Source: an uncultured Anaerolineae bacterium
GTDB taxonomy: Bacteria; Chloroflexota; Anaerolineae; Anaerolineales; Villigracilaceae
Assembly: GCA_903875215.1 (NCBI GenBank)
Contig: CAIQVH010000008.1
Coordinates: 1-64,000, forward strand
Reading direction: 5' to 3'
Length of the DNA: 64,000 nt
Of the stretch, positions 1 through 64,000 are shown one piece after another. The notes under the pieces are model-generated. The model worked only from the letters and a program-made list of their open reading frames with translations. It was not told the origin of the DNA and did no database searches. Position 1 is the first letter of the stretch. Every line of letters starts with the position of its first letter. A program made the translations under genes and the position numbers.

Positions 1-155
1 AATCAAAATGGATAAGATGCTTATGGTATGATTCGTCATGGTAATGGGTTCCTGTGAAATCAGTTTTGTCCAAAAACAAGATTATCACGTTTGGAACCCT
101 TTACCTTCTTTTTTATCCGAACGATTTAGCGGAAACTAAAGGGAAAAGACCTCTG

Positions 156-830
156 ATGATTCGCATCCTGATTGCTGATGACCATCCTCTGTTTCGCGAA
201 GGCCTGACCCGCGTACTGAACGATGCCCCGGGCCTTTCAGTGGTGGCGAGCGTTTCCAATGGCGTGGAAGCGATTTCCCGGGCAGTGGAATTCGCTGTCG
301 ACGTGGTGTTGATGGATTTGAATATGCCCAGGATGGGAGGGGTGGAAGCCACTTATCAACTGCGCAAGATCAATTCGCATATCTCGATCCTGATGTTGAC
401 GATCTCGGAAGACGAACAGGATCTTTATGCTGCAATCCGGGCTGGAGCGCGCGGCTATTTACTGAAGAGCGCCACCAGCAGCGAGCTGGTGGATGCCATC
501 CAGCGTGTATATGCCAAGGAGGCCGTCCTGACTCCCAGCCTGGCGGCAAAACTCTTTGATGAATTTGTGGCCATCTCGCCTAAATCGCAGCAAACGATTA
601 ATCCGGGATATGTGGAGCCCGAGTTAGAAGCAGATATGCTCACCGAACGTGAACTCGAGGTACTTCGCTGGGTTGTGCGTGGCATGACCAACAAAGAAAT
701 TGGCGCCCAGCTTTCCCTATCTCCCCATACCATCAAGGCGCACATTCGCACAATCCTGGATAAATTGCACCTTCATAGCCGGGCAGAAGCAGCTGTATGG
801 GCGAGCCGGCAAGAAATTGCTCAAAAGTGA
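156..830 (+). CDS. NarL/FixJ-family response regulator
   Basis: A two-component response regulator of 224 residues, expected to bind DNA when phosphorylated. The receiver domain (about 1-120) has the acidic pair Asp8/Asp9, phospho-acceptor Asp54 in VLMDLNMP and Lys104 in LLKSAT. A LuxR-type helix-turn-helix follows (about 155-215, LTERELEVL then NKEIGAQLSLS). The frame stays open upstream to a GTG at 54, but the ATG at 156 starts exactly where receiver homology begins (MIRILIADDH) and is preceded by an AAAGGGAAAAG purine run, so I chose it. No histidine kinase lies in the window; it could be upstream of base 1. It sits 175 bp before the oxidase block, which it may control; that is inference from position. 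Confidence 0.9.
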   Translation: MIRILIADDHPLFREGLTRVLNDAPGLSVVASVSNGVEAISRAVEFAVDVVLMDLNMPRMGGVEATYQLRKINSHISILMLTISEDEQDLYAAIRAGARGYLLKSATSSELVDAIQRVYAKEAVLTPSLAAKLFDEFVAISPKSQQTINPGYVEPELEADMLTERELEVLRWVVRGMTNKEIGAQLSLSPHTIKAHIRTILDKLHLHSRAEAAVWASRQEIAQK

Positions 831-956
831 CAAATGGATTAATCCATTCGTTGGATTGCCTCCCCGAATGGCTAATCCCTGACCTCGACAGTGATGGATA
901 TTACAGCCTGTTGGCGCTTGAAATTACTTTCTGGTTTGATTAAACTAAACAAAGCA

Positions 957-974
957 TTGTGATTATTAACACAA
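957..974. promoter_or_regulatory. CRP/FNR-type palindrome upstream of the oxidase block
   Basis: The perfect inverted arms TTGTG-N8-CACAA contain TGTGA-N6-ACACA, one mismatch from the classical CRP half-site pair TGTGA-N6-TCACA. It overlaps the putative -35 of the promoter before 1006, a position suited to repression or to class II activation. Which regulator binds is unknown. Confidence 0.5.
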
Positions 975-993
975 AGCCCCTGTGCCATAATAG
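966..993 (+). promoter_or_regulatory. Candidate promoter of the oxidase block
   Basis: TTAACA (966-971) and TAATAG (988-993) are 16 bp apart. A start site about 7 bp downstream would leave only a few bases before the ATG at 1006, so the message could be almost leaderless; there is no clear Shine-Dalgarno before 1006. Tentative. Confidence 0.35.
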
Positions 994-1005
994 TGAAGAT
1001 TAAGC

Positions 1006-1731
1006 ATGACCACCGACTCTTTCACGCAAGCAATTGAACCATCCCGGCCACCCCGGCAAACTAACTGGGTGTTGGTTTCCTTATATGGTTTTGCTTTGAT
1101 TTGGGTTGCGATCGTTTTGGCCTTTAGCATTTTTCAGCCGATCAAAGTGTTACCGCGCGTCAGCCTGGCCCCGGGATTTGTCTTCACGAATCAGGATGGC
1201 GACCGTCGAACCAGTGAAGATTATCGCGGCAAGCTGGCGGTTTACAGTTTTACTTATGCCGATTGTAAGGATCGCTGTATCCAGACCACTCCGCAGATGC
1301 AATCGTTGCGCAATGCTCTTGATTTGGCACCAGCCATGGCTGTGGGGGTGACCCTTGCGACCATCACAGTCAACCCGGAAAAGGATATGAACGAAAGCTG
1401 GAGCCAGTTTGCCGCCCCATACCTGGTCAATTCAAAATCCAAGATTCCATGGGATTTTCTGACTGGTGACCCGACCCGCACCCGTTATATCGTGGGAGGC
1501 GGGTTTAGTGTTTTCTATCAGAAGGATGCCGCGGAGGTCGTCAGTAAACTTGACCCGCGGTTTGTGCTGGTCGATGGGTGGGGCATTATCCGGGCCGAAT
1601 ATCGCAGCGAATTACTGGATGTTTCCTTGGTGATGCGCGACATCGCCTACCTGGAAGAAGAAATTCGCAACAGCAAGGGGGTTGCGCGTTTTGCTTATGA
1701 GGCAGCCCATTTATTCAGGTGTTACCCATGA
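1006..1731 (+). CDS. SCO1/SenC-like protein lacking the copper-binding His
   Basis: Membrane-anchored thioredoxin-fold protein of the SCO family, which delivers copper to, or reduces, the CuA site of cytochrome oxidase. One transmembrane segment (about 21-43) precedes the extracytoplasmic domain. The CxxxC pair is present (Cys87 and Cys91 in YADCKDRC). The histidine that completes the copper site in SCO proteins, present in the next gene as NHTATV, is not found: the equivalent stretch reads KLDPRFVLVD. It may therefore act as a thiol reductase or partner rather than a copper donor; that is inference. First gene of the oxidase block; its stop overlaps the next ATG as ATGA. Confidence 0.85.
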   Translation: MTTDSFTQAIEPSRPPRQTNWVLVSLYGFALIWVAIVLAFSIFQPIKVLPRVSLAPGFVFTNQDGDRRTSEDYRGKLAVYSFTYADCKDRCIQTTPQMQSLRNALDLAPAMAVGVTLATITVNPEKDMNESWSQFAAPYLVNSKSKIPWDFLTGDPTRTRYIVGGGFSVFYQKDAAEVVSKLDPRFVLVDGWGIIRAEYRSELLDVSLVMRDIAYLEEEIRNSKGVARFAYEAAHLFRCYP

Positions 1732-2366
1732 CCATACCGGAAAATGAACAGGTTGTCCCGCGATCTCGCTGGTTGCCAGTTCTTTGGGCTTTGATCAGCC
1801 TGGGTTTGCTTGCAGGCATTGGGTTATTAACGTGGAGCTTGTTACATCCATATAGCTTTCATGGTGTAGTTTTACAATCTCCCTCCAGGGCCAGGAATTT
1901 TACGTTGACTGGACAAAATGGCCAACCGGTTTCTCTCACAGATTTTAGCGGAAAGGTTGTTCTTCTTTATTTTGGGTACACAACCTGCCCGGATGTGTGT
2001 CCGACCACCCTGGCGGACCTGCGTACGGCGCGTGAATCTTTGGGGGCGTTGAGTGAGCAGGTGCAGGTGTTGATGATCACTGTGGATCCACAGCGCGATA
2101 CTCAGGCTGTCCTGGCGGATTATATGTCCCACTTTGATTCCAGTTTTCTTGGTTTGACCGGCACTCCAGAGCAAATTGCAGAAGTGGCCACTTATTACGG
2201 GATTTATTACGAGAAGGCTGAAGGCAATCCCACGCTTGGGTATTTGATGAATCATACCGCCACAGTCATGGCGGTGGATAAGGATGGTTTCTTGCGGGTT
2301 GTTTTTCCCTTCGGCACTCCGGCTCAGGATATTGCGGACGATTTGAATTATTTGTTGAAACGGTAA
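1728..2366 (+). CDS. SCO1/SenC copper chaperone
   Basis: Canonical SCO protein of 212 residues with an N-terminal membrane anchor (about 16-38), CxxxC (Cys87, Cys91 in TTCPDVCP) and the third copper ligand His176 in MNHTATV. SCO proteins metallate the CuA centre of oxidase subunit II, which is encoded 0.8 kb downstream. The frame also allows a GTG at 1719, but the ATG at 1728 overlaps the previous stop as ATGA, the usual sign of translational coupling, and was preferred. The two adjacent SCO paralogues differ at the His ligand and may work as a pair. Confidence 0.92.
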   Translation: MTIPENEQVVPRSRWLPVLWALISLGLLAGIGLLTWSLLHPYSFHGVVLQSPSRARNFTLTGQNGQPVSLTDFSGKVVLLYFGYTTCPDVCPTTLADLRTARESLGALSEQVQVLMITVDPQRDTQAVLADYMSHFDSSFLGLTGTPEQIAEVATYYGIYYEKAEGNPTLGYLMNHTATVMAVDKDGFLRVVFPFGTPAQDIADDLNYLLKR

Positions 2367-2401
2367 TTGTTTGATAGAAAAACCAAATTCAGGAGATTAC
2401 C

Positions 2402-2851
2402 ATGTCAAGGTTTCGGTTTCATTGGTTAATGATGTTCCTCGTTTTGAGTATGGTGGCGTTGGTTTCATGCCAGCAGAGTGCCGCGGCAAAAATTGCCATC
2501 AGCCAGGCCTGGGGGCGTTCATCGCCGATGATGGCCCAGACTGGTGCGGTTTACGTAGTCATCGAAAACCAGGGTGGGGTGGCTGACCGGTTGATTGGCG
2601 TTTCGAGCGCGGCAGCAAAAACGGTTGAGGTGCATGAATCTTACATGGAAGATGGCATGATGAAGATGCGTCCGGTGGATGGCGGGTTGGAAATCCCAGC
2701 TGGGGGGAAGGTGGAAATGAAGCCGGGTGGGTATCACATCATGCTGATCGATCTGGAAAAGCCCCTCGAAGCCGGTAGCAAGATTACGGTCACGTTGAAG
2801 TTTGAAAAGTCCGGTGAAATCCCGGTTGATGTGGAAATCCGGGAGCAGTAA
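2402..2851 (+). CDS. PCu(A)C-type periplasmic copper chaperone lipoprotein
   Basis: A 149-residue copper chaperone of the PCu(A)C (DUF461) family, which passes Cu(I) to the CuA site together with SCO. The N-terminus is a lipoprotein signal ending in VALVSC. The Cu(I) ligands of the family are visible: His and Met in VHESYMEDGMMKM and His/Met in GGYHIML. The start follows AGGAGATTACC. Lying between SCO and oxidase subunit genes, it fits a CuA maturation role. Confidence 0.92.
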   Translation: MSRFRFHWLMMFLVLSMVALVSCQQSAAAKIAISQAWGRSSPMMAQTGAVYVVIENQGGVADRLIGVSSAAAKTVEVHESYMEDGMMKMRPVDGGLEIPAGGKVEMKPGGYHIMLIDLEKPLEAGSKITVTLKFEKSGEIPVDVEIREQ

Positions 2852-2885
2852 CTGGTTTGGATTTCATCCATTTTCAGCGAGGAGA

Positions 2886-2972
2886 ATGCCCAAAGAAAAA
2901 CAAAAGCTGCAGCCCATTTCATCTCAAAAACAGTTCAGTTCGTCAGTAAATAATCCTGGAGGATGTAAATGA
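2886..2972 (+). CDS. Possible 28-residue ORF ahead of oxidase subunit IIa
   Basis: ATG at 2886 is preceded by a strong GAGGAGA ribosome-binding site and opens a 28-codon frame (MPKEKQKLQP start) rich in Gln, Lys and Ser. Its TGA overlaps the ATG of the next gene as ATGA. It has no membrane segment and no recognised family. It may be a leader peptide coupling translation to subunit IIa, or chance. Confidence 0.3.
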   Translation: MPKEKQKLQPISSQKQFSSSVNNPGGCK

Positions 2973-3124
2973 GTAAAAACAAGAAAGTTGAAATGAAAAA
3001 TGGTGATCCTGAGGCTGAACAGCCGAAGGGTGCCCTGGCCCTCACCTTGATGTACATGGTGACGATTGTTATTTTGTGGAGCTGGGTCTACCAGACCCTG
3101 ATTGAGAGAGGAGTGACCCGATGA
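2969..3124 (+). CDS. Cytochrome c oxidase subunit IIa (ba3 type)
   Basis: A 51-residue protein with a charged N-terminus and one transmembrane helix (about 22-45, beginning PKGALALTLMYM). Size, the PKGALALTL lead-in to the helix and position directly before subunit II match the small subunit IIa of ba3-type oxidases, which supplies the helix missing from their subunit II. TGGAGGATGTAA precedes the ATG, and the stop overlaps the subunit II start as ATGA. Confidence 0.82.
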   Translation: MSKNKKVEMKNGDPEAEQPKGALALTLMYMVTIVILWSWVYQTLIERGVTR

Positions 3125-3603
3125 TCCACATCCATAAATACGAGAAGTGGTGGATTGGCCTGACGATTTTGATGCTGGTGGTTTTCGCCATGCTTGTCGG
3201 TGTGAGCGCATTTTCCAAGGGTTTCCAGGTCCCGGAGCCTTGGATGCGCGTTGATCCGAATACGGTAAAAGAATCGGGTCCATTTGCGGACGCGAATCTC
3301 GGTTTGCATGAATTGGCCCCCGGCAAATACGAGGCGTATCTTCTGGCCCAGGCGCAGCCCTGGCGTTATTATCCCAGCGAATTGACCATTCCGGTCGGCT
3401 CTACGGTGACCTTTTATGTGACCTCGGTCGATGTCCAGCATGGCTTCCGCATTCAGGATACCAATATCAACTTGCAGGTTCTGCCCGGGCAGGTTTCCAA
3501 GGCCACTTATACCTTTGTTAAAGCCGGTGAATTTCCCTACATTTGCGGTGAATACTGTGGTGTTGGGCACCAGGGGATGTTCGGGAAGATCACTGTCAAA
3601 TAG
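3121..3603 (+). CDS. Cytochrome c oxidase subunit II (ba3/B type)
   Basis: A 160-residue subunit II with a single transmembrane helix (about 11-32) and an outer cupredoxin domain holding the dinuclear CuA centre that receives electrons from cytochrome c. Ligands seen: His107 (VQHGF), Cys142 and Cys146 (CGEYC), His150 and Met153 (GVGHQGMF). The short length and single helix are typical of ba3-type oxidases, whose subunit IIa is encoded immediately upstream with a 4-bp overlap. Confidence 0.95.
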   Translation: MIHIHKYEKWWIGLTILMLVVFAMLVGVSAFSKGFQVPEPWMRVDPNTVKESGPFADANLGLHELAPGKYEAYLLAQAQPWRYYPSELTIPVGSTVTFYVTSVDVQHGFRIQDTNINLQVLPGQVSKATYTFVKAGEFPYICGEYCGVGHQGMFGKITVK

Positions 3604-3633
3604 CCGTTCCGGCGGGTAAAGAGGAAACTTGAG

Positions 3634-4557
3634 ATGGATGCGAAGATGAGAGCTTCCGGCGGGATCGCAGATCGGTTCGACCGAGTGAGGATCCTTTCTG
3701 GCGAATTTGTGGGCCGGATGGTTGTGTTGTTCAAATTGCGGGTGGTGGTACTGCTGGTGCTGGCCTCTCTGGGAGGCTATCTGTTTGCTTCCGGTGGCCA
3801 CCCTGTGTTTGGTCAGCTTTCCATTCTGCTCATCACTGGAACGCTTTCAGCTGCGGGGGCTTCGGCCATCAACCAGTACATTGAACGCGAACGGGATGGA
3901 CGCATGTTGCGCACCCGTGCGCGGCCTCTGGCCGATGGGGTTTTTGCCCGTCCAGAAACGACTCTGGAGGTCAGCATTGCAATGCTGATCCTGGCGCTGA
4001 TGCTAGCACTGCCCTTTAGCCTATCGCTGGCCTTTTTCCTGGCGGCAGGCGCTGCCATCTACATCTGGGTGTACACGCTGTGGTTGAAGCCGCGCACCTG
4101 GTGGAATATCGTCATCGGTGGAGCGGCGGGCAGCTGTGCAGTCCTGAGCGGCGGCGCGGCGGCAGGAAATTGGGCGGAGCCTGGAGTTCTGATGTTAGCC
4201 CTGCTGGTCTATGTTTGGACCCCCACGCACTTTTGGAGCCTGGCGCAAGCCCACCGGGAGGATTATGCCCGGGCGGGTGTTCCGATGCTGCCGGTGATAG
4301 TCAGCCCCAGCACATCGGCGCGCTGGATTGCGCTTCATACCTTTGCGGTTACGTTGATCGCTCTGCTGATGGGGTTTCATCCATCTCTCGATTGGAAGTA
4401 CTCATTAATTACCCTGCCAGCCACCTTTTGGCTGGGATGGCATTCCATGCGCCTGGTTCAACAACCCGACCCAAAACAGGCTCTCAAGCTCTTCAAGGTG
4501 TCGAATATTTACCTTGGGCTGGTTTTGGCGGCTATTTACCTGGTCGTATTCTTCTAA
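3634..4557 (+). CDS. ctaB: Protoheme IX farnesyltransferase (heme O synthase)
   Basis: Polytopic UbiA-family prenyltransferase of 307 residues that adds a farnesyl group to heme b, giving heme O, precursor of the heme A-type cofactor of the oxidase. The substrate-binding motif is present: NQYIERERDGRM followed by RTRARPL, with the second polar motif in the loop before HREDYARAGVPMLP. A GAGGAAACTTGAG ribosome-binding site supports ATG 3634; ATG 3646 is possible. It lies between subunits II and I, as expected for an oxidase assembly gene. Confidence 0.93.
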   Translation: MDAKMRASGGIADRFDRVRILSGEFVGRMVVLFKLRVVVLLVLASLGGYLFASGGHPVFGQLSILLITGTLSAAGASAINQYIERERDGRMLRTRARPLADGVFARPETTLEVSIAMLILALMLALPFSLSLAFFLAAGAAIYIWVYTLWLKPRTWWNIVIGGAAGSCAVLSGGAAAGNWAEPGVLMLALLVYVWTPTHFWSLAQAHREDYARAGVPMLPVIVSPSTSARWIALHTFAVTLIALLMGFHPSLDWKYSLITLPATFWLGWHSMRLVQQPDPKQALKLFKVSNIYLGLVLAAIYLVVFF

Positions 4558-4598
4558 ATTCCTTGCCTGAAAAGGTAGGATAAGAAAGGGAAATAAAC

Positions 4599-6230
4599 AT
4601 GTTCGCTGTTGAAAAGAAAATCCTGAGCTGGCATGTGATTCTTGCCTGCGTAGCGTTGTTCATCGGTACGCTGTTTGGCCCGCTTCAGGCGCTTGAGCAC
4701 ATGGGTATCAATCTCTACCCGGCGCTGCAAGCCGTTGGGCTCCAATCCTATTATCAGGGTCTCACCCTGCATGGCGTCTTGAACGCATTAGTCTGGACCA
4801 CGTTCTTCATCACTGGTTTCTTGATGTACGTGATGGTCAAAACCCTGGACTTTCCGCTCACCAAGCCGGCCTTGAACTGGGCTGGTTTCTATCTCATGGT
4901 GGTCGGGCTGGTGATGGCTGCCATTCCGTTGCTTCTTAACCAGGCCAGCATTCTGTACACCATGTATCCGCCGCTCCAGGCGCCCTGGTACTACTACCTG
5001 GGTCTGACCCTCTTCGTGGTCGGCAGCTGGGTTTCTGGTTGGGGTATGCTCGCTACCTTCCTGGCCTGGCGCAAGCAAAACCCGGGCAAAACCACTCCCT
5101 TCATGGCGCTTGCTGGCATGATTACGATGGTGCTCTGGCAGATCTGCACCCTGGGTATCGCCGCTGAAATTCTGGGCCTGATTTTGCCCTGGACGTTCGG
5201 TCTCTATGGAATGGACAGCCAGCTGGCCCGCACCTTGTTCTGGTTCACCGGCCACCCGCTGGTTTACTTCTGGCTGCTGCCCGCTTACGTTTCCTGGTAT
5301 GGGATGATGCCCAAGCAGTCTGGTGGCAAGCTTTTCAGCGAGCCGCTGGCCCGCTTCTCTTTCTGGCTCTTCCTGATTCTCTCCACCCCGCTTGGTTTCC
5401 ACCATCAGTTCCTCGATCCAGGCGTTCCTGCGGTCTGGAAATTCCTGCATGCCGCCCTGACCTACGCAGTCTTCTTCCCCAGCATGCTGACCGCTTTCAA
5501 CGTGATTGCCTCCATGGAAAATGGTGGTCGCGCGCGCGGCGGCAAAGGCCTGTTTGGCTGGCTTCTGACCCTGCCTTGGACTGATCCTTCCTGGGCGACT
5601 CAGGCCCTGGCGATGATGATCTTTGCACTGGGCGGCGTCGGCGGTTTGATCAACGCCTCGTACAATATCAACCTGGTTGTGCATAATACCGCCTGGGTAC
5701 CCGGTCACCTGCACCTCACCGTTGGCTCTGGCGTGACGCTGACCTTCATGGGCATTCTCTACTGGCTCATCCCGCACCTGACCGGAAAATCGCTGTGGAG
5801 CAAGAAACTGGCCCTTTGGCAGGCCTGGTTGTGGTTTGCCGGCATGCTGATCTTCTCGCGCGGCATGCATTGGATTGGCCTGCTCGGCGCTCCCCGCCGC
5901 ACCATGCTCGGCGTCGCCCTAGGCAATTACGGCTCCGCAGACTGGCGTGTCCCAACCTTGATGGTGGGTATTGGTGGATTGATCCTGTATACTTCCGCGC
6001 TCATGTTCTTCGTGGAAATCGTTATGTCGGCGTTCTACTCCAAGGAATCTGCCACCGTCGAAATGCCGGTTGCCGAGCCTCTGCACGCTGAACCCATTCC
6101 GGCCTGGCTGAACAATTGGCAGCCCTGGCTTATCGCCACCGTCGTGTTGATTGTCGTTGCCTACGGCCCGATGCTGATTCAGCTGATCAGCCAGGCGCAA
6201 TTTACTTCGCCGGGCTTCAAAGTCTGGTAG
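4599..6230 (+). CDS. Cytochrome c oxidase subunit I (ba3/B type)
   Basis: The catalytic heme-copper subunit (543 residues, about 13 helices) reducing O2 to water and pumping protons. Visible ligands: His58 for the low-spin heme (LHGVLN); CuB ligand His219 with Tyr223 one helical turn away (TGHPLVYFW), the expected His-Tyr crosslink; the CuB pair His268-His269 (LGFHHQ); His370 and His372 (VPGHLHL) for the high- and low-spin hemes. The overall pattern is that of B-family enzymes. There is no subunit III gene, which also fits the ba3 type. Confidence 0.95.
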   Translation: MFAVEKKILSWHVILACVALFIGTLFGPLQALEHMGINLYPALQAVGLQSYYQGLTLHGVLNALVWTTFFITGFLMYVMVKTLDFPLTKPALNWAGFYLMVVGLVMAAIPLLLNQASILYTMYPPLQAPWYYYLGLTLFVVGSWVSGWGMLATFLAWRKQNPGKTTPFMALAGMITMVLWQICTLGIAAEILGLILPWTFGLYGMDSQLARTLFWFTGHPLVYFWLLPAYVSWYGMMPKQSGGKLFSEPLARFSFWLFLILSTPLGFHHQFLDPGVPAVWKFLHAALTYAVFFPSMLTAFNVIASMENGGRARGGKGLFGWLLTLPWTDPSWATQALAMMIFALGGVGGLINASYNINLVVHNTAWVPGHLHLTVGSGVTLTFMGILYWLIPHLTGKSLWSKKLALWQAWLWFAGMLIFSRGMHWIGLLGAPRRTMLGVALGNYGSADWRVPTLMVGIGGLILYTSALMFFVEIVMSAFYSKESATVEMPVAEPLHAEPIPAWLNNWQPWLIATVVLIVVAYGPMLIQLISQAQFTSPGFKVW

Positions 6231-6268
6231 CCTGACACCTTCTGTCGTATCCGCAAAATGAACCCTGT

Positions 6269-6310
6269 CCCGCAGTCCTGGTGGGTGCCTCGCGCCTGCC
6301 AGGCTGCGGG
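6269..6310 (+). other. Strong intercistronic hairpin
   Basis: CCCGCAG-t-CCTGG pairs with CCAGG-CTGCGGG around a 17-nt loop. No T-run follows, so it looks like an mRNA processing or stability element between the oxidase and cytochrome b/Rieske blocks rather than an intrinsic terminator. A smaller GCCGG/CCGGC hairpin follows at 6321-6336. Confidence 0.45.
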
Positions 6311-6362
6311 ATGGTGATGCGCCGGAGAAAACCGGCAAAAATCTAAAATTCAGGAGAAAAAA

Positions 6363-6776
6363 ATGAAAAAAACACTTTTGATGGTCGTTGCGCTTGTTGT
6401 GGTTCTGTCCTTTTTGCTGGCTGCCTGCGGCGGTAAATCGGATGGCCCGGTTGTCGGGAATGCTGAAAATGGTAAGAAACTCTACACTTCTGCTACGCTG
6501 GGTTCCGCTTCAGCCGCTGGCTGCTCTTCCTGCCACAACTTCGATGAAGCTGCCGGCAAGAACGACAAGGCTCCCTACACCCAGGGCACTGCCACCCGCG
6601 CCGAAACCCGCGTTGCTGGCATGAGCGCCGAGGAGTACATCAAAGAATCGATCCTTAATCCGAATGCCTATGTCGTCGAGAATTACAAAGAAGGCGACAT
6701 GTACCAGAACTGGGCCAAGGAATTAAACGAACAGCAGATCGCTGACCTGGTTGCCTACCTGCTCACCGAAAAATAA
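6363..6776 (+). CDS. Mono-heme cytochrome c lipoprotein
   Basis: A 137-residue cytochrome c tethered by lipid: the signal peptide ends in LLAACGG (lipidated Cys22). The heme motif is Cys54-x2-Cys57-His58 (CSSCHNF), and the Met in GDMYQNW is the likely sixth ligand. It probably carries electrons on the outer membrane face between the cytochrome b/Rieske complex encoded downstream and the CuA site of the oxidase encoded upstream, since it lies between the two blocks. AGGAGAAAAAA precedes the start. Confidence 0.92.
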   Translation: MKKTLLMVVALVVVLSFLLAACGGKSDGPVVGNAENGKKLYTSATLGSASAAGCSSCHNFDEAAGKNDKAPYTQGTATRAETRVAGMSAEEYIKESILNPNAYVVENYKEGDMYQNWAKELNEQQIADLVAYLLTEK

Positions 6777-6809
6777 CCCTGGGGATATTCTCCAGAACAG
6801 GACAAGATT

Positions 6810-8831
6810 ATGACAGACGGCCGCTATCATGTTGTAATTCCTGATACGGACTATTATCGCAAGATGGTGAAATGCCAGTCCGCGTGCCCGGTTCAGACCG
6901 ACGCCCGCGCGTATGTGACGGCTGTGGCGCGGAACGAATTGGAAAAGGGGTACGAGATTGCTCACGATCCCAACCCGCTTTCAACAATCTGTGGGCGTAT
7001 CTGTGGCGCGCCGTGTGAAATTGCTTGCCGAAGAGGCGCGGTTGGCCCGGATTTCGAATCCGTGGCCATCCGGCCTCTCAAGCGGGTGTTGACCGAACGC
7101 TATGGCCCCGAAACCGCCGGACGTTTGCCCGGTGTAGCAGGTTTGGAAAGCGATTCGTTGTTGCAGAAATCCCTTCGCCCGGCGATTCCCTATGCGGCAG
7201 CGAGAAAAGAAGCAACATTCCCCGGTCAAGGCGCAAAAATTGAATTTTCGCAAGCGCGCTGGTCGCGGGAAAATCTAAAATCACTGGCAAGTGAGCCTGG
7301 CCATAAGGCTGGAAAAATCGCCATCATTGGCGCTGGTCCTTCAGGCTTGGCAGTGGCGCACGATCTGGCCGTTCTTGGCCACCAGGTGGTTATTTACGAA
7401 TCTGGCCCCAAAACTGGGGGCATGATGCGCTATGGTGTTCCTGTATACCGCATTGACCAGCAAGCCATGGATTTGGAAATCCAGGCAATTCTCGATTTGG
7501 GTGTCACGATCCACTTTGATATGCGTGTGGGAAAGGATGTCACATTGGCCGATCTGCGCCGCGAATACGACGCAGTCTACCTCGGAATGGGATTAATGTC
7601 CGGGCGCATGCTCAACATTGATGGTGTCAACCTCGATGGCGTTGTCACCGCAGTGGATTTGCTTTTGAACTATAACCTCGGCTATAAGATGACGCTGGGG
7701 AAGCGCGTAGTGGTGGTCGGCGGTGGTGACGTGGCCATGGATGCCGCCCGCACGGCCTTGCGCCTTGGACAGGCTACTGCCGAGCAGAAAACCGCCCTCG
7801 GCCAGACCGAACAGCGCAGTGACGAAGCATCCGATGCAGTTCATGAGGCGCTGGATGTGGCGCGCACCGCCTTGCGCCTGGGTGTTGCCGATGTGAAGAT
7901 GATCTCGCTCGAATCGTGGGAAGAACTCCCGGCATCGAAGTTCGAGATTGAAGAAGCGCTCGAAGAGGGTATCAACCTACAGCCTCGCACCGGCCCCAAT
8001 CGCATTCTCGGAAAAAATGGCAAGGTTACTGGCATCGAAGTCATCGATGTCGAATCGGTTTTCGACGAGAATCGGCGTTTCAACCCCAAATTCAAGCCCA
8101 ATACCGAAAAAGTTCTGGAATGCGACACCATCATCCTCGCCATTGGGCAGGCGGCAGACTTGAATGCCCTGGGTGGCGCCTCGGATATTCGCGTGACGCC
8201 GCGCGGCCTGGTGGAGATCAATCAGGAAACCGGCCAGACCAGCGCCCCCGATGTTTTTGCAGGCGGCGATGTGGCTTACGGTCCGCGTATGATCATCCAC
8301 GCTGTGCGTGACGGTCACCTGGCAGCCCTGGGCATCGACCAGAAAATCCAGGGACGTGCGCTCAATCACGCTGTCACTACGCAGTGGACGGATTTGCCAA
8401 CCCATGCCATGCCCGAAAACTGGACCAAGCTTAAGCGCGAGAAAATCCCCGGCTTGCCGGTGGAACGGCGTACCGGCCTTTCAGTGGTCGAGCTGGGGTA
8501 TACCCTGCCGCAGGCCGCCAACCAGGGGCTGCGCTGTCTTGAATGCAGCGTAAACACGGTCTTCGATGGGGCCAGGTGCATTCTGTGTAATGGCTGTGTA
8601 GATGTCTGTCCATGGAACTGCCTGAAAATCGTTTCGATTGATCAGGTAACGGGCGACGAATCGACGCAGAAACTCATCCAGTCGGCGCGTGAAGGCGGCG
8701 CGATTGCGGCCATGCTCAAGGATGATACTTCCTGCACCCGCTGTGCGCTGTGCGCGGAACGCTGTCCCACCGATGCGATTACGATGGAAGCATTTCGTTT
8801 CCAGGAAACGCTCACTTACAACGAAAAGTAA
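6810..8831 (+). CDS. GltD-like FAD/NAD(P) oxidoreductase with ferredoxin domains
   Basis: A 673-residue soluble flavoprotein resembling glutamate synthase small subunit or dihydropyrimidine dehydrogenase N-terminal modules. Order: N-terminal FeS domain (Cys22, 26, 61, 65, 69, 73), FAD site (GAGPSG at 174-179), NAD(P) site (VGGGDVAMD near 303-311), second FAD contact (FAGGDVAYG), then a C-terminal 2[4Fe-4S] ferredoxin (Cys590/593/596/600 with an extra Cys604; Cys642/645/648/652). It has no glutamate synthase partner here; it sits first among cytochrome b/Rieske subunits and may feed NAD(P)H or ferredoxin electrons to the complex, or run in reverse. A 38-residue insertion is flanked by a direct repeat (ARTALRLG at 313-320 and 351-358) beside the NAD(P) site. 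The function is inferred from context. Confidence 0.85.
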   Translation: MTDGRYHVVIPDTDYYRKMVKCQSACPVQTDARAYVTAVARNELEKGYEIAHDPNPLSTICGRICGAPCEIACRRGAVGPDFESVAIRPLKRVLTERYGPETAGRLPGVAGLESDSLLQKSLRPAIPYAAARKEATFPGQGAKIEFSQARWSRENLKSLASEPGHKAGKIAIIGAGPSGLAVAHDLAVLGHQVVIYESGPKTGGMMRYGVPVYRIDQQAMDLEIQAILDLGVTIHFDMRVGKDVTLADLRREYDAVYLGMGLMSGRMLNIDGVNLDGVVTAVDLLLNYNLGYKMTLGKRVVVVGGGDVAMDAARTALRLGQATAEQKTALGQTEQRSDEASDAVHEALDVARTALRLGVADVKMISLESWEELPASKFEIEEALEEGINLQPRTGPNRILGKNGKVTGIEVIDVESVFDENRRFNPKFKPNTEKVLECDTIILAIGQAADLNALGGASDIRVTPRGLVEINQETGQTSAPDVFAGGDVAYGPRMIIHAVRDGHLAALGIDQKIQGRALNHAVTTQWTDLPTHAMPENWTKLKREKIPGLPVERRTGLSVVELGYTLPQAANQGLRCLECSVNTVFDGARCILCNGCVDVCPWNCLKIVSIDQVTGDESTQKLIQSAREGGAIAAMLKDDTSCTRCALCAERCPTDAITMEAFRFQETLTYNEK

Positions 8832-8843
8832 CCAGGAGTCCTT

Positions 8844-9593
8844 ATGTCCATACTCAACTCCATCACCAATTCCCGCATCTGGCGGTCCTTCTTCCGCCAC
8901 GGTTGGCCGGATAATCCGTTGGATCGTTCGTTGATTATGACCACCAACGTGTTTTTTCATCTCCATCCGGTTAAGGTCAATTTAAAAAGCATCCGGGCGG
9001 CTTACTCGCTCGGATTGGGCATCCTGACGGTCGCCGCATTCATCTCTCTGGCGCTGACAGGCACCATGCTGATGTTTAACTACGTCCCGTCAGTTGAACG
9101 CGCATTCCCCGACATCGTCGCTCTGCAAAATTCTGTCCCATTTGGGCAGTTGTTCCGCAACCTGCACCGTTGGGGCGCTCACCTGATGGTCCTGACGTGC
9201 GTCTTGCACATGGCGCGCGTATTTTATACCGGTGCTTATAAGCCCCCGCGAGAATTCAACTGGGTTGTGGGCGTTGTGTTGCTCATCCTGACCCTGGGCG
9301 CAAGCTTTACCGGTTACCTCCTTCCCTGGGATCAACTGGCTTATTGGGCCATTACGGTCGGCACAAGTATTGCATCCTACGAACCGATGATGGGGGCGCT
9401 GATCAAAAAGATCCTGTTGGGTGGGCCGGAAGTGGGCCAGGCTTCGTTGACTCGTTTTTATGGCCTGCACATCATGGTCATTCCCGCCATCCTGCTCCTG
9501 CTCATCAGCCTGCATATGTGGCGCGTCCGTAAAGATGGCGGTCTGGCTGCCAATGATCTGGATGCAGCCCCGCTTGAAGACGGCCAGAAATAG
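8844..9593 (+). CDS. Cytochrome b, N-terminal (b6-like) subunit
   Basis: A 249-residue membrane subunit with four core helices holding two b hemes. Heme ligands: His108 and His122 (spacing 14) and His209 and His224 (spacing 15, as in cytochrome b6 rather than mitochondrial cytochrome b). GYLLPWDQLAYWA is the conserved segment near the quinol site. No Cys is present near the N-terminus, so the extra c-type heme of b6f complexes is not expected. ACCAGGAGTCCTT precedes the ATG. Confidence 0.93.
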   Translation: MSILNSITNSRIWRSFFRHGWPDNPLDRSLIMTTNVFFHLHPVKVNLKSIRAAYSLGLGILTVAAFISLALTGTMLMFNYVPSVERAFPDIVALQNSVPFGQLFRNLHRWGAHLMVLTCVLHMARVFYTGAYKPPREFNWVVGVVLLILTLGASFTGYLLPWDQLAYWAITVGTSIASYEPMMGALIKKILLGGPEVGQASLTRFYGLHIMVIPAILLLLISLHMWRVRKDGGLAANDLDAAPLEDGQK

Positions 9594-9607
9594 ACTGGAG
9601 TTATAAC

Positions 9608-10375
9608 ATGGCAGAACAATCTCCTCAGCAAGAAGCCTTCCCAAAAGGCAGTGTCAAAACCTATAACCTGGTGGAAGTAGTCCGGGGCCGCACCAATATG
9701 ATCGAAAAAGGCCCGGATAATACCATCTTTTCCTTCCCTGTCGTGGCTATTCTCGAATTGCTGATTACACTCGGCATGAGCGCCGTGCTGGTACTGTTCT
9801 CGCTGGTAAAGAATGCCCCGCTCGAAGATTTGGCAAATCCCCTCGTCACCACTGATCCGGCCAAGGCTCCCTGGTACTTCATGGGGTTGCAGGAAATGCT
9901 CGAACATGCGCACCCACTCGTCTCGGGGATCATTCTACCCGGCGTGATGGTGCTGTTTGTCATGGCCATTCCCTACCTCGACAATTCCCGCATAGGTTCT
10001 GGGCAGTGGTTCACCTCCCCGCGCGGCAAGAAGATCACCCTGTGGACGGCGATTTATACCCTCATCATCATGCCGGCTTACATTGTCCTGGATAATCTTT
10101 TCCCGCCTCGCGAACTGCTGCGCGGCATTGTGCCGGATTTTGTGGCCCAGTCGCTGATTCCGGTAGTGATTCTGGGGATTATCGTGCTCTTGCCGTTGGT
10201 CTTGCTGATGCGCTCCAAGCCCAACGCTCGTGAAGTCATGCTGGTTTTGTTTACCGTGCTGTTTGTTTCTGCAGTTGTGTTCACCCTTTCTGGCTTCCTC
10301 TTCCGTGGCCCTGGTTTCAAGCTGTACTGGCCCTGGGATATGCCGAATGGCTACAACCCGTTGAACAACCTGTAA
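9608..10375 (+). CDS. Cytochrome b, C-terminal (subunit IV-like) protein
   Basis: A 255-residue membrane protein equivalent to the C-terminal half of cytochrome b, encoded separately as in b6f-type complexes. The quinol-site signature PEWY of bc1/b6f is replaced by APWY (KAPWYFMGLQEML), a variant I recall from other menaquinol-oxidising complexes. Four hydrophobic helices follow the site. The gene is 14 bp downstream of the b6-like subunit. Confidence 0.9.
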   Translation: MAEQSPQQEAFPKGSVKTYNLVEVVRGRTNMIEKGPDNTIFSFPVVAILELLITLGMSAVLVLFSLVKNAPLEDLANPLVTTDPAKAPWYFMGLQEMLEHAHPLVSGIILPGVMVLFVMAIPYLDNSRIGSGQWFTSPRGKKITLWTAIYTLIIMPAYIVLDNLFPPRELLRGIVPDFVAQSLIPVVILGIIVLLPLVLLMRSKPNAREVMLVLFTVLFVSAVVFTLSGFLFRGPGFKLYWPWDMPNGYNPLNNL

Positions 10376-10405
10376 AATGGAATCGGCCAAAAAGGAATCC
10401 AAGAA

Positions 10406-10900
10406 ATGAGCACAGAAAATACAACACCAACCAAAAAGATTTCCCGGCGCGATTTCCTGGGGATTTCCTGGGCGGCGCTGGTGGGCCTCCTGGGTGCTGA
10501 AACAGCCGGGGTGCTTTTCCGCTACATCCAGCCGATTAATACGGGCGGGTTTGGCGGGATTGTCAATGCCGGCAAAGTCGATGATTTCAAGCGCGGCAGC
10601 ATCACCCAGAATCAAGCCGGCCGCTTTTACCTTGTCCGGCTTGAGGATGGCAGCTTTTTAGCGCTCTGGCAGAAATGCACTCACCTTGGTTGCAGCGTTC
10701 CGTGGGTGGATGCCGAAAACCAGTTCCACTGCCCCTGTCATGGATCGCTCTACAATCAGATGGGTGAAGTGCAGGGCGGCCCGGCGCCGCGCCCGCTCGA
10801 TTTCTTCCCCGTAACCATCAAAGACGGCGAAGTATTTGTCGACACCGGCAACCCCACCCAGCGCTCGAAATTCGAGCCCGGGCAAACGACAAAGGCCTAA
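10406..10900 (+). CDS. Rieske [2Fe-2S] subunit
   Basis: A 164-residue Rieske protein with a twin-arginine type N-terminus (KKISRRDFLG) and one membrane anchor. Cluster ligands: Cys91 and His93 in CTHLGC, Cys109 and His112 in CPCHGS... (HCPCHG); Cys96 and Cys111 form the usual disulfide. It takes one electron from quinol at the outer site of the cytochrome b complex and passes it to a c-type heme. An AGGAATCCAAG purine run precedes the ATG. Confidence 0.94.
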   Translation: MSTENTTPTKKISRRDFLGISWAALVGLLGAETAGVLFRYIQPINTGGFGGIVNAGKVDDFKRGSITQNQAGRFYLVRLEDGSFLALWQKCTHLGCSVPWVDAENQFHCPCHGSLYNQMGEVQGGPAPRPLDFFPVTIKDGEVFVDTGNPTQRSKFEPGQTTKA

Positions 10901-10903
10901 GCC

Positions 10904-12055
10904 ATGCAAAAAGAAAACTACACCACTCACCAAATTATCGGCATCGTCCTGTCAGTCATCCTGATCGCAGCAGTGACGTTTGCCTTTGTAACCGAAACCG
11001 CGCGGACTGAAAGTGTCTCTGCCAAGGCTGAGAAAACCAGTCTGCAGCGCGGCCGCCAGCTTTATGTCGATAACTGCGTCAGCTGTCACGGCTCGCGCGG
11101 CGAAGGCGGCGTTGGCCCGGCCCTGAACAACAGCGTCCTGCTGAAAAAGGCCTCCAACGACGTGCTGTTCGCCACCATCACGTCTGGACGTCCCAGCACC
11201 GTCATGCCGGCCTGGGGACAGGCCTACGGCGGCGCATTCACCGATGAACAGGTGCGCGACATCGTATCCTTCATCCGTGCCTGGCAGCCCAATGCGCCTG
11301 TTGTCCAGACGGCAGTTTTTGTCCCTGATGCTCCTCGCGGGGCCTCAATCTATGAAAATGCCTGCATGGTCTGTCACGGCGAAAATGGCAAGGGCGGCAC
11401 CGATCTAAACGGCAACCCGCTGGTCGCCATCAATGACCGCGCCCAGCTCGGCAAACATGATGACACCTGGTACCAGCAGACCATCGAAAATGGCCGCCCC
11501 GCCAAGGGAATGCCTGGCTCGAGCGGTGTGCTCTCTGTCAACCAGGTTTCAGATTTGATTGCGCTGATGGGTGCCTGGCGAAACGGCGAGACGGTAGTTT
11601 CCAAGACCACCGCCGCACAGCTGATCAACTCGGCACTCTTCTCCCTCCAGCAAAATGATGGCGAAGATGCCCTGTTCTACCTCAAGCGTGCCAAGTCGAT
11701 TGCTTTTGGCCCGGCCCTCAGCCGCTTTGATCCAATTATTAACAACATCCCCTCCAGCCAGACCGCCGCGCTCAGTGACCTCACCAGCCTGTCCAAAGAT
11801 TGGCCGGTTGGCGATGCCAAGAATGGTGAAACCATTTTCATGGATGCCTGCAAGAGCTGCCACGGTGACGCCGGACAGGGTGGCGTGGGGCGCAAGCTCA
11901 AACCCAATCAGTTCGTCCAGGACAACACCAACGCTGATCTATTCCAATTCCTGCTTGCGGGACGCACCGGTACCGCCATGCGCGGCTGGCAGGATCGCCT
12001 GACTGAAAGCCAGCTGGCTGATGTGATCGCTTTCCTGAGAACCTGGCAGCCATGA
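10904..12055 (+). CDS. Membrane-anchored cytochrome c with three heme domains
   Basis: A 383-residue protein with an N-terminal signal anchor (about 9-29) and three class I cytochrome c domains: Cys58/Cys61/His62 with MPAW, Cys154/Cys157/His158 with GMPG, and Cys316/Cys319/His320 with AMRGW. About 60 helical residues without heme separate domains 2 and 3. It most likely replaces cytochrome c1/f as electron acceptor of the Rieske protein. It starts 4 bp after the Rieske stop and overlaps the next gene as ATGA, so the proteins are probably made together. Confidence 0.92.
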   Translation: MQKENYTTHQIIGIVLSVILIAAVTFAFVTETARTESVSAKAEKTSLQRGRQLYVDNCVSCHGSRGEGGVGPALNNSVLLKKASNDVLFATITSGRPSTVMPAWGQAYGGAFTDEQVRDIVSFIRAWQPNAPVVQTAVFVPDAPRGASIYENACMVCHGENGKGGTDLNGNPLVAINDRAQLGKHDDTWYQQTIENGRPAKGMPGSSGVLSVNQVSDLIALMGAWRNGETVVSKTTAAQLINSALFSLQQNDGEDALFYLKRAKSIAFGPALSRFDPIINNIPSSQTAALSDLTSLSKDWPVGDAKNGETIFMDACKSCHGDAGQGGVGRKLKPNQFVQDNTNADLFQFLLAGRTGTAMRGWQDRLTESQLADVIAFLRTWQP

Positions 12056-14091
12056 GTTTTCCGACCGGCCCTTCGTCAACCTCCCAGCCCGGCCACAAAC
12101 CGGAGCAGCAAGTTGACGAACTGCCTTATTTCAACAGAAGCGCCGGGCTGCGTTTGCTGGAAAAGCTGGCGCTTTTCATTGAGCGGCCATTCAATTGGAT
12201 TGGCACCGCCTCGCTCAATCTCTTCTACCATACCGATACACTGGCCGTCTTCCTCTGGCTGGTGGTCGGCCTGTCAGGGCTCTACCTGACACTGTTTTAC
12301 CAGTTCGACTTCGATGCGGCTTACCGTTCGGTCGCCAAGATGGAAAGCCAAGTCATAGCGCACATCATCCGCGCCATCCATCGCTACGCCACCGATTCGG
12401 CCATCATCGTCACAGTTTTGCATGGCATCCGGCTGTTCTTCATGGGGCGTTTTCGTGGTGCGCGCTGGCTTGCCTGGGTTTCCGGTATCGTTATGTCCAT
12501 CCTCCTCCTGGTGGATGGCCTTACCGGTTACTGGCTCATCTGGGACACCCGCGCCCAACTTATTACCAACAGCTTCACGGCCTTCCTCAACAAATTCACC
12601 CCGTTTGGCCCGTCCTTTTTCAGCGGAATACTGACCACCCGGCACACCTCCCAGGGCTGGATTTTCATCACCATTCTGCTACTCCTGCACATCCTGCTCT
12701 TTGGCCTGGGCGCTCTGTTTTTCTGGTGGCATATCATGCGACTTAACCGCCCGCGCTTTCTCCCGGCCCGCTACTGGCTCATCGGCGCGGGCGCGGTGCT
12801 CGTGATCGTCTCGGCTGCCTTTCCCCTTGGAATGTTGCCCAAAGCCGATTTCAACCAGCTCCCCCCGCCGCTTTCGCTTGACCCGTTCTACCTGGCCTTC
12901 GTCCCCTTTGGGATAAGCCAGTATGCGGGCTGGATCCTGGCTGTAGCTGGAATCCTGTCCATTCTCCTGGCCCTGCTGCCCTGGCTTTCTTTTTACAAAC
13001 CGACGCCCCCCATCCGCATCGACGAGGATAAATGTACTGGTTGTACGCTCTGCTCTCTTGATTGCCCCTACAAAGCCATCGAGATGCAAGAACTCCCAGC
13101 CGGGTTGCGCCACAAATTCCTGGCTCATGTGGACCCAAAAATGTGCGTTGCCTGTGGTGTTTGCCTTGGCTCCTGTGAATTTGATGCCATCTCCCTGACA
13201 GAGATTTCCGCCCCGGCCATTTGGCAGCGTGTCGAAGCCGGACTGGCCCGTCACCCTAACCAACCCGTCACCGTCTGCTTCACCTGCGAGCGTCACGCCG
13301 CCCAGGGAGCCCGCCCTTACCTGACTCAGCAACCCGGCAATCATCTCTCGCTGGAAGTCATCCCGCTGCCCTGTGTGGCGGTTATTCCTCCCAAACTGGT
13401 GGCCCGTACCCTTTCGGGCGGCGCCGCCGAAGTGCGCGTGGTCGGTTGCCCGCCCGATGACTGCTCTCGCCGCGAAGGAAACCTGTGGACAGATGCCCGC
13501 CTCAGTCGCGAGCGCCTGCCGCGTCTTAAAAAAGCCTTCGAGAATGCTCCCGTCTACACCTTCTGGCTGGCCCCCGATGCTTTTTCGCAGGCCCTGCCCG
13601 AGCCATCTGACAGTCCTGAGAATAATCGCCCTGGCAGCACCTATATCCCACAACTCACCTGGCGGCATTTTGGCCTGGCCTTTGGCGTCCTGGCCATCCT
13701 GATGGCTGTGCAGATTGGTATCAGCCGGGCCTGGGCTCCACGTATTTACCCTGCCGCGCAAGCGAAATTGCAACTGGTGATTCCGAACCCATCCATCCTG
13801 GTCTATCCAGCCGAACGATTTGTGGAAAAATTTGCCAGCCAGCCTGCGCGATTAATGTTGCTGGAGGATGAAACGGTCCTATTTCAGCACCCATTCCCAT
13901 TCAGCGGGCAGGAGCTGGAGATCCCATTAGTGGTGGATCACCCCGTTAATGCTGGCACTCACACCTTGCTCTTGAGCCTTGTGGATGAAGCGGTGCCACC
14001 CCATATCCTGCCACTTTACCAGGCAAGCCTCGATTTGAAACCTTCCCAGGTTTGGCTGCTGATCCTCAATACGCCTTCCCGGCCAAAATAA
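12052..14091 (+). CDS. Cytochrome b / ferredoxin / MvhD-like fusion protein
   Basis: A 679-residue fusion. Residues about 50-235 resemble the N-terminal half of cytochrome b, with His110/His124 (spacing 14) and His198/His213 (spacing 15), enough for two b hemes. After two more helices comes a 2[4Fe-4S] ferredoxin (Cys328/331/334/338; Cys365/368/371/375), then a domain with the cysteine pattern of MvhD, the hydrogenase/heterodisulfide reductase FeS subunit (Cys409, 412, 441, 466, 471; GCPPDDCSRREGN). One more helix (about 530-550) leads to a C-terminal domain of about 125 residues I do not recognise. MvhD proteins link electron donors to heterodisulfide reductases, so this subunit may join a cytoplasmic FeS or thiol pathway to quinones. 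Function is inference. Confidence 0.85.
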   Translation: MSFPTGPSSTSQPGHKPEQQVDELPYFNRSAGLRLLEKLALFIERPFNWIGTASLNLFYHTDTLAVFLWLVVGLSGLYLTLFYQFDFDAAYRSVAKMESQVIAHIIRAIHRYATDSAIIVTVLHGIRLFFMGRFRGARWLAWVSGIVMSILLLVDGLTGYWLIWDTRAQLITNSFTAFLNKFTPFGPSFFSGILTTRHTSQGWIFITILLLLHILLFGLGALFFWWHIMRLNRPRFLPARYWLIGAGAVLVIVSAAFPLGMLPKADFNQLPPPLSLDPFYLAFVPFGISQYAGWILAVAGILSILLALLPWLSFYKPTPPIRIDEDKCTGCTLCSLDCPYKAIEMQELPAGLRHKFLAHVDPKMCVACGVCLGSCEFDAISLTEISAPAIWQRVEAGLARHPNQPVTVCFTCERHAAQGARPYLTQQPGNHLSLEVIPLPCVAVIPPKLVARTLSGGAAEVRVVGCPPDDCSRREGNLWTDARLSRERLPRLKKAFENAPVYTFWLAPDAFSQALPEPSDSPENNRPGSTYIPQLTWRHFGLAFGVLAILMAVQIGISRAWAPRIYPAAQAKLQLVIPNPSILVYPAERFVEKFASQPARLMLLEDETVLFQHPFPFSGQELEIPLVVDHPVNAGTHTLLLSLVDEAVPPHILPLYQASLDLKPSQVWLLILNTPSRPK

Positions 14092-14114
14092 GAATTCCCA
14101 CTGCGCTTTAAATC

Positions 14115-14154
14115 AAAACGGACAGAAGATCGTGCAAAATCTTCTGTCCGTTTT
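14115..14154. terminator. Bidirectional terminator
   Basis: A perfect 16-bp stem (14115-14130 with 14139-14154) with an 8-nt loop; A4 and T4 at its ends serve both strands. It lies between the end of the cytochrome operon and the convergent META lipoprotein gene. Confidence 0.9.
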
Positions 14155-14195
14155 CTGTTCCAGCTGGGACTTTTTCCTAATTCCTTGGGCAGCGT

Positions 14196-14612
14196 CTAAT
14201 TTCCATCCAATTCCAGGATTAAAGTGCCTTCATCTGTCCATAGCGTCAGCGAGCGCCCATCAACCTTGAACTTCGGGTTGTTGCTCAAAATCTTCAAAGT
14301 GAAAGCCTCCTGCTGCATAATGATATCTGGCACGCAGGCCAGCTGGGTCGAGACACCCTGCTGGAAGCTGATCTGGTCTCCCTGCAGAGTGTACGTGCCC
14401 GCGAAGCTGTTGCAGCCCACGTTGCCGTTGATTTTGCCGTCCGCATCGAATATCAGGCTGCGATTTAAATCCGGGAGAGTGGAAAGTTGATCAGAAGCGG
14501 GGCCGTAGGAAACCAGCAGCCAGGTGCCGGTGACAGGTGTGGCGCGGGGTTGGCTGGCGCAGGCAGTCAGCATCAGGACGCTGATCAGGATCAAAATAAA
14601 GTTCTTTTTCAA
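14196..14612 (-). CDS. META-domain lipoprotein
   Basis: A 138-residue lipoprotein (signal ending MLTACAS, lipidated Cys18) consisting of one META domain, the fold of HslJ: it begins GTWLLVSY, contains NGNVGCNSFAGTY and ends LTLWTDEGTLIL. META-domain proteins are linked to heat or antibiotic stress resistance in other bacteria, but no biochemical activity is established. It sits alone downstream of rel; an AGGAGATCC ribosome-binding site precedes the start. Confidence 0.85.
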   Translation of the reverse strand: MKKNFILILISVLMLTACASQPRATPVTGTWLLVSYGPASDQLSTLPDLNRSLIFDADGKINGNVGCNSFAGTYTLQGDQISFQQGVSTQLACVPDIIMQQEAFTLKILSNNPKFKVDGRSLTLWTDEGTLILELDGN

Positions 14613-14668
14613 GAGGATCTCCTGGTTTGAAAGGGTGGGGTGGGGGATGAGACGAGCCGCCGGGTGGC

Positions 14669-16879
14669 TCAGATATTCCGCAGGCGCTGGGCATCCAGCA
14701 CATTGGCGAGATTTTCCATGCGTGTCAGCACCCGGCTTAGATGGGCGATATCGCGCACTTCCACAGTTAGACGAATATCGGCTGTATCCGCTTTCTCGTA
14801 GGCTTTATCAACCTTCACTTTAACATCCACGATGTTGACGCCCTCGTTGGTCAGCAGATTCGAGATATCGCCCATCAACCCCTGGCGATCATACGCCGTG
14901 ACACGAATCGGCACCGGGTAGGTGTTGGTGGGTTTGCCCCAACTGACGCGCACCAGGCGCTCCCGCTCGTTGATCGTGGCCCGCAGCACATTGGGGCAGT
15001 CCTGGCGGTGGATCGTCGCGCCACGCCCGCGCGTGATGTAACCGATGATCGGCTCACCTGGCGTCGGGTTGCAGCATTGGGCGGTGGTTGCAAGGATCCC
15101 GCGCAGGCCAACTACCGAGACGGCATCGGTTGAGGTTGGCTCCGAGCGCGGCGCGGAAGCGATCAGGGCTGGTTCGAGCGGGGTTTCCTGTTCCGAGATC
15201 AGGTTGATGACGTGGTTCATCGTCAGGTCGCCGCAGCCCAGATCCACGAACATTTCTTCGGGATTTTTATAATCGAGCTGGTGCGCCAGCGTTTCCAGGT
15301 TTATCTCGTTCAGCCCAAGGCGGCGAAATTCGCGCTCGAGCATTTCCCGGCCCTGGGTCAGGTTCTGGTCACGATCTTCCTTCTTGAACCACAGCCGGAT
15401 CTTGGACCGCGCCCGTTGGGTTTTGACCAGACCGAGCGAGGAATTCAGCCAATCGCGGCTGGGGCTGCCCTGTTTGGCGGTCAAAATCTCCACGCGCTGG
15501 CCGGTTTTGAGCACATAATCGAGCGTAACCAGCTTGCCGTCCACCTTTGCGCCGCGGCAGTGGTGGCCGACATCCGTGTGAACATGATAGGCAAAATCGA
15601 TCGGCGTGGAGCCAGCTGGCAGGTCGATGATATCGCCCTTCGGGGTGAAAACGTACACGCGGTCTTCGAAAACATCGGTTTTCATCGAGTCGACGAATTC
15701 CTGGGCGTCATTCACATCCTGTCGCCATTCCATCATTGAGCGCAGCCAAAGGATATGCTGTTCGTATTTCGCGTCGCGCTTGGTGCCGCCCTCTTTGTAG
15801 CGCCAGTGCGCCGCAATCCCGTACTCGGAATTTTGGTGCATCTCCGGCGTGCGGATCTGCACCTCCAGCGGCTTACCATCGTCGTAGATGACTGCGGTGT
15901 GCAGCGATTGGTAAAAATTATCCTTGGGCGCGGCAATGTAATCATCAAACTCGCCGGGAATGGGCCGCCAGTGGTTGTGGATGATTCCCAGCGCCGAATA
16001 ACAGGCTGGAACATCCGCCACCAACAGGCGCACCCCGCGGATGTCGCGCACCATTTCGAAGGTTTTCCCCTTCTGCATCATTTTCTTGTAAATGGAATAA
16101 ATATGCTTGGGCCGTCCGCTAATTTCCACCTTGATACCTGCTTGTCGAAGCACTTGCGCCAGGTGATCGGTGATGTCGCTGATCTGTTCCTCGCGCACAC
16201 TGCGCCGGTCGGATATTTGCTCGGCAATCTCTTTGTATTTTTCGGGGTTGACGTAGCGGAAGGAAAGATCTTCCAGCTCCCACTTAATCTGCCAGATGCC
16301 CAGCCGGTTGGCGAGCGGGGCATAAATATCAAGCGTTTCCTGGGCAATGCGCTTTTGCTTTTCGGGCCTGGTAAAGCCCAATGTGCGCATGTTATGCAGG
16401 CGGTCGGCCAGTTTGATCAACACAACACGCACATCGTCATTCATCGCCAGGAAGGTCTTGCGCATTGCTTCGATCGCCATCTGCTTTTTGCGCCGGGAGA
16501 CTTGTTCAGCGCTGTCTTCCGCCTCGCTGCTGCGCGAAACGCGCGGCAGGCTGTCCAGCTTGGTCACCCCATCCACCAGGTTGGTGACGATATCTCCAAA
16601 CTTCACCCGCAGGTCGTGCAGCGTGATGGGCGTATCTTCCACGGTGTCATGCAGCAGCCCGGCAGCCACCACGTCGGCAGGCATGCGCATTTCAGATAAT
16701 ATGGTCGCGACGGCCACGCAGTGATTGATATACGGCTCACCCGACTGCCGCTTCTGCTCGGCGTGCGCTTCTGCCGCTATCTCGTAGGCGCGCCGAACCG
16801 TGTCCCGATCAAATTCTGTGTAATAATCTGGGAGATTCTGGATGAGTTGTTCGAAACCAATGGCTTGTGCAATTTTCAT
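14669..16879 (-). CDS. relA: Bifunctional (p)ppGpp synthetase/hydrolase (Rel/Spo)
   Basis: Stringent-response enzyme of 736 residues, the usual length. Order: HD hydrolase domain (about 25-180; HCVAVATIL, LLHDTVEDT), synthetase domain (about 235-345; RDIRGVRLLV, DNFYQSLHTAV), TGS domain (about 390-450; VFTPKGDIIDLP), zinc/helical region (TTAQCCNPTPGEPI) and C-terminal ACT domain (RVTAYDRQGLMGDI). Both catalytic halves keep their key residues, so synthesis and hydrolysis are both likely. Only one Rel-type gene is seen in the window. Confidence 0.95.
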   Translation of the reverse strand: MKIAQAIGFEQLIQNLPDYYTEFDRDTVRRAYEIAAEAHAEQKRQSGEPYINHCVAVATILSEMRMPADVVAAGLLHDTVEDTPITLHDLRVKFGDIVTNLVDGVTKLDSLPRVSRSSEAEDSAEQVSRRKKQMAIEAMRKTFLAMNDDVRVVLIKLADRLHNMRTLGFTRPEKQKRIAQETLDIYAPLANRLGIWQIKWELEDLSFRYVNPEKYKEIAEQISDRRSVREEQISDITDHLAQVLRQAGIKVEISGRPKHIYSIYKKMMQKGKTFEMVRDIRGVRLLVADVPACYSALGIIHNHWRPIPGEFDDYIAAPKDNFYQSLHTAVIYDDGKPLEVQIRTPEMHQNSEYGIAAHWRYKEGGTKRDAKYEQHILWLRSMMEWRQDVNDAQEFVDSMKTDVFEDRVYVFTPKGDIIDLPAGSTPIDFAYHVHTDVGHHCRGAKVDGKLVTLDYVLKTGQRVEILTAKQGSPSRDWLNSSLGLVKTQRARSKIRLWFKKEDRDQNLTQGREMLEREFRRLGLNEINLETLAHQLDYKNPEEMFVDLGCGDLTMNHVINLISEQETPLEPALIASAPRSEPTSTDAVSVVGLRGILATTAQCCNPTPGEPIIGYITRGRGATIHRQDCPNVLRATINERERLVRVSWGKPTNTYPVPIRVTAYDRQGLMGDISNLLTNEGVNIVDVKVKVDKAYEKADTADIRLTVEVRDIAHLSRVLTRMENLANVLDAQRLRNI

Positions 16880-16909
16880 AATATGAATTGTAATCCAACC
16901 CCATGGAGA

Positions 16910-17389
16910 TTACTCGGCAGGAAGCGTGAATTTTCCAATCTCCACATCGTTTAGCGCGCGTCGCAGATCAGCAGATTTCATCACGATCGCCGTGTTGCGT
17001 TCCCCGGAGCCGAGAGAAATCTCCTCTGGTAGAAAAACGCCCTCGTCGGCCAGCAGCCGCAACGGGCCTGGCAGCCCGAACGGTGCAACCGCCCCGACGC
17101 GAAACCCGGTGATGGCCAGGACTTCCTGCTCGCTTGCCATGCTGAGCCGGGATTGCCCCAGGTAATTGCGCAGAATTGGCCAGGAGACCTGCGCTCTGCC
17201 GGCTGCCAGGACCATCACAAAATTGTCCTGGCTCAGGCGGAACAATAGGCTGCGGATCACCTGCCCGGGCACCTGCCCACGCTCATTGGCCGCCTGCTCC
17301 AGTGAGCTGACCGGCCCGGAATGGCGGAACACCTGGTACGGCACATTTAGGGCGGTCAGGGCGTGCGCGGCAGGCGGAAGGGTGGACAT
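16910..17389 (-). CDS. YbaK/EbsC-type aminoacyl-tRNA deacylase
   Basis: A 159-residue YbaK/ProX-family protein; relatives hydrolyse mischarged aminoacyl-tRNAs. Family features: the N-terminal LNVPYQVFRHSG strand, KACG-like region replaced by GRAQVSW, the strand VGAVAPFGLPGPLRLLAD and a conserved glycine segment SGERNTAIVM. The frame stays open upstream, but homology begins at the ATG at 17389 (MSTLPPAAHAL) and the extension has no family resemblance. Which tRNA it edits cannot be told from the sequence. Confidence 0.8.
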   Translation of the reverse strand: MSTLPPAAHALTALNVPYQVFRHSGPVSSLEQAANERGQVPGQVIRSLLFRLSQDNFVMVLAAGRAQVSWPILRNYLGQSRLSMASEQEVLAITGFRVGAVAPFGLPGPLRLLADEGVFLPEEISLGSGERNTAIVMKSADLRRALNDVEIGKFTLPAE

Positions 17390-17470
17390 GGCGGCGAATA
17401 TACCATAGAAGTGGCCGGTGGTGTCATCCTGCGATAAAATAGAAGGCATCAAATCAAACAGGAGGCAGGT

Positions 17471-17650
17471 ATGTTCTCGATGGCACTTTCGGAAGGCGCC
17501 GCTGAAGGCGGTCTTGGCTGGCTGGCCTGGGTGGTCGTGGCAGTCTTTTTTGTCATGGTTTTTCTTGGCTGGCTGGCTTCCAGCCGCGGTTGGCTCAAGC
17601 AACCTGAAGAACCCGCGCAGGAACATCACGAAGAGCACGCGGCCCATTAA
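17471..17650 (+). CDS. Small single-pass membrane protein (59 aa)
   Basis: A 59-codon gene with a very strong AGGAGG ribosome-binding site 6 nt before ATG. One transmembrane helix (about 15-37, GWLAWVVVAVFFVMV) is followed by a short tail rich in His and Glu (QEHHEEHAAH), which could bind a metal ion. It is divergent from the YbaK-type gene and followed by its own terminator, so it is probably a real stand-alone gene. No family recognised. Confidence 0.65.
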   Translation: MFSMALSEGAAEGGLGWLAWVVVAVFFVMVFLGWLASSRGWLKQPEEPAQEHHEEHAAH

Positions 17651-17671
17651 GAAGGGGAATGACCCCGACTG

Positions 17672-17709
17672 AAAAAGGGTTGCCCGCCTCAGCGCGGACA
17701 ACCCTTTTT
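17672..17709. terminator. Bidirectional terminator
   Basis: AAAAAGGGTTG pairs with CAACCCTTTTT, and the stem continues through CCCGC/GCGGA with one mismatch. It separates the 59-residue gene from the convergent M20 hydrolase gene. Confidence 0.88.
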
Positions 17710-17762
17710 GTTTTCCGTCAAACCTGATCAGCCTGGCAGCCTGCCTCCGTTGGGGTGGGCAA

Positions 17763-18941
17763 TTACCGGCTGAGAAGTTCCAGCGCGGTTGCCGCCATCA
17801 GCGCCACCGCGCGTGGCAGCGAGGTTTCGTCAATATCGAATTTGGGGTGATGGTGACCATAATCCAGGCCTTTTGCAGGGTTGGCCGAACCGACAAACAT
17901 GAACAACCCCGGCACTTTCTCCATCATGTAGGCAAAATCCTCGCCGCCCATGGTGAAGGGCCCGCTCGTGCTGATCTGACTTTGCGGCAGGACGCGCATG
18001 GCCACGGTCTGGGCGATTTCAGCCGTCTGGGCATCGTTGACCAGCGCCGGGGTCATCACGATATGTTCGATCTCGGCCTGGCAGCCCAGCCCGGCTGCGA
18101 CGCCGTTCACAATCTCATCGAAGCGGTGCACCACGGTGGCGCGCACTTGCGGATCAAAACTGCGGATGGTGCCGGTCAGTTCCACGAACGGCGGGATGAC
18201 ATTGAAGGCTTCGCCGCCGTGGAAGGTGGTGACGCTAACCACGGCGGATTGCAGCGGGGAGATGTTGCGCGAAACGACGCTTTGCAGAGCGCTGACTATC
18301 TGTGCGCCGGCCAGGACGGGGTCCACCGCCAGGTGGGGGATGGCGCCATGGCCGCCTTTGCCGCTGACGCGCACTTTGAAAATTTCTGTGCCGGCCATGG
18401 TGGGGCCGGGCGCCAGCCCCAGCCAGCCGACCGGGTTTTCGTTCCAGACGTGCAAGCCGAGGGTCACATCCACGGCCGGGTTTTCCAGCACTCCGTCGGC
18501 GAGCATGCCTTCGGCGCCGCCCTGGCCTTCCTCGGCGGGCTGAAAGACCAGTTTGACGCAACCTGGCAATTCGTTGCGGATACTGTTCAGGATTTTGGCT
18601 ACCGTCAGCAGAATGGCGGTGTGCGCGTCGTGGCCGCAGGCGTGCATCACGCCCGGGGTTTGCGAGGCATATTCAGCCCCGGTTTGTTCGAGGATGGGCA
18701 GGGCGTCCATATCGGCGCGCAGCAGCAGGGTGGGGCCAGGTTTCGATCCCTCGATCAGCGCCACGACGCCGGTCTTTCCAACGCCGGTGGTGACTTCCAG
18801 CCCTAGCGTTTGTAGTTCGCGGGCCACAATTCCGGCTGTCCGCACTTCCTGGTGCCCGAGCTCGGGGTGCATGTGGAAGTCGCGGCGCATGGCCTGGGTG
18901 TAGGGGAATAAACTTTGGGCTTCGCTGTAAAAATCGATCAT
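17763..18941 (-). CDS. M20-family amidohydrolase
   Basis: A 392-residue zinc-dependent peptidase/amidohydrolase of the M20D group, which includes hippurate, N-acetyl-amino acid and IAA-amino acid hydrolases. Metal and catalytic motifs: HMHPELGHQE, HACGHDAHTAIL, PAEEGQGGAEGML and GGEDFAYM. The lid/dimerisation domain lies between (about 180-290). The natural substrate cannot be read from sequence. It is 21 bp downstream of the PIG-L gene on the same strand, so both may act on acylated amino compounds. Confidence 0.9.
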   Translation of the reverse strand: MIDFYSEAQSLFPYTQAMRRDFHMHPELGHQEVRTAGIVARELQTLGLEVTTGVGKTGVVALIEGSKPGPTLLLRADMDALPILEQTGAEYASQTPGVMHACGHDAHTAILLTVAKILNSIRNELPGCVKLVFQPAEEGQGGAEGMLADGVLENPAVDVTLGLHVWNENPVGWLGLAPGPTMAGTEIFKVRVSGKGGHGAIPHLAVDPVLAGAQIVSALQSVVSRNISPLQSAVVSVTTFHGGEAFNVIPPFVELTGTIRSFDPQVRATVVHRFDEIVNGVAAGLGCQAEIEHIVMTPALVNDAQTAEIAQTVAMRVLPQSQISTSGPFTMGGEDFAYMMEKVPGLFMFVGSANPAKGLDYGHHHPKFDIDETSLPRAVALMAATALELLSR

Positions 18942-18962
18942 GGCGGTTCCTTTTCTGCGGGG

Positions 18963-19685
18963 TTACCCATAGCGGATGACGCGGAATTTTTCCTCGTAAC
19001 GGGGATTTTCGAGACTGGTGTCTTCGGTGTGGCGGCTGCGGATGCGTTCCTCCAGCTTGGCCGGGTCGCCGATTTGGGAGTGGTGCTCCTTTAAGGCGCG
19101 GATTTTGGTTTCCCAGGTGGCGGTTACGTCGAGAGTGACGTTGGGCTGGCCGGTCAGCGCAACCCATATTTCACGCGGCATGTGAGGCTGCAGGCCGGCT
19201 TCGAGCAGTTCTGGAAAGTACAATTCATTGTTGGCGGCAGGGAAGACTGCGTCGAGGACGATTTGTCCGGCGGCGCGGTGGTCGGGGTGATTGAGACCAT
19301 AGGCGGCGAATAAATGCTGTGGGTCGCAGGTGACGAGGATGGTGGGGCGGAAGCGCCGGATGACGCTCACGACCGTGCGGCGCAGTTCCAGGCTGGGGAC
19401 GAGGTAGCCGTCTTCCTGGTCTCCAAATTCAACGGTTTGGACGCCGAGGATATCGGCGGCGGCGCGCTGTTCCAGGTGGCGCAGGCTGCATAATTCGTCG
19501 CCGGGGATATGCCGGTTGTGGTCGTTGCGGCCTTTGTCGCCGCAGGTCAGCAGGTGGTAGTGGATGGCGTGACCGGCTTGTGCCCACTGGGCGAGAGTGG
19601 CGCCGCAAAAAAATTCCGGGTCATCCGGATGTGCAAGGATGACCAGGATGGTTTGTGGGGTGTCCCAGGTGCCGGGAGTATCCAT
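18963..19685 (-). CDS. PIG-L/LmbE-family deacetylase
   Basis: A 240-residue zinc-dependent N-deacetylase of the PIG-L family. The metal-binding motif AHPDDPEFF lies near the N-terminus with the third ligand in NHPDHRAAG. Relatives deacetylate GlcNAc-inositol, mycothiol or bacillithiol precursors and other N-acyl sugars; the substrate here is unknown. The ATG abuts the stop codon of the upstream YaaT gene with no gap, so the two are co-transcribed. Confidence 0.9.
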   Translation of the reverse strand: MDTPGTWDTPQTILVILAHPDDPEFFCGATLAQWAQAGHAIHYHLLTCGDKGRNDHNRHIPGDELCSLRHLEQRAAADILGVQTVEFGDQEDGYLVPSLELRRTVVSVIRRFRPTILVTCDPQHLFAAYGLNHPDHRAAGQIVLDAVFPAANNELYFPELLEAGLQPHMPREIWVALTGQPNVTLDVTATWETKIRALKEHHSQIGDPAKLEERIRSRHTEDTSLENPRYEEKFRVIRYG

Positions 19686-20675
19686 TTAGTTTTTCCGGTT
19701 TTTATTGTCAGGTTGGCGCTGGTTGTTTTCGGGTTGTGGTTTTTCTTTGGCGCCACAGTCGCATTCGCCTCCCTCGTGCTTGTCGCAGGGCGCTTCGGAT
19801 TTTCGGCGCAGGGCTTCGAGTTCGTCCCACGGTTCGACAATGTCGCGGTGGTACTCGCGGATGACGGGCCGTTCCGGACGGTCTTGCGGCCGGTCGGAGG
19901 GTTTGGGGTCCAGCTCGACCAGCAGGACGTTGCGTAGCGGGAAGACATCCAGCACTTTGCCTTCGCCGTCGGGGGTAACGACGCGTTTGTTGCGTTTGGG
20001 TAATTCCTTGCGGGCGGCCACGTATTGTTCATATTCGTAGATCAGGCAGCAGCGCAGGCGTCCGCACATGCCGGTGATTTCGCTGGGGGTGAGCGAAATG
20101 CCCTGTTCCTTGGCCATTTTGATGGAGATTGGGCTGAATTCGGTCAGGAATTTGGAGCAACAGCGGGTTTCAATGCCGCAGGCGCCCATGCCGCCGAGCA
20201 GTTTGGCGACATCGCGTGGGCCAATCTGGCGCATTTCCACTTGCGAATCGGGAAATAATTTCTGCATGTCCTTGCGGAGCGATTTAAGATCGACCTTGTC
20301 TTCGGTTTCGGTGCTGAACATGAAGGTCAGGCGTGCGCCGTCGTAGGAATATTCTGCGGCGGCGACTTTGACGCCGTCGAGCTGGAGTTCTGTTGCCCGG
20401 GCGCGTCCTTCGATCATGGCGGCGGTCTGTTTTTGCTGCCAGTGTTGGCGCAGGAGCAGGTCGGCGGCGCTGGCGCGGCGCTCGATGGTTTTCCAGGTGC
20501 CTTCGGGAGGGGGGGCGGGATTTTCGACGTGCTGTATGACTTCGCCAATCTGGCGCCCGCGGGCGGTATCCACGATGACGTATTCTCCGACCTTGATCTC
20601 GGCCAGGGAGCCGGCGTCGTAGTGGTAGATTTTGCCTATTTTGCTGAAGCGAATTCCGACAATGTTGGGTTGCAT
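19686..20675 (-). CDS. YaaT/PSP1-domain protein
   Basis: A 329-residue PSP1-family protein, related to Bacillus YaaT (RicT), which forms a complex with RicA and RicF that affects RNase Y and sporulation. Family cysteines are conserved: GACGIETRCCSKFL and MCGRLRCCLIYE, which in relatives take part in FeS binding. An unusual tail (about 285-329) carries three more Cys and His (CDKHEGGECDCG) and a Gln/Asn/Lys-rich end. This lineage does not sporulate as far as known, so an RNA-processing role is more likely. Confidence 0.88.
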   Translation of the reverse strand: MQPNIVGIRFSKIGKIYHYDAGSLAEIKVGEYVIVDTARGRQIGEVIQHVENPAPPPEGTWKTIERRASAADLLLRQHWQQKQTAAMIEGRARATELQLDGVKVAAAEYSYDGARLTFMFSTETEDKVDLKSLRKDMQKLFPDSQVEMRQIGPRDVAKLLGGMGACGIETRCCSKFLTEFSPISIKMAKEQGISLTPSEITGMCGRLRCCLIYEYEQYVAARKELPKRNKRVVTPDGEGKVLDVFPLRNVLLVELDPKPSDRPQDRPERPVIREYHRDIVEPWDELEALRRKSEAPCDKHEGGECDCGAKEKPQPENNQRQPDNKNRKN

Positions 20676-20688
20676 ACTTCCTATTATA

Positions 20689-20727
20689 ACGGAACACGCA
20701 ACAGGTGAGACGGGTTGCGTGTTCCGT
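20689..20727 (-). terminator. Terminator after mrp
   Basis: A perfect 14-bp stem (20689-20702 with 20714-20727) and 11-nt loop just beyond the mrp stop codon, followed on the minus strand by TATAATAGG rather than a pure T-run. It separates mrp from yaaT. Confidence 0.65.
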
Positions 20728-20732
20728 GGGGG

Positions 20733-21803
20733 TTATTCGAGGTGGATGGTGGGGCCGTTGCTGCCGCTGAGTGCCGAAAGGCTGATGCGGGCGGCGACAG
20801 ATTCGGCCAGTCTTTGCAGGGCTTGCGCGGCGTCTGATTCGGGGGCGGTGGTGATGATGGGTGCGCCGCTGTCGCCGCCGATGCGCACATTCGGGTTGAG
20901 CGGGATGGCGCCCAGGAAGGGGACTTCGTAGTGGCGGGCCATGGCTTCACCGCCGCCCTGGCCGAAGACATCCATTTTGGTGCCATCCGGCAAGGTCAGG
21001 TAGCTCATGTTTTCGATCACGCCCAGGATAGGTACTTGCAGGGTCTTGAACATCTCCAGGCCGCGTGAGGCGTCTTCGAGTGAGATTTGTTGGGGCAGGG
21101 TGACGATGACCACGCCGGAGAGCGGCAGGGCCTGCGCCAGCGAGAGTGACGCGTCGCCGGTGCCAGGAGGCAGGTCAATGATCAGATAGTCGAGTTCACC
21201 CCATTCCACGTCGCTCAAAAACTGGCGGATGGCGCTGTTGAGCATTGGGCCGCGCCAGATCAGCGGCTGGCCGGGTTTGACGAGGTAGCCCATCGACATG
21301 ATTTTGACGCCATGATTTTCGGCTGGTATCAGCCGTTCGCCACGCGGGGCGGGCATCTGCGGCGCGCCCATCATGGTGGGCAGGTTGGGGCCGTAAATAT
21401 CGGCGTCCAGCAGCCCTACGCGCGCTCCGCTGCGGGCGAGGGCCACGGCCAGGTTGACGGAAACAGTGGATTTCCCTACCCCGCCTTTTCCGGAGGCGAC
21501 GGCAATGGCGTTTTTAACGGGGGCGCTGACCAGTCCGCGCATCCGCCCGTCGTTCGGGACGTCTGAATCGAGTTTGACGCTGACCGGCCGGGCGCCGAGC
21601 GCTTCCACGGCTTCGCGGGCTTCTTTTTCGATCCGTCCGCGCAGGGGGCAGGCCGGGGTGGTGAGCATGACGGTGAAACTGACCGCCTGGTCTTCAATTT
21701 TAAGATCGCGCACCATGCCGAGCGAGACCAGGTCCTGGTGCAGTTCGGGTTCCTGGACTTTGCCAAGGGCTGCCAGGACGCTTTCACGGGTGATTTGTGC
21801 CAT
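20733..21803 (-). CDS. mrp: Mrp/NBP35-type FeS cluster carrier ATPase
   Basis: A 356-residue P-loop scaffold that carries and delivers [4Fe-4S] clusters. An N-terminal MIP18/DUF59 domain (about 1-80) precedes the deviant Walker A motif GKGGVGKST and the DADIYGPNLP segment; the CxxC of the family is not present near the C-terminus. The frame stays open upstream, but MAQITRESVLAAL at 21803 is where family homology begins. It lies downstream of complex I FeS subunit genes, in keeping with cluster insertion into NuoB/NuoI (inference). Confidence 0.92.
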   Translation of the reverse strand: MAQITRESVLAALGKVQEPELHQDLVSLGMVRDLKIEDQAVSFTVMLTTPACPLRGRIEKEAREAVEALGARPVSVKLDSDVPNDGRMRGLVSAPVKNAIAVASGKGGVGKSTVSVNLAVALARSGARVGLLDADIYGPNLPTMMGAPQMPAPRGERLIPAENHGVKIMSMGYLVKPGQPLIWRGPMLNSAIRQFLSDVEWGELDYLIIDLPPGTGDASLSLAQALPLSGVVIVTLPQQISLEDASRGLEMFKTLQVPILGVIENMSYLTLPDGTKMDVFGQGGGEAMARHYEVPFLGAIPLNPNVRIGGDSGAPIITTAPESDAAQALQRLAESVAARISLSALSGSNGPTIHLE

Positions 21804-21831
21804 TTTTCCTACCATTGATGAATAAACAGGG

Positions 21832-21855
21832 AGTGCAGGAGTACACTCCTGCACT
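21832..21855. other. Short perfect palindrome
   Basis: AGTGCAGGAGT and ACTCCTGCACT are separated by two bases in the mrp upstream region. It could be an operator or a cruciform; no T-run follows on either strand. Confidence 0.4.
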
Positions 21856-21865
21856 GGATAGAAGA

Positions 21866-21899
21866 AGGGTTGCAGGTGGTGATTATAACCTGCAACCCT
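21866..21899 (-). terminator. Terminator-like hairpin after nuoI
   Basis: A perfect 12-bp stem (21866-21877 with 21888-21899) and 10-nt loop, followed on the minus strand by TTCTTCT. It probably ends the nuo transcript before mrp. Its GTTGCAGGT arm recurs at 29170-29205. Confidence 0.65.
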
Positions 21900-21939
21900 G
21901 TGGATGACCATTTTTTGGTCTGGCGTGCTGATGAATATC

Positions 21940-22545
21940 TTACCCGGCGGCCGGGGCAGCCTTGGCGGCCTTGGCCGCTTCCTTGGCTTTGCGGGCTTCT
22001 TCTTCCCGGGCATAGTTGAGCGGACGGATGCCGGCGTAGTACGAGACCGGCTTCATCAGTTCGTCAATGTCCATCAGGTTGCGTGTGTATGAGGCGACTT
22101 CGTAGTTGTGATCCATTTTGATCGCGTCGAAGGGGCAGAATTCGGCGCAGAAGCCGCAACTCATGCAGATGTCGGCATCGATCCAGAAGCCGGCTGGCTG
22201 AGGAACCGGGCGCCCGGTGGCCGGGTCGGTGCCGCGTACGATCCAGATGCACTGGGTGGGGCAGGCTTTGGCGCAGATACCGCAGGAGGTGCAGCGGATG
22301 TTCTTTTCGCCTTTTTCGCCTTCTTCATACAGCAGGAAGGGTTTGTAGCGGAATTCTTCGGGTACCGGCAGTTTTTCTTCAGGGTACTGGATGGTGAAGA
22401 TGCCCTTGGTGTTTGTACTGGAGCGGTGCGCGATGCCTTCCGGGGTGTAGTAGCGTTTGCCCCACCAGCGGATGTCGTCGAGGTAGGTGTCAACGAAGCG
22501 CTGCAGGGTGACGCCCATGCCTTTGAGGATGCCTTTTCCGTTCAT
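21940..22545 (-). CDS. nuoI: NADH-quinone oxidoreductase subunit I (NuoI)
   Basis: A 201-residue 2[4Fe-4S] subunit that carries electrons in the peripheral arm of complex I. The two cluster motifs are CTSCGICAKACPTQC and CMSCGFCAEFCPFDA, each followed by the usual Pro or Asp. The N-terminal half has the family's RYKPFLLYEE-type segment and the C-terminus is an Ala/Lys-rich tail. It lies 17 bp after nuoCD and is the last nuo gene before a terminator. Confidence 0.92.
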   Translation of the reverse strand: MNGKGILKGMGVTLQRFVDTYLDDIRWWGKRYYTPEGIAHRSSTNTKGIFTIQYPEEKLPVPEEFRYKPFLLYEEGEKGEKNIRCTSCGICAKACPTQCIWIVRGTDPATGRPVPQPAGFWIDADICMSCGFCAEFCPFDAIKMDHNYEVASYTRNLMDIDELMKPVSYYAGIRPLNYAREEEARKAKEAAKAAKAAPAAG

Positions 22546-22562
22546 GGTTTGTTCTCCGTTGG

Positions 22563-24305
22563 TTAGCGATCAAGCTCGCCGAGCACGATGTCGATCGAGC
22601 CCAGGATGGCGACGAAGTCCGCGATTTTGGTGCCTACGCACATTTTTTCGAGGGCGGTCAGGTTGACGAAGGAGGGGGTGCGGACGTGGTAACGCCAGGG
22701 GTTGGCTTTGCCGTTTGAGACGACGTAGAAGCCTAGTTCGCCCTTGGGGCCTTCGACGCGCCCGTAGGCTTCACCTGCCGGAACTTTGATCTGGTAGCTC
22801 GGTTTCTGGCTGGAGATTGGGCCTTCCGGGAGTTGCCGGACTGCCTGCTCCAGGATGCGCACAGACTGGTGCATTTCATCCAGGCGGATCAGGTAGCGAT
22901 CCATCATGTCGCAGTTGTGACGCACGGCCACGTCAAAGTCAAAGCGGTCATAGACGCCGTAGGGGTCGGCGCGGCGGATGTCATAGGGCACACCGGCGGC
23001 GCGCAGCATCGGGCCAGACATCGAGTAAGCGATGGCGTCTTCGGATGTCAGGATGGCCTGGCCTTTCAGGCGTGAGACGATGATCTCGTTCTCGGTCAGC
23101 AGGCGGTCGAATTCTTCGATTTTGCGTGGCAGGCGGTCAAAGACCAGGTCTTTGATTTTTCGCAACGAGGTTTCGTCAATGTCACGCACCACGCCGCCAA
23201 AGCGGAAGTAGTTGCACATCATCCGCGATCCGCTGACGGCTTCGAAGATATCTAGGATCAGTTCGCGTTCTTCGAAGGCGTACAGGGCCGGGGTGAAGTA
23301 AGCGCCCAGGTCGTTTAGCAGCATGCCGATCAGGATCATGTGGTTCTGGATACGGCTGAGTTCTGACATGATGACGCGGATGTATTCGGCGCGTTCTGCG
23401 ACCTGGATGCCCATCAGCTTTTCAACGGCCATTGAGTAGCCCCAGTTGTTGGTCATTGAGTTGAAATAGTCCAGCCGGTCGGTGTAGGGCATGTTGTGCA
23501 GGAAAGTGTTGCGCTCGCCAATCTTTTCGTGATTGCGGTGCAGGTAGCCCATGACCGGTTTGAGACTCAACACGGTTTCACCATCCAAAATCACTACGGC
23601 GCGGAAGACGCCATGCGTGGAGGGATGTTGTGGGCCCATATTGACGATGATGTGGTCGGTCTTGATCCCGTCTTTTTCTTCGCTTTTGTATTTTTTTAGC
23701 GCGGCGTAAAGGGCTTCTTCCGGGTCGGTCGGGACCCATTTTTCGGGGTCGAATCCTGGCTCGAAGTTGATGTTGTCGCCGTAGGCGGAGCGTTTTTCGG
23801 CGTAGGTATGTTTTCCATCCGGCCAGCGGCTTTTGTAGGGTTTGATCTCTTCATCGTGGAAGGCTTCCTTCCAATCCTTGCGCAGCGGGAACCCGGCGAA
23901 ACCTTCCCACATCAGGATGCGGCGCAGATCGGGGTGGTCAGAGAAGCGGATGCCGTACATGTCCCAGGCTTCGCGTTCCTGCAGTTCGGCTCCCGGCCAG
24001 ATGGAGACCAGTGAGGGGATTTCAATCGGATCCACGCGCGCGGCCTGTGTCTTGAAGATCAGGCCTGGTCCGCCGGTGGTCTTGTAAACGTTGTAGACAA
24101 CTTCCATTTGACCTTCGGGCAGGTTGTCTACGCCACACAGGTTGACGAGGTAGTCGTAGCCGAGTTCGTCGCGCACGAATGCGGCGAATTCGAGCAATTT
24201 TTCGGGCGCGACAACCCAGCCGGAAAAGCCCGGGCGGGTATCGGCGCGGACGGCGCCGGGGAATTTGACGGCGAGATCGAGGGTTTCAGTTGCGGGGGTA
24301 GCCAT
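22563..24305 (-). CDS. nuoCD: NADH-quinone oxidoreductase NuoC-NuoD fusion
   Basis: A 580-residue fusion of the 30-kDa and 49-kDa complex I subunits. NuoC (about 1-190) contains ELQEREAWDMYGI; NuoD (about 210-580) begins NMGPQHPSTHGVF and contains HRNHEKIGERN, PGAS-like loops and the C-terminal DIVLGELDR. NuoD lines the quinone pocket beside cluster N2 of NuoB. Fused CD occurs in Enterobacteria and other groups. The gene is 9 bp after nuoB. Confidence 0.95.
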   Translation of the reverse strand: MATPATETLDLAVKFPGAVRADTRPGFSGWVVAPEKLLEFAAFVRDELGYDYLVNLCGVDNLPEGQMEVVYNVYKTTGGPGLIFKTQAARVDPIEIPSLVSIWPGAELQEREAWDMYGIRFSDHPDLRRILMWEGFAGFPLRKDWKEAFHDEEIKPYKSRWPDGKHTYAEKRSAYGDNINFEPGFDPEKWVPTDPEEALYAALKKYKSEEKDGIKTDHIIVNMGPQHPSTHGVFRAVVILDGETVLSLKPVMGYLHRNHEKIGERNTFLHNMPYTDRLDYFNSMTNNWGYSMAVEKLMGIQVAERAEYIRVIMSELSRIQNHMILIGMLLNDLGAYFTPALYAFEERELILDIFEAVSGSRMMCNYFRFGGVVRDIDETSLRKIKDLVFDRLPRKIEEFDRLLTENEIIVSRLKGQAILTSEDAIAYSMSGPMLRAAGVPYDIRRADPYGVYDRFDFDVAVRHNCDMMDRYLIRLDEMHQSVRILEQAVRQLPEGPISSQKPSYQIKVPAGEAYGRVEGPKGELGFYVVSNGKANPWRYHVRTPSFVNLTALEKMCVGTKIADFVAILGSIDIVLGELDR

Positions 24306-24314
24306 GTCGTTCTC

Positions 24315-24977
24315 CTACGCTTCTGCTGCCGGGGCGGGCGGCTGGGCCAGTTCCATGGATTTGGCCTTGATTTCGGGGATGCGGCGCGGGTCGATCAGAT
24401 CCGGGCCAAGATAGGGGATGGCGACCGCGACGGAATCTTCTTTTTTCCCGTCATACCAGCGCACATGCTTGATGGACTGTTTGTCGATTTTTTCCTGCAG
24501 TTTGATCATGCCCGCCACCAGCGCCTGCGGGGTGGGAGGGCAACCGGGGATGTAAACGTCCACCGGCAGGTATTTGTCGATTCCGGCGACGACGTTATAG
24601 CCCTCCTTGAAGGGACCGCCTCCCGAGGCGCAGGCGCCCATGGCTACCACATATTTTGGTTCGGCCATCTGGTTGTACAGGCGCACAATGGCTGGCATCA
24701 TTTTCTTGGTCACCGTACCCGCGACGATCATCACATCGCTCTGGCGCGGGCTGGGGCGCATCACTTCCATGCCGAAGCGGGCCATGTCGTAGCGGCCGGC
24801 CTGGGCGCAGATCATTTCGATGGCGCAGCAGGCCAGGCCGAACATCATCGGCCAGATGGAGGAGCGCCGGCCAAAGTTGTACACCCGGTCGAGCGTGGTG
24901 ATGGCCAGCTGTCCTGCCAGTTCCGGCGGGATTTCGTAGCCAGGCAGGTTCAAATCACGCAGATCTTCATCTTTCAT
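24315..24977 (-). CDS. nuoB: NADH-quinone oxidoreductase subunit B (NuoB)
   Basis: A 220-residue subunit holding the terminal [4Fe-4S] cluster N2 that reduces quinone. Ligand positions: the adjacent Cys pair in GLACCAIEM, Cys in GACASGG and Cys in PGCPPTP. The start is ATG 24977 (MKDEDLRDL), 8 nt after GAGGAG; the longer reading has no family resemblance. It overlaps the IscX-like gene by 11 bp, indicating translational coupling. Confidence 0.94.
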
Positions 24978-25182
24978 GGAGTTTCTCCTCGTACCAATCT
25001 TGGTATATGGCTGCCAGGATGCCGTCATTGACCAGCAGCGGGTCGTCTGAAAATTCCGGGAGGCCCATCGTCCAGTCGAAAATCATCTGGAGCGAGACGG
25101 TGGTCAGGTCTACCTGCGGGTGGGCGTTTTTCAACGCCAGCGCAATGGCATAGGTGGATTCCCAGTCGAGCGGCTCTTTCAT
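24967..25182 (-). CDS. IscX-like small acidic protein
   Basis: A 71-residue protein resembling IscX/YfhJ, which binds IscS and frataxin-like partners and modulates FeS cluster assembly. Shared features are the N-terminal [24 protein letters not shown], the acidic EFSDDP and the C-terminal [12 protein letters not shown]. The ATG at 25182 (MKEPLDW) was chosen; the start codon is only a few bases from the predicted transcription start. No isc genes are nearby. Its place at the head of the nuo operon suggests that it serves FeS insertion into complex I (inference). Confidence 0.78.
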
Positions 25183-25192
25183 CTTTGTGAAG

Positions 25193-25221
25193 ATTATAAC
25201 TTTGGGGTGGGGCCGCGTCAA
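25193..25221 (-). promoter_or_regulatory. Promoter of the iscX-like/nuo operon
   Basis: On the minus strand TTGACG and TATAAT are separated by 17 bp, a near-consensus housekeeping promoter. The predicted transcription start is 3-5 nt before the ATG at 25182, so the first gene is probably translated from a leaderless message. Confidence 0.8.
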
Positions 25222-25223
25222 CA

Positions 25224-25253
25224 GGTTTATGCAAAAATATATTTGCATAAACC
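25224..25253. promoter_or_regulatory. 12-bp-arm palindromic operator between nuo and the regulator
   Basis: GGTTTATGCAAA-N6-TTTGCATAAACC is a perfect inverted repeat. It ends 2 bp upstream of the nuo -35 and lies 16 bp before the first ATG of the divergent regulator. This is the typical place for a dimeric regulator that controls its neighbour and itself. Confidence 0.8.
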
Positions 25254-25269
25254 GATTGGTGATGATAAG

Positions 25270-25890
25270 ATGACAAATGTCATGGGAAAAATATTAGCGC
25301 GCCAGAAAATCCTGGCATTTTTGAAGAAGCAGAACATCGCCACGGCGCTTGAAATCAGCGCCGCGCTGCATGTGACTTCTGCCAATGTGCGCCATCACCT
25401 GGCGATGCTGGCCCGGGATGGCCGGGTGGAGGTGACGGGACGTCGTTCGGCGGGGGCCCGCGGCCGGCCGCAAAAAGTGTACCGGTTGGGGAAGGCCTTG
25501 CTGGGTGATAATCTGGCCGGGCTGACGCAAGCGCTGCTCGAGCAGGTGCCCCCTGGCCAGGTAGAAGACACCCTCCAGGCGGTGGGACGTGCTCTGGCAG
25601 GAGCGCCTGCCGGAGGAAGCTCCACTGCGCTGATGCGGCGCCTGGCCATGGCGGTGGAGCGCTTGAATGCGGCCAACTATCATGCCCGCTGGGAGGCGCA
25701 TGCCAGCGGCCCGCGGATCGTGTTGGGGCACTGCCCCTACGCGGCGGTGATTGGCCGCCACCCGGAACTTTGCCGGGTGGATGCCACCCTGTTGGTGACT
25801 CTGCTCGGGGTGGATGTTGAGCAGATTGCCCGGCTGGAGCAGACTGAACTGGGCAACATCTATTGCGCCTTCAAACCGCTGCTTTCATGA
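25270..25890 (+). CDS. SufR-like winged-helix regulator with three cysteines
   Basis: A 206-residue transcription factor: an N-terminal winged helix-turn-helix (about 5-70; ALEISAALHVTSANVRHHL, then the RRSAGARGRPQKVYRL wing) and a C-terminal sensor domain with His154-Cys155, Cys168 and Cys199. SufR proteins have similarly spaced cysteines holding an FeS cluster that reports iron-sulfur status. It is divergent from the IscX-like/nuo operon across a perfect palindrome, the probable operator. ATG 25282 is an alternative start. The FeS-sensing role is inference from family and neighbours. Confidence 0.8.
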   Translation: MTNVMGKILARQKILAFLKKQNIATALEISAALHVTSANVRHHLAMLARDGRVEVTGRRSAGARGRPQKVYRLGKALLGDNLAGLTQALLEQVPPGQVEDTLQAVGRALAGAPAGGSSTALMRRLAMAVERLNAANYHARWEAHASGPRIVLGHCPYAAVIGRHPELCRVDATLLVTLLGVDVEQIARLEQTELGNIYCAFKPLLS

Positions 25891-25950
25891 GCATCTTGCC
25901 CACTTTATAGGTGTTGTAATCCCATATTTAGAGTTTTCAGGAGAAAAAGC

Positions 25951-27213
25951 ATGAGTGAAAATCAACCTTCCGTAACTGAATCTGGCCGCGTGCCTTCTTT
26001 TTATGAACGTCCAAATGTCGATTTGAGCGTTGTTCCAGTGGCGGGCGGCGTCTCGCTCGGTATCGAGCGGGTATCCAATTCACGGCTGGGGATTGCCGGA
26101 GCGTATGGCGCCTGGGGGAAGAATTTTGATAACCAGGCCCTGCCCGGCTTTGTGGAAATGCGCCTGCAGGCGCCGCTGGCCGAAGGGGATGTGATGAACC
26201 TGTCTGAATTGGGTTTTCATCACCGCCACCATATCCCCGATCTGACGGACGCCGAACACCTCGAGCTGGAGGTGGAAGTGGGCGCGCGCCTGCTGAGCGA
26301 GGCCGCCAAAGCAAATGGCTGGGCGCCTGCCGATGTGGATGGCGTGCTGATTGGCACGAGCGCCCCGGTTTCCGGCGATTATCTGGACCTGATCGCCCGC
26401 CGCGCCGGTTTACGCGATTCGGCTCTCCAGGTGACCGTGCATAAGGCCTGTGATGGCTCGATGGGCGCGCTTAACCTGGCGCTCAACCCCGAATTGGCCC
26501 TGCCCGGACTGCTCAACGTGGCTGAAGAGCTTGCCGGCAAGAAGGTGCTGGTCGGCGGGATTGAAGGCCTGAGCCGCTTCACCAGCCATGCCCGCGACAA
26601 GAACGCGCTGCAATTATTCGGCAACGGCATGGGCGTTTTTGGCGTGGTGCCCGGTGAGACCATGAAATTACTGGCCGGAAAATCGCGCGAGAATTATGAC
26701 GAGGAAGGCTTGCTGCAGGTGCATATGTATTATCCGCACTCCAAGGAGATTGTGCCGGGCAAATCGCTCCTGGAAGTCTCGCAGACCAGCCCCAACCATG
26801 TTTGCGTGGCGGGTTTGATGCACGAGCCGGTGGACGGCCTGCCGATCGTCATGGCGGGGCTGATGGGCATGGTCAAGCTCTTTGTGCGCACCGGCGTCGA
26901 AGTGGTGACGGATACTTACCGCGAATATCGCCAGGTAATGGAAAAATCCGGGCATGCTGAAAAAAATATCGACGTGGTGATCGCGCATCATGCCAATTAC
27001 AAGATTAACCTGCTGAAGGGCAAGCAGCTGCTCAAGGAGGGCATCCAGTTCCCGATGCCCTGGCTGTTAAGCGATTTTGGCAACGTCAGCGCGGCTTCCT
27101 GCGCCATTGCCTTCCTGCGCCAGCTGCGGGAAATTAACCCCGGTGACCATGTGTTGTTTGATGGGTTTGGCGCTGGGACGTATTATGATGTGATGGCCGT
27201 TTCGATGGGGTGA
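25951..27213 (+). CDS. FabH-like 3-oxoacyl-ACP synthase
   Basis: A 420-residue thiolase-fold condensing enzyme of the KAS III (FabH-like) group, about 90 residues longer than FabH because of an N-terminal extension and internal insertions. The catalytic triad is present: Cys167 (HKACDGSMG), His346 or His347 (IAHHANYK) and Asn378 (DFGNVSAAS). It is not near other fatty acid genes. It could start fatty acid synthesis or condense other acyl groups; the substrate is unknown. GTTTTCAGGAGAAAAAGC precedes the ATG. Confidence 0.85.
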   Translation: MSENQPSVTESGRVPSFYERPNVDLSVVPVAGGVSLGIERVSNSRLGIAGAYGAWGKNFDNQALPGFVEMRLQAPLAEGDVMNLSELGFHHRHHIPDLTDAEHLELEVEVGARLLSEAAKANGWAPADVDGVLIGTSAPVSGDYLDLIARRAGLRDSALQVTVHKACDGSMGALNLALNPELALPGLLNVAEELAGKKVLVGGIEGLSRFTSHARDKNALQLFGNGMGVFGVVPGETMKLLAGKSRENYDEEGLLQVHMYYPHSKEIVPGKSLLEVSQTSPNHVCVAGLMHEPVDGLPIVMAGLMGMVKLFVRTGVEVVTDTYREYRQVMEKSGHAEKNIDVVIAHHANYKINLLKGKQLLKEGIQFPMPWLLSDFGNVSAASCAIAFLRQLREINPGDHVLFDGFGAGTYYDVMAVSMG

Positions 27214-27230
27214 CGCGTCAGGCTGAAAGC

Positions 27231-27275
27231 AAAAAAAACGAAGCCGCCGGTCAGCAGGGCGGCTTCGTTTTTTTT
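27231..27275. terminator. Bidirectional terminator
   Basis: AAAAAAAACGAAGCCGCC pairs with GGCGGCTTCGTTTTTTTT. It serves the FabH-like gene and the convergent glmS gene. Confidence 0.95.
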
Positions 27276-27296
27276 AGAGTCGGGGCAGGGCGGGGC

Positions 27297-29138
27297 TTAC
27301 TCTACGGTCACGCTTTTCGCCAGGTTGCGCGGCTGGTCAACATCCAGCCCGCGCAGGGTGGCGATGTGGTAAGCCAGCAATTGCAGCGGAATGACCGTGA
27401 CCACCGGGCTGAGCAGCCAGGGTGCCTCGGGTACCCACAGCACATGCTCCGACATACCCTCGACCAGCTCGTCGCCATCGGTGGCCAGGGTGATGACGCG
27501 CCCATTGCGCGCGCGCGCCTGTTGAATCTGGCTGATCATTTTCTCGTGCCAGGGGTCTTGGATGGCAATGCAAATCACCGGCATGTGCTCGTCGATCAGC
27601 GCGATCGGGCCGTGCTTCATCTCGCCGGCAGGATAGCCCTCCGCGTGGACGTAGGAAATCTCCTTCAGCTTGAGCGCGCCTTCGTAGGCGATCGGCATGT
27701 TGATGCCGCGCCCCAGGTACAGGCAGTCGCGGATGTCTTTCAACGCCCGGGCCACCTTCACCACCTGCGGCTCACGCGCCAGCGTGCGCCCCACCAGGTG
27801 CGGAATCAGCCGCAGGTCGGCCACCAGCGCGCGGCGGGCTTGCTCATCGAGCGTGCCGCGCAGGTCTGCCAGTAAAATGGCCAGCATGTACAGGTCTACC
27901 AGCGGCGCGGTAAAGGCCTTGGTGGAGGCTACCCCGATCTCCGGGCCGGTTTGCATCGAGATGGCGCCATCGGCGATGCGCATGGCTTGTGAGCCGATGG
28001 CGTTGACGATGCTCCAGACCAGCGCGCCTTTTTTGCGGCCTTCTTCCATGGCGGCCAGCGTATCGGCGGTTTCACCCGATTGCGAGATGGCCAGCACGAC
28101 CGTGTTTTCATCCACGATCGGGTCGCTGTAGCGGAATTCGGAGCCGATGACCACTTCGACGGGCAGGCGGGCAATCTTTTCAATCAGATATTTTCCGACC
28201 ATCCCGGCGTAGGCGGCGGTGCCGCAGGCGGTGATGTAGATTTTTTGCAACCGGCAGGCGATTTCCGGGGTCAGGTTCAGTTCGGGCAGGCGGATTTTCC
28301 CGGCGGAAAAATCCACGCGCCCGGCCAGGGTATCTGTCAGCGCGCGCACCTGTTCGTGGATTTCTTTTTGCATGAAATGGCGGAATTCACCTTTTTCGGC
28401 AGCCACCGGGTCGAAGGCAATACTGTGAATTTCGGGTTTGACCGGGCTGCCTTCCAGAGTCTGGATCTGGATTCCGTCTCGGGTGACGATGGCCATCTGG
28501 CGCGATTCGAGGAAGATCACGCGGCGGGTGTGTTCCAGGATGGCGGGGATGTCGGAGGCGAGGAAATTTTCTCCGTTTCCCAGGCCGATGACCACGCCCC
28601 CGGCATTTCCCAGCCGGGCGCAGATGATTTTATCCGGTTCGTCGGCGCTGATCAGCAGGATGACACTGGCGCCTTGCACCTGTTCAAAGGTGGCGTGCGC
28701 CGCGCTGGTGAAATCCAGCCCGCTGGCCTGGTGGCGCTCGACGAGGTGGACGATGGTCTCGGTGTCGGTATCGGAGTTGAAGGGGATGCCCTCAGCGGCG
28801 AGTTCGTCTTTTAGTTCGAGGTAGTTTTCGACAATGCCGTTATGAACGACGACCACGCGCCCGGTGGTGCCAAGGTGCGGGTGGGCATTGCGCGCGCTGG
28901 GCGCGCCGTGGGTGGCCCAACGGGTATGACCAATGCCCGGCGCTCCGCTGATGGGCTGCTGGCTGACAAGATCGGCCAGGTTGGAGAGTTTTCCGGCGTC
29001 GCGGCGCAGTTCGATGCCGCCATTTTGTACGACCGCTACGCCGGCCGAGTCGTAGCCGCGATATTCCAGGCGCTTCAGGCCATTGAGAATGATCGGCGTC
29101 GCATCGCGCGGGCCGACATAACCAACAATTCCACACAT
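27297..29138 (-). CDS. glmS: Glucosamine-6-phosphate synthase
   Basis: Glutamine:fructose-6-phosphate aminotransferase of 613 residues, the first step of UDP-GlcNAc and peptidoglycan synthesis. The N-terminal Ntn glutaminase begins MCGIVGYVG (Cys2 nucleophile) and contains RWATHGAPS and NGIVENY. Two SIS isomerase domains follow (about 290-430 and 460-600; SQSGETADT, KHGPIALI) and the conserved C-terminal PRNLAKSVTVE end. The 500-bp leader contains a probable glmS ribozyme, so feedback by glucosamine-6-phosphate on the mRNA is likely. Confidence 0.96.
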   Translation of the reverse strand: MCGIVGYVGPRDATPIILNGLKRLEYRGYDSAGVAVVQNGGIELRRDAGKLSNLADLVSQQPISGAPGIGHTRWATHGAPSARNAHPHLGTTGRVVVVHNGIVENYLELKDELAAEGIPFNSDTDTETIVHLVERHQASGLDFTSAAHATFEQVQGASVILLISADEPDKIICARLGNAGGVVIGLGNGENFLASDIPAILEHTRRVIFLESRQMAIVTRDGIQIQTLEGSPVKPEIHSIAFDPVAAEKGEFRHFMQKEIHEQVRALTDTLAGRVDFSAGKIRLPELNLTPEIACRLQKIYITACGTAAYAGMVGKYLIEKIARLPVEVVIGSEFRYSDPIVDENTVVLAISQSGETADTLAAMEEGRKKGALVWSIVNAIGSQAMRIADGAISMQTGPEIGVASTKAFTAPLVDLYMLAILLADLRGTLDEQARRALVADLRLIPHLVGRTLAREPQVVKVARALKDIRDCLYLGRGINMPIAYEGALKLKEISYVHAEGYPAGEMKHGPIALIDEHMPVICIAIQDPWHEKMISQIQQARARNGRVITLATDGDELVEGMSEHVLWVPEAPWLLSPVVTVIPLQLLAYHIATLRGLDVDQPRNLAKSVTVE

Positions 29139-29169
29139 AGGGGGTTTCTCCAGTTTTTTATTGTTGAAC

Positions 29170-29205
29170 GTTGCAGGTTGAAAGGTTCAACCTTTCACCT
29201 GCAAC
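29170..29205. repeat. Imperfect palindrome in the glmS leader
   Basis: GTTGCAGGT-t-GAAAGGTT pairs with AACCTTTC-ACCTGCAAC with a single bulged base and a 1-nt centre, giving 17 pairs. No T-run follows on either strand, so it is not a typical terminator. It lies between the ribozyme candidate and the glmS ATG. Confidence 0.55.
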
Positions 29206-29289
29206 ACGGTGTGGCGCTGCCAATCTTTTTGCCTGCCCGGTTGCCCGCGCAGGGTTGTCGTTTGGCTTTGTACTGGAGGGAAAGAAGGA

Positions 29290-29435
29290 CGGGCTGTGAC
29301 GGCCCGGAGGGCTTCCGCTGAACTTTCGATTTTCCCGTTGGGCGTTTCCGCTGACCGGTTGGCTCCATCCTGCGATGGAGAACCCTCATCCTCGTCATCC
29401 TGCATTGGTTGAGTTCAATTTCAGGATCATGCGCT
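29290..29435 (-). ncRNA. Probable divergent glmS ribozyme
   Basis: Reading the minus strand toward glmS, the core elements of the glmS ribozyme appear in order: AGCGC at 29435-29431 (expected cleavage after the A); P1 ATCCTG/CAGGAT (29427-29422 with 29402-29397) directly followed by GACGAGG (29396-29390); P2 GAGGG/CCCTC (29387-29383 with 29311-29307); ATCGAAA (29330-29324); CAGCGGAAG (29320-29312); then a P3-like hairpin CGGGC-N7-GCCCG (29306-29290). Differences: AGCGCA for AGCGCC, AGCGG for GGCGG, and about 50 extra bases (29380-29331) folding as two hairpins, one with a GAAA tetraloop. Location upstream of glmS strongly supports it. The consensus is from memory. Confidence 0.7.
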
Positions 29436-29598
29436 GTCTTTCCCCAAAAACCGATTTTTTTCTGGCCACCTCCTTGCCTGTTTCTTTGAGTGTTTTGAGT
29501 TCATCAGGGTTTGTGCTCAGCCCTTTGTGAGCGGTGATTCGTGTTGTGGTTGATGAGCGAACTCCTGACCCGGGGGATTATACCCCTCCGGAAAAACC

Positions 29599-29626
29599 GG
29601 GAGCAGGAGGATGATCTCCTGCTCCC
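29599..29626 (-). terminator. Terminator of the pilin-like operon
   Basis: GGGAGCAGGAG/CTCCTGCTCCC 11-bp stem with a 6-nt loop; on the minus strand it is followed by GGTTTTTCC. It lies 25 bp after the stop at 29651. Confidence 0.85.
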
Positions 29627-29650
29627 TTGGGTGATTGTGAGTGAGCGTCG

Positions 29651-31546
29651 TCAGCCAATATCTGCCGAGGTGGGGGTGGGGGTTAAGGTTGGGGTGCGCG
29701 TGGCGGTGGGCGTGGGAGTGGCGTTGGGCTTGGTGGCCGTCGGCGAGGTGCTGGGCGTGGGGGTGCTGGTGATGGTGGGGGTCTTGGTGATGGTGGCGGT
29801 GATGGTGGTGGTGCTGGTGACGGTCGGAGAGGCCGTCGGCGTGGCGCTCGGCGCAGCGGCGGCGATTTTGAAGTTATCGGTTTTCTGGCCGCAGCTGGGT
29901 TTGGTGCTCTGCCACAGGGTGACTTTGAAGACACCCGGGAAATAATTGGGGGGAATGTTGTACATGTTCAGGCCGAGCGGAACGATGACGCCGAAGGGCG
30001 GGCCGAGGAAATCACCGAAGTTCATGAAGAAGGTTCCGGAGTTGACGATGACTGAGGGGTTGCTGACGGTTTCGACCTTCCAGGAGTAATTGCCGGCCGG
30101 CAGGTTCTGGTTCTGGGCATCCTGGGCGCCTTTCAGGTAGGGCGAGTAGAAACAGCCGTAAGGGCAGTCGTATGACGAGATGTTTTGGGCTATGCCGTCC
30201 AGGTCTGAGGTGGTGATGGCGCCGCTCAGATTGCAGACTGGCGTCCAGGTGGGGGTGGGTGATTTGGTGGGGGTTCCGGTGATGGTGGGTGTGCGCGTGA
30301 TGGTGGGTGTGCGCGTGATGGTGGGTGTGCGCGTGATGGTGCGGGTGAGGGTGATGGTGGGGGTGAGGGTCTTGGTGGGCGTCAGGGTGATGGTGGGGGT
30401 GCGGGTGACGGTGGGGGTCAGGGTGGCGAGGATTGAGAAGGTGCGCGAGGCAATGACCGAGATGCGCCCATCCAGGCCGGTGGCCTGGGCATAGATGGTG
30501 TAGGTGCCGGGGATGAGTGAGTAAAAGGAGGCGCCAGTGCCGGTTTCGAAGGTGTTGCAGGGCGCGTTACCGCCAAAGGCGCAGTATTCGGCGGCATTTT
30601 CCAGGCGGCCGGAGATGGCGCCGGGCCCGGTAAACCAGAAGTTGACACTCTGGATGCCGTTGCCGTTTTCGAATCCGTACGGGGGGTTGTAGGCGACGGC
30701 TTCAAAGTGTGTGCCGGTGTCGTCATTGATGATCGAACCATCAATCGCCGGGTTGGAGATTTCGATGACGATGGGCATGGGGGTCAGGGTGACGGTTGGG
30801 GTGGTGGTGGGTGTGACGGTATCGGTGACAGTGGGGGTATGGCTGGGGGTCAGGCTGGGGAGCAGGACATCCGGGGGGAGCGAGATGACGCGCGAAATGC
30901 GGAAGGATTCGACCACGGCCTGGCGTTCGGCGGTGATGTGAAACATGGGGACGGTATAGTTGATGAAGGGCGTCAGGAAGGGGTGGTTGTAGTCAATCAT
31001 GACGAAGACGTAGTTATTCTGGCCGCCAGCGTCTTCGGTGGCGGTGCCGTCCAGGCTGCAGGAGGCGTAGGCGGCGTTGTCCTGGCGGCCCTGGACGGGG
31101 GAGATTTTGAGGTAGTCTCCGACCCCGTCGTTATTGAGGTCGCGCCCGGAACAGACGGTCATTTTCAGGTAGCCGCGGTCGCTCTGTCCGGCGATGGCAT
31201 CCAGCATCATGAGCAGGTGCCATTTGTCGCCTTCTTCGTGGATGGAAATTAGCCGGGCGGCGTCAATTTCCTGGTCTTTCATCGGGCCTTCGCCGCATGG
31301 GCTGCCGTTGCCATCCAGGTCTGGGCAGTTGGCCGGGTTGTACTGGTAGGTGGCGGCGTAACGCACCGTCTGGCGGGCCATGTTTTGAATGGTCAGCCAG
31401 GAGGCCATCATCAAGGAGAAGTCGATGATGCCGAAGATGATCATCAGGAAGATGGGGAAAGTCAGGGCAAACTCGAGGGTTGCCTGTGAGCGGTGACGTT
31501 TGCCGGTCAGCCGGGAAAAGTGCGCAGGGGGGGTAAGTGGAGGCAT
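29651..31546 (-). CDS. TadE-like pilin-assembly protein with Thr-Pro repeats
   Basis: A 631-residue protein with a TadE-like N-terminus: a basic stretch, QATLEFALTFPIF, and one hydrophobic helix (about 25-50) with the Glu typical of type IV-like pilins. The rest is extracellular: an Ig/bacterial-type segment, then blocks of TPTxTxTPT repeats (about 370-430 and 580-631) around a second globular part (about 435-570). Such repeats form stiff, possibly glycosylated stalks through the wall or sheath. Last gene of the Tad-like cluster. Role in pili or surface display is inference. Confidence 0.75.
   Translation of the reverse strand: MPPLTPPAHFSRLTGKRHRSQATLEFALTFPIFLMIIFGIIDFSLMMASWLTIQNMARQTVRYAATYQYNPANCPDLDGNGSPCGEGPMKDQEIDAARLISIHEEGDKWHLLMMLDAIAGQSDRGYLKMTVCSGRDLNNDGVGDYLKISPVQGRQDNAAYASCSLDGTATEDAGGQNNYVFVMIDYNHPFLTPFINYTVPMFHITAERQAVVESFRISRVISLPPDVLLPSLTPSHTPTVTDTVTPTTTPTVTLTPMPIVIEISNPAIDGSIINDDTGTHFEAVAYNPPYGFENGNGIQSVNFWFTGPGAISGRLENAAEYCAFGGNAPCNTFETGTGASFYSLIPGTYTIYAQATGLDGRISVIASRTFSILATLTPTVTRTPTITLTPTKTLTPTITLTRTITRTPTITRTPTITRTPTITGTPTKSPTPTWTPVCNLSGAITTSDLDGIAQNISSYDCPYGCFYSPYLKGAQDAQNQNLPAGNYSWKVETVSNPSVIVNSGTFFMNFGDFLGPPFGVIVPLGLNMYNIPPNYFPGVFKVTLWQSTKPSCGQKTDNFKIAAAAPSATPTASPTVTSTTTITATITKTPTITSTPTPSTSPTATKPNATPTPTATRTPTLTPTPTSADIG
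30279..30350. repeat. 18-bp tandem repeat in the Thr-Pro coding region
   Basis: Three perfect copies of GTGATGGTGGGTGTGCGC (30279-30332) followed by degenerate copies; on the minus strand they encode (T-R-T-P-T-I). The copy number may vary by slippage without changing frame. Confidence 0.8.
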
Positions 31547-31563
31547 AGGAAATATCCTGATGG

Positions 31564-33168
31564 TTACTTGGTCAACTTGGTGGTTAATTTATTGTAAATA
31601 TCCAGGAATACATTCTCGAGCTGGCTTACGTCGGTTCCGACGTGATAGAAGCTGCCTTCAAAGGTGTGCTGGTTGACGGCGTTGGCGGCGCCAAAAGCGA
31701 TGTATTGCATCAGTTCCTGGCCGGGGGCGCAGGCCAGTGAGGTGCTGTCGCAGGGCCAGGAGGCCAGGCTGCCTTCGTCGGTGGTATCCAGTTTGGATCC
31801 CAGCCCGATGGTGAACAGATAGACCGAGTTGCCGGCGACGATGTCGGCCATGTCGCGGGCGTAATCATCCGGATCGTAGTTGGAGGTGTCGGTGGATGTG
31901 TGGCGTGTGTAGGGGTCTTTGTCGCGGCACTGCGGGCGGCGCAGCCAGGTGTAGCTTGGGCAAATGGGGTCGGGTGCGTATCCGGCGTTGGCGTTGCCGT
32001 CGCCGATCAAGATCACGACCCAGACGGATTCTTTGCGTACCAATGGGATATAGGGGAGGTAGGATGCCATGGAGCCATAATTGCCCGCCAGCGCGTTCCC
32101 GGCCAGGGCCAGACCGCCGCCGATATTGGAAGAAGTGCAGCGCGAGGGGTCATACGGCGGCTGGTTGGTATTGGGGCAGTCCTGAGACCAGTAGGTGATG
32201 CCGTCATTCAGGTAAATGGAGCATTGTTCGGCGGCGTCGTCGTTGGGGAAGGTGGATTTGTTGCTGGTGTCCCAGGGGCATTTGCCCGAGCCTTCGTAAA
32301 CGGTCATGTTTTTAATGGCATCCGTGACGGCCTGCTGGGCGGCGTCGGTTTCATTGGCCGCTGTGGAAGTATTGTCGGTCACGTTGCCGGTCAGGGGGAT
32401 GCCGGAGTAAACATAGGATCCGATGATTTCACCCATGTGGGGGGATCTGTCAAACACCACCACGCCCATGCGGTCGTACTGGAAATCGAGCCGGCTGACA
32501 AAGCTGATGGCTGAGTATTTGACTTCTTCAAAGGGATGGCATTCTCCGGGCAGTCCGTCGGGCCCGGCAGTGAAGGGGCTGTCGTAGGAGGGGGTGGTGG
32601 AGCTGGTGCCGAGCGGGTCGCTTTCGTTGCAAATTTTGGGCGCGCGCACTTGGATGCCGGTGCCCTTGGGGTTGTTTTCGGTCATCGAGGTGGAGTGGTC
32701 AACCACCAGCACCACATCCAGGGAGGCCGCTTCTGAGACCGCTTTCGCTTCGATCGGTACGGAGGGGATGCCGACCACAGACAGGAAGTAGAGCGGCACA
32801 TCCTGGTGCACGGTCACGCGCACCAGTTTGCGCTGGGGGGTGGTGCACAATTCTGCGTCGCCGGGCTGGGTGGCGCAGGTGTCGATGTCAATGGCGGTGG
32901 TGTTGCTGGTATCCACATCGTTCATTTGCAGCAGCTGCATGGCGGCGGCGCGCATGTCGTCAATCAGGTAATGGCGTTTGAATTCCCCGGTGGCGGCCAG
33001 GGCGGCGGCATCCACGGCGCGATTCAGGCGGGAGTAGGCAACGAACATCAATCCCATGTCCAGCGCCAGGCCGACGACTGCCACCAGGCCGATAAATAAC
33101 AATCCCATCAAGACCAGGATCTGGCCTTTTTGTTTTTTTTGATACAGGTTGGGGGTGCGATTTTTCAT
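31564..33168 (-). CDS. TadG-like protein with von Willebrand A domain
   Basis: A 534-residue protein with an N-terminal TadG-like segment (KKQKGQILVLMGLLFIGLVAVVGLALD, positions about 11-38, forming the membrane helix) and a VWA domain (about 150-520). The MIDAS metal site begins DVVLVVDHSTSM, i.e. DxSxS. Many cysteines in the extracellular part suggest disulfides. TadG-like proteins accompany Flp/Tad pili and are thought to anchor or adhere. It is 10 bp downstream of the TadE-like gene. Confidence 0.85.
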   Translation of the reverse strand: MKNRTPNLYQKKQKGQILVLMGLLFIGLVAVVGLALDMGLMFVAYSRLNRAVDAAALAATGEFKRHYLIDDMRAAAMQLLQMNDVDTSNTTAIDIDTCATQPGDAELCTTPQRKLVRVTVHQDVPLYFLSVVGIPSVPIEAKAVSEAASLDVVLVVDHSTSMTENNPKGTGIQVRAPKICNESDPLGTSSTTPSYDSPFTAGPDGLPGECHPFEEVKYSAISFVSRLDFQYDRMGVVVFDRSPHMGEIIGSYVYSGIPLTGNVTDNTSTAANETDAAQQAVTDAIKNMTVYEGSGKCPWDTSNKSTFPNDDAAEQCSIYLNDGITYWSQDCPNTNQPPYDPSRCTSSNIGGGLALAGNALAGNYGSMASYLPYIPLVRKESVWVVILIGDGNANAGYAPDPICPSYTWLRRPQCRDKDPYTRHTSTDTSNYDPDDYARDMADIVAGNSVYLFTIGLGSKLDTTDEGSLASWPCDSTSLACAPGQELMQYIAFGAANAVNQHTFEGSFYHVGTDVSQLENVFLDIYNKLTTKLTK

Positions 33169-33178
33169 AAGATTCGCT

Positions 33179-33769
33179 TCACGGTTTCGGGGTCAGGGTT
33201 GGTTCGGCTGCCGAAAGGGGCATGATCGAAAAGGCATGCACCGGGATGGGGTCGGGGATGACCATGGTAAAAAACGGCAGCTTGAGAATTTGGGGGTAAC
33301 TGTAAAAGATTTCGATTAAGACCAACCCGGTGCTGGGTGCGCCGGCATCCAGCCGGTTGGCGATCATTTCGACAGTGAAGTCGCTGGTGTGATTGCCGTA
33401 GCGGCTGACGCCATCCGCGCCGAACAAGCGTACCGGGGTTTGTCCTTTGGCAACGCTGAAGACGGAGATGACAATATCGTCGTTGAAGGGTGGGTCGGGG
33501 TTGAGGACGAGCGGCTGGAGCGAGTTTTCAACGACGACTGGCACGGTCGCAAAAAAAATGTCCGAGTCTGCGATCGGGTCGGCGACCGAGGCTTCGCGCG
33601 CCGCGGTGCGGGCGGCATCTACGACGGTGATGTACTGGTTGAGCAGGTTGCCAAACTCCACCATGCCGGAGAGCAGTAACAAAAGGATGGAAAGAACCAC
33701 GGCCAGTTCGATGAAACTCTGGCCTTTCGGTTTGGGGATTCTCGTTCTTTTTCCAAAAAAAACCGTCAT
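33179..33769 (-). CDS. TadE-like pseudopilin
   Basis: A 196-residue TadE-like protein: short basic leader, GQSFIELAVVLSILLLLL with the conserved Glu (about residue 23), and a helix continuing to FGNLLNQYITVVDAARTAAREA. The remaining 130 residues are extracellular. ATG 33769 (MTVFFGKR) follows TTTTGGAGCC; the upstream reading would need a weak start. TadE-like minor pilins need processing by a prepilin peptidase, encoded immediately upstream. Confidence 0.85.
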   Translation of the reverse strand: MTVFFGKRTRIPKPKGQSFIELAVVLSILLLLLSGMVEFGNLLNQYITVVDAARTAAREASVADPIADSDIFFATVPVVVENSLQPLVLNPDPPFNDDIVISVFSVAKGQTPVRLFGADGVSRYGNHTSDFTVEMIANRLDAGAPSTGLVLIEIFYSYPQILKLPFFTMVIPDPIPVHAFSIMPLSAAEPTLTPKP

Positions 33770-33881
33770 GGATGGCTCCAAAATTGATGATTGCGGGCTG
33801 AAATCAAAAAAATGTAAGATACGACCATTTTCAGTTTACTGGATTCCCCCGCTCAAACAATCCTACCTGGGTACTAAAACG

Positions 33882-34649
33882 CTATTGTCCTGTCAGCATT
33901 GTAATGACTCCGGGCAGATAGAGCAGGCAGAAAGCGCTAAAGATCAGGTAAGGGCCGTAGGCGGTGAAAACGGTCATGCTCTGGTAGCGGCGCGTCAGAA
34001 CCAGGAAGATGATTAACAGGAAGCTGACCACACCGCCCGCCAGGATGCCAAAGAGCAGGCCGACCAGGATGCGCGGCCAGCCGAGCATCAGCCCGAGCAC
34101 GATCGCCAGGTAGACATCTCCCAGCCCGAGGGCTTCCTCGCCGTCATCCCGCCCGAGTTTTTTGGCGCGGTAGCGGGCGAACAGTAGCCCGAACAGGTAA
34201 AACGCGCCCATCAGCAGCAGCCCTCCCAGCCCGCCGAGCAGGGTGCTGGTCAGTCCATGCAGGTGGGTTCCGAGGCCCAGGCCAAGGGCGGCGCCGGCCA
34301 GGATGACGACCATCATGATGTAACGGTGTTCGAGGTCGATGATGCCCACAGTGGCAAAGTAGATCAGCCCGAGCAGACCCAGCCAGTAGCCCATTTTGAC
34401 GGGCGGGTAAAGCCAGAGCCAGACCGAGAGAGCAGCGCCTGCGGCCAGCGTCAGGTAGGTGCGCCAGCTGCGGGGTTTGCCGCAGGCTCGACAGCGGCGC
34501 AGGGCCAGGTAGTCGGGCCAGGCCTGGGGAGTTTGGCAGTGGTGGCAGGCGGGCTGCCCGGTTGTGGGTTCGGCGGGCAGGGTGTCGCAAAAATAGTTGA
34601 CCAGCCCGGCGGCGAGAATTCCGATTAATCCGGAGAGAATTATTTCCAT
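33882..34649 (-). CDS. A24-family prepilin peptidase
   Basis: A 255-residue polytopic aspartyl peptidase that cleaves and may methylate type IV/Tad prepilins. It has an N-terminal zinc-finger-like loop (CHHCQ, CRACGK) and the two catalytic Asp motifs, IIDLEHRY and GLGDVYLA (GxGD). About seven transmembrane helices. A second ATG at 34658 is possible. It is the first gene of the minus-strand pilin-like cluster; no Tad ATPase or secretin gene is present in the window. Confidence 0.9.
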   Translation of the reverse strand: MEIILSGLIGILAAGLVNYFCDTLPAEPTTGQPACHHCQTPQAWPDYLALRRCRACGKPRSWRTYLTLAAGAALSVWLWLYPPVKMGYWLGLLGLIYFATVGIIDLEHRYIMMVVILAGAALGLGLGTHLHGLTSTLLGGLGGLLLMGAFYLFGLLFARYRAKKLGRDDGEEALGLGDVYLAIVLGLMLGWPRILVGLLFGILAGGVVSFLLIIFLVLTRRYQSMTVFTAYGPYLIFSAFCLLYLPGVITMLTGQ

Positions 34650-34699
34650 GGCTTGCATTATACCAAGGCTGTGTCTGTGGGCGGCAGCTCTCGAATTTC

Positions 34700-34728
34700 T
34701 TGGCGAAAGTCTCCAATGGGCTTACAAT
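34700..34728 (+). promoter_or_regulatory. Promoter of murA
   Basis: TTGGCG (34700-34705), 17-bp spacer and TACAAT (34723-34728), 33 bp before the murA ATG. It overlaps the divergent region of the prepilin peptidase gene. Confidence 0.65.
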
Positions 34729-34761
34729 CCCAACATCTTGAAAAAAACGGTGAATACAGCC

Positions 34762-36048
34762 ATGGAAAAATTTATCATTGAAGGCGGGGTGCCTCTTTCT
34801 GGAGAGATCACCCCCTCGGGCAACAAAAATGCCGCTCTGCCGCTGCTGGCCGCCTGCCTGCTGACGGAAGAGCCGGTCACCCTGCATAATGTGCCGCAGA
34901 TCCGTGATGTGCTGGACATGCGCCGCATGCTCGAAAGCCTGGGTGTGGAAGTGGCCGACCTGGGCAACCGCACCTGGCGTCTCACGGCCAGAAATGTGCG
35001 CGGCGCTGATCTCGACCCGGATCTTTCGCGCCGCATCCGCGCCTCGATTTTGCTGGCCGGCCCCATGACGGCCCGCGCCGGGGGCATTAAACTGCCTCCG
35101 CCCGGCGGTGACGTGATTGGCCGCCGGCGGGTGGATACGCACATCTGGGCGCTGCGCCACATGGGCGCCGAGGTCAGCTATGACCGCTCGTTCGAGTTCA
35201 CGGCCGTCCATGGCCTGAAAGGCGCCGATATTCTGCTCGATGAAGCCTCGGTGACCGGCACCGAAAATGCGGTCATGGCGGCCAGCCTGGCCAGGGGCAC
35301 GGTCATTCTGCGCAATGCCGCCTCCGAACCGCACGTGCAGGAGCTCTGTCATCTGCTTAACACGCTGGGCGCAAAAATAGATGGCATCGGCTCGAACACC
35401 CTGCATATCGAAGGCGTGGAGCGCCTACATGGCGGCGAATTTACCATCGGCGCCGATTATCTCGAAGTGGTCAGCTTCATCGGCGCGGCGGTGATGACGC
35501 GCGGCAGTGTCCGCATCCGCAACGCCGGGGCGCATTATCTCGGCATGGTGCGCATCGTCTTTAACCGCCTGGGGGTCGATTGGCAGACCGAAGGGGAGGA
35601 TATCTTCGTCCCGGCAGACCAGCGCCTGGAGGTGGAACCCGATCTCGGCAACGCCATCCCTGAGATCAAGACCAATATCTGGCCGGCTTTTCCCACCGAT
35701 TTGATGAGCATCGCCATCGCTGTGGCGACTCAATCGCGCGGCAGTGTGCTTTTCCACGATTGGATGTATCCCAGCCGCATGTTCTTTACCGATAAGCTCG
35801 TCAGCATGGGCGCGCAGATTGTGCTCTGCGACCCGCATCGCTGCATTGTCACAGGCCCGGCGCGCCTGTTTGGCGAAAAGGTGGAAAGTCCCGATATCCG
35901 CGCCGGGATGACGCTCGTCCTGGCCGCGCTGGCCGCCCAGGGCACTTCCACCATTCGCAATATCAACCAGGTCGATCGCGGTTACGAAAACGTGGATGGC
36001 AAACTGCGCTCGATCGGCGCCCGCATTGAACGCCAAAAGGAACAATAA
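34762..36048 (+). CDS. murA: UDP-GlcNAc 1-carboxyvinyltransferase with Cys-to-Asp active site
   Basis: MurA (428 residues) transfers enolpyruvate to UDP-GlcNAc, the first committed step of peptidoglycan synthesis. Lys22 is in SGNKNA and the catalytic Asp in FPTDLMSI. The loop residue that is Cys115 in E. coli is Asp117 here (PPGGDVIGRR, codon 35110-35112). Asp at this position keeps activity and gives intrinsic fosfomycin resistance in known MurA enzymes such as that of Mycobacterium. ATG 34762 starts at family homology; an upstream in-frame start at 34597 lies before the promoter. Confidence 0.95.
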   Translation: MEKFIIEGGVPLSGEITPSGNKNAALPLLAACLLTEEPVTLHNVPQIRDVLDMRRMLESLGVEVADLGNRTWRLTARNVRGADLDPDLSRRIRASILLAGPMTARAGGIKLPPPGGDVIGRRRVDTHIWALRHMGAEVSYDRSFEFTAVHGLKGADILLDEASVTGTENAVMAASLARGTVILRNAASEPHVQELCHLLNTLGAKIDGIGSNTLHIEGVERLHGGEFTIGADYLEVVSFIGAAVMTRGSVRIRNAGAHYLGMVRIVFNRLGVDWQTEGEDIFVPADQRLEVEPDLGNAIPEIKTNIWPAFPTDLMSIAIAVATQSRGSVLFHDWMYPSRMFFTDKLVSMGAQIVLCDPHRCIVTGPARLFGEKVESPDIRAGMTLVLAALAAQGTSTIRNINQVDRGYENVDGKLRSIGARIERQKEQ

Positions 36049-36053
36049 TCCCG

Positions 36054-37301
36054 ATGAAATCAGACCTCGACGCCCTGATGCAATCCAAAAACCTCGACGC
36101 GCTGCTCATCTACGGCTCGGCAGAAAACAACCCACCCATGACCTACCTGGTTGGCGGCGGGCACGTCAGCGGCGCGACCTTGCTCAAAAAGCGCGGTGAA
36201 AATGCCATCCTGTTTGTAAATGCCATGGAGCGCGAAGAAGCCGCCAAAAGCGGGCTGGAAATCCATCTCTATGACGAATATCCCTGGCAGGAACTGCTCA
36301 AAGAAGCCGGCGGCGATAGCGCCTTGATGTCGGCCCTGCGCCTGAAGCGCATTTTCGCTGAGCGGGACATGCGCGGGCGCATTGGCGTGTACGGTCATAC
36401 CGATTTCAGCGCCCTGTTTGCCACGCTCACACACCTCCAGCGCCTGCTGCCTGAAGTCGAGCTGGTGGGCGAAACCCGCGAAAATTCGCTCTTCATGCTT
36501 GCCATGGAAACCAAGGATGAAGCCGAAGTCGCCCGCATCCGTGCCATAGGCAGCATCACCACCGCAGTCGTCGGCCTGACGCGCGCCTTCCTGACAGACT
36601 GTGACGTTCGCGCGGACGAAGTCCTGCTCAAGCCGGATGGTTCGCCGCTCACGATTGGCGATGTCAAAGCGCAGATCAACCTGTGGCTAGCGGAACGGGG
36701 CGCGGAGCCGCGCGAGGGCTTTATCTTTGCCATCGGGCGCGATGCTGGCGTGCCGCATTCTGTTGGCAATCCAGAAGATTATCTGCGCCTCGGCCAGACC
36801 ATTGTCTTCGACATCTACCCCGCCGAACGGGGCGGCGGCTACTTTTACGATTTCACCCGCACCTGGAGCCTGGGCTACGCCACCCCCGCCGCCGAAAACC
36901 TTTACCAGCAGGTGCGTCGTGTCTACGACCGGGTTGTGGATAACCTCGATCTGAACGCCAAATTCAAGGATTACCAGGCCCTGGCCTGTGATTTATTTGA
37001 GCAGGATGGCCACCCCACTCCGCACACCACCCCGGCCCCGCTCGAAGGCTACGTCCATTCGCTCGGGCACGGCGTCGGTCTGAACATCCACGAGCGCCCC
37101 TGGAGCGGCCTGACCGCCCCCGATGACAACCAGCTCAAACCCGGCGTGGTCATCACCATTGAACCCGGCCTGTATTATCCCGAACAGGGCATGGGCTTTC
37201 GCATTGAAGATACCTACTGGGTGCGCCCCGATGGCAAGATCGAACTCCTGGCCGAATATCCGTATGATTTTGTGCTGCCAATGAAAAAGTGGAGTCGATG
37301 A
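36054..37301 (+). CDS. M24-family Xaa-Pro aminopeptidase-like metallopeptidase
   Basis: A 415-residue creatinase/aminopeptidase P family enzyme. The N-terminal domain (about 1-150) is followed by the pita-bread catalytic domain with metal ligands in [11 protein letters not shown]...YDFTRTW (two Asp), [10 protein letters not shown] (His), [10 protein letters not shown] (Glu) and FRIEDTYWV (Glu). It should remove N-terminal residues before Pro, or cleave related dipeptides. It starts 5 bp after murA and overlaps tsaD as ATGA, so it lies in one operon. Confidence 0.9.
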
Positions 37302-38314
37302 CCCGCATCCTTGCCATTGAAACCTCCTGTGACGAAACCGCCTGCGCCGTGCTCGAAGACGGGCGCGCCTTGCTCGCTTCCGTCATCGCCTCGCAGATGG
37401 ATATCCATGCCCGCTATGGCGGCGTCTTCCCCGAAGTCGCCTCGCGCCAGCATGTGCTCAGCATCACCCCGGTCATCGAACAAACCCTGGCCCGCGCCGG
37501 GCTGACCCTGGCGGAGGTGGACGCCATCGCCGCCACACGCGGCCCCGGCCTGGCCGGCTCACTCGTCGTCGGCTTGAATGCCGCCAAAGGGCTGGCGCTC
37601 GGCAGCGGCAAACCGTTGATCGGCGTGAACCACCTGGAGGGGCATATCTACTCCGCCTGGCTGCACGAAGCCAACCAGCAAAACCCGCCGCCCGCGCCGC
37701 AATTCCCACTCCTGGCATTGCTCGTTTCTGGCGGGCATACCGAACTCAACCTGATGCGCAACCACCTCGACTACCAGCGCCTCGGCGCCACCCGCGACGA
37801 CGCCGCCGGCGAAGCCTTCGACAAGGTTGCCCGCCTGCTCGGCCTGCCGTACCCCGGCGGCCCCGCCATCGAAATAGCTGCCCGGCAGGGCAACGCCCAG
37901 GCCTTCAACTTTCCTCGCGCCTGGCTGGATGACAGCCTGAACTTCTCCTTCAGCGGCCTCAAAACCGCCGTCCTGCGCGAAGTGCGCCGCCTCGAAGCCG
38001 AAAAACAACCCCTACCCATCGCCGACCTGGCCGCCAGCTTTCAGGCCGCCGTCATCGACGTACTCTTCACCAAGACCCTCCAGGCCGCCCGCCAGCACCA
38101 GGTCAAAGAAATCGTTATCGGCGGTGGTGTATCCGCCAACCAGGCCTTGCGCGCCGCCTTTCTCGGACAGAACGAATTCAAACTTCACATCCCCCCGCTC
38201 AAATACTGCACCGACAACGCCGCCATGATCGCCGCCGCGGGCTATTATCGCTACAGCCTCGGTCACCTGGCCCCGCTCGCCATCGACGTTCTGCCCACCT
38301 GGCCGCTCTCCTGA
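37298..38314 (+). CDS. tsaD: tRNA N6-threonylcarbamoyladenosine synthase subunit TsaD
   Basis: TsaD (338 residues) forms the t6A modification of ANN-decoding tRNAs with TsaB and TsaE. An ASKHA fold with metal-binding histidines in NHLEGHIYSAW, the N-terminal IETSCDETACAV, and GGGVSANQALR. ATG 37298 overlaps the preceding stop as ATGA; a GTG at 37289 is less likely. TsaB and TsaE are not in the window. Confidence 0.95.
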   Translation: MTRILAIETSCDETACAVLEDGRALLASVIASQMDIHARYGGVFPEVASRQHVLSITPVIEQTLARAGLTLAEVDAIAATRGPGLAGSLVVGLNAAKGLALGSGKPLIGVNHLEGHIYSAWLHEANQQNPPPAPQFPLLALLVSGGHTELNLMRNHLDYQRLGATRDDAAGEAFDKVARLLGLPYPGGPAIEIAARQGNAQAFNFPRAWLDDSLNFSFSGLKTAVLREVRRLEAEKQPLPIADLAASFQAAVIDVLFTKTLQAARQHQVKEIVIGGGVSANQALRAAFLGQNEFKLHIPPLKYCTDNAAMIAAAGYYRYSLGHLAPLAIDVLPTWPLS

Positions 38315-38375
38315 TTAAATACCCAAGCCCCGCTTGGACCGGCCCAGGTCCGTGCGGGGCTTGTGAGGAGAATGT
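38313..38375. repeat. Structured repeat, copy 1
   Basis: A 63-bp element beginning GATTAAATACCCAAGCC, folding as AAGCCCCGC/GCGGGGCTT (38325-38333 with 38354-38362) with inner GGACC/GGTCC and a GGCCCA loop, and ending GGAGAATGT-like (GAGGAGAATGT). It starts within the tsaD stop codon. See copy 2. Confidence 0.7.
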
Positions 38376-38450
38376 GCCTGTATTTTCACACAACAAGATG
38401 AATAGACGATTAAGCCCCCTGAATCCCAGTTAAGACTTTAAAAAAATGGC

Positions 38451-38512
38451 GATTAAAAACCCAAGCCGCCTGCGGACGGCCCAGGTCCCGGCGGCTTGTA
38501 CATGGAGAATGT
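38451..38512. repeat. Structured repeat, copy 2
   Basis: A 62-bp element 138 bp after copy 1 with the same flanks (GATTAAAAACCCAAGCC and GGAGAATGT) and same GGCCCAGG loop. The outer stem changes on both sides (AAGCCGCC/GGCGGCTT), keeping the pairing. On the minus strand the stem is followed by GGGTTTTTAA, so it may terminate prmC. Confidence 0.7.
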
Positions 38513-38556
38513 AATCTCTATTCTATGCATGGGGATAAGCACAGGCTGAAAAAAAG

Positions 38557-39381
38557 TTAAGCGTCTGGTGAGAAAATGACAGCCAGGCGGTCATGCCCGG
38601 CCAGATCTTTCTTTATTTCGATGACCGCCGTTGGAAACTGCTCCCGCGCCAGGGACTGCAGCGCCGGCCCCTGCCGGGTCTCGATTTCGAGCAGGATCAA
38701 CCCCACCGCCAGCTTTCTCGCCGTTATATCGGCCAGCAGCCGCCGGATGAGTTCCAGCCCGTCCGGGCCGCCATCCAGCGCCAGGGTTGGCTCGCGCCCG
38801 AAGATGGGCAGTTCGCGCAGCGTCGCGCTGGGAATGTAGGGCAGGTTGGCGGTCAGGATATCCCAGGAGCCGTGCGCCAGCGTTTCGGGCAGCAAATCTG
38901 CTTCGAGGAAGGAGATGCGTGTGTCGAGGCCATATTTTTCCGCGTTACGCCGGGCAATCGCCAGGGCAGCGGGGGAAATGTCGGTGGCCAGCAATTCTGC
39001 GCCGGGAACCAGGGTGGCCAGGGTCACAGGGAGAATGCCCGAGCCGGTGCCCACATCCAGGAAGCGGTAGGACGGCTGAGGCCGGGAGCGCAGCCAGGCC
39101 AGGGCGGTATCCACCAGCAGTTCCGTCTCCGGGCGGGGAATCAGCACCTCGGGCGAGATTAAAAAATCCAGGCCATAAAATTCCCAATGACCCAGAATAT
39201 ACGGCAGGGGTACGCCGGCGTTTAACTGGCTGGCGGCGGCGGCGAGGGCAGTCTCCTGCTCCGGGGTGAGCTGCGCTTCGGGATGGCTGAGCAGCCAGGT
39301 GCGGCTGCGACCACTGATATGTGCCAGGAGCACCTGCCATTCCAGCGTGCGCGGGTACTGGTTAATCACCGCCGGCTCCAA
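38557..39381 (-). CDS. prmC: Release factor N5-glutamine methyltransferase
   Basis: A 274-residue SAM-dependent enzyme that methylates the Gln of the GGQ motif in RF1/RF2. It has an N-terminal helical domain (about 1-90), the SAM motif DVGTGSGILPV and the active-site motif NLPYIP in place of the usual NPPY. Its substrate PrfA is encoded about 3 kb upstream on the same strand, but two transporter genes lie between. The start overlaps the upstream permease gene by 20 bp. Confidence 0.92.
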   Translation of the reverse strand: MEPAVINQYPRTLEWQVLLAHISGRSRTWLLSHPEAQLTPEQETALAAAASQLNAGVPLPYILGHWEFYGLDFLISPEVLIPRPETELLVDTALAWLRSRPQPSYRFLDVGTGSGILPVTLATLVPGAELLATDISPAALAIARRNAEKYGLDTRISFLEADLLPETLAHGSWDILTANLPYIPSATLRELPIFGREPTLALDGGPDGLELIRRLLADITARKLAVGLILLEIETRQGPALQSLAREQFPTAVIEIKKDLAGHDRLAVIFSPDA

Positions 39382-40210
39382 ACAGGAGTTTGTCGAACAG
39401 GGTGCGCTGGAAGATCAGGAAAATCACCACCACCGGGGCCGACATGATCAGTGCCAGTGAGCCGAGCTGGCTCCAGGGTTGTGCGTAGCCGCTCTGGACG
39501 ATGGCGTAAATGGCCATGGCCAGGGTGACGGTGTCGGCGCGTTCGACGAACAGCCAGCCGATGGCGAATTCGGAATAGGCCATCAGGAAGGCGATCAGGG
39601 CGGCGACGGCGATGGAGGGCAGGGCCAGCGGCAGGGTGATGTGGGTGAAGGTGGTCAGGTCGCTGGCGCCGTCGAGGTGGGCGGCTTCTTCCACTTCGAG
39701 CGGGATGGATTGGAAGGCGGCGCGCATGTTCCAGATGCAGAAGGGCATGGCGAATGTGGCATAGACCAGGATCAACGCCAGCAGGGTGGTGCGGATGCCC
39801 AGCGCGCTGAGGACGATGTACAACGGCGTGGCGAAGGCCACGGCGGGCAGCACGGCAGTCAGTAGCAGGATGAACAATCCGGGTTGGCGGCCGGGGAAGC
39901 GGAAGCGCGCGAAAGCATATGCCAGGCTGGCGCCGAGCAGCATGGCCATCAGGGCGGTGCTGAAGGAGACGAGCAGGCTGTTTTTGAGCAGGACGGTGAA
40001 TTCAACGGATTGGTAGGGCCGGTCGAGGACTTGCAGGAGGGGTTGCAGTGAGAATTCCTTGGGGAAGGCGCGGAATTCTGTTGGGCGGCTGAGCAATGCG
40101 CCGTCGAAAGCCAGGCGCAGGGTGCTCCAGATGGGGATCAGGACGAACAGGCCGATCAGGGCCAGCAGAATCTGGGTCAGGAACTGTTGAAGCAGGGTAG
40201 GTTTACGCAT
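39362..40210 (-). CDS. Sugar-type ABC transporter permease (MalG-like)
   Basis: A 282-residue permease of the carbohydrate-uptake 1 group with about six transmembrane helices and the EAA motif EEAAHLDGASDLTTF before ITLPLALP, the coupling helix contacting the ATPase. It pairs with the permease half encoded just upstream, overlapping it by 8 bp. No ATPase or binding-protein gene adjoins, so the ATPase must be shared or distant. The binding protein at 53195 is a possible partner, though 13 kb away. Confidence 0.9.
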   Translation of the reverse strand: MRKPTLLQQFLTQILLALIGLFVLIPIWSTLRLAFDGALLSRPTEFRAFPKEFSLQPLLQVLDRPYQSVEFTVLLKNSLLVSFSTALMAMLLGASLAYAFARFRFPGRQPGLFILLLTAVLPAVAFATPLYIVLSALGIRTTLLALILVYATFAMPFCIWNMRAAFQSIPLEVEEAAHLDGASDLTTFTHITLPLALPSIAVAALIAFLMAYSEFAIGWLFVERADTVTLAMAIYAIVQSGYAQPWSQLGSLALIMSAPVVVIFLIFQRTLFDKLLFGAGGD

Positions 40211-42356
40211 AAGTGACCCCTGCGCCGGCTTTGCTCCAGCGGTTGAAGAGTGCCACGAAGACCATCAAGATGATCATGGTGAGGATGTTCAGCCCGGCGG
40301 AGATGGCAAACTGGCCGGCGGAGCGGCCAAATCCGCCGGAGGAGGGGTTGAACAGGTTGTACGAGAGGGTGGCCAGGGTGGTTAACGAGTAATTGCCAAA
40401 CATGTGCGAGATCTGAAACAGGTAGAACTGGTTGAAGGCGAAGATGCCGCGGATGATGATGGCCGGGATCAGCAGGGGGAACAACAGGGGCCAGTAGATG
40501 TAACGAAAACTTTGCCAGTTGCTGGCGCCGTCCATTGCCGCAGCGTCCGACACTTCGGCGGGGATCAGCTTCAGGCCGGCGCTGGCGGCCAGCATCATGA
40601 TGGGGAATCCGTACCACAGGCTGATGATCAGCAGGATCAGCAGGGTGGCGCCGGGGTTGCTCTCCCAGCCGAGCAGGAAGCTGAAAGGAATGCCAGGCCC
40701 GTATTTTTGCGCCGCCAGGGCCAGCCAGCCGGTGCCGCTGGAGAGGACGTTGAACCACATGATGGCGCCAATGGTCTCTGGGATGGCCCAGGGCAGAACG
40801 AAAAAGGCCTGCCAGCCGCGCCGCATCGCGACGCGCTGGTTCCAGAGCAGCAGGGAGGCGCCGATTCCCAGGGCGGCTTGCAACCCCACCGAGAGACCGG
40901 TCCAGAGCAGGTTGAAGCCGAGCAGGCCGGAGGTGGTTATGTAATCCAGGATGGGCATATAGGAGGCAGCGCCAATGTAGTGGACGAGGCGGTCATCTGC
41001 CGGGCTGGCGGCCTGCCCGCTTAATAACCCGGCGCTGACGGCGCGCCAGACGCCGCCGCGCATCCCGTCCAGGATGGAGCGCAGGTTGAAATCGGTCAGC
41101 GACATGGCGAACTGGTACAGAAGTGGGTAAAGCGTCAGGATGGCGAAGAAGAGCGCGCCGGGAATCAGCCAGGGCAGGGCCAGGCGCAGAGAGCTGCGTT
41201 CGGGGGGACGATTGAGTTTTTCGGCGCGGGCGGTTTTCCAATCAGCCAATAGGCTGGCGCCAAAGGCCCATACCGCTTCTCCGGCGGCCAGGGAGAGCGG
41301 CGCGGTCAGGGTGACGACGTATTGCGGCCATTTGGTTGGCCAGGCGAGCAGGAAGGCGAGGCCGATGGCCAGCCAGAGCACATAGACTGGCTCGCGTTTC
41401 CACAGGCGCGGCAGGCCGAAGCAGGCAATGAGCGCAATCAGTGGATCCATGACGTAGGAAAAGACATCCGGATGCCATTGGCCGACTGAAAACAGGAAAA
41501 TCCAGACGAGCGGCTGGTAAACGGGGAGGTCGGCCTGTTGGACATCTACCGAGCTTGTGGCGTAGCCGGCGTGATAAAGGATTGAACTCTTCAGGCGTTC
41601 GAGCGGGGCGGGCCACAGGTACGGGTCTGCGGCGAAAAAGACAACCAGTGCCAGGATTCCCCAGGGCAGGGCCAGGCGCAGGAAGCGCGCCAGGCTGGCG
41701 CGGTCTTTGGGGGTGGCGATCAGCCAGTCGAGCAGGATGGCGATTCCGATCAGGGCGTAGAGATATTTGGAGGCGGCGGTCAGCCCGAGCAGGGCGCCGG
41801 AGGCGATCAGCCAACCGGGGCGGTCATCATGTTTGAAGCGGGTGTAGGTGAAAACGGCGGCCAGGCTGGTCAGCGCGGGCAGGCCTTCGAGCATGATCTG
41901 GCTGGTGTATTTGATGGTCAGGGCGTGAATGGCGAGGAAAAATCCGCCAGCCGGGTTGAGAAGGGCCAGCAAGGCGGCAGTCAGCGTGCCGAGCACGACT
42001 CCAACCGCCCGGGCGGCGCGTTTTTGGGGATAGGGCAAGAACTTGTCCGGTTCGGCGTTGGTGCTGCGGTCGGGGAGGAGGGCGAATTCGGGTACGGTCA
42101 GCAGGTTGAGGCCGTAGAGCATTTTGGCCAGTGGAGGATGTTCGGGGCGGTAGTTGTACTCTGTCAGCCCGCCAAAATCGCCGGAGCGAAAGACCGCTGC
42201 GTATTCCTGGGCGGCGCGCAGATAATCGTCCTCGTCATAATCCACGGGCAGGTGCAGGGCGGCGTATGAGCGCAGGTTCCAGGCCAGGGCGGCGACCAAT
42301 AGGATTGCCAGCAGGCGGAAAAAAGGCAGGGTTTTGTTCATGGCTGTGATTCCCAA
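40203..42356 (-). CDS. GT-C glycosyltransferase fused to MalF-like ABC permease
   Basis: A 717-residue polytopic fusion. Residues about 1-385 resemble PMT/ArnT-family lipid-linked glycosyltransferases: an acidic loop (DYDEDDYL near 40) after the first helix, HPPLAKMLYG (about 73-82), and many helices. From about residue 389 (LPWLIPGALFFAILTLYPLL) it is a MalF-like ABC permease with its EAA motif (DAAAMDGASNWQSF). I know of no such fusion. The frame is continuous through a hydrophilic linker (TARAEKLNRPPERSS). The second permease follows with an 8-bp overlap. ATG 42341 is an alternative start. Whether it is one polypeptide in vivo is untested. Confidence 0.8.
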   Translation of the reverse strand: MGITAMNKTLPFFRLLAILLVAALAWNLRSYAALHLPVDYDEDDYLRAAQEYAAVFRSGDFGGLTEYNYRPEHPPLAKMLYGLNLLTVPEFALLPDRSTNAEPDKFLPYPQKRAARAVGVVLGTLTAALLALLNPAGGFFLAIHALTIKYTSQIMLEGLPALTSLAAVFTYTRFKHDDRPGWLIASGALLGLTAASKYLYALIGIAILLDWLIATPKDRASLARFLRLALPWGILALVVFFAADPYLWPAPLERLKSSILYHAGYATSSVDVQQADLPVYQPLVWIFLFSVGQWHPDVFSYVMDPLIALIACFGLPRLWKREPVYVLWLAIGLAFLLAWPTKWPQYVVTLTAPLSLAAGEAVWAFGASLLADWKTARAEKLNRPPERSSLRLALPWLIPGALFFAILTLYPLLYQFAMSLTDFNLRSILDGMRGGVWRAVSAGLLSGQAASPADDRLVHYIGAASYMPILDYITTSGLLGFNLLWTGLSVGLQAALGIGASLLLWNQRVAMRRGWQAFFVLPWAIPETIGAIMWFNVLSSGTGWLALAAQKYGPGIPFSFLLGWESNPGATLLILLIISLWYGFPIMMLAASAGLKLIPAEVSDAAAMDGASNWQSFRYIYWPLLFPLLIPAIIIRGIFAFNQFYLFQISHMFGNYSLTTLATLSYNLFNPSSGGFGRSAGQFAISAGLNILTMIILMVFVALFNRWSKAGAGVTYA

Positions 42357-42358
42357 TC

Positions 42359-42398
42359 AAAAAATCCGCAATCCGCAAGGCTACGAATTACGGATTTT
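42359..42398 (-). terminator. Terminator after prfA
   Basis: AAAATCCG (42361-42368) pairs with CGGATTTT (42391-42398), with further partial pairing inside; on the minus strand the stem runs into T6 (42364-42359). Confidence 0.7.
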
Positions 42399-42418
42399 GT
42401 TTTCAGTAAGGCGGCGCT

Positions 42419-43492
42419 TTACTCGTCGTCTTCGTCAGCGCCAGCCGAGAGTTTTCCGGCTTCATCGCGCGTGGAGAGTTCTTCGATGAACATTTCGATG
42501 TCGCCGTCCATGACCACGGGCAGGTTGTAAGAGGAGATGCCGATGCGGTGATCGGTGACGCGGCTTTGCGGGTAATTGTAGGTGCGGATTTTCTCGGAGC
42601 GTTCGCCCGAGCCGACCTGTGAGCGGCGGGTTTCTTCCAGTTCGGCACGGCGCTTCAGTTCTTCCATTTCAAACAGGCGGGCCCGCAAAATGGACATGGC
42701 GCGCAATCTGTTTTGAAGTTGCGAGCGCTCATCCTGGCAGGTGACAACCATCCCGGTCGGTTTGTGGTACAGGCGCACAGCGGTGGAGTTTTTTTGCACA
42801 TTTTGCCCGCCCGCGCCCGCCGAGCGGTACACCTCGATTTCGATGTCGCTTTCGGGGATGCTGATTTCGACATCGTCCACTTCGGCCAGGACAGCCACGG
42901 TTACGGTGGAGGTGTGGATGCGCCCCTGCGCCTCGGTGGCCGGGACGCGCTGTACGCGATGGACGCCTGATTCCCATTTCAGCTTGGAAAATGCGCCTTT
43001 GCCTTTGATCTCGAAAATGACTTCTTTGAACCCGCCGATGCCAATTTCGCTGGCCGACATGACTTCGCTCTTCCAGCGCTGACGCTCGGCGAAGCGGTTA
43101 TACATGCGGAATAAATCTGCGGCGAACAGGGCGGCTTCATCTCCGCCGGCTCCGGCACGGATTTCGACAATCACGTTCTTATCGTCGCGCGGGTCTTTGG
43201 GCACCAGCAGGGTTTTTAGCGCGTTCTCCAGCTCAGTGAGCAGGGTTTCCAATTCGGCCAGTTCTAGTTCGGCCAGTTCGCGCATTTCCGCATCCTCACC
43301 ATCCAGCAGGGCGCGGGCTTCGTCCTTGCGTTTGAGGGCATTCTTATACTCGCGCGCCTTTTCGACGATGGCTTCTAGTTCGGTGCGTTCTTTGTTCAAA
43401 TCCGCAGCTTTCTGGTAGTCGTTTCCAACTTCCATCAGCTGGCGGCTGAGTTCTTCATAGCGGTCTTCAATTCCAGCGAGTTTATCGAGCAT
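42419..43492 (-). CDS. prfA: Peptide chain release factor 1
   Basis: RF1 (357 residues) recognises UAA/UAG and triggers peptide release. It contains the GGQ loop ([14 protein letters not shown]), the PxT stop-codon recognition motif (VPATEAQGR) and the usual coiled domain 1. The frame stays open upstream, but [10 protein letters not shown] at 43492 is the family start and the extension is unlike RF1. The conserved prfA-prmC pair is split here by two transporter genes. Confidence 0.94.
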
Positions 43493-43621
43493 AGATCCCT
43501 TTTGATGCGGCGGAGATTCCGCCTGGCGACACGGCGTCCCTTGGGGCAGGGGCAGGCGACACAAAGCGCGGCCACGTGCGCCGCGCTTGCAAATTATAAC
43601 CGGACTTGCTAACCGGGCGGG

Positions 43622-43771
43622 TTAGAATTTTACCGCCAGCGAGAGGGCCGAGAGAGCCATGGAAAGGATCAAGATCACTGCGACGGAGATGAAGATGACC
43701 TGGTTGCGGCGCACCTGCCGGGCGTGATAATCGCGCCTTTCACTTTTCGGTTCGTGGGTTTTTCCTGCCAT
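43622..43771 (-). CDS. Small single-pass membrane protein (49 aa)
   Basis: A 49-residue frame with an AAAGGA ribosome-binding site and one C-terminal transmembrane helix (about 24-47, QVIFISVAVILILSMAL) after a basic, Arg-rich N-terminus (KSERRDYHARQVRRNQ). This is the topology of a short tail-anchored protein. It lies between the response regulator and prfA on the same strand. No family recognised. Confidence 0.55.
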   Translation of the reverse strand: MAGKTHEPKSERRDYHARQVRRNQVIFISVAVILILSMALSALSLAVKF

Positions 43772-43781
43772 TGTTATTCCT

Positions 43782-44183
43782 TTAATTGATTTTTTGCAGG
43801 GCTATTTTACCGTGTTTTTCAAAGGCGGTTTGCAGGGCGGTCTCCAGTTCGGCCAGGCTGACTGGTTTGGTGGCGTAGGCATCCGCGCCCAGGCGGAAGG
43901 CTTCGTCAATCTGCACATCGGCAGCTTCTGAGGAGAGCATGATGATCGGCAGGCCGGCCCATTCCGGGCGGCGGCGCACGAATTCCAGCATCATGATCCC
44001 GGTTACATCGGGCATGCTGATATCCAGCACCAGCAAATCGGGGCATTTCCCCTCGATCAATTCCTTGGCCGCCAGGCGCGCCTGCAGAAAATGACGCGTT
44101 TGACAGCCGAGCATCTGCAACATCAGGCTGACAGCGCGTGCCATTTCTTCATCATCATCAACAATCCAAACGTGTTTCGTCAT
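43782..44183 (-). CDS. Single-domain response regulator
   Basis: A 133-residue receiver domain with no output domain: the acidic triplet DDDEE near the N-terminus, phospho-acceptor Asp in LLVLDISMPDV (about residue 53) and Lys in YATKPVS. It may act on another protein or as a phosphate relay. No kinase gene is nearby. It starts 3 bp after the uvrC stop, so it probably belongs to the same transcript, although no functional link to DNA repair is evident. Confidence 0.9.
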   Translation of the reverse strand: MTKHVWIVDDDEEMARAVSLMLQMLGCQTRHFLQARLAAKELIEGKCPDLLVLDISMPDVTGIMMLEFVRRRPEWAGLPIIMLSSEAADVQIDEAFRLGADAYATKPVSLAELETALQTAFEKHGKIALQKIN

Positions 44184-44186
44184 ATC

Positions 44187-46055
44187 CTAATCCAGGTAAG
44201 CTTTGATGGCTTCCGCCGCATCGCGTGGGACGACAGCAGTCAGCTCCTCCAGGGAAGCCTCTCTGATCTTATCGATAGAACCGAAATGTTTCAAGAGGGA
44301 CTTTCGTCTCACTTGCCCAATGCCTGGAATGGCATCCAACTGTGAGGCCAGCCCTTGTTTTGAGCGCCGCGCACGGTGCGCAGTGATGCCAAAGCGATGC
44401 GCCTCATCGCGGATGCGCTGCACCAGGTATAACCCCTGCGAGTGGCGCGGCAGCAGCAGCGGCTCAGATTTGTGCGGGAAGAAAATCTCCTCCTCGCGTT
44501 TGGCCAGCCCAACCACCGGCACCTGCTTCAGCAGGTGGAATTTTTCCAGCACAGAGACGGCCCGCCCGAGCTGGCCTTTTCCGCCATCGATGATGATCAG
44601 ATCTGGTAAAAAGGAAAACGCCTCGTCCACCTTTGCCCCCGGTGCCTGGGTGGCCGTTTCCGAAGCCGCTTCCCAGCGTTTGAAGCGCCGCGTCAGCATT
44701 TCCTCCATGCTGGCAAAATCATCCGGTGCGCCAATCGAAGTACTGTCGATATTAAATTTGCGATACAGCCGTTTGGCAGGCACACCCTGCTCGAAGACAA
44801 CCATGGCTCCGACGGTTGCTACGCCCTGGGTGTGCGATACATCGTAACACTCCACCCGGTTGGGCGGGTTGCTCAACCCCAACGCTGATTGCAGTTCAGC
44901 CAGCGCCATTTCCTGCTTGTGGGTATCGGCCTGCCACTGCGTACGCAAGGCCTGCAGCGTTTCGGCAGCATTTTCGGCGGCCATGGCCACCAATTCATGG
45001 GGCTGGCCGTCCTGCGGCACGAGCATCTCCACTTTTTCGCCGCCGCGCCGCGAGCGCAGCCATTCCTGGATGATCCGGGCTTCTTCAATTTCCTGCGGCA
45101 GCAATAATTGTTGGGGTATGCTGGCGGCTTCGGTGTAGAACTGCTTCAGGAATTCGGCGATGACTTCGGTGTCGGCGGATTCCTCGGTTCCTTCCAGCAC
45201 AAAATATTCTCGCCCGATCAATTTACCGCCCCGGATGAAGAAGATCTGTACGCAGGCTTCGCCGTTGGTGCGGGCCATCGCCACCACGTCCGAATCTTTA
45301 TAATCTGAAGCGAAGACCACTTTTTGGCGCTCGATGATACTGCCGATGGCTTTTAACTGGTCTCGAACCGCTGCTGCTTTCTCAAAGCGCAGTTCCTCGG
45401 CGGCTTTTTCCATCTCGCCTGTCAGCCGGGCTAGAATACCCTCGCTGTGACCGCCCAGAAAGGCCATCAGGTCGCTGATCATTTGCCGGTACCCGGCCTG
45501 GTCCACCGCGCCGATGCAAGGCCCGGTACAGAGTTTGATGTCGTAATACAGGCAGGCGCGTTTATCCAGCCCGGTGATTTCCCGGTCGCAGGTCAGGTAG
45601 GGGAAGACCTTGCGGAGCACATCGAGCGTCTGGTAAACGGCCCAGGCCGAAGTGTAGGGGCCGAAGTAACGGGCGCCGTCCTCCAGCATCTGGCGGGTGA
45701 CGGTAACCCGTGGATAGGTTTCGTTCCAGTGGACTTTGATGTACGGGTAGCGTTTGTCATCCTTCAGCCGGATGTTGTACTTGGGCCGGTAGCGCTTGAT
45801 CAGGTTCATTTCCAGGATCAGGGCTTCCAGCTCCGAGCCGACTACGATCCATTCGATGTGCGCAATATCACGCACCAGCCGGCGGGTTTTGTTGTCGTGG
45901 CTGGCATCGGTGTGGAAATAGGAGCGCACCCGGTTCCGGAGATTGATCGCCTTGCCAACATAAATGATCGTCCCGGAGGCGTTCTTCATTTGGTAACAGC
46001 CGGGTTTGGTGGGCAGGGTATCGAGGATGCCTTGCAGGTGGGCGGAGATTTCCAT
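44187..46055 (-). CDS. uvrC: UvrABC system protein C
   Basis: UvrC (622 residues) makes both incisions in nucleotide excision repair. The N-terminal GIY-YIG nuclease is seen as TKPGCYQMKNASGTIIYVGKA (about 16-36), then a UVR motif (about 205-240), the RNase H-like endonuclease region (VECYDVSHTQG, LIIDGGKGQL) and a C-terminal helix-hairpin-helix pair (IPGIGQVRRKSLLKHF). Complete, of usual length. Confidence 0.95.
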   Translation of the reverse strand: MEISAHLQGILDTLPTKPGCYQMKNASGTIIYVGKAINLRNRVRSYFHTDASHDNKTRRLVRDIAHIEWIVVGSELEALILEMNLIKRYRPKYNIRLKDDKRYPYIKVHWNETYPRVTVTRQMLEDGARYFGPYTSAWAVYQTLDVLRKVFPYLTCDREITGLDKRACLYYDIKLCTGPCIGAVDQAGYRQMISDLMAFLGGHSEGILARLTGEMEKAAEELRFEKAAAVRDQLKAIGSIIERQKVVFASDYKDSDVVAMARTNGEACVQIFFIRGGKLIGREYFVLEGTEESADTEVIAEFLKQFYTEAASIPQQLLLPQEIEEARIIQEWLRSRRGGEKVEMLVPQDGQPHELVAMAAENAAETLQALRTQWQADTHKQEMALAELQSALGLSNPPNRVECYDVSHTQGVATVGAMVVFEQGVPAKRLYRKFNIDSTSIGAPDDFASMEEMLTRRFKRWEAASETATQAPGAKVDEAFSFLPDLIIIDGGKGQLGRAVSVLEKFHLLKQVPVVGLAKREEEIFFPHKSEPLLLPRHSQGLYLVQRIRDEAHRFGITAHRARRSKQGLASQLDAIPGIGQVRRKSLLKHFGSIDKIREASLEELTAVVPRDAAEAIKAYLD

Positions 46056-46109
46056 GGCGTGATTTTACCGCCGAGTCGGTGGAAAGCGCCGGTTGATTCT
46101 GCGGGCGGG

Positions 46110-46138
46110 TTCGCTTTCGCTTAAACTGCGCGTATAAT
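46110..46138 (+). promoter_or_regulatory. Promoter of the 46166 gene and yigZ
   Basis: TTCGCT, 17-bp spacer and a perfect TATAAT, 27 bp before the ATG at 46166. It lies in the short gap divergent from uvrC. Confidence 0.6.
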
Positions 46139-46165
46139 CCACCCATCCCAACCCCTGAGGCTAAT

Positions 46166-46438
46166 ATGTCCACCGAACCCGATTACAACAGCCTTGACCC
46201 TGACGAAAAAACCAACCGCTTGCTGGCCATCGGCTCCGTCGCCGTTGGGGTGCTCAGTCTGTGCGGCGCACTGCTTCCCATCTGCGGAGCGGCTGGCAGC
46301 CTGGCAGGCATTGGTCTGGGAATTTGGGGCCTGCGATCCGACAGCCGCCGTACGGCGCAGGTTGGCATTTCTGTCTGCATCATCGGCCTGTTGACCTCCA
46401 TCCTGTATGGACTGCTGAGTTTTCTAAGCAAACCCTGA
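46166..46438 (+). CDS. Small two-helix membrane protein (DUF4190-like)
   Basis: A 90-residue protein with an acidic N-terminus (YNSLDPDEKTNRLL) and two hydrophobic segments (about 20-52 and 66-88) separated by LRSDSRRTAQVG. The pattern resembles DUF4190-type small membrane proteins, which have no established function. A similar, separate protein is encoded at 51430. Its TGA overlaps the next ATG by one base. Confidence 0.7.
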   Translation: MSTEPDYNSLDPDEKTNRLLAIGSVAVGVLSLCGALLPICGAAGSLAGIGLGIWGLRSDSRRTAQVGISVCIIGLLTSILYGLLSFLSKP

Positions 46439-47073
46439 TGTCCTCCGCCTATCTTACGCTTTTTGGACAAACCCGGCGCGAATTGCTCGTTGTCAACTCG
46501 CGCTTTATCGCCACTCTCGCCCCGGCCGCGACGAACGAAGCCGCGCGCGCTTTTCTTAAGCAAATTCGAGCAGAATTTCCCGATGCATCCCACCATGTCC
46601 TGGCGTATCTTCTGGGGGGAGGCAACACTCTGAGTGAGTACTGCTCGGATGACGGCGAACCGCAGGGAACTGCCGGGCGCCCAATTCTCACCGTTCTGCG
46701 CGGCTCAGGCCTCGGCGACCTGGCAGTGGTCGTCACCCGCTATTTTGGCGGAACCTTGCTCGGTACTGGCGGGCTGGTTAAAGCGTACACCACGGCGACT
46801 CAGCTGGTCGTTGCTGCCGCTCCACGCGCAAGGCGGATTGCCGTGCACCTGGCCCTGCTCGCCCTGCCTTATAATTTGCTGGAGCGCGTCCGGATGCTGG
46901 TCAACCGGCATAACGGCGACATTTTGGAGGAAGAATTTGCCGCTGAGATCACCCTCACTCTGCGCTTCCCGCTGGACCGGCTGGACGGCTTTCAGGCTGA
47001 ACTGCGCGAGCTTTCCGCCGGGAAACTGCAGGCCGAGGTCATCGAAACCACCGAACAGCTTGTGCCCGCCTAG
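46438..47073 (+). CDS. YigZ/IMPACT-family protein
   Basis: A 211-residue protein of the YigZ/IMPACT family. The N-terminal domain carries the family signatures SEYCSDDGEPQGTAGRP and VVVTRYFGGTLLGTGGLVKAY; the C-terminal domain is ferredoxin-like (about 140-205). Eukaryotic IMPACT regulates Gcn2; the bacterial role is unclear, with ribosome- or RNA-related functions suggested. ATG 46438 is coupled to the previous gene. Confidence 0.88.
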   Translation: MSSAYLTLFGQTRRELLVVNSRFIATLAPAATNEAARAFLKQIRAEFPDASHHVLAYLLGGGNTLSEYCSDDGEPQGTAGRPILTVLRGSGLGDLAVVVTRYFGGTLLGTGGLVKAYTTATQLVVAAAPRARRIAVHLALLALPYNLLERVRMLVNRHNGDILEEEFAAEITLTLRFPLDRLDGFQAELRELSAGKLQAEVIETTEQLVPA

Positions 47074-47143
47074 CGCGCTGGCGCAACTTTTTGACTCTAC
47101 CTGCATCTGATACAATGCATCCACATTCCAAATTGAGGTCCCC

Positions 47144-48118
47144 ATGTCTTTCAACCTGAGCGGATTTTCCACCCCATCCTCCAGCGACTCAAAAAACGTC
47201 AAAGTACTCGTGCTCGGTTCCGGCCCGGCTGGCCTGGCGGCAGCCCTCTACGCGGCCCGGGCCGAACTTTCTCCGGTTGTTCTGACCGGCATGGAACTCG
47301 GCGGCCAGGCAGCCCTCACGCACACCATTGAAAATTATCCCGGCTTCCCCGAAGGAGTCGGCGGGGCGCAGTTGGGCGAATTGTTTCAGAAACAGGCCGA
47401 ACGTTTCGGTGCGGTAGTCGAATTTGACACTGCCCAGGGCGTGGACTTGAGCCAGCGTCCTTTCAAAATCACCACCGACAATGGTCTCTACCTGGCTGAT
47501 ACGTTGATCGTTGCCACTGGAGCCCGCCCCAACCACCTTGAAATTCCCGGCGAGACAGAAATGACCGGTAAAGGCGTCTCTTATTGCGCCACCTGTGACG
47601 GCTGGTTCTTCAAGGACAAGAAAGTCGTTGTCGTCGGCGGAGGCGATTCGGCGCTGGAGGAAGGCCTTTTCCTGACGCGCTATGCCTCCTCTGTCACCAT
47701 CATCCATCGCCGCGATACCCTGCGCGCCGGGAAAGTGCTTCAGAACCGCGCCTTCAACGACCCCAAGATCAGCTTCCTTTGGAATACAGTCGTGACCGCC
47801 GTAGACCAGGGCGACAAAGTCACTACCCTTAAGTTGAGCAACCTGCAGACTGGCACCGCCTCCACCTTCGAAACCGATGGCCTGTTTATTTTCATCGGCC
47901 ACACCCCCAACACCCAGCTTTTTACCGGCCAGTTGACCATGGACGAGGGCGGCTACATTCTGGCCAATGCGCGCATGGAGACCAATATTCCCGGTGTATT
48001 TGTCGCCGGCGAAGTGGCCGACAATCATTTCCGCCAGGTAATCACCTCGGCGGGTATGGGTGCGGCGGCGGCCATCCAGGCCACGCATTTTCTGGAGCAG
48101 GAATTCGCCCAGCCTTAA
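47144..48118 (+). CDS. trxB: Thioredoxin reductase
   Basis: A 324-residue NADPH- and FAD-dependent thioredoxin reductase. FAD site GSGPAGLAAALYAARA, redox pair CATC (in CATCDGWFF) and NADPH site VGGGDSALEEG are in the usual order; the C-terminal FAD segment is GVFVAGEVAD. The gene begins 70 bp after yigZ with its own TACAAT -10 at 47111. No thioredoxin gene is near. Confidence 0.92.
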   Translation: MSFNLSGFSTPSSSDSKNVKVLVLGSGPAGLAAALYAARAELSPVVLTGMELGGQAALTHTIENYPGFPEGVGGAQLGELFQKQAERFGAVVEFDTAQGVDLSQRPFKITTDNGLYLADTLIVATGARPNHLEIPGETEMTGKGVSYCATCDGWFFKDKKVVVVGGGDSALEEGLFLTRYASSVTIIHRRDTLRAGKVLQNRAFNDPKISFLWNTVVTAVDQGDKVTTLKLSNLQTGTASTFETDGLFIFIGHTPNTQLFTGQLTMDEGGYILANARMETNIPGVFVAGEVADNHFRQVITSAGMGAAAAIQATHFLEQEFAQP

Positions 48119-48152
48119 AAATGCCGAGGGGTGCCAGTTTTCCCCGCCAGAG

Positions 48153-48192
48153 AAGGAGACCGCCCATTCTGTTGCGGCAAGTCTCCTTTTTC
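48153..48192 (+). terminator. Terminator after trxB
   Basis: AAGGAGAC (48153-48160) pairs with GTCTCCTT (48181-48188), extended inside by CGC/GCG, followed by a T-run. Confidence 0.8.
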
Positions 48193-48223
48193 GTTACAAA
48201 TACACCCTAAAAGGTGATAAAAG

Positions 48224-48249
48224 TCCTTCCCCCCCACCGCGGGGAAGGA
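48224..48249 (+). other. Hairpin upstream of mdh
   Basis: TCCTTCCCC pairs with GGGGAAGGA around an 8-nt loop, 54 bp before the mdh ATG. There is no T-run; probably an mRNA leader structure or part of the trxB/mdh boundary. Confidence 0.4.
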
Positions 48250-48302
48250 TTAAAATAGGACACGTTTGACAGCGAACAAATTTTTGCTTTTTTGGAGGAG
48301 CA

Positions 48303-49238
48303 ATGGCGAAAGTTTCTATCATCGGCGCAGGCATGACCGGCGCCACCACCGCACACTGGCTGGCTGAACGCGAACTGGCCGATCTGGTTCTTGTGGACGT
48401 TCTCGAGGGAATGCCGCAGGGCAAGGCGCTCGATATGTTCGAGGCCATGCCAATTATTGGCAAGGATGTCGAAATTGTTGGCGCGAACAGCTATGAAGCC
48501 ACCAAAGGTTCAGATATCATCGTCATCACGGCCGGATTGCCGCGCAAACCCGGCATGAGTCGCGATGACCTGTTGACGGCCAATGCCGATATTGTTGGCA
48601 AGGCCGCCACCGAGACGCTCAAGTATTCACCGGATGCCATTTATGTCGTGCTGACCAACCCGCTCGATACAATGTCGTACCTGGCGATGAAAATGACCGG
48701 CGTGCCCGCCCAGCGGGTGATCGGCCAGGCGGGTGTGCTCGATTCAGCCCGTATGCGCGCTTTCGTGGCGCTGGAGACCGGCGTCAGCGTGGAAAATATT
48801 CATTGCTACGTGATGGGTGGTCATGGCGATGAAATGGTGCCGCTGACGCGCCACTCGAATATTGCCGGTGTGGCCTTGCGCGATTATCTCCCGGCTGACC
48901 GGCTGGAGGCGATCGTCAATCGCACCCGCAAGGGCGGTGGTGAAATTGTCAACCTGCTGAAGACCGGTTCGGCGTTTTATGCGCCTTCGGCGGCAGTGGC
49001 CCAGATGGTGGAGGCCATTCTGAAAGATAAGCACCTGATTGTTCCGGCGGCAGCCTACATGCAGGGCGAGTATGGCCTGCGGGATATGTTCTTCGGCGTG
49101 CCGGTCATGTTGGGCCGCTCGGGTGTGGAAAAGATCGTCGAGTACGAGCTGGATGCCGGCGAGCAGGATTTGCTTCAGAAGTCGGCGGCGGCGGTCAAGG
49201 AAACGCACGAAGCGTTAAAGAACCTGGTCAAATTGTAA
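48303..49238 (+). CDS. mdh: Malate dehydrogenase
   Basis: A 311-residue NAD-dependent LDH-like malate dehydrogenase. It shows the nucleotide-binding start KVSIIGAGMTGATTAH, the substrate Arg residues in TAGLPRKPGMSRDDL, the Asp-Arg-His catalytic set (VLDSARMRAF and MGGHGDEMVPL) and the LLKTGSAFYAPSAA loop. LTNPLD is conserved. It precedes citrate synthase, forming a TCA-cycle pair that condenses oxaloacetate made by Mdh. TTGGAGGAGCA precedes the ATG. Confidence 0.95.
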   Translation: MAKVSIIGAGMTGATTAHWLAERELADLVLVDVLEGMPQGKALDMFEAMPIIGKDVEIVGANSYEATKGSDIIVITAGLPRKPGMSRDDLLTANADIVGKAATETLKYSPDAIYVVLTNPLDTMSYLAMKMTGVPAQRVIGQAGVLDSARMRAFVALETGVSVENIHCYVMGGHGDEMVPLTRHSNIAGVALRDYLPADRLEAIVNRTRKGGGEIVNLLKTGSAFYAPSAAVAQMVEAILKDKHLIVPAAAYMQGEYGLRDMFFGVPVMLGRSGVEKIVEYELDAGEQDLLQKSAAAVKETHEALKNLVKL

Positions 49239-49247
49239 AAATGAACT

Positions 49248-49277
49248 GCCGGGGTATGGTATAGACCAGGACCCGGC
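49248..49277 (+). other. Two-part hairpin upstream of citrate synthase
   Basis: GCCGGG/CCCGGC encloses TGGT-atag-ACCA, with short bulges. It lies in the mdh-citrate synthase gap and could adjust the ratio of the two products. Weak evidence. Confidence 0.35.
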
Positions 49278-49300
49278 GAAAGTGCCAAAGGAGACAAGTT

Positions 49301-50620
49301 ATGATTTTGTACGATCAGATTGCCGCGCAGCTGCCTGGCTGGCGCGAGCGCTACAAAGCCCTGGCCAAGGAACATGCCGATGTGGTGGTGGATCAGGTCA
49401 CTGTCGGCCAGATTGTGGGCGGGATGCGCGACATCAAGTCGCTGGTGACGGATATTTCTTTTGTCGACCCGGCGGAGGGCATCCGTTTCCGCGGCATGTC
49501 AATCCCGGAAGTGTTGAAGGCGCTTCCCAAGCCGCGCGGCGCGAAAATCCCGTATGTTGGCGGGCTGTATTACCTGTTGATGGTGGGCGAGGTGCCGACC
49601 AAGGCCCAGGCGCAGGAAGTGGAAGCCGAGTGGGCCCGGCGCGCCGATGTGCCGGATTACGTTTACAAGATGCTCAAGTCGATGCCGAAAGAGACGCATC
49701 CGATGACCCTGCTCTCGCAGGCGGTCTTGGCGCTGCAGAATGGCTCGCAATTTGCCAAAAAGTACCACGAAGGCATGAAAAAGGATGCTTACTGGGAAGC
49801 GGCGCTCGAAGACAGCCTGGCGCTGACGGCCCAACTGCCGGTCATCGCCGCGTTCATCTACCGGATGAAGTATTTTGGCGAAACGAAAAAGCCGAAATAC
49901 AGTGCCAAACTCGATTACGGCGCGAATTTTGCCAAAATGCTTGGTGTCAAGGATCAGAAGGGCTATGCCGAACTGGCGCGCCTGTACTTCATCCTGCACT
50001 CCGATCACGAATCGGGCAACGTTTCGGCTCATACCATGCACCTGGTCGGGTCGGCGCTCTCGGATCCGTTCCTGTCGTTCTCGGCTGCGCTGAACGGTCT
50101 GGCCGGCCCGCTGCACGGACTGGCCAATCAGGAATGCCTGGGCTGGTTGCTGGATGTCTATGGCAAGTTCGGCAACAAAGTCCCGAGCCGCGATGAGCTC
50201 TACAAGTTCGCCTGGGACACGCTCAACAGCGGGAAAGTCATCCCTGGCTACGGTCACGCCGTCCTGCGCGTGCCTGATCCCCGTTTTACGGCCCAAATGC
50301 AGTTTGCCAAGGCGCATTTCCCCGAAGATGACCTTGTCCGCCTGGCCGATATGGTCTTTGACGTGGTTCCGACCGTACTCAAGGAACAAGGCAAGGCCAA
50401 GAATCCGGCCCCGAACGTGGATGCCATCTCGGGCACGCTCCAGTACTACTACGGCGTGCGCGATTTTGACTTCTACACCGTCCTATTCGGTGTTGGCCGC
50501 GCCCTGGGTGTGACCCCCAACTACGTCTGGGCGCGCGCCCTCGGCCAGCCGATCGAACGCCCGAAGTCGCTTAGCACCAAGATGATCGAGGATGTGGTCG
50601 CGAAGGCAGCGGCCCAGTAG
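49301..50620 (+). CDS. gltA: Citrate synthase
   Basis: A 439-residue citrate synthase that makes citrate from acetyl-CoA and oxaloacetate. Active-site histidines lie in HSDHESGNVSAHT and GYGHAVLRVPDPR, and the Asp in APNVDAISG; the GLAGPLHGLANQ loop is present. The length and the HESGNVSAH/PDPRF motifs resemble the eukaryotic-like (type I) enzymes more than the E. coli type. AAAGGAGACAAGTT precedes the ATG. Confidence 0.94.
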   Translation: MILYDQIAAQLPGWRERYKALAKEHADVVVDQVTVGQIVGGMRDIKSLVTDISFVDPAEGIRFRGMSIPEVLKALPKPRGAKIPYVGGLYYLLMVGEVPTKAQAQEVEAEWARRADVPDYVYKMLKSMPKETHPMTLLSQAVLALQNGSQFAKKYHEGMKKDAYWEAALEDSLALTAQLPVIAAFIYRMKYFGETKKPKYSAKLDYGANFAKMLGVKDQKGYAELARLYFILHSDHESGNVSAHTMHLVGSALSDPFLSFSAALNGLAGPLHGLANQECLGWLLDVYGKFGNKVPSRDELYKFAWDTLNSGKVIPGYGHAVLRVPDPRFTAQMQFAKAHFPEDDLVRLADMVFDVVPTVLKEQGKAKNPAPNVDAISGTLQYYYGVRDFDFYTVLFGVGRALGVTPNYVWARALGQPIERPKSLSTKMIEDVVAKAAAQ

Positions 50621-50637
50621 CCTGACTTTGGCGATAG

Positions 50638-50674
50638 AAAAAACTTCCGGGCAAATGGCCCGGAAGTTTTTTTA
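50638..50674. terminator. Bidirectional terminator
   Basis: AAAAAAACTTCCGGGC (50638-50653) pairs with GCCCGGAAGTTTTTTT (50659-50674). It ends citrate synthase and the convergent gene that follows. Confidence 0.95.
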
Positions 50675-51122
50675 TTCTTTCAAGGTGATATCCCCGATAT
50701 CGGTGGATTGACCAGGCTGGATCAGCACCTGTTCCGGGATGAAGCCAAAGTCGCCGGATAACTGCGCCCAGCCATCGCCGATCTGCATGACAATGGTGTA
50801 GTAGCCGGCAGGAACATTCTCGAAGTGGAATCTGCCCTCGGCGTCGCTCTTCCCGGTCAGGAAGAAAGGCTGGTCTGAGCAGGGGGTTGCGCCGAAGAAT
50901 TGCGTCCCGATGACTTCGGCACAGATTTCCACTGCCGAATTGGGAACCGGCGCCCCATCCTTGGTCTTGACCTGACCGGTCAGCGTGCCGGGTGCTTTTT
51001 CTTGAGGGGCTGGAAGCTGCGGGCCGGCAGCGATATTTGGTTGCCGCCCAAACACGCCCTCTGGCATCTGCGGACAGCGCGAGTGCGCAGACCGAGAGGT
51101 AAATTTTCAACTTCTTTCCCAT
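50672..51122 (-). pseudogene. CnaB/carboxypeptidase-regulatory-like protein, probable frameshift
   Basis: The minus strand encodes a 131-residue frame (50672-51067) with a CnaB-type beta-sandwich (GTLTGQVKTKDGAPVPNSAV, then GRFHFENVPAGYYTI), normally outside the cell. It has no signal. A signal-peptide-like start, MGKKLKIYLSVCALALSA, lies just upstream in another frame from ATG 51122 and runs into the same region. Shifting frame by one base near 51065 would join them to a secreted protein of about 149 residues. This is either a true frameshift or a sequencing error; or the shorter frame is a cytoplasmic protein. Confidence 0.5.
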
Positions 51123-51263
51123 TGCGCAGACTCCGAATTTTTCCAAAGATTGGTCGGTAACACTACACTAAAATTATCAGAATATTTCCGTTTGAAGGAT
51201 CCGTTTCCAGTCGAATACTGAAAAATTGCAAGAATTTCCTGCTAGAAAAAAGAAAATTTGCGG

Positions 51264-51269
51264 TATAAT
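51264..51269 (+). promoter_or_regulatory. -10 box of the tRNA-Pro promoter
   Basis: A perfect TATAAT lies 38 bp before the mature tRNA-Pro 5' end. No good -35 hexamer is visible at 17 bp (GCTAGA). Confidence 0.55.
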
Positions 51270-51307
51270 ACCGCCTCGCTGTAGACAATACAGACAGGGC
51301 AATCAAT

Positions 51308-51382
51308 CGGGGCGTGGCGCAGCCCGGCTAGCGCGCTTGCATGGGGTGCAAGAGGTCGAAGGTTCAAATCCTTTCGCCCCGA
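51308..51382 (+). tRNA. tRNA-Pro (GGG anticodon)
   Basis: Cloverleaf: acceptor CGGGGCG/CGCCCCG, D stem GCGC/GCGC, anticodon stem CTTGC/GCAAG with loop ATGGGGT (anticodon GGG), and T arm with GGTTCAAATCC. Discriminator A; CCA is not encoded. A typical bacterial tRNA-Pro. Confidence 0.95.
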
Positions 51383-51388
51383 CTGACC

Positions 51389-51415
51389 AAAAAACCGCTG
51401 AAAGGCGGTTTTTTT
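51389..51415 (+). terminator. Terminator after tRNA-Pro
   Basis: AAAAAACCGC-TGAAAG-GCGGTTTTTTT: a 4-bp GC stem extended by A/T pairs with a T7 tail, 6 bp after the tRNA. Confidence 0.9.
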
Positions 51416-51429
51416 GGTAAATAATACCG

Positions 51430-51774
51430 ATGAAACCATCTCCTCAACCTGTGAATCGTCTGGCGCTTTACAGCCTGATCGTGGCCGCGATGACCGTGAT
51501 CTCCTTTTGTGTGGGGGTTGCGCCGATCCCGTTGACCGCGCCGCTTTGTTATCCCTCCGCGCTGCTGTTGGGCCTTTTGGCGCTCATTCTGGGTGGACGC
51601 GGATTGCGCCAGGTGCGCTCCAGCGGCGAGCGCGGCCGCCGGCTGGCCTTGGTGGGTATCTGGACTGGCGGGATGACCCTGCTGGCGGTGTTGTGTGCCA
51701 CATCGCTGACATTGCTGTTCGTTAACTATGGCGCAGAGGCTCTTCAAGCAATTTGGGCGCGCTGGGCTCCCTAG
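51430..51774 (+). CDS. Small two-helix membrane protein
   Basis: A 114-residue protein with three hydrophobic segments (about 10-30, 39-58, 73-97), the two last separated by RGLRQVRSSGERGRR. It resembles the DUF4190-like protein at 46166 in the ALLLGLLALILGGRGLRQ half. No function is known. It starts 15 bp after the tRNA-Pro terminator. Confidence 0.6.
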   Translation: MKPSPQPVNRLALYSLIVAAMTVISFCVGVAPIPLTAPLCYPSALLLGLLALILGGRGLRQVRSSGERGRRLALVGIWTGGMTLLAVLCATSLTLLFVNYGAEALQAIWARWAP

Positions 51775-51840
51775 ACCCGTCTTCACGATTGCTTCCCCGG
51801 CTCCCTTGCCAATCCCGTGCGCCTCGTGTATCCTTGCAGC

Positions 51841-51934
51841 GGGAGTGCATAAGTCCCGGTGGGCTTCCCGGTCTTCAAAACCGGTGTTGGGTCGCGTTGC
51901 GGTCCAGGGTGGGTTCGACCCCCATGCACTCCCG
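51841..51934 (+). tRNA. selC: tRNA-Sec (UCA anticodon)
   Basis: A 94-nt tRNA with an 8-bp acceptor stem (GGGAGTGC/GCACTCCC), anticodon stem CCGGT/ACCGG with anticodon TCA, a long variable arm (about 51891-51908) and a short T arm with GGTTCGACC. The long acceptor stem, extra arm and UCA anticodon are specific to bacterial tRNA-Sec. Discriminator G. The organism should therefore insert selenocysteine, but no selA, selB or selD is in the window. Confidence 0.95.
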
Positions 51935-51999
51935 CTCTTCTCATTCAGTGACTTAATGGCCGGGTCGCGTAGAATTCTCTCAAAGGTAAATGGTGTCTT

Positions 52000-53181
52000 A
52001 TGTCACTACCAGAATTGGAAATTCTAAATTCCATTATCGGGAGGGTTTTTCGGATTGATGATTATACTGCCGGAGGTCACGCCGATCCTTACCTGATGCG
52101 TTATCGCGGCCAGCTTAGTCTTGATTCAGTCGAAGCCTATGATCAGCTGTGCGAACGCTTGCGTCCATACGATCTGACACCACTCTTCCGTATCGACGAA
52201 CTTGGCCGCCAGGTTATCCTGCTGGTCAACAGTCTCCCCAAGCCGCGCCAATCCAATAGCTGGGTGAATGTCCTGCTTTTTGTGCTGACAGTGTTCAGCG
52301 TGATGCTGATGGGTGTGGATGTGCAGGAAACACCCCCGCCAGATACCTGGGGGCTGATTTTATTCCTCGTCCGCAACATACTCAGCGGCTGGCCTTTTGC
52401 TCTCAGCCTGCTTTCCATACTCCTGGCTCACGAATTTGGCCATTACCTGGCTGCCCGTTACCATAAAACTGCCGCTACGCTGCCTTATTTCATCCCGTTG
52501 CCCTTCAGCATCCTCGGCACCCTGGGAGCGGTCATCGTCTGGAAGGAATTGCCACGCAATAAACGGATCCTGTTCGATGTGGGCGTGGCCGGGCCGCTGG
52601 CTGGCTTGTTTGTCGCCATTCCCATTCTTCTCTATGGCCTTTCCATTTCCAAAGTTGGCCCAATCAGCGCCACCCCTGGTGCCTTCCTTGAAGGCAATTC
52701 CTTGCTTTACCTGATGGCTAAATATGCCGTGTTTGGCAAATTGTTGCCCGAACCTGCCAGCTATGGCAGCCTCAATCCGCTGCTGTACTGGCTGCGCTTC
52801 TTTTTCACCGGCACGCCGCTCCCCTTGGGCGGTACGGATGTCACCATTTCCTCGGTCGCTCTGGCCGGGTGGGCGGGCATCCTGGTCACCGCCCTCAACC
52901 TGCTGCCTGCCGGCCAGCTGGATGGCGGGCATGTCATGTATGTCCTGTTTGGGAGAAAACTAAAAAAAATCTTCCCATACCTGGTTGGCTTGCTGGTTCT
53001 GCTCGGTTTCTTTTGGAGTGGCTGGTGGTTGTGGGTTGCCCTGCTGTTCACCTTCGGCCGCCAGACTGCCGAACCGCTCGACCAGATCACCGAGATCGAT
53101 GCGCCGCGCCGCGCGCTGGCCTGGCTGGTGATTTTCATCTTCTTTCTCGTCTTCATGCCCGTTCCCATGATTCTGTATTAG
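52000..53181 (+). CDS. Site-2 protease-like M50 metalloprotease
   Basis: A 393-residue intramembrane metalloprotease with about seven hydrophobic segments. The zinc motif HEFGHYLAAR (HExxH) and the second site LLPAGQLDGGH (NxxPxxxLDG type) are both present. An N-terminal cytoplasmic domain of about 100 residues (DDYTAGGHADPYL) precedes the first helix, as in EGY/S2P-like proteins. Substrate unknown; some homologues cleave anti-sigma factors. Confidence 0.88.
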   Translation: MSLPELEILNSIIGRVFRIDDYTAGGHADPYLMRYRGQLSLDSVEAYDQLCERLRPYDLTPLFRIDELGRQVILLVNSLPKPRQSNSWVNVLLFVLTVFSVMLMGVDVQETPPPDTWGLILFLVRNILSGWPFALSLLSILLAHEFGHYLAARYHKTAATLPYFIPLPFSILGTLGAVIVWKELPRNKRILFDVGVAGPLAGLFVAIPILLYGLSISKVGPISATPGAFLEGNSLLYLMAKYAVFGKLLPEPASYGSLNPLLYWLRFFFTGTPLPLGGTDVTISSVALAGWAGILVTALNLLPAGQLDGGHVMYVLFGRKLKKIFPYLVGLLVLLGFFWSGWWLWVALLFTFGRQTAEPLDQITEIDAPRRALAWLVIFIFFLVFMPVPMILY

Positions 53182-53194
53182 GAAAACCTGACCG

Positions 53195-54601
53195 ATGCGC
53201 CGGACTCTGCCCCTTTTCATTACCGCTGTCCTGTTGCTGAGCGCCTGCTTTCCGAATGTGACCCTGCTGCCACACGAAACGGATTCCGTTTCGGTGCCTG
53301 GTTCGCAGCCCGCACCGACTCTCGGCAGCGCAAACCCTGATTCAGCCGCCGCACCGACCCCTTTTCCCAGCCCGACTCCCGGACTGGGCGCCAGCCCGGA
53401 GGCCTTGCAGGGCGTCAATGTGATAGCGTGGCACGGCTGGGGTGGTGATTCTTCCACCCTCTTCGCGCAGATGGCGGATGAGTTCAACCACTCCAATTCA
53501 TGGGGCATCAGCGTCTCCGTCCAATCCAAGCCAAACCTGGAGAGCCTGGCCGATGAAGTTTCACAAGTGCTGGGCACCGACGGCCAGCCCGACCTGCTGG
53601 TGGCGCTGCCAGAGCAGTTGCTCGGCTGGCAGGCTGGCCTGGTGGATCTGACCCGCTATGCGATGCACCCCGCCGTGGGACTGGCGCCAGATGCGCTCTT
53701 TTCTGACCTGATGAGGCAATCCAACCTGGCAGGCTCGCAGCTTGGGATGCCGGCCTTGCGTTCCGGGCGTTTCTTGTTTTACAACGTCAGCTGGGCCAGG
53801 GAACTGGGTTTCGAGGCTCCCCCGCAAACCTGGGATGACTTTCGCAAGCAGGCCTGCGCCGCGAACGCATTTTGGAAGACAGACAGTGACGAGAGCAATG
53901 ATGGGTATGGCGGGCTGGCGTTGGATGTGGAACCCAACTGGCAGACGCCGTACGCCTGGCTGCGGGCGCAGGGCGGCGAGGTATTTTCGCAGGGCGTATT
54001 TGCTTTTGAAACGGAAAATAACCTGGCGGCCTGGCAGAATCTGATCGATTTGCGCGCGAAGGGTTGTGCCTGGCTGCCGCAAACGGCCGGGAACGAGGAA
54101 AATTTTGCCGCGCGCAGGGCGCTTTTTGTGACCGGCACGCTCGGAGAACTTAATCAGCAGCGTGCGGCGTTGTCAACCGCAGTTTCGACGGATGAGTGGA
54201 CTTTACTGCCTTTCCCCGGAACACACAGCGCCGTCCCGATTTATGGCCCGGATTACGCGGTGTTAAAAACTGGCGAAACCCGTCAGCTGGCATCCTGGCT
54301 CTTCATCCGCTGGATGCTGCAGCCGGAAAACCAGGCACGCTGGGCGCGTCGCACCGGCCTGCTGCCGGTCAGCTCTGCTGCATTAGGGTTGTTGCGCAGT
54401 GACTATGCCGCCAACCGCCAGAAAGGCGCAGCCGCAGACCTGCTTTCTCAGGCGCTGATCTATCCACAATCTCCGCAATGGGGTCTGGCAGATAAGATCC
54501 TGGCCGATGGATTTATGTCCCTGCTCCAGGGCTATCCGGTTGTTACGCCAGCCGGCACCCTGAACCAGATGGATTCCACCCTGGCGGACTTGAGCCGTTA
54601 A
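53195..54601 (+). CDS. Extracellular sugar-type solute-binding lipoprotein
   Basis: A 468-residue ABC binding protein of the MalE-like group (family 1). A lipoprotein signal ends at LLLSACFPN; a Pro/Ala/Ser-rich linker leads to the mature domains beginning VNVIAWHGWGGDSSTLF. It may feed the permease pair at 39362-42356, which lacks its own binding protein, but there is no permease beside it. Starts 13 bp after the M50 gene. Confidence 0.85.
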   Translation: MRRTLPLFITAVLLLSACFPNVTLLPHETDSVSVPGSQPAPTLGSANPDSAAAPTPFPSPTPGLGASPEALQGVNVIAWHGWGGDSSTLFAQMADEFNHSNSWGISVSVQSKPNLESLADEVSQVLGTDGQPDLLVALPEQLLGWQAGLVDLTRYAMHPAVGLAPDALFSDLMRQSNLAGSQLGMPALRSGRFLFYNVSWARELGFEAPPQTWDDFRKQACAANAFWKTDSDESNDGYGGLALDVEPNWQTPYAWLRAQGGEVFSQGVFAFETENNLAAWQNLIDLRAKGCAWLPQTAGNEENFAARRALFVTGTLGELNQQRAALSTAVSTDEWTLLPFPGTHSAVPIYGPDYAVLKTGETRQLASWLFIRWMLQPENQARWARRTGLLPVSSAALGLLRSDYAANRQKGAAADLLSQALIYPQSPQWGLADKILADGFMSLLQGYPVVTPAGTLNQMDSTLADLSR

Positions 54602-54614
54602 CGCCAGGTTTTTT
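54580..54614 (+). terminator. Terminator overlapping the binding-protein stop codon
   Basis: CCTGGCG (54580-54586) pairs with CGCCAGG (54602-54608) and is followed by T6. The stem begins inside the coding sequence, so the last codons form part of the terminator. Confidence 0.85.
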
Positions 54615-54656
54615 GGTACGACGATTGTTTTCTGTTTTCGCTCATAAAGGTGGATT

Positions 54657-56069
54657 ATGGTCAAACGAATCTTAACCCTGATGCTGGTGGTAATTCTAGG
54701 GTTCCTGTCGTATCCGATTTCGGTGGATGCGCTGACCCCGCTGAAAACAAGTTCCAACGAGGCGGTGATTGATTTTCCCAACAAAATCACGTTTCGGGCG
54801 CAGCTCCAGGCAGAGGAAAAAATCACTAAAGTGGTGCTTGAATACGGCACCACCCAGCTGACCTGCGGTGATGTGATAGCCAAGGCCTTCCCGCAGTTTA
54901 CCCCCGGAACGAGCGTTAAAGTGGAGTGGAGCTGGGATATGCGCCAGTCCGGATCGTTGCCTCCCGGTGCAAACATCTGGTGGCGCTGGCGGGTGACGGA
55001 TGCCAACGGGAAGGAATCAGTTTCCGAGCAGCATAACATCACCTGGCTCGATTCGGTTCACGATTGGCAGACGCGCAGCGCTGAAAATCTGCGTCTGCAC
55101 TGGTACGAGGGCTCCCAATCCTTTGCTGACAAGATTCTACAGGCGGCCAAAGGCGGCCTGGCGTTAAATGACAAAAGCGCCGGGCTAAAACCGGAAGGCG
55201 CGATTGACCTTTATATCTACAGCAATTACACGGATCTGGGCGATGCCATTTTGTATGAACCCTCCTGGACCGGGGGACAGGCTTTTCCTGAGAACAATAT
55301 CGTCATTATTGGCATTTCCACCGATAATGTTGAATGGGGGAAAAGTGCCACCGTCCACGAACTTACGCATGTGTTGGTCGGTCATCTCACCTTTTCCTGC
55401 CTGGGAGATGTACCAACCTGGTTGAATGAAGGCCTGGCCGTCTACAGCGAAGGCCAGCTGGAACTGTCCTCCCAGCAGCAGCTGGATGCCGCCATTCGCG
55501 ATGATACGCTCTTGCCGGTGCGGTCTCTTAGCGGAGGGTTCTCCGAAATTGCAGATAAAGCCAACCTGTCGTACAGTGAATCCTTTAGTATCGTCAAATT
55601 CTTGCTTGAAACTTATGGTCAGCCCAAGATGACCGAATTGTTGACCACCCTGCGGGATGGGACCACCATTGACGAGGCGCTTCTCGCGGTATACGGGTTT
55701 AATGTCGAAGGGTTGGAAGATGCCTGGCGGGAAAGCATCGGCGCCCAGGCGCGGGCGGCTGTTCCCAACCCCACTGCCACGCCGCTGCCGACTTACGTTC
55801 CGACCATTGCCCCGATTTCAGGCGTGCCCCTGGCTGTGACATCCACCCCGTTTGCTGTCCCGACTTCTTCCACTGGCGGGCCTGCGACGGTTCCATCTGC
55901 CCCTGCGCTGCCCGGCTTTTCCTCCGAACAACTCCTGGCCATTGCCGGGGTGCTGACCTTGCTGTGCTGCTGTTTGGTGGTGGGCCTGCTCATCGCCGGG
56001 GTGGTCTATTTCGTACTTCGCGGAAAAACTGCCCGCAGAGCGGATCAGAATGGAGGCCAAAATGCGTAA
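54657..56069 (+). CDS. Membrane-anchored gluzincin (peptidase MA-like)
   Basis: A 470-residue secreted metallopeptidase. It has a signal peptide (about 1-24), an N-terminal beta-rich domain, then the zinc motif VHELTHVLVGH with the third ligand in LNEGLAVYSEG, typical of MA-clan gluzincins. A Thr/Pro-rich spacer (about 360-420) leads to a C-terminal transmembrane anchor (about 430-455, including CCCLVVGLL) and a basic tail. Its stop overlaps the next gene by 8 bp. Substrate unknown. Confidence 0.8.
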   Translation: MVKRILTLMLVVILGFLSYPISVDALTPLKTSSNEAVIDFPNKITFRAQLQAEEKITKVVLEYGTTQLTCGDVIAKAFPQFTPGTSVKVEWSWDMRQSGSLPPGANIWWRWRVTDANGKESVSEQHNITWLDSVHDWQTRSAENLRLHWYEGSQSFADKILQAAKGGLALNDKSAGLKPEGAIDLYIYSNYTDLGDAILYEPSWTGGQAFPENNIVIIGISTDNVEWGKSATVHELTHVLVGHLTFSCLGDVPTWLNEGLAVYSEGQLELSSQQQLDAAIRDDTLLPVRSLSGGFSEIADKANLSYSESFSIVKFLLETYGQPKMTELLTTLRDGTTIDEALLAVYGFNVEGLEDAWRESIGAQARAAVPNPTATPLPTYVPTIAPISGVPLAVTSTPFAVPTSSTGGPATVPSAPALPGFSSEQLLAIAGVLTLLCCCLVVGLLIAGVVYFVLRGKTARRADQNGGQNA

Positions 56070-57651
56070 AATCTTGAGCATACTTGCTGTTGTGGTGCTG
56101 GCTCTTCCGCTGCTGGGTGTCTCTGATTCCGGTTTGGCTACCCAATATGGCATTCCGCTGAACCAGGCGCTGGTGCTGGAAGGCGGAGAAACCAGCAATC
56201 TTCGCAATTATGACCCGGCGACCACCGTCACCGCGGGTGATAAACGGTTGTTCAGCGGGCTGGTTTCCTTCGACCCGAATCTGAATCTCACGCCAGACCT
56301 GGCGGAAAGCTGGGATATCAGCCCGGATGGATTGGTGTACACCTTTCACCTGCGCTCCAATGCCACATTTCATTCCGGCCGCGCCGTAACTGCGCAGGAT
56401 TTCATCTACTCCTGGACGCGCGCTGCGGATCCGGCCCTGCAATCTCCGACCGTGTTAACGTATCTGGGCGACATTGTCGGTCTGCCGGCGGTTGTAGAAG
56501 GCAGCGCGAAAACAGTCAGCGGATTAAAAGCCCTCGATGAGCACACCCTGCAGGTCACCATTGACGCGCCCAAGCCGTACTTCCTGATGAAATTGACTTT
56601 CGCCACCGCTTTTGTGGTGGATAAGGACAACGTGGAAAGCGGGCCAAACTGGGTGCGCCAGCCGAATGGGACCGGGCCATATCGCTTGAAAGAGTGGAAA
56701 TCCAACGAGGTGATGATTTACGAGGCCAACCAGGACTTTTACCTGGGCGCGCCTTCCATCCCCTATGTGCTTGTCAAGATATTTAGTGGGGACGGGATGC
56801 GACTGTATGAAACCGGAGACGTTGACATTGCCCCCGTTTACCTCTCGTCGGTGGAGCGTTTTAGCGACCCGGCTGAACCCATGCATGGCGAACTCCTGGC
56901 AGGTGTCAGCCTGTGTACCAATTACGTGGTTTTTGATGTTACCCAGCCACCCTTTGATGATCTGAATGTGCGCAAGGCCTTCAGTATGGCGTTCAACCGC
57001 CAAAAGTACATCAGCGTGGTCATGGATGGCCATGCGCTGCCGGCGCAGGGGATTTATCCACCCGCCTTGCCAGGCTATAACCTCGAACTCAAAGGGCTGC
57101 CTTATGATCCTGAGCAGGCCCGCAAGCTCCTGGCTCAATCCAAATATGGCGGTCCGGAGGGTTTGCCGCCGATCGTCTATACAGATGCCGGCCTGGGTAG
57201 TTATGTTAATTCGGATGTGGCGGCTATGGCTCAAATGTGGAAACAAAATCTGGGCGTAACCATCACCGTTGAGAATGTTGAATTCAACTACTACTATGAC
57301 CAGATCTATTCGGGCAACCATGGCCAGCTCTTCTCGGGCGGCTGGTGCGCAGATTATCCCGATCCGGAAAACTTTGCCGATGTGCTATTCCACAGCGGCT
57401 CATCCCAGAATAACGGCGGCTATAGCAATCCTGCCCTCGATGCCTTGCTGGAAAAAGCCCGCACCGAGCAGGAGATTACCCGGCGCATTGGGATGTATCA
57501 GCAGGCTGAGCAAATCCTCGTAGATGAATCTGCCGCTTTGTTCACTGTTCACAGTCTTTCATACCAGCTGGTGAAGCCGTATGTCAAAGGATATGTGTTA
57601 ACACCGATTGATATCCCGATTGAGCGTTATATGTGGCTCGAAGGGAAGTAA
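56062..57651 (+). CDS. Peptide-type ABC solute-binding protein (OppA/DppA-like)
   Basis: A 529-residue family 5 binding protein for oligopeptides or other large solutes. Signal peptide (MRKILSILAVVVLALPLLG), then the domain start EGGETSNLRNYDP, the family hallmark LVSFDPNLNLTPDLAESW and YTFHLR. ATG 56062 follows GGAGGCCAAA; an upstream start at 56050 is possible. No permease or ATPase genes adjoin. The gluzincin encoded upstream could supply peptides (inference). Confidence 0.88.
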   Translation: MRKILSILAVVVLALPLLGVSDSGLATQYGIPLNQALVLEGGETSNLRNYDPATTVTAGDKRLFSGLVSFDPNLNLTPDLAESWDISPDGLVYTFHLRSNATFHSGRAVTAQDFIYSWTRAADPALQSPTVLTYLGDIVGLPAVVEGSAKTVSGLKALDEHTLQVTIDAPKPYFLMKLTFATAFVVDKDNVESGPNWVRQPNGTGPYRLKEWKSNEVMIYEANQDFYLGAPSIPYVLVKIFSGDGMRLYETGDVDIAPVYLSSVERFSDPAEPMHGELLAGVSLCTNYVVFDVTQPPFDDLNVRKAFSMAFNRQKYISVVMDGHALPAQGIYPPALPGYNLELKGLPYDPEQARKLLAQSKYGGPEGLPPIVYTDAGLGSYVNSDVAAMAQMWKQNLGVTITVENVEFNYYYDQIYSGNHGQLFSGGWCADYPDPENFADVLFHSGSSQNNGGYSNPALDALLEKARTEQEITRRIGMYQQAEQILVDESAALFTVHSLSYQLVKPYVKGYVLTPIDIPIERYMWLEGK

Positions 57652-57658
57652 TGCTCAT

Positions 57659-57688
57659 GTGGCTGGCCAGGGCAACCAGGCCAGCCAC
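57659..57688 (+). terminator. Terminator after the OppA-like gene
   Basis: GTGGCTGGCC and GGCCAGCCAC form a perfect 10-bp stem with a 10-nt loop, followed by TTCTTCGTT. Confidence 0.75.
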
Positions 57689-57807
57689 TTCTTCGTTAAT
57701 CGGAATGTGCAATCGGCCGGAAAAGTTTCCGCCTAGGGGGGCGCAGTTTGATTAATCGTGTTAAGATTGCAGTGTAGTTTCTACATCATCAATTTCATGG
57801 AGGCCCT

Positions 57808-58164
57808 ATGTATTTTTTCGTCCGTTATACCGGTTATATGATGGTGGCTTTTGGTGTGCTCTTTATGCTGGCCGGGCTGGCCGGGGCCATTTACGGTTTT
57901 GCCCAGCACCAGGCCCTGCTGACTTTAGTCAACGATAGCCTGGAAGCCAGCCAGTCTCTTTGGCGGGTGCAGGATGTCCGCTTTCTGACCTCCATCGCCG
58001 GGTTGGTTCTGTTCCTGCTTGGGATGATGTCTTCAGCGTTCGGGCAGTTATTACTCATTTTTGCCGATCTGGCAAACTACACTCACGAGACGAATCACTT
58101 GCTGCGGGCGATGCGGCGGCGGCCGGTCACCCCGGAACCGGAATATGATCAGCCTGTAGGCTGA
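57808..58164 (+). CDS. Small membrane protein of unknown function
   Basis: A 118-residue protein with two transmembrane segments (about 8-30 and 60-85) separated by a 30-residue loop (ALLTLVNDSLEASQSLWRVQDVR), and a cytoplasmic basic tail (LLRAMRRRPVTPEPEYD). A GGAGGCCC site precedes the ATG. It lies 24 bp before the YibE/F gene and probably shares its transcript. No family recognised. Confidence 0.65.
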   Translation: MYFFVRYTGYMMVAFGVLFMLAGLAGAIYGFAQHQALLTLVNDSLEASQSLWRVQDVRFLTSIAGLVLFLLGMMSSAFGQLLLIFADLANYTHETNHLLRAMRRRPVTPEPEYDQPVG

Positions 58165-58188
58165 TCGAAGCTCGATCATTTCCTGCTC

Positions 58189-59388
58189 ATGAGAAAAATC
58201 CCCTTTCCATTTTTGCTGGCAGGGATGCTGGTAATTCTGGCATTCGGCGCGTTCCTGCTGTGGGGCGTGCCGTATTTTTTTCAACCCCTGAACATGGTGG
58301 GTTTCAATGGCACGTTGGGTTCGCACACCTACCGTGCGCGCGTCACGCAAATCATCGAAGCCGGCAACATCGATCTGGGTGGAATCCTGCAAACCTACCA
58401 GCGTGTGCGCGTCACCGTTCAGGATGGCGGGTATGCCGGTGTGCCCATGGAAGTCGATTATGGCCGGACACGTATTCTGCCGGGCGGCCAGTTGCTGGCA
58501 ATTGGGGATGATATTTATGTTCTGATCAACAAGCGCATTGACGGCGTGGTGGAAGCCTTCTTTGTGGATTTCGTGCGCGAAAAAGCCCTGCTGGGATTGC
58601 TGGTGGTGTTCATGGCGGCCATTATTTTGATGGGACGCTGGAAAGGTGTGCGCAGTTTGCTTGGGCTGGGGTTCAGCCTGGTGATGATCATCGCATACGT
58701 CATTCCGCACATCCTGGCGGGCGAGGATCCGGTGCTGGTCAGCCTGATCGGTTCGGGGATTTTGCTGGGGAGCACGCTTTATCTGACCTATGGGTGGAAT
58801 TGGAAAACTCACGCATCAGTGGTCAGCATGATCCTGGTGTTGATTCTGACCGGAACCTTGGCCGCTCTCTTTATGGATTTTGCCCGCCTGAATGGTTCCG
58901 GCAGCGAGGAAGCGCTTTTCCTGGTCCAGCTTTCCAATGTGCAGATCAATCTGCGCGGGCTGTTGCTGGGCGGAATCATTATCGGCGCGCTGGGTGTGCT
59001 CGATGACCTGGTGACTACCCAGTCGGCGGCGGTTTTTGAGCTGTACCATACCAACCCGGCGCTTGGTTATCGGGCTTTGTTTGAAAAGGCCATGCGTATT
59101 GGTCAGGATCATGTGGCGGCCACAGTCAACACCCTGGTGCTGGCGTATGCCGGGGCCTCGTTGCCGCTGCTTTTGTTGTTCACCCTGGGCAACGGGAATT
59201 ATGATTACTTTATCAACGTGGAATTTGTGAGCGAGGAAATCGTGCGCACCCTGGTGGGCTCGCTGGGACTCATGGCGGCGGTGCCTCTGACGACGGCTAT
59301 TGCGACGTTGCTGGTGCTGAATGGGCATCGATTGTCTGCCGAGTGGCGCGCCCTGTTGGGGCCGGAAGGCGAGGGTCACCTGCATTAG
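58189..59388 (+). CDS. YibE/F-family membrane protein
   Basis: A 399-residue protein: signal anchor, a soluble beta-rich domain (about 45-130; YQRVRVTVQDGG), then about seven transmembrane helices (132-385) with GALGVLDDLVTTQ and NTLVLAYAGASLPLLLLF, the hallmark region of YibE/F-like proteins. The family is widespread in Gram-positive bacteria and Chloroflexi; its function is not established, although transport is suspected. Confidence 0.85.
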   Translation: MRKIPFPFLLAGMLVILAFGAFLLWGVPYFFQPLNMVGFNGTLGSHTYRARVTQIIEAGNIDLGGILQTYQRVRVTVQDGGYAGVPMEVDYGRTRILPGGQLLAIGDDIYVLINKRIDGVVEAFFVDFVREKALLGLLVVFMAAIILMGRWKGVRSLLGLGFSLVMIIAYVIPHILAGEDPVLVSLIGSGILLGSTLYLTYGWNWKTHASVVSMILVLILTGTLAALFMDFARLNGSGSEEALFLVQLSNVQINLRGLLLGGIIIGALGVLDDLVTTQSAAVFELYHTNPALGYRALFEKAMRIGQDHVAATVNTLVLAYAGASLPLLLLFTLGNGNYDYFINVEFVSEEIVRTLVGSLGLMAAVPLTTAIATLLVLNGHRLSAEWRALLGPEGEGHLH

Positions 59389-59404
59389 CGCGGTAAAACC
59401 AATT

Positions 59405-60646
59405 TCAAGGGGTGATATGGATCAGGTGCGCGGCATCTGAAAGCAGGCGGGTGATGGCACTGTCGTCATTGTAGAGATTAAAACCTTCGTTATCCTGGGG
59501 CGGAAATTGTCCGTCCGGACGGCGGCCCAGCAATCGCCAGACCAGCCAGCCGCTGTGGGCTGTGATTCGCATGGTTTCCGTCCAGGAACGGTAGGCCTCG
59601 GTCTGGTCGCCAGCGGCAGCTGAGAGGCCAAACTCTTCGAGTACAACGGGCTTGTTGGCCGTCTGGGCGATGGCAAGATATTGGCGCATGATCTGGTCGC
59701 ATTCCTCGGGGGATGTGGCTGGTTGTTGATAGGCCGGGTAGAGGTGCAGGGTGCCGAAATCTATGTTGGGTGCCGCCATCAGGCGGGCAAAGTCGGCGGG
59801 ACTGCGCCCAAAGCCGGTATCGCCGAAACTGATGAGGTGATTGGGGTCGTGGGCGCGGATCAGGGTGGTCATTTCATCGGCCCACTCGAGCAGGATTTCC
59901 GTCTCTGCGGCGGGTTCGTTGGCCAGTTGCCAGGCAAAGATGGTCGGGTCGTCGCGGTAGGCGATTCCGGTGATGGTATTGGTGCGGTGCAGCAGGGTGC
60001 TCACCCAGGTCTTAAAATCTGCTTTGATTGCCGGGTCGGTGTAAAAGGCCGGACACCAACGCTTGTAAGGGATATTCCGCCAGGCACAGTATTGAGGGGT
60101 GCCGCCGTAATAATACCAATTGTCAACCAGCGCAATGATCAGGCGGACATTATGGCGCGAGGCAGCAGCCAGCAGGGCATCGAGGCGCACCAGTCCATTG
60201 GGACTGTCATTGATCAGCATGGTTTGTGAGGCCGGATCCCATGCCTGGAACCATACGCCGCGGGTTTCGCCTGCGGGGTACTCCCAGATGGTTTGCGCAC
60301 CGTCTGGCTGGCCGATGATGACTGAAGCAAAGGTGCGCATGACATGGAAGTTGAGCTGGCTGGCATCGGCCAGCACTTGTTCCATTTCACCGTCCGTCAA
60401 CCAGGGCATTTCGTGGTTGTTGGCGCCGCCAAACCTAAAGGGCTGTCCATTGAGGACGAATTCAGTCCCCTGGGCTCCGACAAAGTCGCGGGGAATGCGC
60501 CGCTGCTGCGCTTCAGGGGTGGTGGTTGGGGTGGGAGAAACCGTCGGAGGGGGGATCGGGGTGGGGGGCGTCACTGCTGTTGCCGGCTGGCAGGCGGTCA
60601 GTAACAAAACGAGGATCAGGCAGGTGAGTGTTATCTTCTTGCGCAT
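59405..60646 (-). CDS. GH5-like glycoside hydrolase lipoprotein
   Basis: A 413-residue secreted glycoside hydrolase of the GH5/cellulase-mannanase type. Lipoprotein signal ending LLLTACQP, a Thr/Pro linker, then the TIM barrel (FRFGGANNHE to the end). The acid/base Glu is in WQLANEPAAE and the nucleophile Glu in PVVLEEFGLS; LRLIIALVDNWYY-like barrel strands precede. The length and motifs suggest a mannan-type substrate but this is uncertain. ATG 60646 starts the signal peptide. Confidence 0.82.
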   Translation of the reverse strand: MRKKITLTCLILVLLLTACQPATAVTPPTPIPPPTVSPTPTTTPEAQQRRIPRDFVGAQGTEFVLNGQPFRFGGANNHEMPWLTDGEMEQVLADASQLNFHVMRTFASVIIGQPDGAQTIWEYPAGETRGVWFQAWDPASQTMLINDSPNGLVRLDALLAAASRHNVRLIIALVDNWYYYGGTPQYCAWRNIPYKRWCPAFYTDPAIKADFKTWVSTLLHRTNTITGIAYRDDPTIFAWQLANEPAAETEILLEWADEMTTLIRAHDPNHLISFGDTGFGRSPADFARLMAAPNIDFGTLHLYPAYQQPATSPEECDQIMRQYLAIAQTANKPVVLEEFGLSAAAGDQTEAYRSWTETMRITAHSGWLVWRLLGRRPDGQFPPQDNEGFNLYNDDSAITRLLSDAAHLIHITP

Positions 60647-60680
60647 GGAATTGAGTGGGTGAGTAATTGAGTGAGTGCCC

Positions 60681-60686
60681 ATTATA
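60681..60686 (-). promoter_or_regulatory. -10 box upstream of the GH5-like gene
   Basis: TATAAT on the minus strand, 35 bp before the ATG at 60646. The -35 region (TGGTGA at about 17 bp) is poor. Confidence 0.45.
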
Positions 60687-60802
60687 CAGGGAACGGCCCA
60701 ATTCACCACTCCATTGAGAAGAATCATTTTCCTGTTGTTTTTTGGTGCGGGGCGGGTGGTACAATTTCGCTGGATGTCAAACCCATTTCATAGGAGCGGC
60801 CC

Positions 60803-62014
60803 ATGCCTGAGGTTGTGATCGTTGATGCCATTCGTACTCCCATTGGTGCGCTGGGCGGCGCGCTGGCCCGCGTGCGCCCGGATGATCTGGCTGCCTTGGT
60901 ACTGAAGGCGCTGCTTGCGCGAACTGCGCTGGATCCGGCGCTGGTGGAGGAAGTCTACCTGGGTTGCGCCAACCAGGCCGGCGAGGATAACCGTAACGTG
61001 GCGCGCATGGCCCTGCTGCTGGCTGGCCTGCCGGTCAGCGTGCCGGGAGTCACCGTCAACCGGCTGTGCGCTTCGGGGCTGGCGGCAGTCAATAGCGCGG
61101 CGCGCGCCATCCGTGCCGGGGATGGAGAGATTTATCTCGCGGGCGGCGTGGAATCCATGTCGCGCGCACCGTACTCTCTACCCAAAGCAGAGGAGGCTTT
61201 CGCTTTTGGGAACTTGACTGCCTACGACACCGCGCTCGGCTGGCGCTACCCCAACCCCAAAATGAAAGAACTGTACGGGACCGAATCGATGGGCGATACG
61301 GCTGAAAATATCGCCGCACTGCGGCCGCATCTGACGCGCGAGAAGCAGGATGGCTTCGCAGCGCAGTCGCACCAGCGGGCGGTGGCGGCAATTGACAGCG
61401 GTCGCTTTACAGCGGAGATTTTGCCAGTGCCGGTTCCACAAAAAAAAGGCGATCCGCTTCTGGTCAGCGTTGACGAACGTCCGCGCCGCGACACGACGGT
61501 TGAATCGCTATCGCGCCTGAAACCAGCCTTCAAAAAAGAAGGCGGCACGGTCACAGCGGGAAACTCCTCCGGGCTGAATGATGGCGCATCAGCCCTGCTG
61601 GTGATGAGCGCCGGGAAAGCCGCCGAACTGGGCTTAAAGCCCCTGGCGCGCGTCGTCTCCATGGCCTCCGCCGGGGTTGAGCCGCGCCTTATGGGACTGG
61701 GCCCGGTTCCGGCCACCCGCAAGGCTTTGCAGCGCGCCGGTTTACAGGTGACGGATCTGGGCCTGGTGGAGTTAAACGAGGCTTTCGCAGTACAGTCGCT
61801 GGCGGTGCTGGAAGATCTTGGGTTGGACGAGTCACTCGTCAATATCAACGGCGGCGCTATCGCGCTTGGGCATCCGCTGGGCTGTTCGGGCGCGCGTTTG
61901 CTCACCACGCTGGTGCATGAAATGCGCCGTCGTGAAACCGTGCGCTACGGTCTGGCCACGCTCTGCGTCGGGGTTGGTCAGGGCGAGGCAACCATATTGG
62001 AACGGTGTGATTAG
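60803..62014 (+). CDS. Acetyl-CoA acetyltransferase (thiolase)
   Basis: A 403-residue thiolase. The nucleophilic Cys lies in [11 protein letters not shown] (about residue 90), the His in [14 protein letters not shown] and the second Cys in [10 protein letters not shown]. The NEAFAVQS motif is present. It may cleave or make acetoacetyl-CoA, or act in beta-oxidation or aromatic degradation (PcaF-like); neighbours do not decide. ATAGGAGCGGCCC precedes the ATG. Confidence 0.93.
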
Positions 62015-62046
62015 CCGGTTGGCGGTATGGAAAGGGTGAAAATGAA

Positions 62047-63240
62047 ATGAGAAAGAAAATTCTGATCGTGCTGACAGCTTTCCTGGCGCTGGGAATTTCT
62101 GCCTGCCAGTTGGGAATTGCCACTCCGCCCCCGCCGGTTGCGCCTCCCACACTGACAGCAGCTGCCACCCTGCCGCCGCCCACTGCGCCTCCCACGCTGA
62201 CGCCGACGATTACCCCCACTCCGCCGCTTAATTCTCCCAATGGCCCGCCGCTGATCGCCATCCACATGTTTTCACAACAACGCGGCTGGGGCGTGATCGA
62301 GAACCAGCTGTTAAGCACTACCGATGGCGGAGTCAGCTGGGCCGGGGTGCCCGTGCCGGGTGGAACCTTCTCCGGCTACAACGGGGCTTTTTTCCTGGAT
62401 GAAAAATCTGCCTTTATCCTGGTGCCCGCGCCAGGTGGCGCCAGCGGCCTGCTCAATTTCACCGCCGATGGCGGCCAGACCTGGGAGAGTATCCCGGTGC
62501 CGGCTGCGCAGGGTCAGGTGCAGTTTATGCCCAACACCAACCTGGAAGGCTTCATTTTTCAGGATTTGGGGATTACGATGGATAGCATGCCGGTTGCCCT
62601 TTACCAGACCCTCGACCGCGTCAACTGGTTACGGACATTTGCTCATGATGTGCCCGGTCAGCCGGTGAATGGATTGCCGCTGACGGGCATTAAGAACGGG
62701 GTTGCGTTTATCAGCAACAGCTCCGGTTGGATTACAGGCCGTAACCAGAGCGACAGTGCAATTTACCTGTTCCATACCGGGGACGCTGGCCGCAATTGGG
62801 CCACAGTTGAGTTGAGCGTGCCGAATGACCTGCAAAATTTTCCTTCCGAAAGCCATCCACCAGTCTTTTTTGAGGGTCTGATCGGTTTTTTGCCGGTGGA
62901 TTTTTTCACGGCAGAGGGGCAGGGTAGCCGGGTGTTCTATTACACCAGTGACGGCGGCGCAACCTGGATGCCGCGCGGGCGCACGCCTGGCGGTACGGTG
63001 ATGAAGTTTGTCGATGCCAGCACGGGCTGGACCTGGGCCGCCGGTCAACTGTATTTCACTTCTGATGGCGCGCAATCCTGGGAAAAACTGCCCATCTCAT
63101 TGCCGGCCCGCGAGCAGGCGATTGACCTGAATTTCATTGATCCGCGCAATGGCTGGATGATCACTCGTGATACCAAATCGCGGGTGCGCCTGTATCGCTC
63201 GCAGGATGGCGGGAATACCTGGTCGGTGATCATTCCGTAG
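62047..63240 (+). CDS. Ycf48-like beta-propeller lipoprotein
   Basis: A 397-residue lipoprotein: signal ending LGISACQL, a Thr/Pro-rich linker (about 25-60), then Ycf48/sialidase-type beta-propeller repeats, each ending in the DGG.xW pattern (TTDGGVSWAG, TADGGQTWES, TGDAGRNWAT, TSDGGATWMP, SQDGGNTWSV). This fold often serves as a protein-interaction scaffold; enzyme activity is not indicated. Its 3' end overlaps the convergent next gene by 11 bp. Confidence 0.82.
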   Translation: MRKKILIVLTAFLALGISACQLGIATPPPPVAPPTLTAAATLPPPTAPPTLTPTITPTPPLNSPNGPPLIAIHMFSQQRGWGVIENQLLSTTDGGVSWAGVPVPGGTFSGYNGAFFLDEKSAFILVPAPGGASGLLNFTADGGQTWESIPVPAAQGQVQFMPNTNLEGFIFQDLGITMDSMPVALYQTLDRVNWLRTFAHDVPGQPVNGLPLTGIKNGVAFISNSSGWITGRNQSDSAIYLFHTGDAGRNWATVELSVPNDLQNFPSESHPPVFFEGLIGFLPVDFFTAEGQGSRVFYYTSDGGATWMPRGRTPGGTVMKFVDASTGWTWAAGQLYFTSDGAQSWEKLPISLPAREQAIDLNFIDPRNGWMITRDTKSRVRLYRSQDGGNTWSVIIP

Positions 63241-64000
63241 GGTTGGCGGATTTTTTGCGGGTCAACAGCAATTTCCAACGCAGTTTGCGCCAGGCTTGCA
63301 CAGCCTGGCGCATTTTTTGTCGCGAAACCGGTTCGCGGCTGAATAAGGCTTGCTGGTAGATTTCTGTCAGCAGGCGGAGGGGTTGTGGCTCGTGCAGGTG
63401 AGCCTGGAGGGTGCTGGAATATTCCTCGGCGGTGGTGCCTGGTGTGGCTGTTTCCGTCAGGCGGCTGCCAAGTTGGTAGATGCGATGAAAAATCCAGCGC
63501 AGGGCACGCGCGGGGGCGGCGCGGCGGAGCAGGAAATCTTCCAGGATCAGGATAATTCCGGCCAGCAGGAAAAATCCAGCGGTTAAGCACAGAACAAGGC
63601 GGGTGAGTGTAGACAGGCGCAGACCGGACAGCAGAGGGAGGCGGGGTGTCCTGGCGACCGGCAACAGGGTTGGAATGGGGTTGATTTCGCGGCGCAGCGA
63701 GGGTTGGTTGGCGGTTGGCTCAAATTCCACCCAGCCGATGCCGGGGAAGTAGATTTCGACCCAGGCGTGCGCGTCTAGGGCGCGGACGTTGTACTCGGCG
63801 CGCTGCGGGTCATATTGGCCGCTGGCATAGCCGGTCACCAGGCGGGCTGGCAGCCCAACTGCGCGGGCCAGCACGGCCATGCTGGTGGCGTAATAGTCGC
63901 AGTAGCCTTTTTGCAGGTCAAAGAGAAAATAATCGGTGATTTCCACTCCGCGAGGTGGGGCGGGCAGGTCTGCTGTGTAAGGAAAGTTGTTGCGCAGGTA
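63230..64000 (-). CDS. Transglutaminase-like membrane protein (partial)
   Basis: The C-terminal 256 residues of a protein that continues beyond the window; the frame is open to base 64000. The catalytic core is present: Cys in GYCDYYATSM, His in DAHAWVEIYF and Asp or Glu in WVEFEPTANQP. A transmembrane helix (LVLCLTAGFFLLAGIILIL) and a DUF4129-like cytoplasmic tail follow. Such proteins usually have further N-terminal helices. Function unknown; probably extracellular protein processing. Confidence 0.82.
   Translation of the reverse strand, partial: YLRNNFPYTADLPAPPRGVEITDYFLFDLQKGYCDYYATSMAVLARAVGLPARLVTGYASGQYDPQRAEYNVRALDAHAWVEIYFPGIGWVEFEPTANQPSLRREINPIPTLLPVARTPRLPLLSGLRLSTLTRLVLCLTAGFFLLAGIILILEDFLLRRAAPARALRWIFHRIYQLGSRLTETATPGTTAEEYSSTLQAHLHEPQPLRLLTEIYQQALFSREPVSRQKMRQAVQAWRKLRWKLLLTRKKSANPTE

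Follow-up and report, generated by a model that had tools for sequence, protein, structure and literature searches.

A glmS ribozyme, very probably active and of a lineage-specific architecture, in Chloroflexota, and a sister subclass upstream of glutamine synthetase genes

The leader of glmS in the window (the whole 64,000-nucleotide stretch of DNA analysed here) contains an element that is very probably an active glmS ribozyme of lineage-specific architecture. Among riboswitches, the glmS ribozyme is the textbook example in which a metabolite serves as catalytic cofactor. From the sequence evidence, we hold with high confidence that the element belongs to this family in a Chloroflexota architecture, and that it is a self-cleaving ribozyme in the glmS mRNA leader activated by glucosamine-6-phosphate (GlcN6P). 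It is probably an RNA switch that cuts its own message when a cell-wall sugar is abundant. Relatives have a sister subclass, which probably acts by the same chemistry on glutamine synthetase and, in a few genomes, on glutamate synthase.

The element lies in the 5′ leader of glmS on the minus strand, with the predicted cleavage site about 300 nt upstream of the glmS start codon. Its parts are as follows; P0 is a name coined in this analysis.

27297-29138 (-): glmS, the controlled gene (TIGR01135, 763.7 bits, cut-off 418)
29209-29446 (-): putative glmS ribozyme as a whole (RF00234 match, model 1-167, 27.2 bits, E 1.6e-4)
29434-29435 (-): predicted cleavage site, A(-1) 29435 / G(1) 29434 (AGCG aligned to the Rfam consensus)
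29435-29431 (-): AGCGC (read directly; A29435 is followed by GCGCAUG up to P1)
29437-29445 (-): P0 5′ strand GGGGAAAGA, pairing with 29285-29277; one C then separates it from A29435 (covariation)
29277-29285 (-): P0 3′ strand UCUUUCCCU, 3′ of P3 (covariation with the P0 5′ strand)
29422-29427 (-): P1 5′ strand AUCCUG (alignment and pair counts)
29397-29402 (-): P1 3′ strand CAGGAU (alignment and pair counts)
29396-29390 (-): GACGAGG (read directly)
29390-29395 (-): ACGAGG, P2.1 first strand and catalytic G (sequence; numbering per PMC11602151)
29383-29387 (-): P2 5′ strand GAGGG (98.4% of cells paired, 3 of 5 pairs covary)
29331-29382 (-): insert of 52 nt with two hairpins, between the P2 5′ strand and ATCGAAA (read directly)
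29363-29380 (-): inserted hairpin PA (-10.2 kcal/mol, z -4.3; covariation)
29335-29358 (-): inserted hairpin PB, with an inner GCG-GAAA-CGC hairpin in the window genome (-7.1 kcal/mol, z -0.9; covariation)
29330-29324 (-): ATCGAAA (read directly)
29327-29330 (-): AUCG, P2.1 second strand and part of the cofactor pocket (sequence; role per PMC11602151 and PMC7125110)
29320-29312 (-): CAGCGGAAG (read directly)
29315-29319 (-): AGCGG, P2.2 second strand and Bsu G67 (sequence)
29307-29311 (-): P2 3′ strand CCCUC (CCCTC in the DNA; covariation counts)
29290-29306 (-): P3 hairpin (Rfam alignment, fold)
29219-29266 (-): P4 (GCCAA/UUGGC) and P4.1 (Rfam alignment)

Bsu G67 in the AGCGG strand is presumably Tte G65. 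The catalytic G of ACGAGG is Bsu G42, or Tte G40, in the numbering of PMC11602151.

When 512 nt were searched against 4227 Rfam families, the glmS ribozyme model RF00234 matched the leader over its full length (1-167) at 29446-29209 with 27.2 bits and E 1.6e-4 (2.8e-4 when the whole genome was searched with RF00234); the second-best of the eight Rfam matches in the leader reached 17.3 bits. The score places the window copy under the curated cut-off, a gathering score of 37, and the ribozyme is not listed by a whole-window Rfam search at gathering thresholds. The original prediction had proposed a glmS ribozyme upstream of glmS, to be sought with the Rfam model at a relaxed threshold and in the glmS leaders of relatives; this full-length match and the retention of the element in those leaders bear it out. 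The series that it had named, AGCGC, P1, GACGAGG, P2, ATCGAAA, CAGCGGAAG and P3, could be read directly and in this order on the glmS strand, and the two-hairpin insertion of about 50 bases that it had placed between P2 and ATCGAAA was found, 52 nt long, at 29382-29331. The differences from the core consensus that it had mentioned are likewise there, chiefly in the fifth P2.2 pair, which is A5/A63 instead of C5/G63. The window copy has A-1 G1 C2 G3, ACGAGG, AUCG and GCGG, and both pairings of the double pseudoknot, CGA/UCG in P2.1 and CGC/GCG in P2.2, were found. Confinement of the element to 29290-29435 was rejected, as P0, P4 and P4.1 fall outside (the 5′ helix starts from 29445, and P4/P4.1 end near 29209).

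From 37 glmS-type sequences, one of them the window copy, a covariance model named R1 was made. In the alignment of these sequences, from which the structure was itself read, so that the counts favour that structure, 90.5% of cells are paired compared with 68.7% when shuffled, both partners have changed in 25 of 30 pairs, and covariation scores 0.605 compared with 0.09-0.16 when slid. All seven pairs of PA (94.6% paired) and all five of PB (89.0%) covary there, that is, 12/12 pairs of the two hairpins changed on both sides; P3 is the weakest helix, at 75.7% paired. On 56 matches (53 distinct, mostly of the sister subclass), 26/30 pairs covary, and PA again does so in 7/7 pairs with 98.9% paired; this second alignment was fitted to R1, leans towards it, and includes AGCGU copies and the glmS-side copy of locus L098. 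Judged by this covariation, the inserted hairpins are real helices. PB is short in the window genome, and alone it is no better than shuffles (z -0.9). Covariation across relatives is shown for P1, P2, PA, PB, P3 and P0.

P0 pairs the part of the leader immediately upstream of the cleavage site with the strand after P3. On the comparative evidence it is the most unexpected part of the architecture, since the strand that cleavage would release is held in this helix. A helix between the 14 nt above A-1 and the stretch after P3 was present at shuffle p <= 0.05 in 83 of the 138 sequences that the test kept (of 149), and its strands change in concert: GGGAAAGA/UCUUUCCC, GGAGAAA/UUUCUCC, GGAGGGU/ACCCUCC, UGUUUAGG/CCUAAACA and GAAAGUA/UACUUUC. 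When partners were exchanged between sequences, a control that leaves relatedness in, the helix score of the 117 glmS-type sequences fell from 16.31 to 13.48 ± 0.22 (0/100 exchanges above 14.09), and that of the 47 glnA-type sequences from 14.27 to 13.04 ± 0.19 (none of 100 exchanges reached the observed value). Helices of at least six pairs were formed by 68% of glmS-type and 62% of glnA-type sequences, compared with 48% and 51% after exchange. By eye, a P0-like helix was not seen in the f36 and uninserted sequences examined. The P3.1 pseudoknot is supported across relatives, with a score of 13.02 compared with 11.32 ± 0.18 (116 sequences); it is not clearly formed in the window, where the strand best suited to complete it, UGGC, doubles as the 3′ strand of P4.

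The core nucleotides are strongly conserved: AGCG (A-1 G1 C2 G3) is found in 114/117 glmS-type and 47/47 glnA-type sequences, and ACGAGG in 116/117 and 47/47, while the conservation of AUCG and GCGG is partly fixed by the search pattern used to collect sequences. Among 126 Chloroflexota sequences with C4, positions 5/63 of P2.2 are A/A in 106, C/G in 14 and other in 6; the search pattern fixes A63, so the contrast between A/A and C/G rests on the sequences found by the models. According to PMC7125110, nucleotide 6 is bulged in the consensus core, single mutations at pair 5/63 cause a mean loss of about 1000-fold, and bulge shifts rescue partly; a bulge shifted toward the middle of P2.2 rescues mutants, with C4A being rescued about 24-fold by A6C. 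The same source hypothesises that positions 4, 5, 6 and 53 covary, and the Chloroflexota sequences, as aligned here, behave as this hypothesis has it.

Several points count against the ribozyme reading: the replacement of C5-G63 by A5/A63, the Rfam score below the cut-off, the weak P3.1 of the window copy, its short PB, and the genomes of the class and other relatives that give no R1 match. The first three speak for a degenerate, inactive remnant with a drifted core. We consider such a remnant very improbable: relatives have the same core and insert with compensatory changes, the window copy scores 118.9 bits with R1 (of which it is itself one of the 37 training rows), and the cleavage-site nucleotides and ACGAGG are preserved in nearly all copies. 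The last point bears equally on the idea that a glmS-derived RNA ceased to cleave and became a plain riboswitch or a protein-binding leader with the insert as its new regulatory part. The strong conservation of the inserted hairpins as helices would suit such an RNA, but A-1, G1 and the catalytic G of ACGAGG, which are needed for cleavage, are preserved in nearly all copies, and we regard this idea as highly improbable. That the resemblance arose by chance in a GC-rich leader is hardly credible; although the plain minimum-free-energy fold of the region is no better than shuffles (z -0.9), the full-length covariance match (E 1.6e-4) falls in a glmS leader, the pair counts contradict chance, and the element is conserved above relatives' glmS.

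If the element is the cleaving glmS ribozyme that we favour, its mechanism would follow that of the family. GlcN6P, the product of GlmS, would bind a preformed pocket, its amine would act as the general acid, and the RNA would be cut between A29435 and G29434. In Bacillus subtilis, the 5′-OH cleavage product is degraded by RNase J; by analogy, the downstream RNA with its 5′-OH would then be degraded, probably also by RNase J, and GlmS would fall. The window's genome has an RNase J-like gene (TIGR00649, which we take to be the RNase J family; 572.8 bits, cut-off 400), and this model matches widely in control genomes. PA and PB would lengthen the loop leading from P2 to the pocket strand AUCG, and P0 would keep the leader beside the cleavage site. 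We infer the roles of these three helices, as well as cleavage and ligand, the latter two by analogy with the glmS ribozyme family; the helices most likely contribute fold stability and a hold on the cleavage-site strand, and one might guess that P0 also retains the 5′ product, slowing its release or permitting re-ligation.

A search of 61 genomes (relatives and the window's own) with RF00234, run with stricter filters, gave matches at E <= 0.001 in 35 and above the cut-off of 37 in 11; a genome of the same genus, G002, has a match over the cut-off and the same insert in its sequence. The core is complete in 40 of the 41 sequences that were read, the window's included; G032 is without it, and its Rfam hit (G032_C112) was dropped. 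In all 40 core-complete sequences, one or more additional hairpins are seen by eye to separate P2 from AUCG; G045 and G028 have only one. As the insert was read in relatives' sequences, the possibility that it is peculiar to the window genome was rejected. The word atypical, which the original prediction had used of the architecture, applies relative to the Rfam consensus; it does not apply inside the order to which the window belongs, since the sequences read from that order have the insert as a rule.

R1 matches were found in 128/400 phylum genomes and in 231/396 class genomes (147/223 genera), not all with the insert; 165/396 class genomes gave no R1 match. Within the genus of the window, 8/11 genomes, the window's included, have a strong match, and in the assemblies of the three exceptions (G001 at 24 bits, G007 and G010) no full-length glmS was found. 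Two relatives, G024 and G020, have hits for glmS over its cut-off, yet no R1 match. In the 128 matched genomes of the phylum set (44 class genomes and 84 others), the match is at least 120 nt long in 77 and at most 104 nt in 51. The long matches belong to the window's class, to families f35, f36, f46, f72 and f75, and to G139 and G352; short ones occur in f33, f41, f50, f59, f67, f74, f77, f89 and f91, and those short ones among the 61 matches read are without the insert. In the class set, the matches listed (E down to 3.6e-19) are all at least 120 nt. That every class match has the insert was nevertheless rejected, because in 13 of 28 class genomes with weaker matches the best match is only 81-108 nt (f24, f105, f135 and f140, by match length; one of the 13, G580, matches part of the R1 model only). 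By these sequence comparisons, the insert is met again across the order of the window and outside it; shorter forms occur in other Chloroflexota families, including some of the window's class. Where present, the insert measures 20-139 nt with a median of 47, four being 20-23 nt (111 of the 117 glmS-type rows, the uninserted ones left out). In other Chloroflexota families, glmS-type ribozymes (L265 in G139, L266 in G352) have an insertion elsewhere, in the loop after AUCG.

The core check dropped 11 of 160 candidates (L049, L051, L067, L072, L083, L104, L115, L121, L131, L158 and L161), among which L104, L121 and L161 may be real, judging by title or by the glmS downstream of L161, but are cut or off-pattern. 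The core-checked candidates and the loci of the 61 matches read, identical ones removed, make up a set of 182 sequences, which still includes some wrongly assigned starts (e.g., L095, L146, L155) and a chance hit (L231). In a tree of 171 of these rows, with those four left out by name and the other omitted rows by length, the rows nearest the window's ribozyme are Chloroflexota MAGs; the 80 titles among the pattern-search matches listed are mostly Anaerolineae or Chloroflexi. In a Spirochaetaceae MAG (L095), the encoded GlmS shares 68% identity with that of the window and a ribozyme core of Chloroflexota type lies upstream of its gene, which suggests either a mis-binned contig or horizontal transfer.

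The sister subclass comprises the 47 of the 182 sequences that start AGCG[G/A]CU, not AGCGC. Glutamine synthetase (glnA) lies downstream on the same strand in 40/47 (e.g., L060, L015, L203, L098 and L214), with its start projected 149-419 nt after the core in 25 of the 40 and 2197-2596 nt in the other 15. In the far cases examined, an HTH/methylguanine-methyltransferase ORF and an EamA transporter ORF lie between (Pfam for L068). Two further copies, L056 and L071, precede glutamate-synthase-like ORFs that have no Pfam match of their own and, where BLAST aligns them best, share 41-51% identity with the PF01645 glutamate synthase proteins of L201 and L078; the remaining five (L061, L080, L093, L111 and L222) are cut short or masked. 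None of the 47 immediately precedes glmS. The L098 and L214 loci have glnA followed by glmS, each gene with its own ribozyme. AGCGU copies were also found above glnA (G053, G040) and above a glutamate-synthase-like ORF (L145 and, judged by its resemblance to the other copies, L099). Two AGCGC copies, L078 and L201, lie above glutamate synthase (PF01645), not glmS, and a third, L159, has a partial glnA-like match (50% identity) 446 nt downstream. The genome of the window has no glnA-linked copy: after the glmS one, R1 hits reach only 14.4 and 11.2 bits, and the 500 nt upstream of its single glnA are without ACGAGG.

In a quick tree made without the class-defining 5′ nucleotides, the 47 sister rows need 2 changes compared with 41.5 when shuffled; the subclass may have a single origin. 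Its P2.2 is best fitted with position 4 bulged and pairs C5-G64, U6-A63 and G7-C62, which indicates that the bulge has probably moved to position 4. This register would be the natural form of the bulge shift engineered in PMC7125110; it matches the C4A/A6C rescue and makes cofactor choice directly testable. AUCG, GCGG, AGCG and ACGAGG are unaltered in 47/47 copies (partly by construction, AGCG having helped to define the class), which favours GlcN6P as ligand, or at least shows no change. That the subclass is instead a self-cleaving nitrogen-assimilation switch, whose cofactor would be another amine reporting nitrogen status, appears unlikely from its sequences; if the cofactor did change, the moved P2.2 bulge beside the cleavage site would belong to that change. 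Even with GlcN6P as cofactor, the sister copies would form part of a ribozyme regulon linking amino-sugar supply to glutamine supply. To our knowledge, the glmS ribozyme is known almost only above glmS, and with a paralogous subclass upstream of glutamine synthetase its chemistry would gain a second gene set. Of the 8 copies in the 61-genome search that are not above glmS, 2 exceed the RF00234 cut-off, so Rfam listings may already contain some that have passed without remark.

The window element shares with RF00234, as represented by B. subtilis, B. anthracis and T. tengcongensis, its place above glmS, the AGCG cleavage site, helices P1, P2, P2.1, P2.2, P3, P4 and P4.1, and the core elements ACGAGG, AUCG and GCGG; the 52-nt two-hairpin insert, P0 across the cleavage site, A5/A63 in P2.2 and the sub-cut-off score set it apart from that family consensus. 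McCown, Roth and Breaker (2011) reportedly described glmS ribozymes of Deinococcus-Thermus whose catalytic core has additional stems, and also two glmS ribozymes outside glmS mRNAs. Extra core stems as such would thus have a precedent, and the claim of novelty is limited to the architecture of this lineage and to the subclass linked to glnA. In what was seen of the open-access papers on the glmS ribozyme, neither the insert nor P0 nor a class linked to glnA is described; as far as searched, the insert with P0 and the glnA-linked subclass are new, on the sequence evidence. The glnA RNA RF01739 also sits above glnA, but it is a non-cleaving aptamer, unlike the sister subclass with its glmS ribozyme fold; both concern nitrogen assimilation. 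The ligand of RF01739 is glutamine according to PMC3766115. Its extra hairpins next to the core and its helix across the cleavage site make the widespread Chloroflexota architecture a source of natural variants for asking how the periphery supports the core.

Between the ribozyme and the glmS start, a long hairpin at 29170-29205 (-) folds with -24 kcal/mol (z -5.3, 56-nt stretch), and the sequence of one of its arms is found once in the genome at up to one mismatch; it could be a block to 5′-3′ exonuclease after cleavage, or a protein site. Elsewhere in the window, 29651-31546 (-) is a 631-aa ORF with long Thr-Pro-rich repeats, whose neighbours are ORFs resembling, by eye, TadE/TadG-like pilus-assembly proteins, and 51841-51933 (+) is a selenocysteine tRNA gene (RF01852, 76.4 bits).
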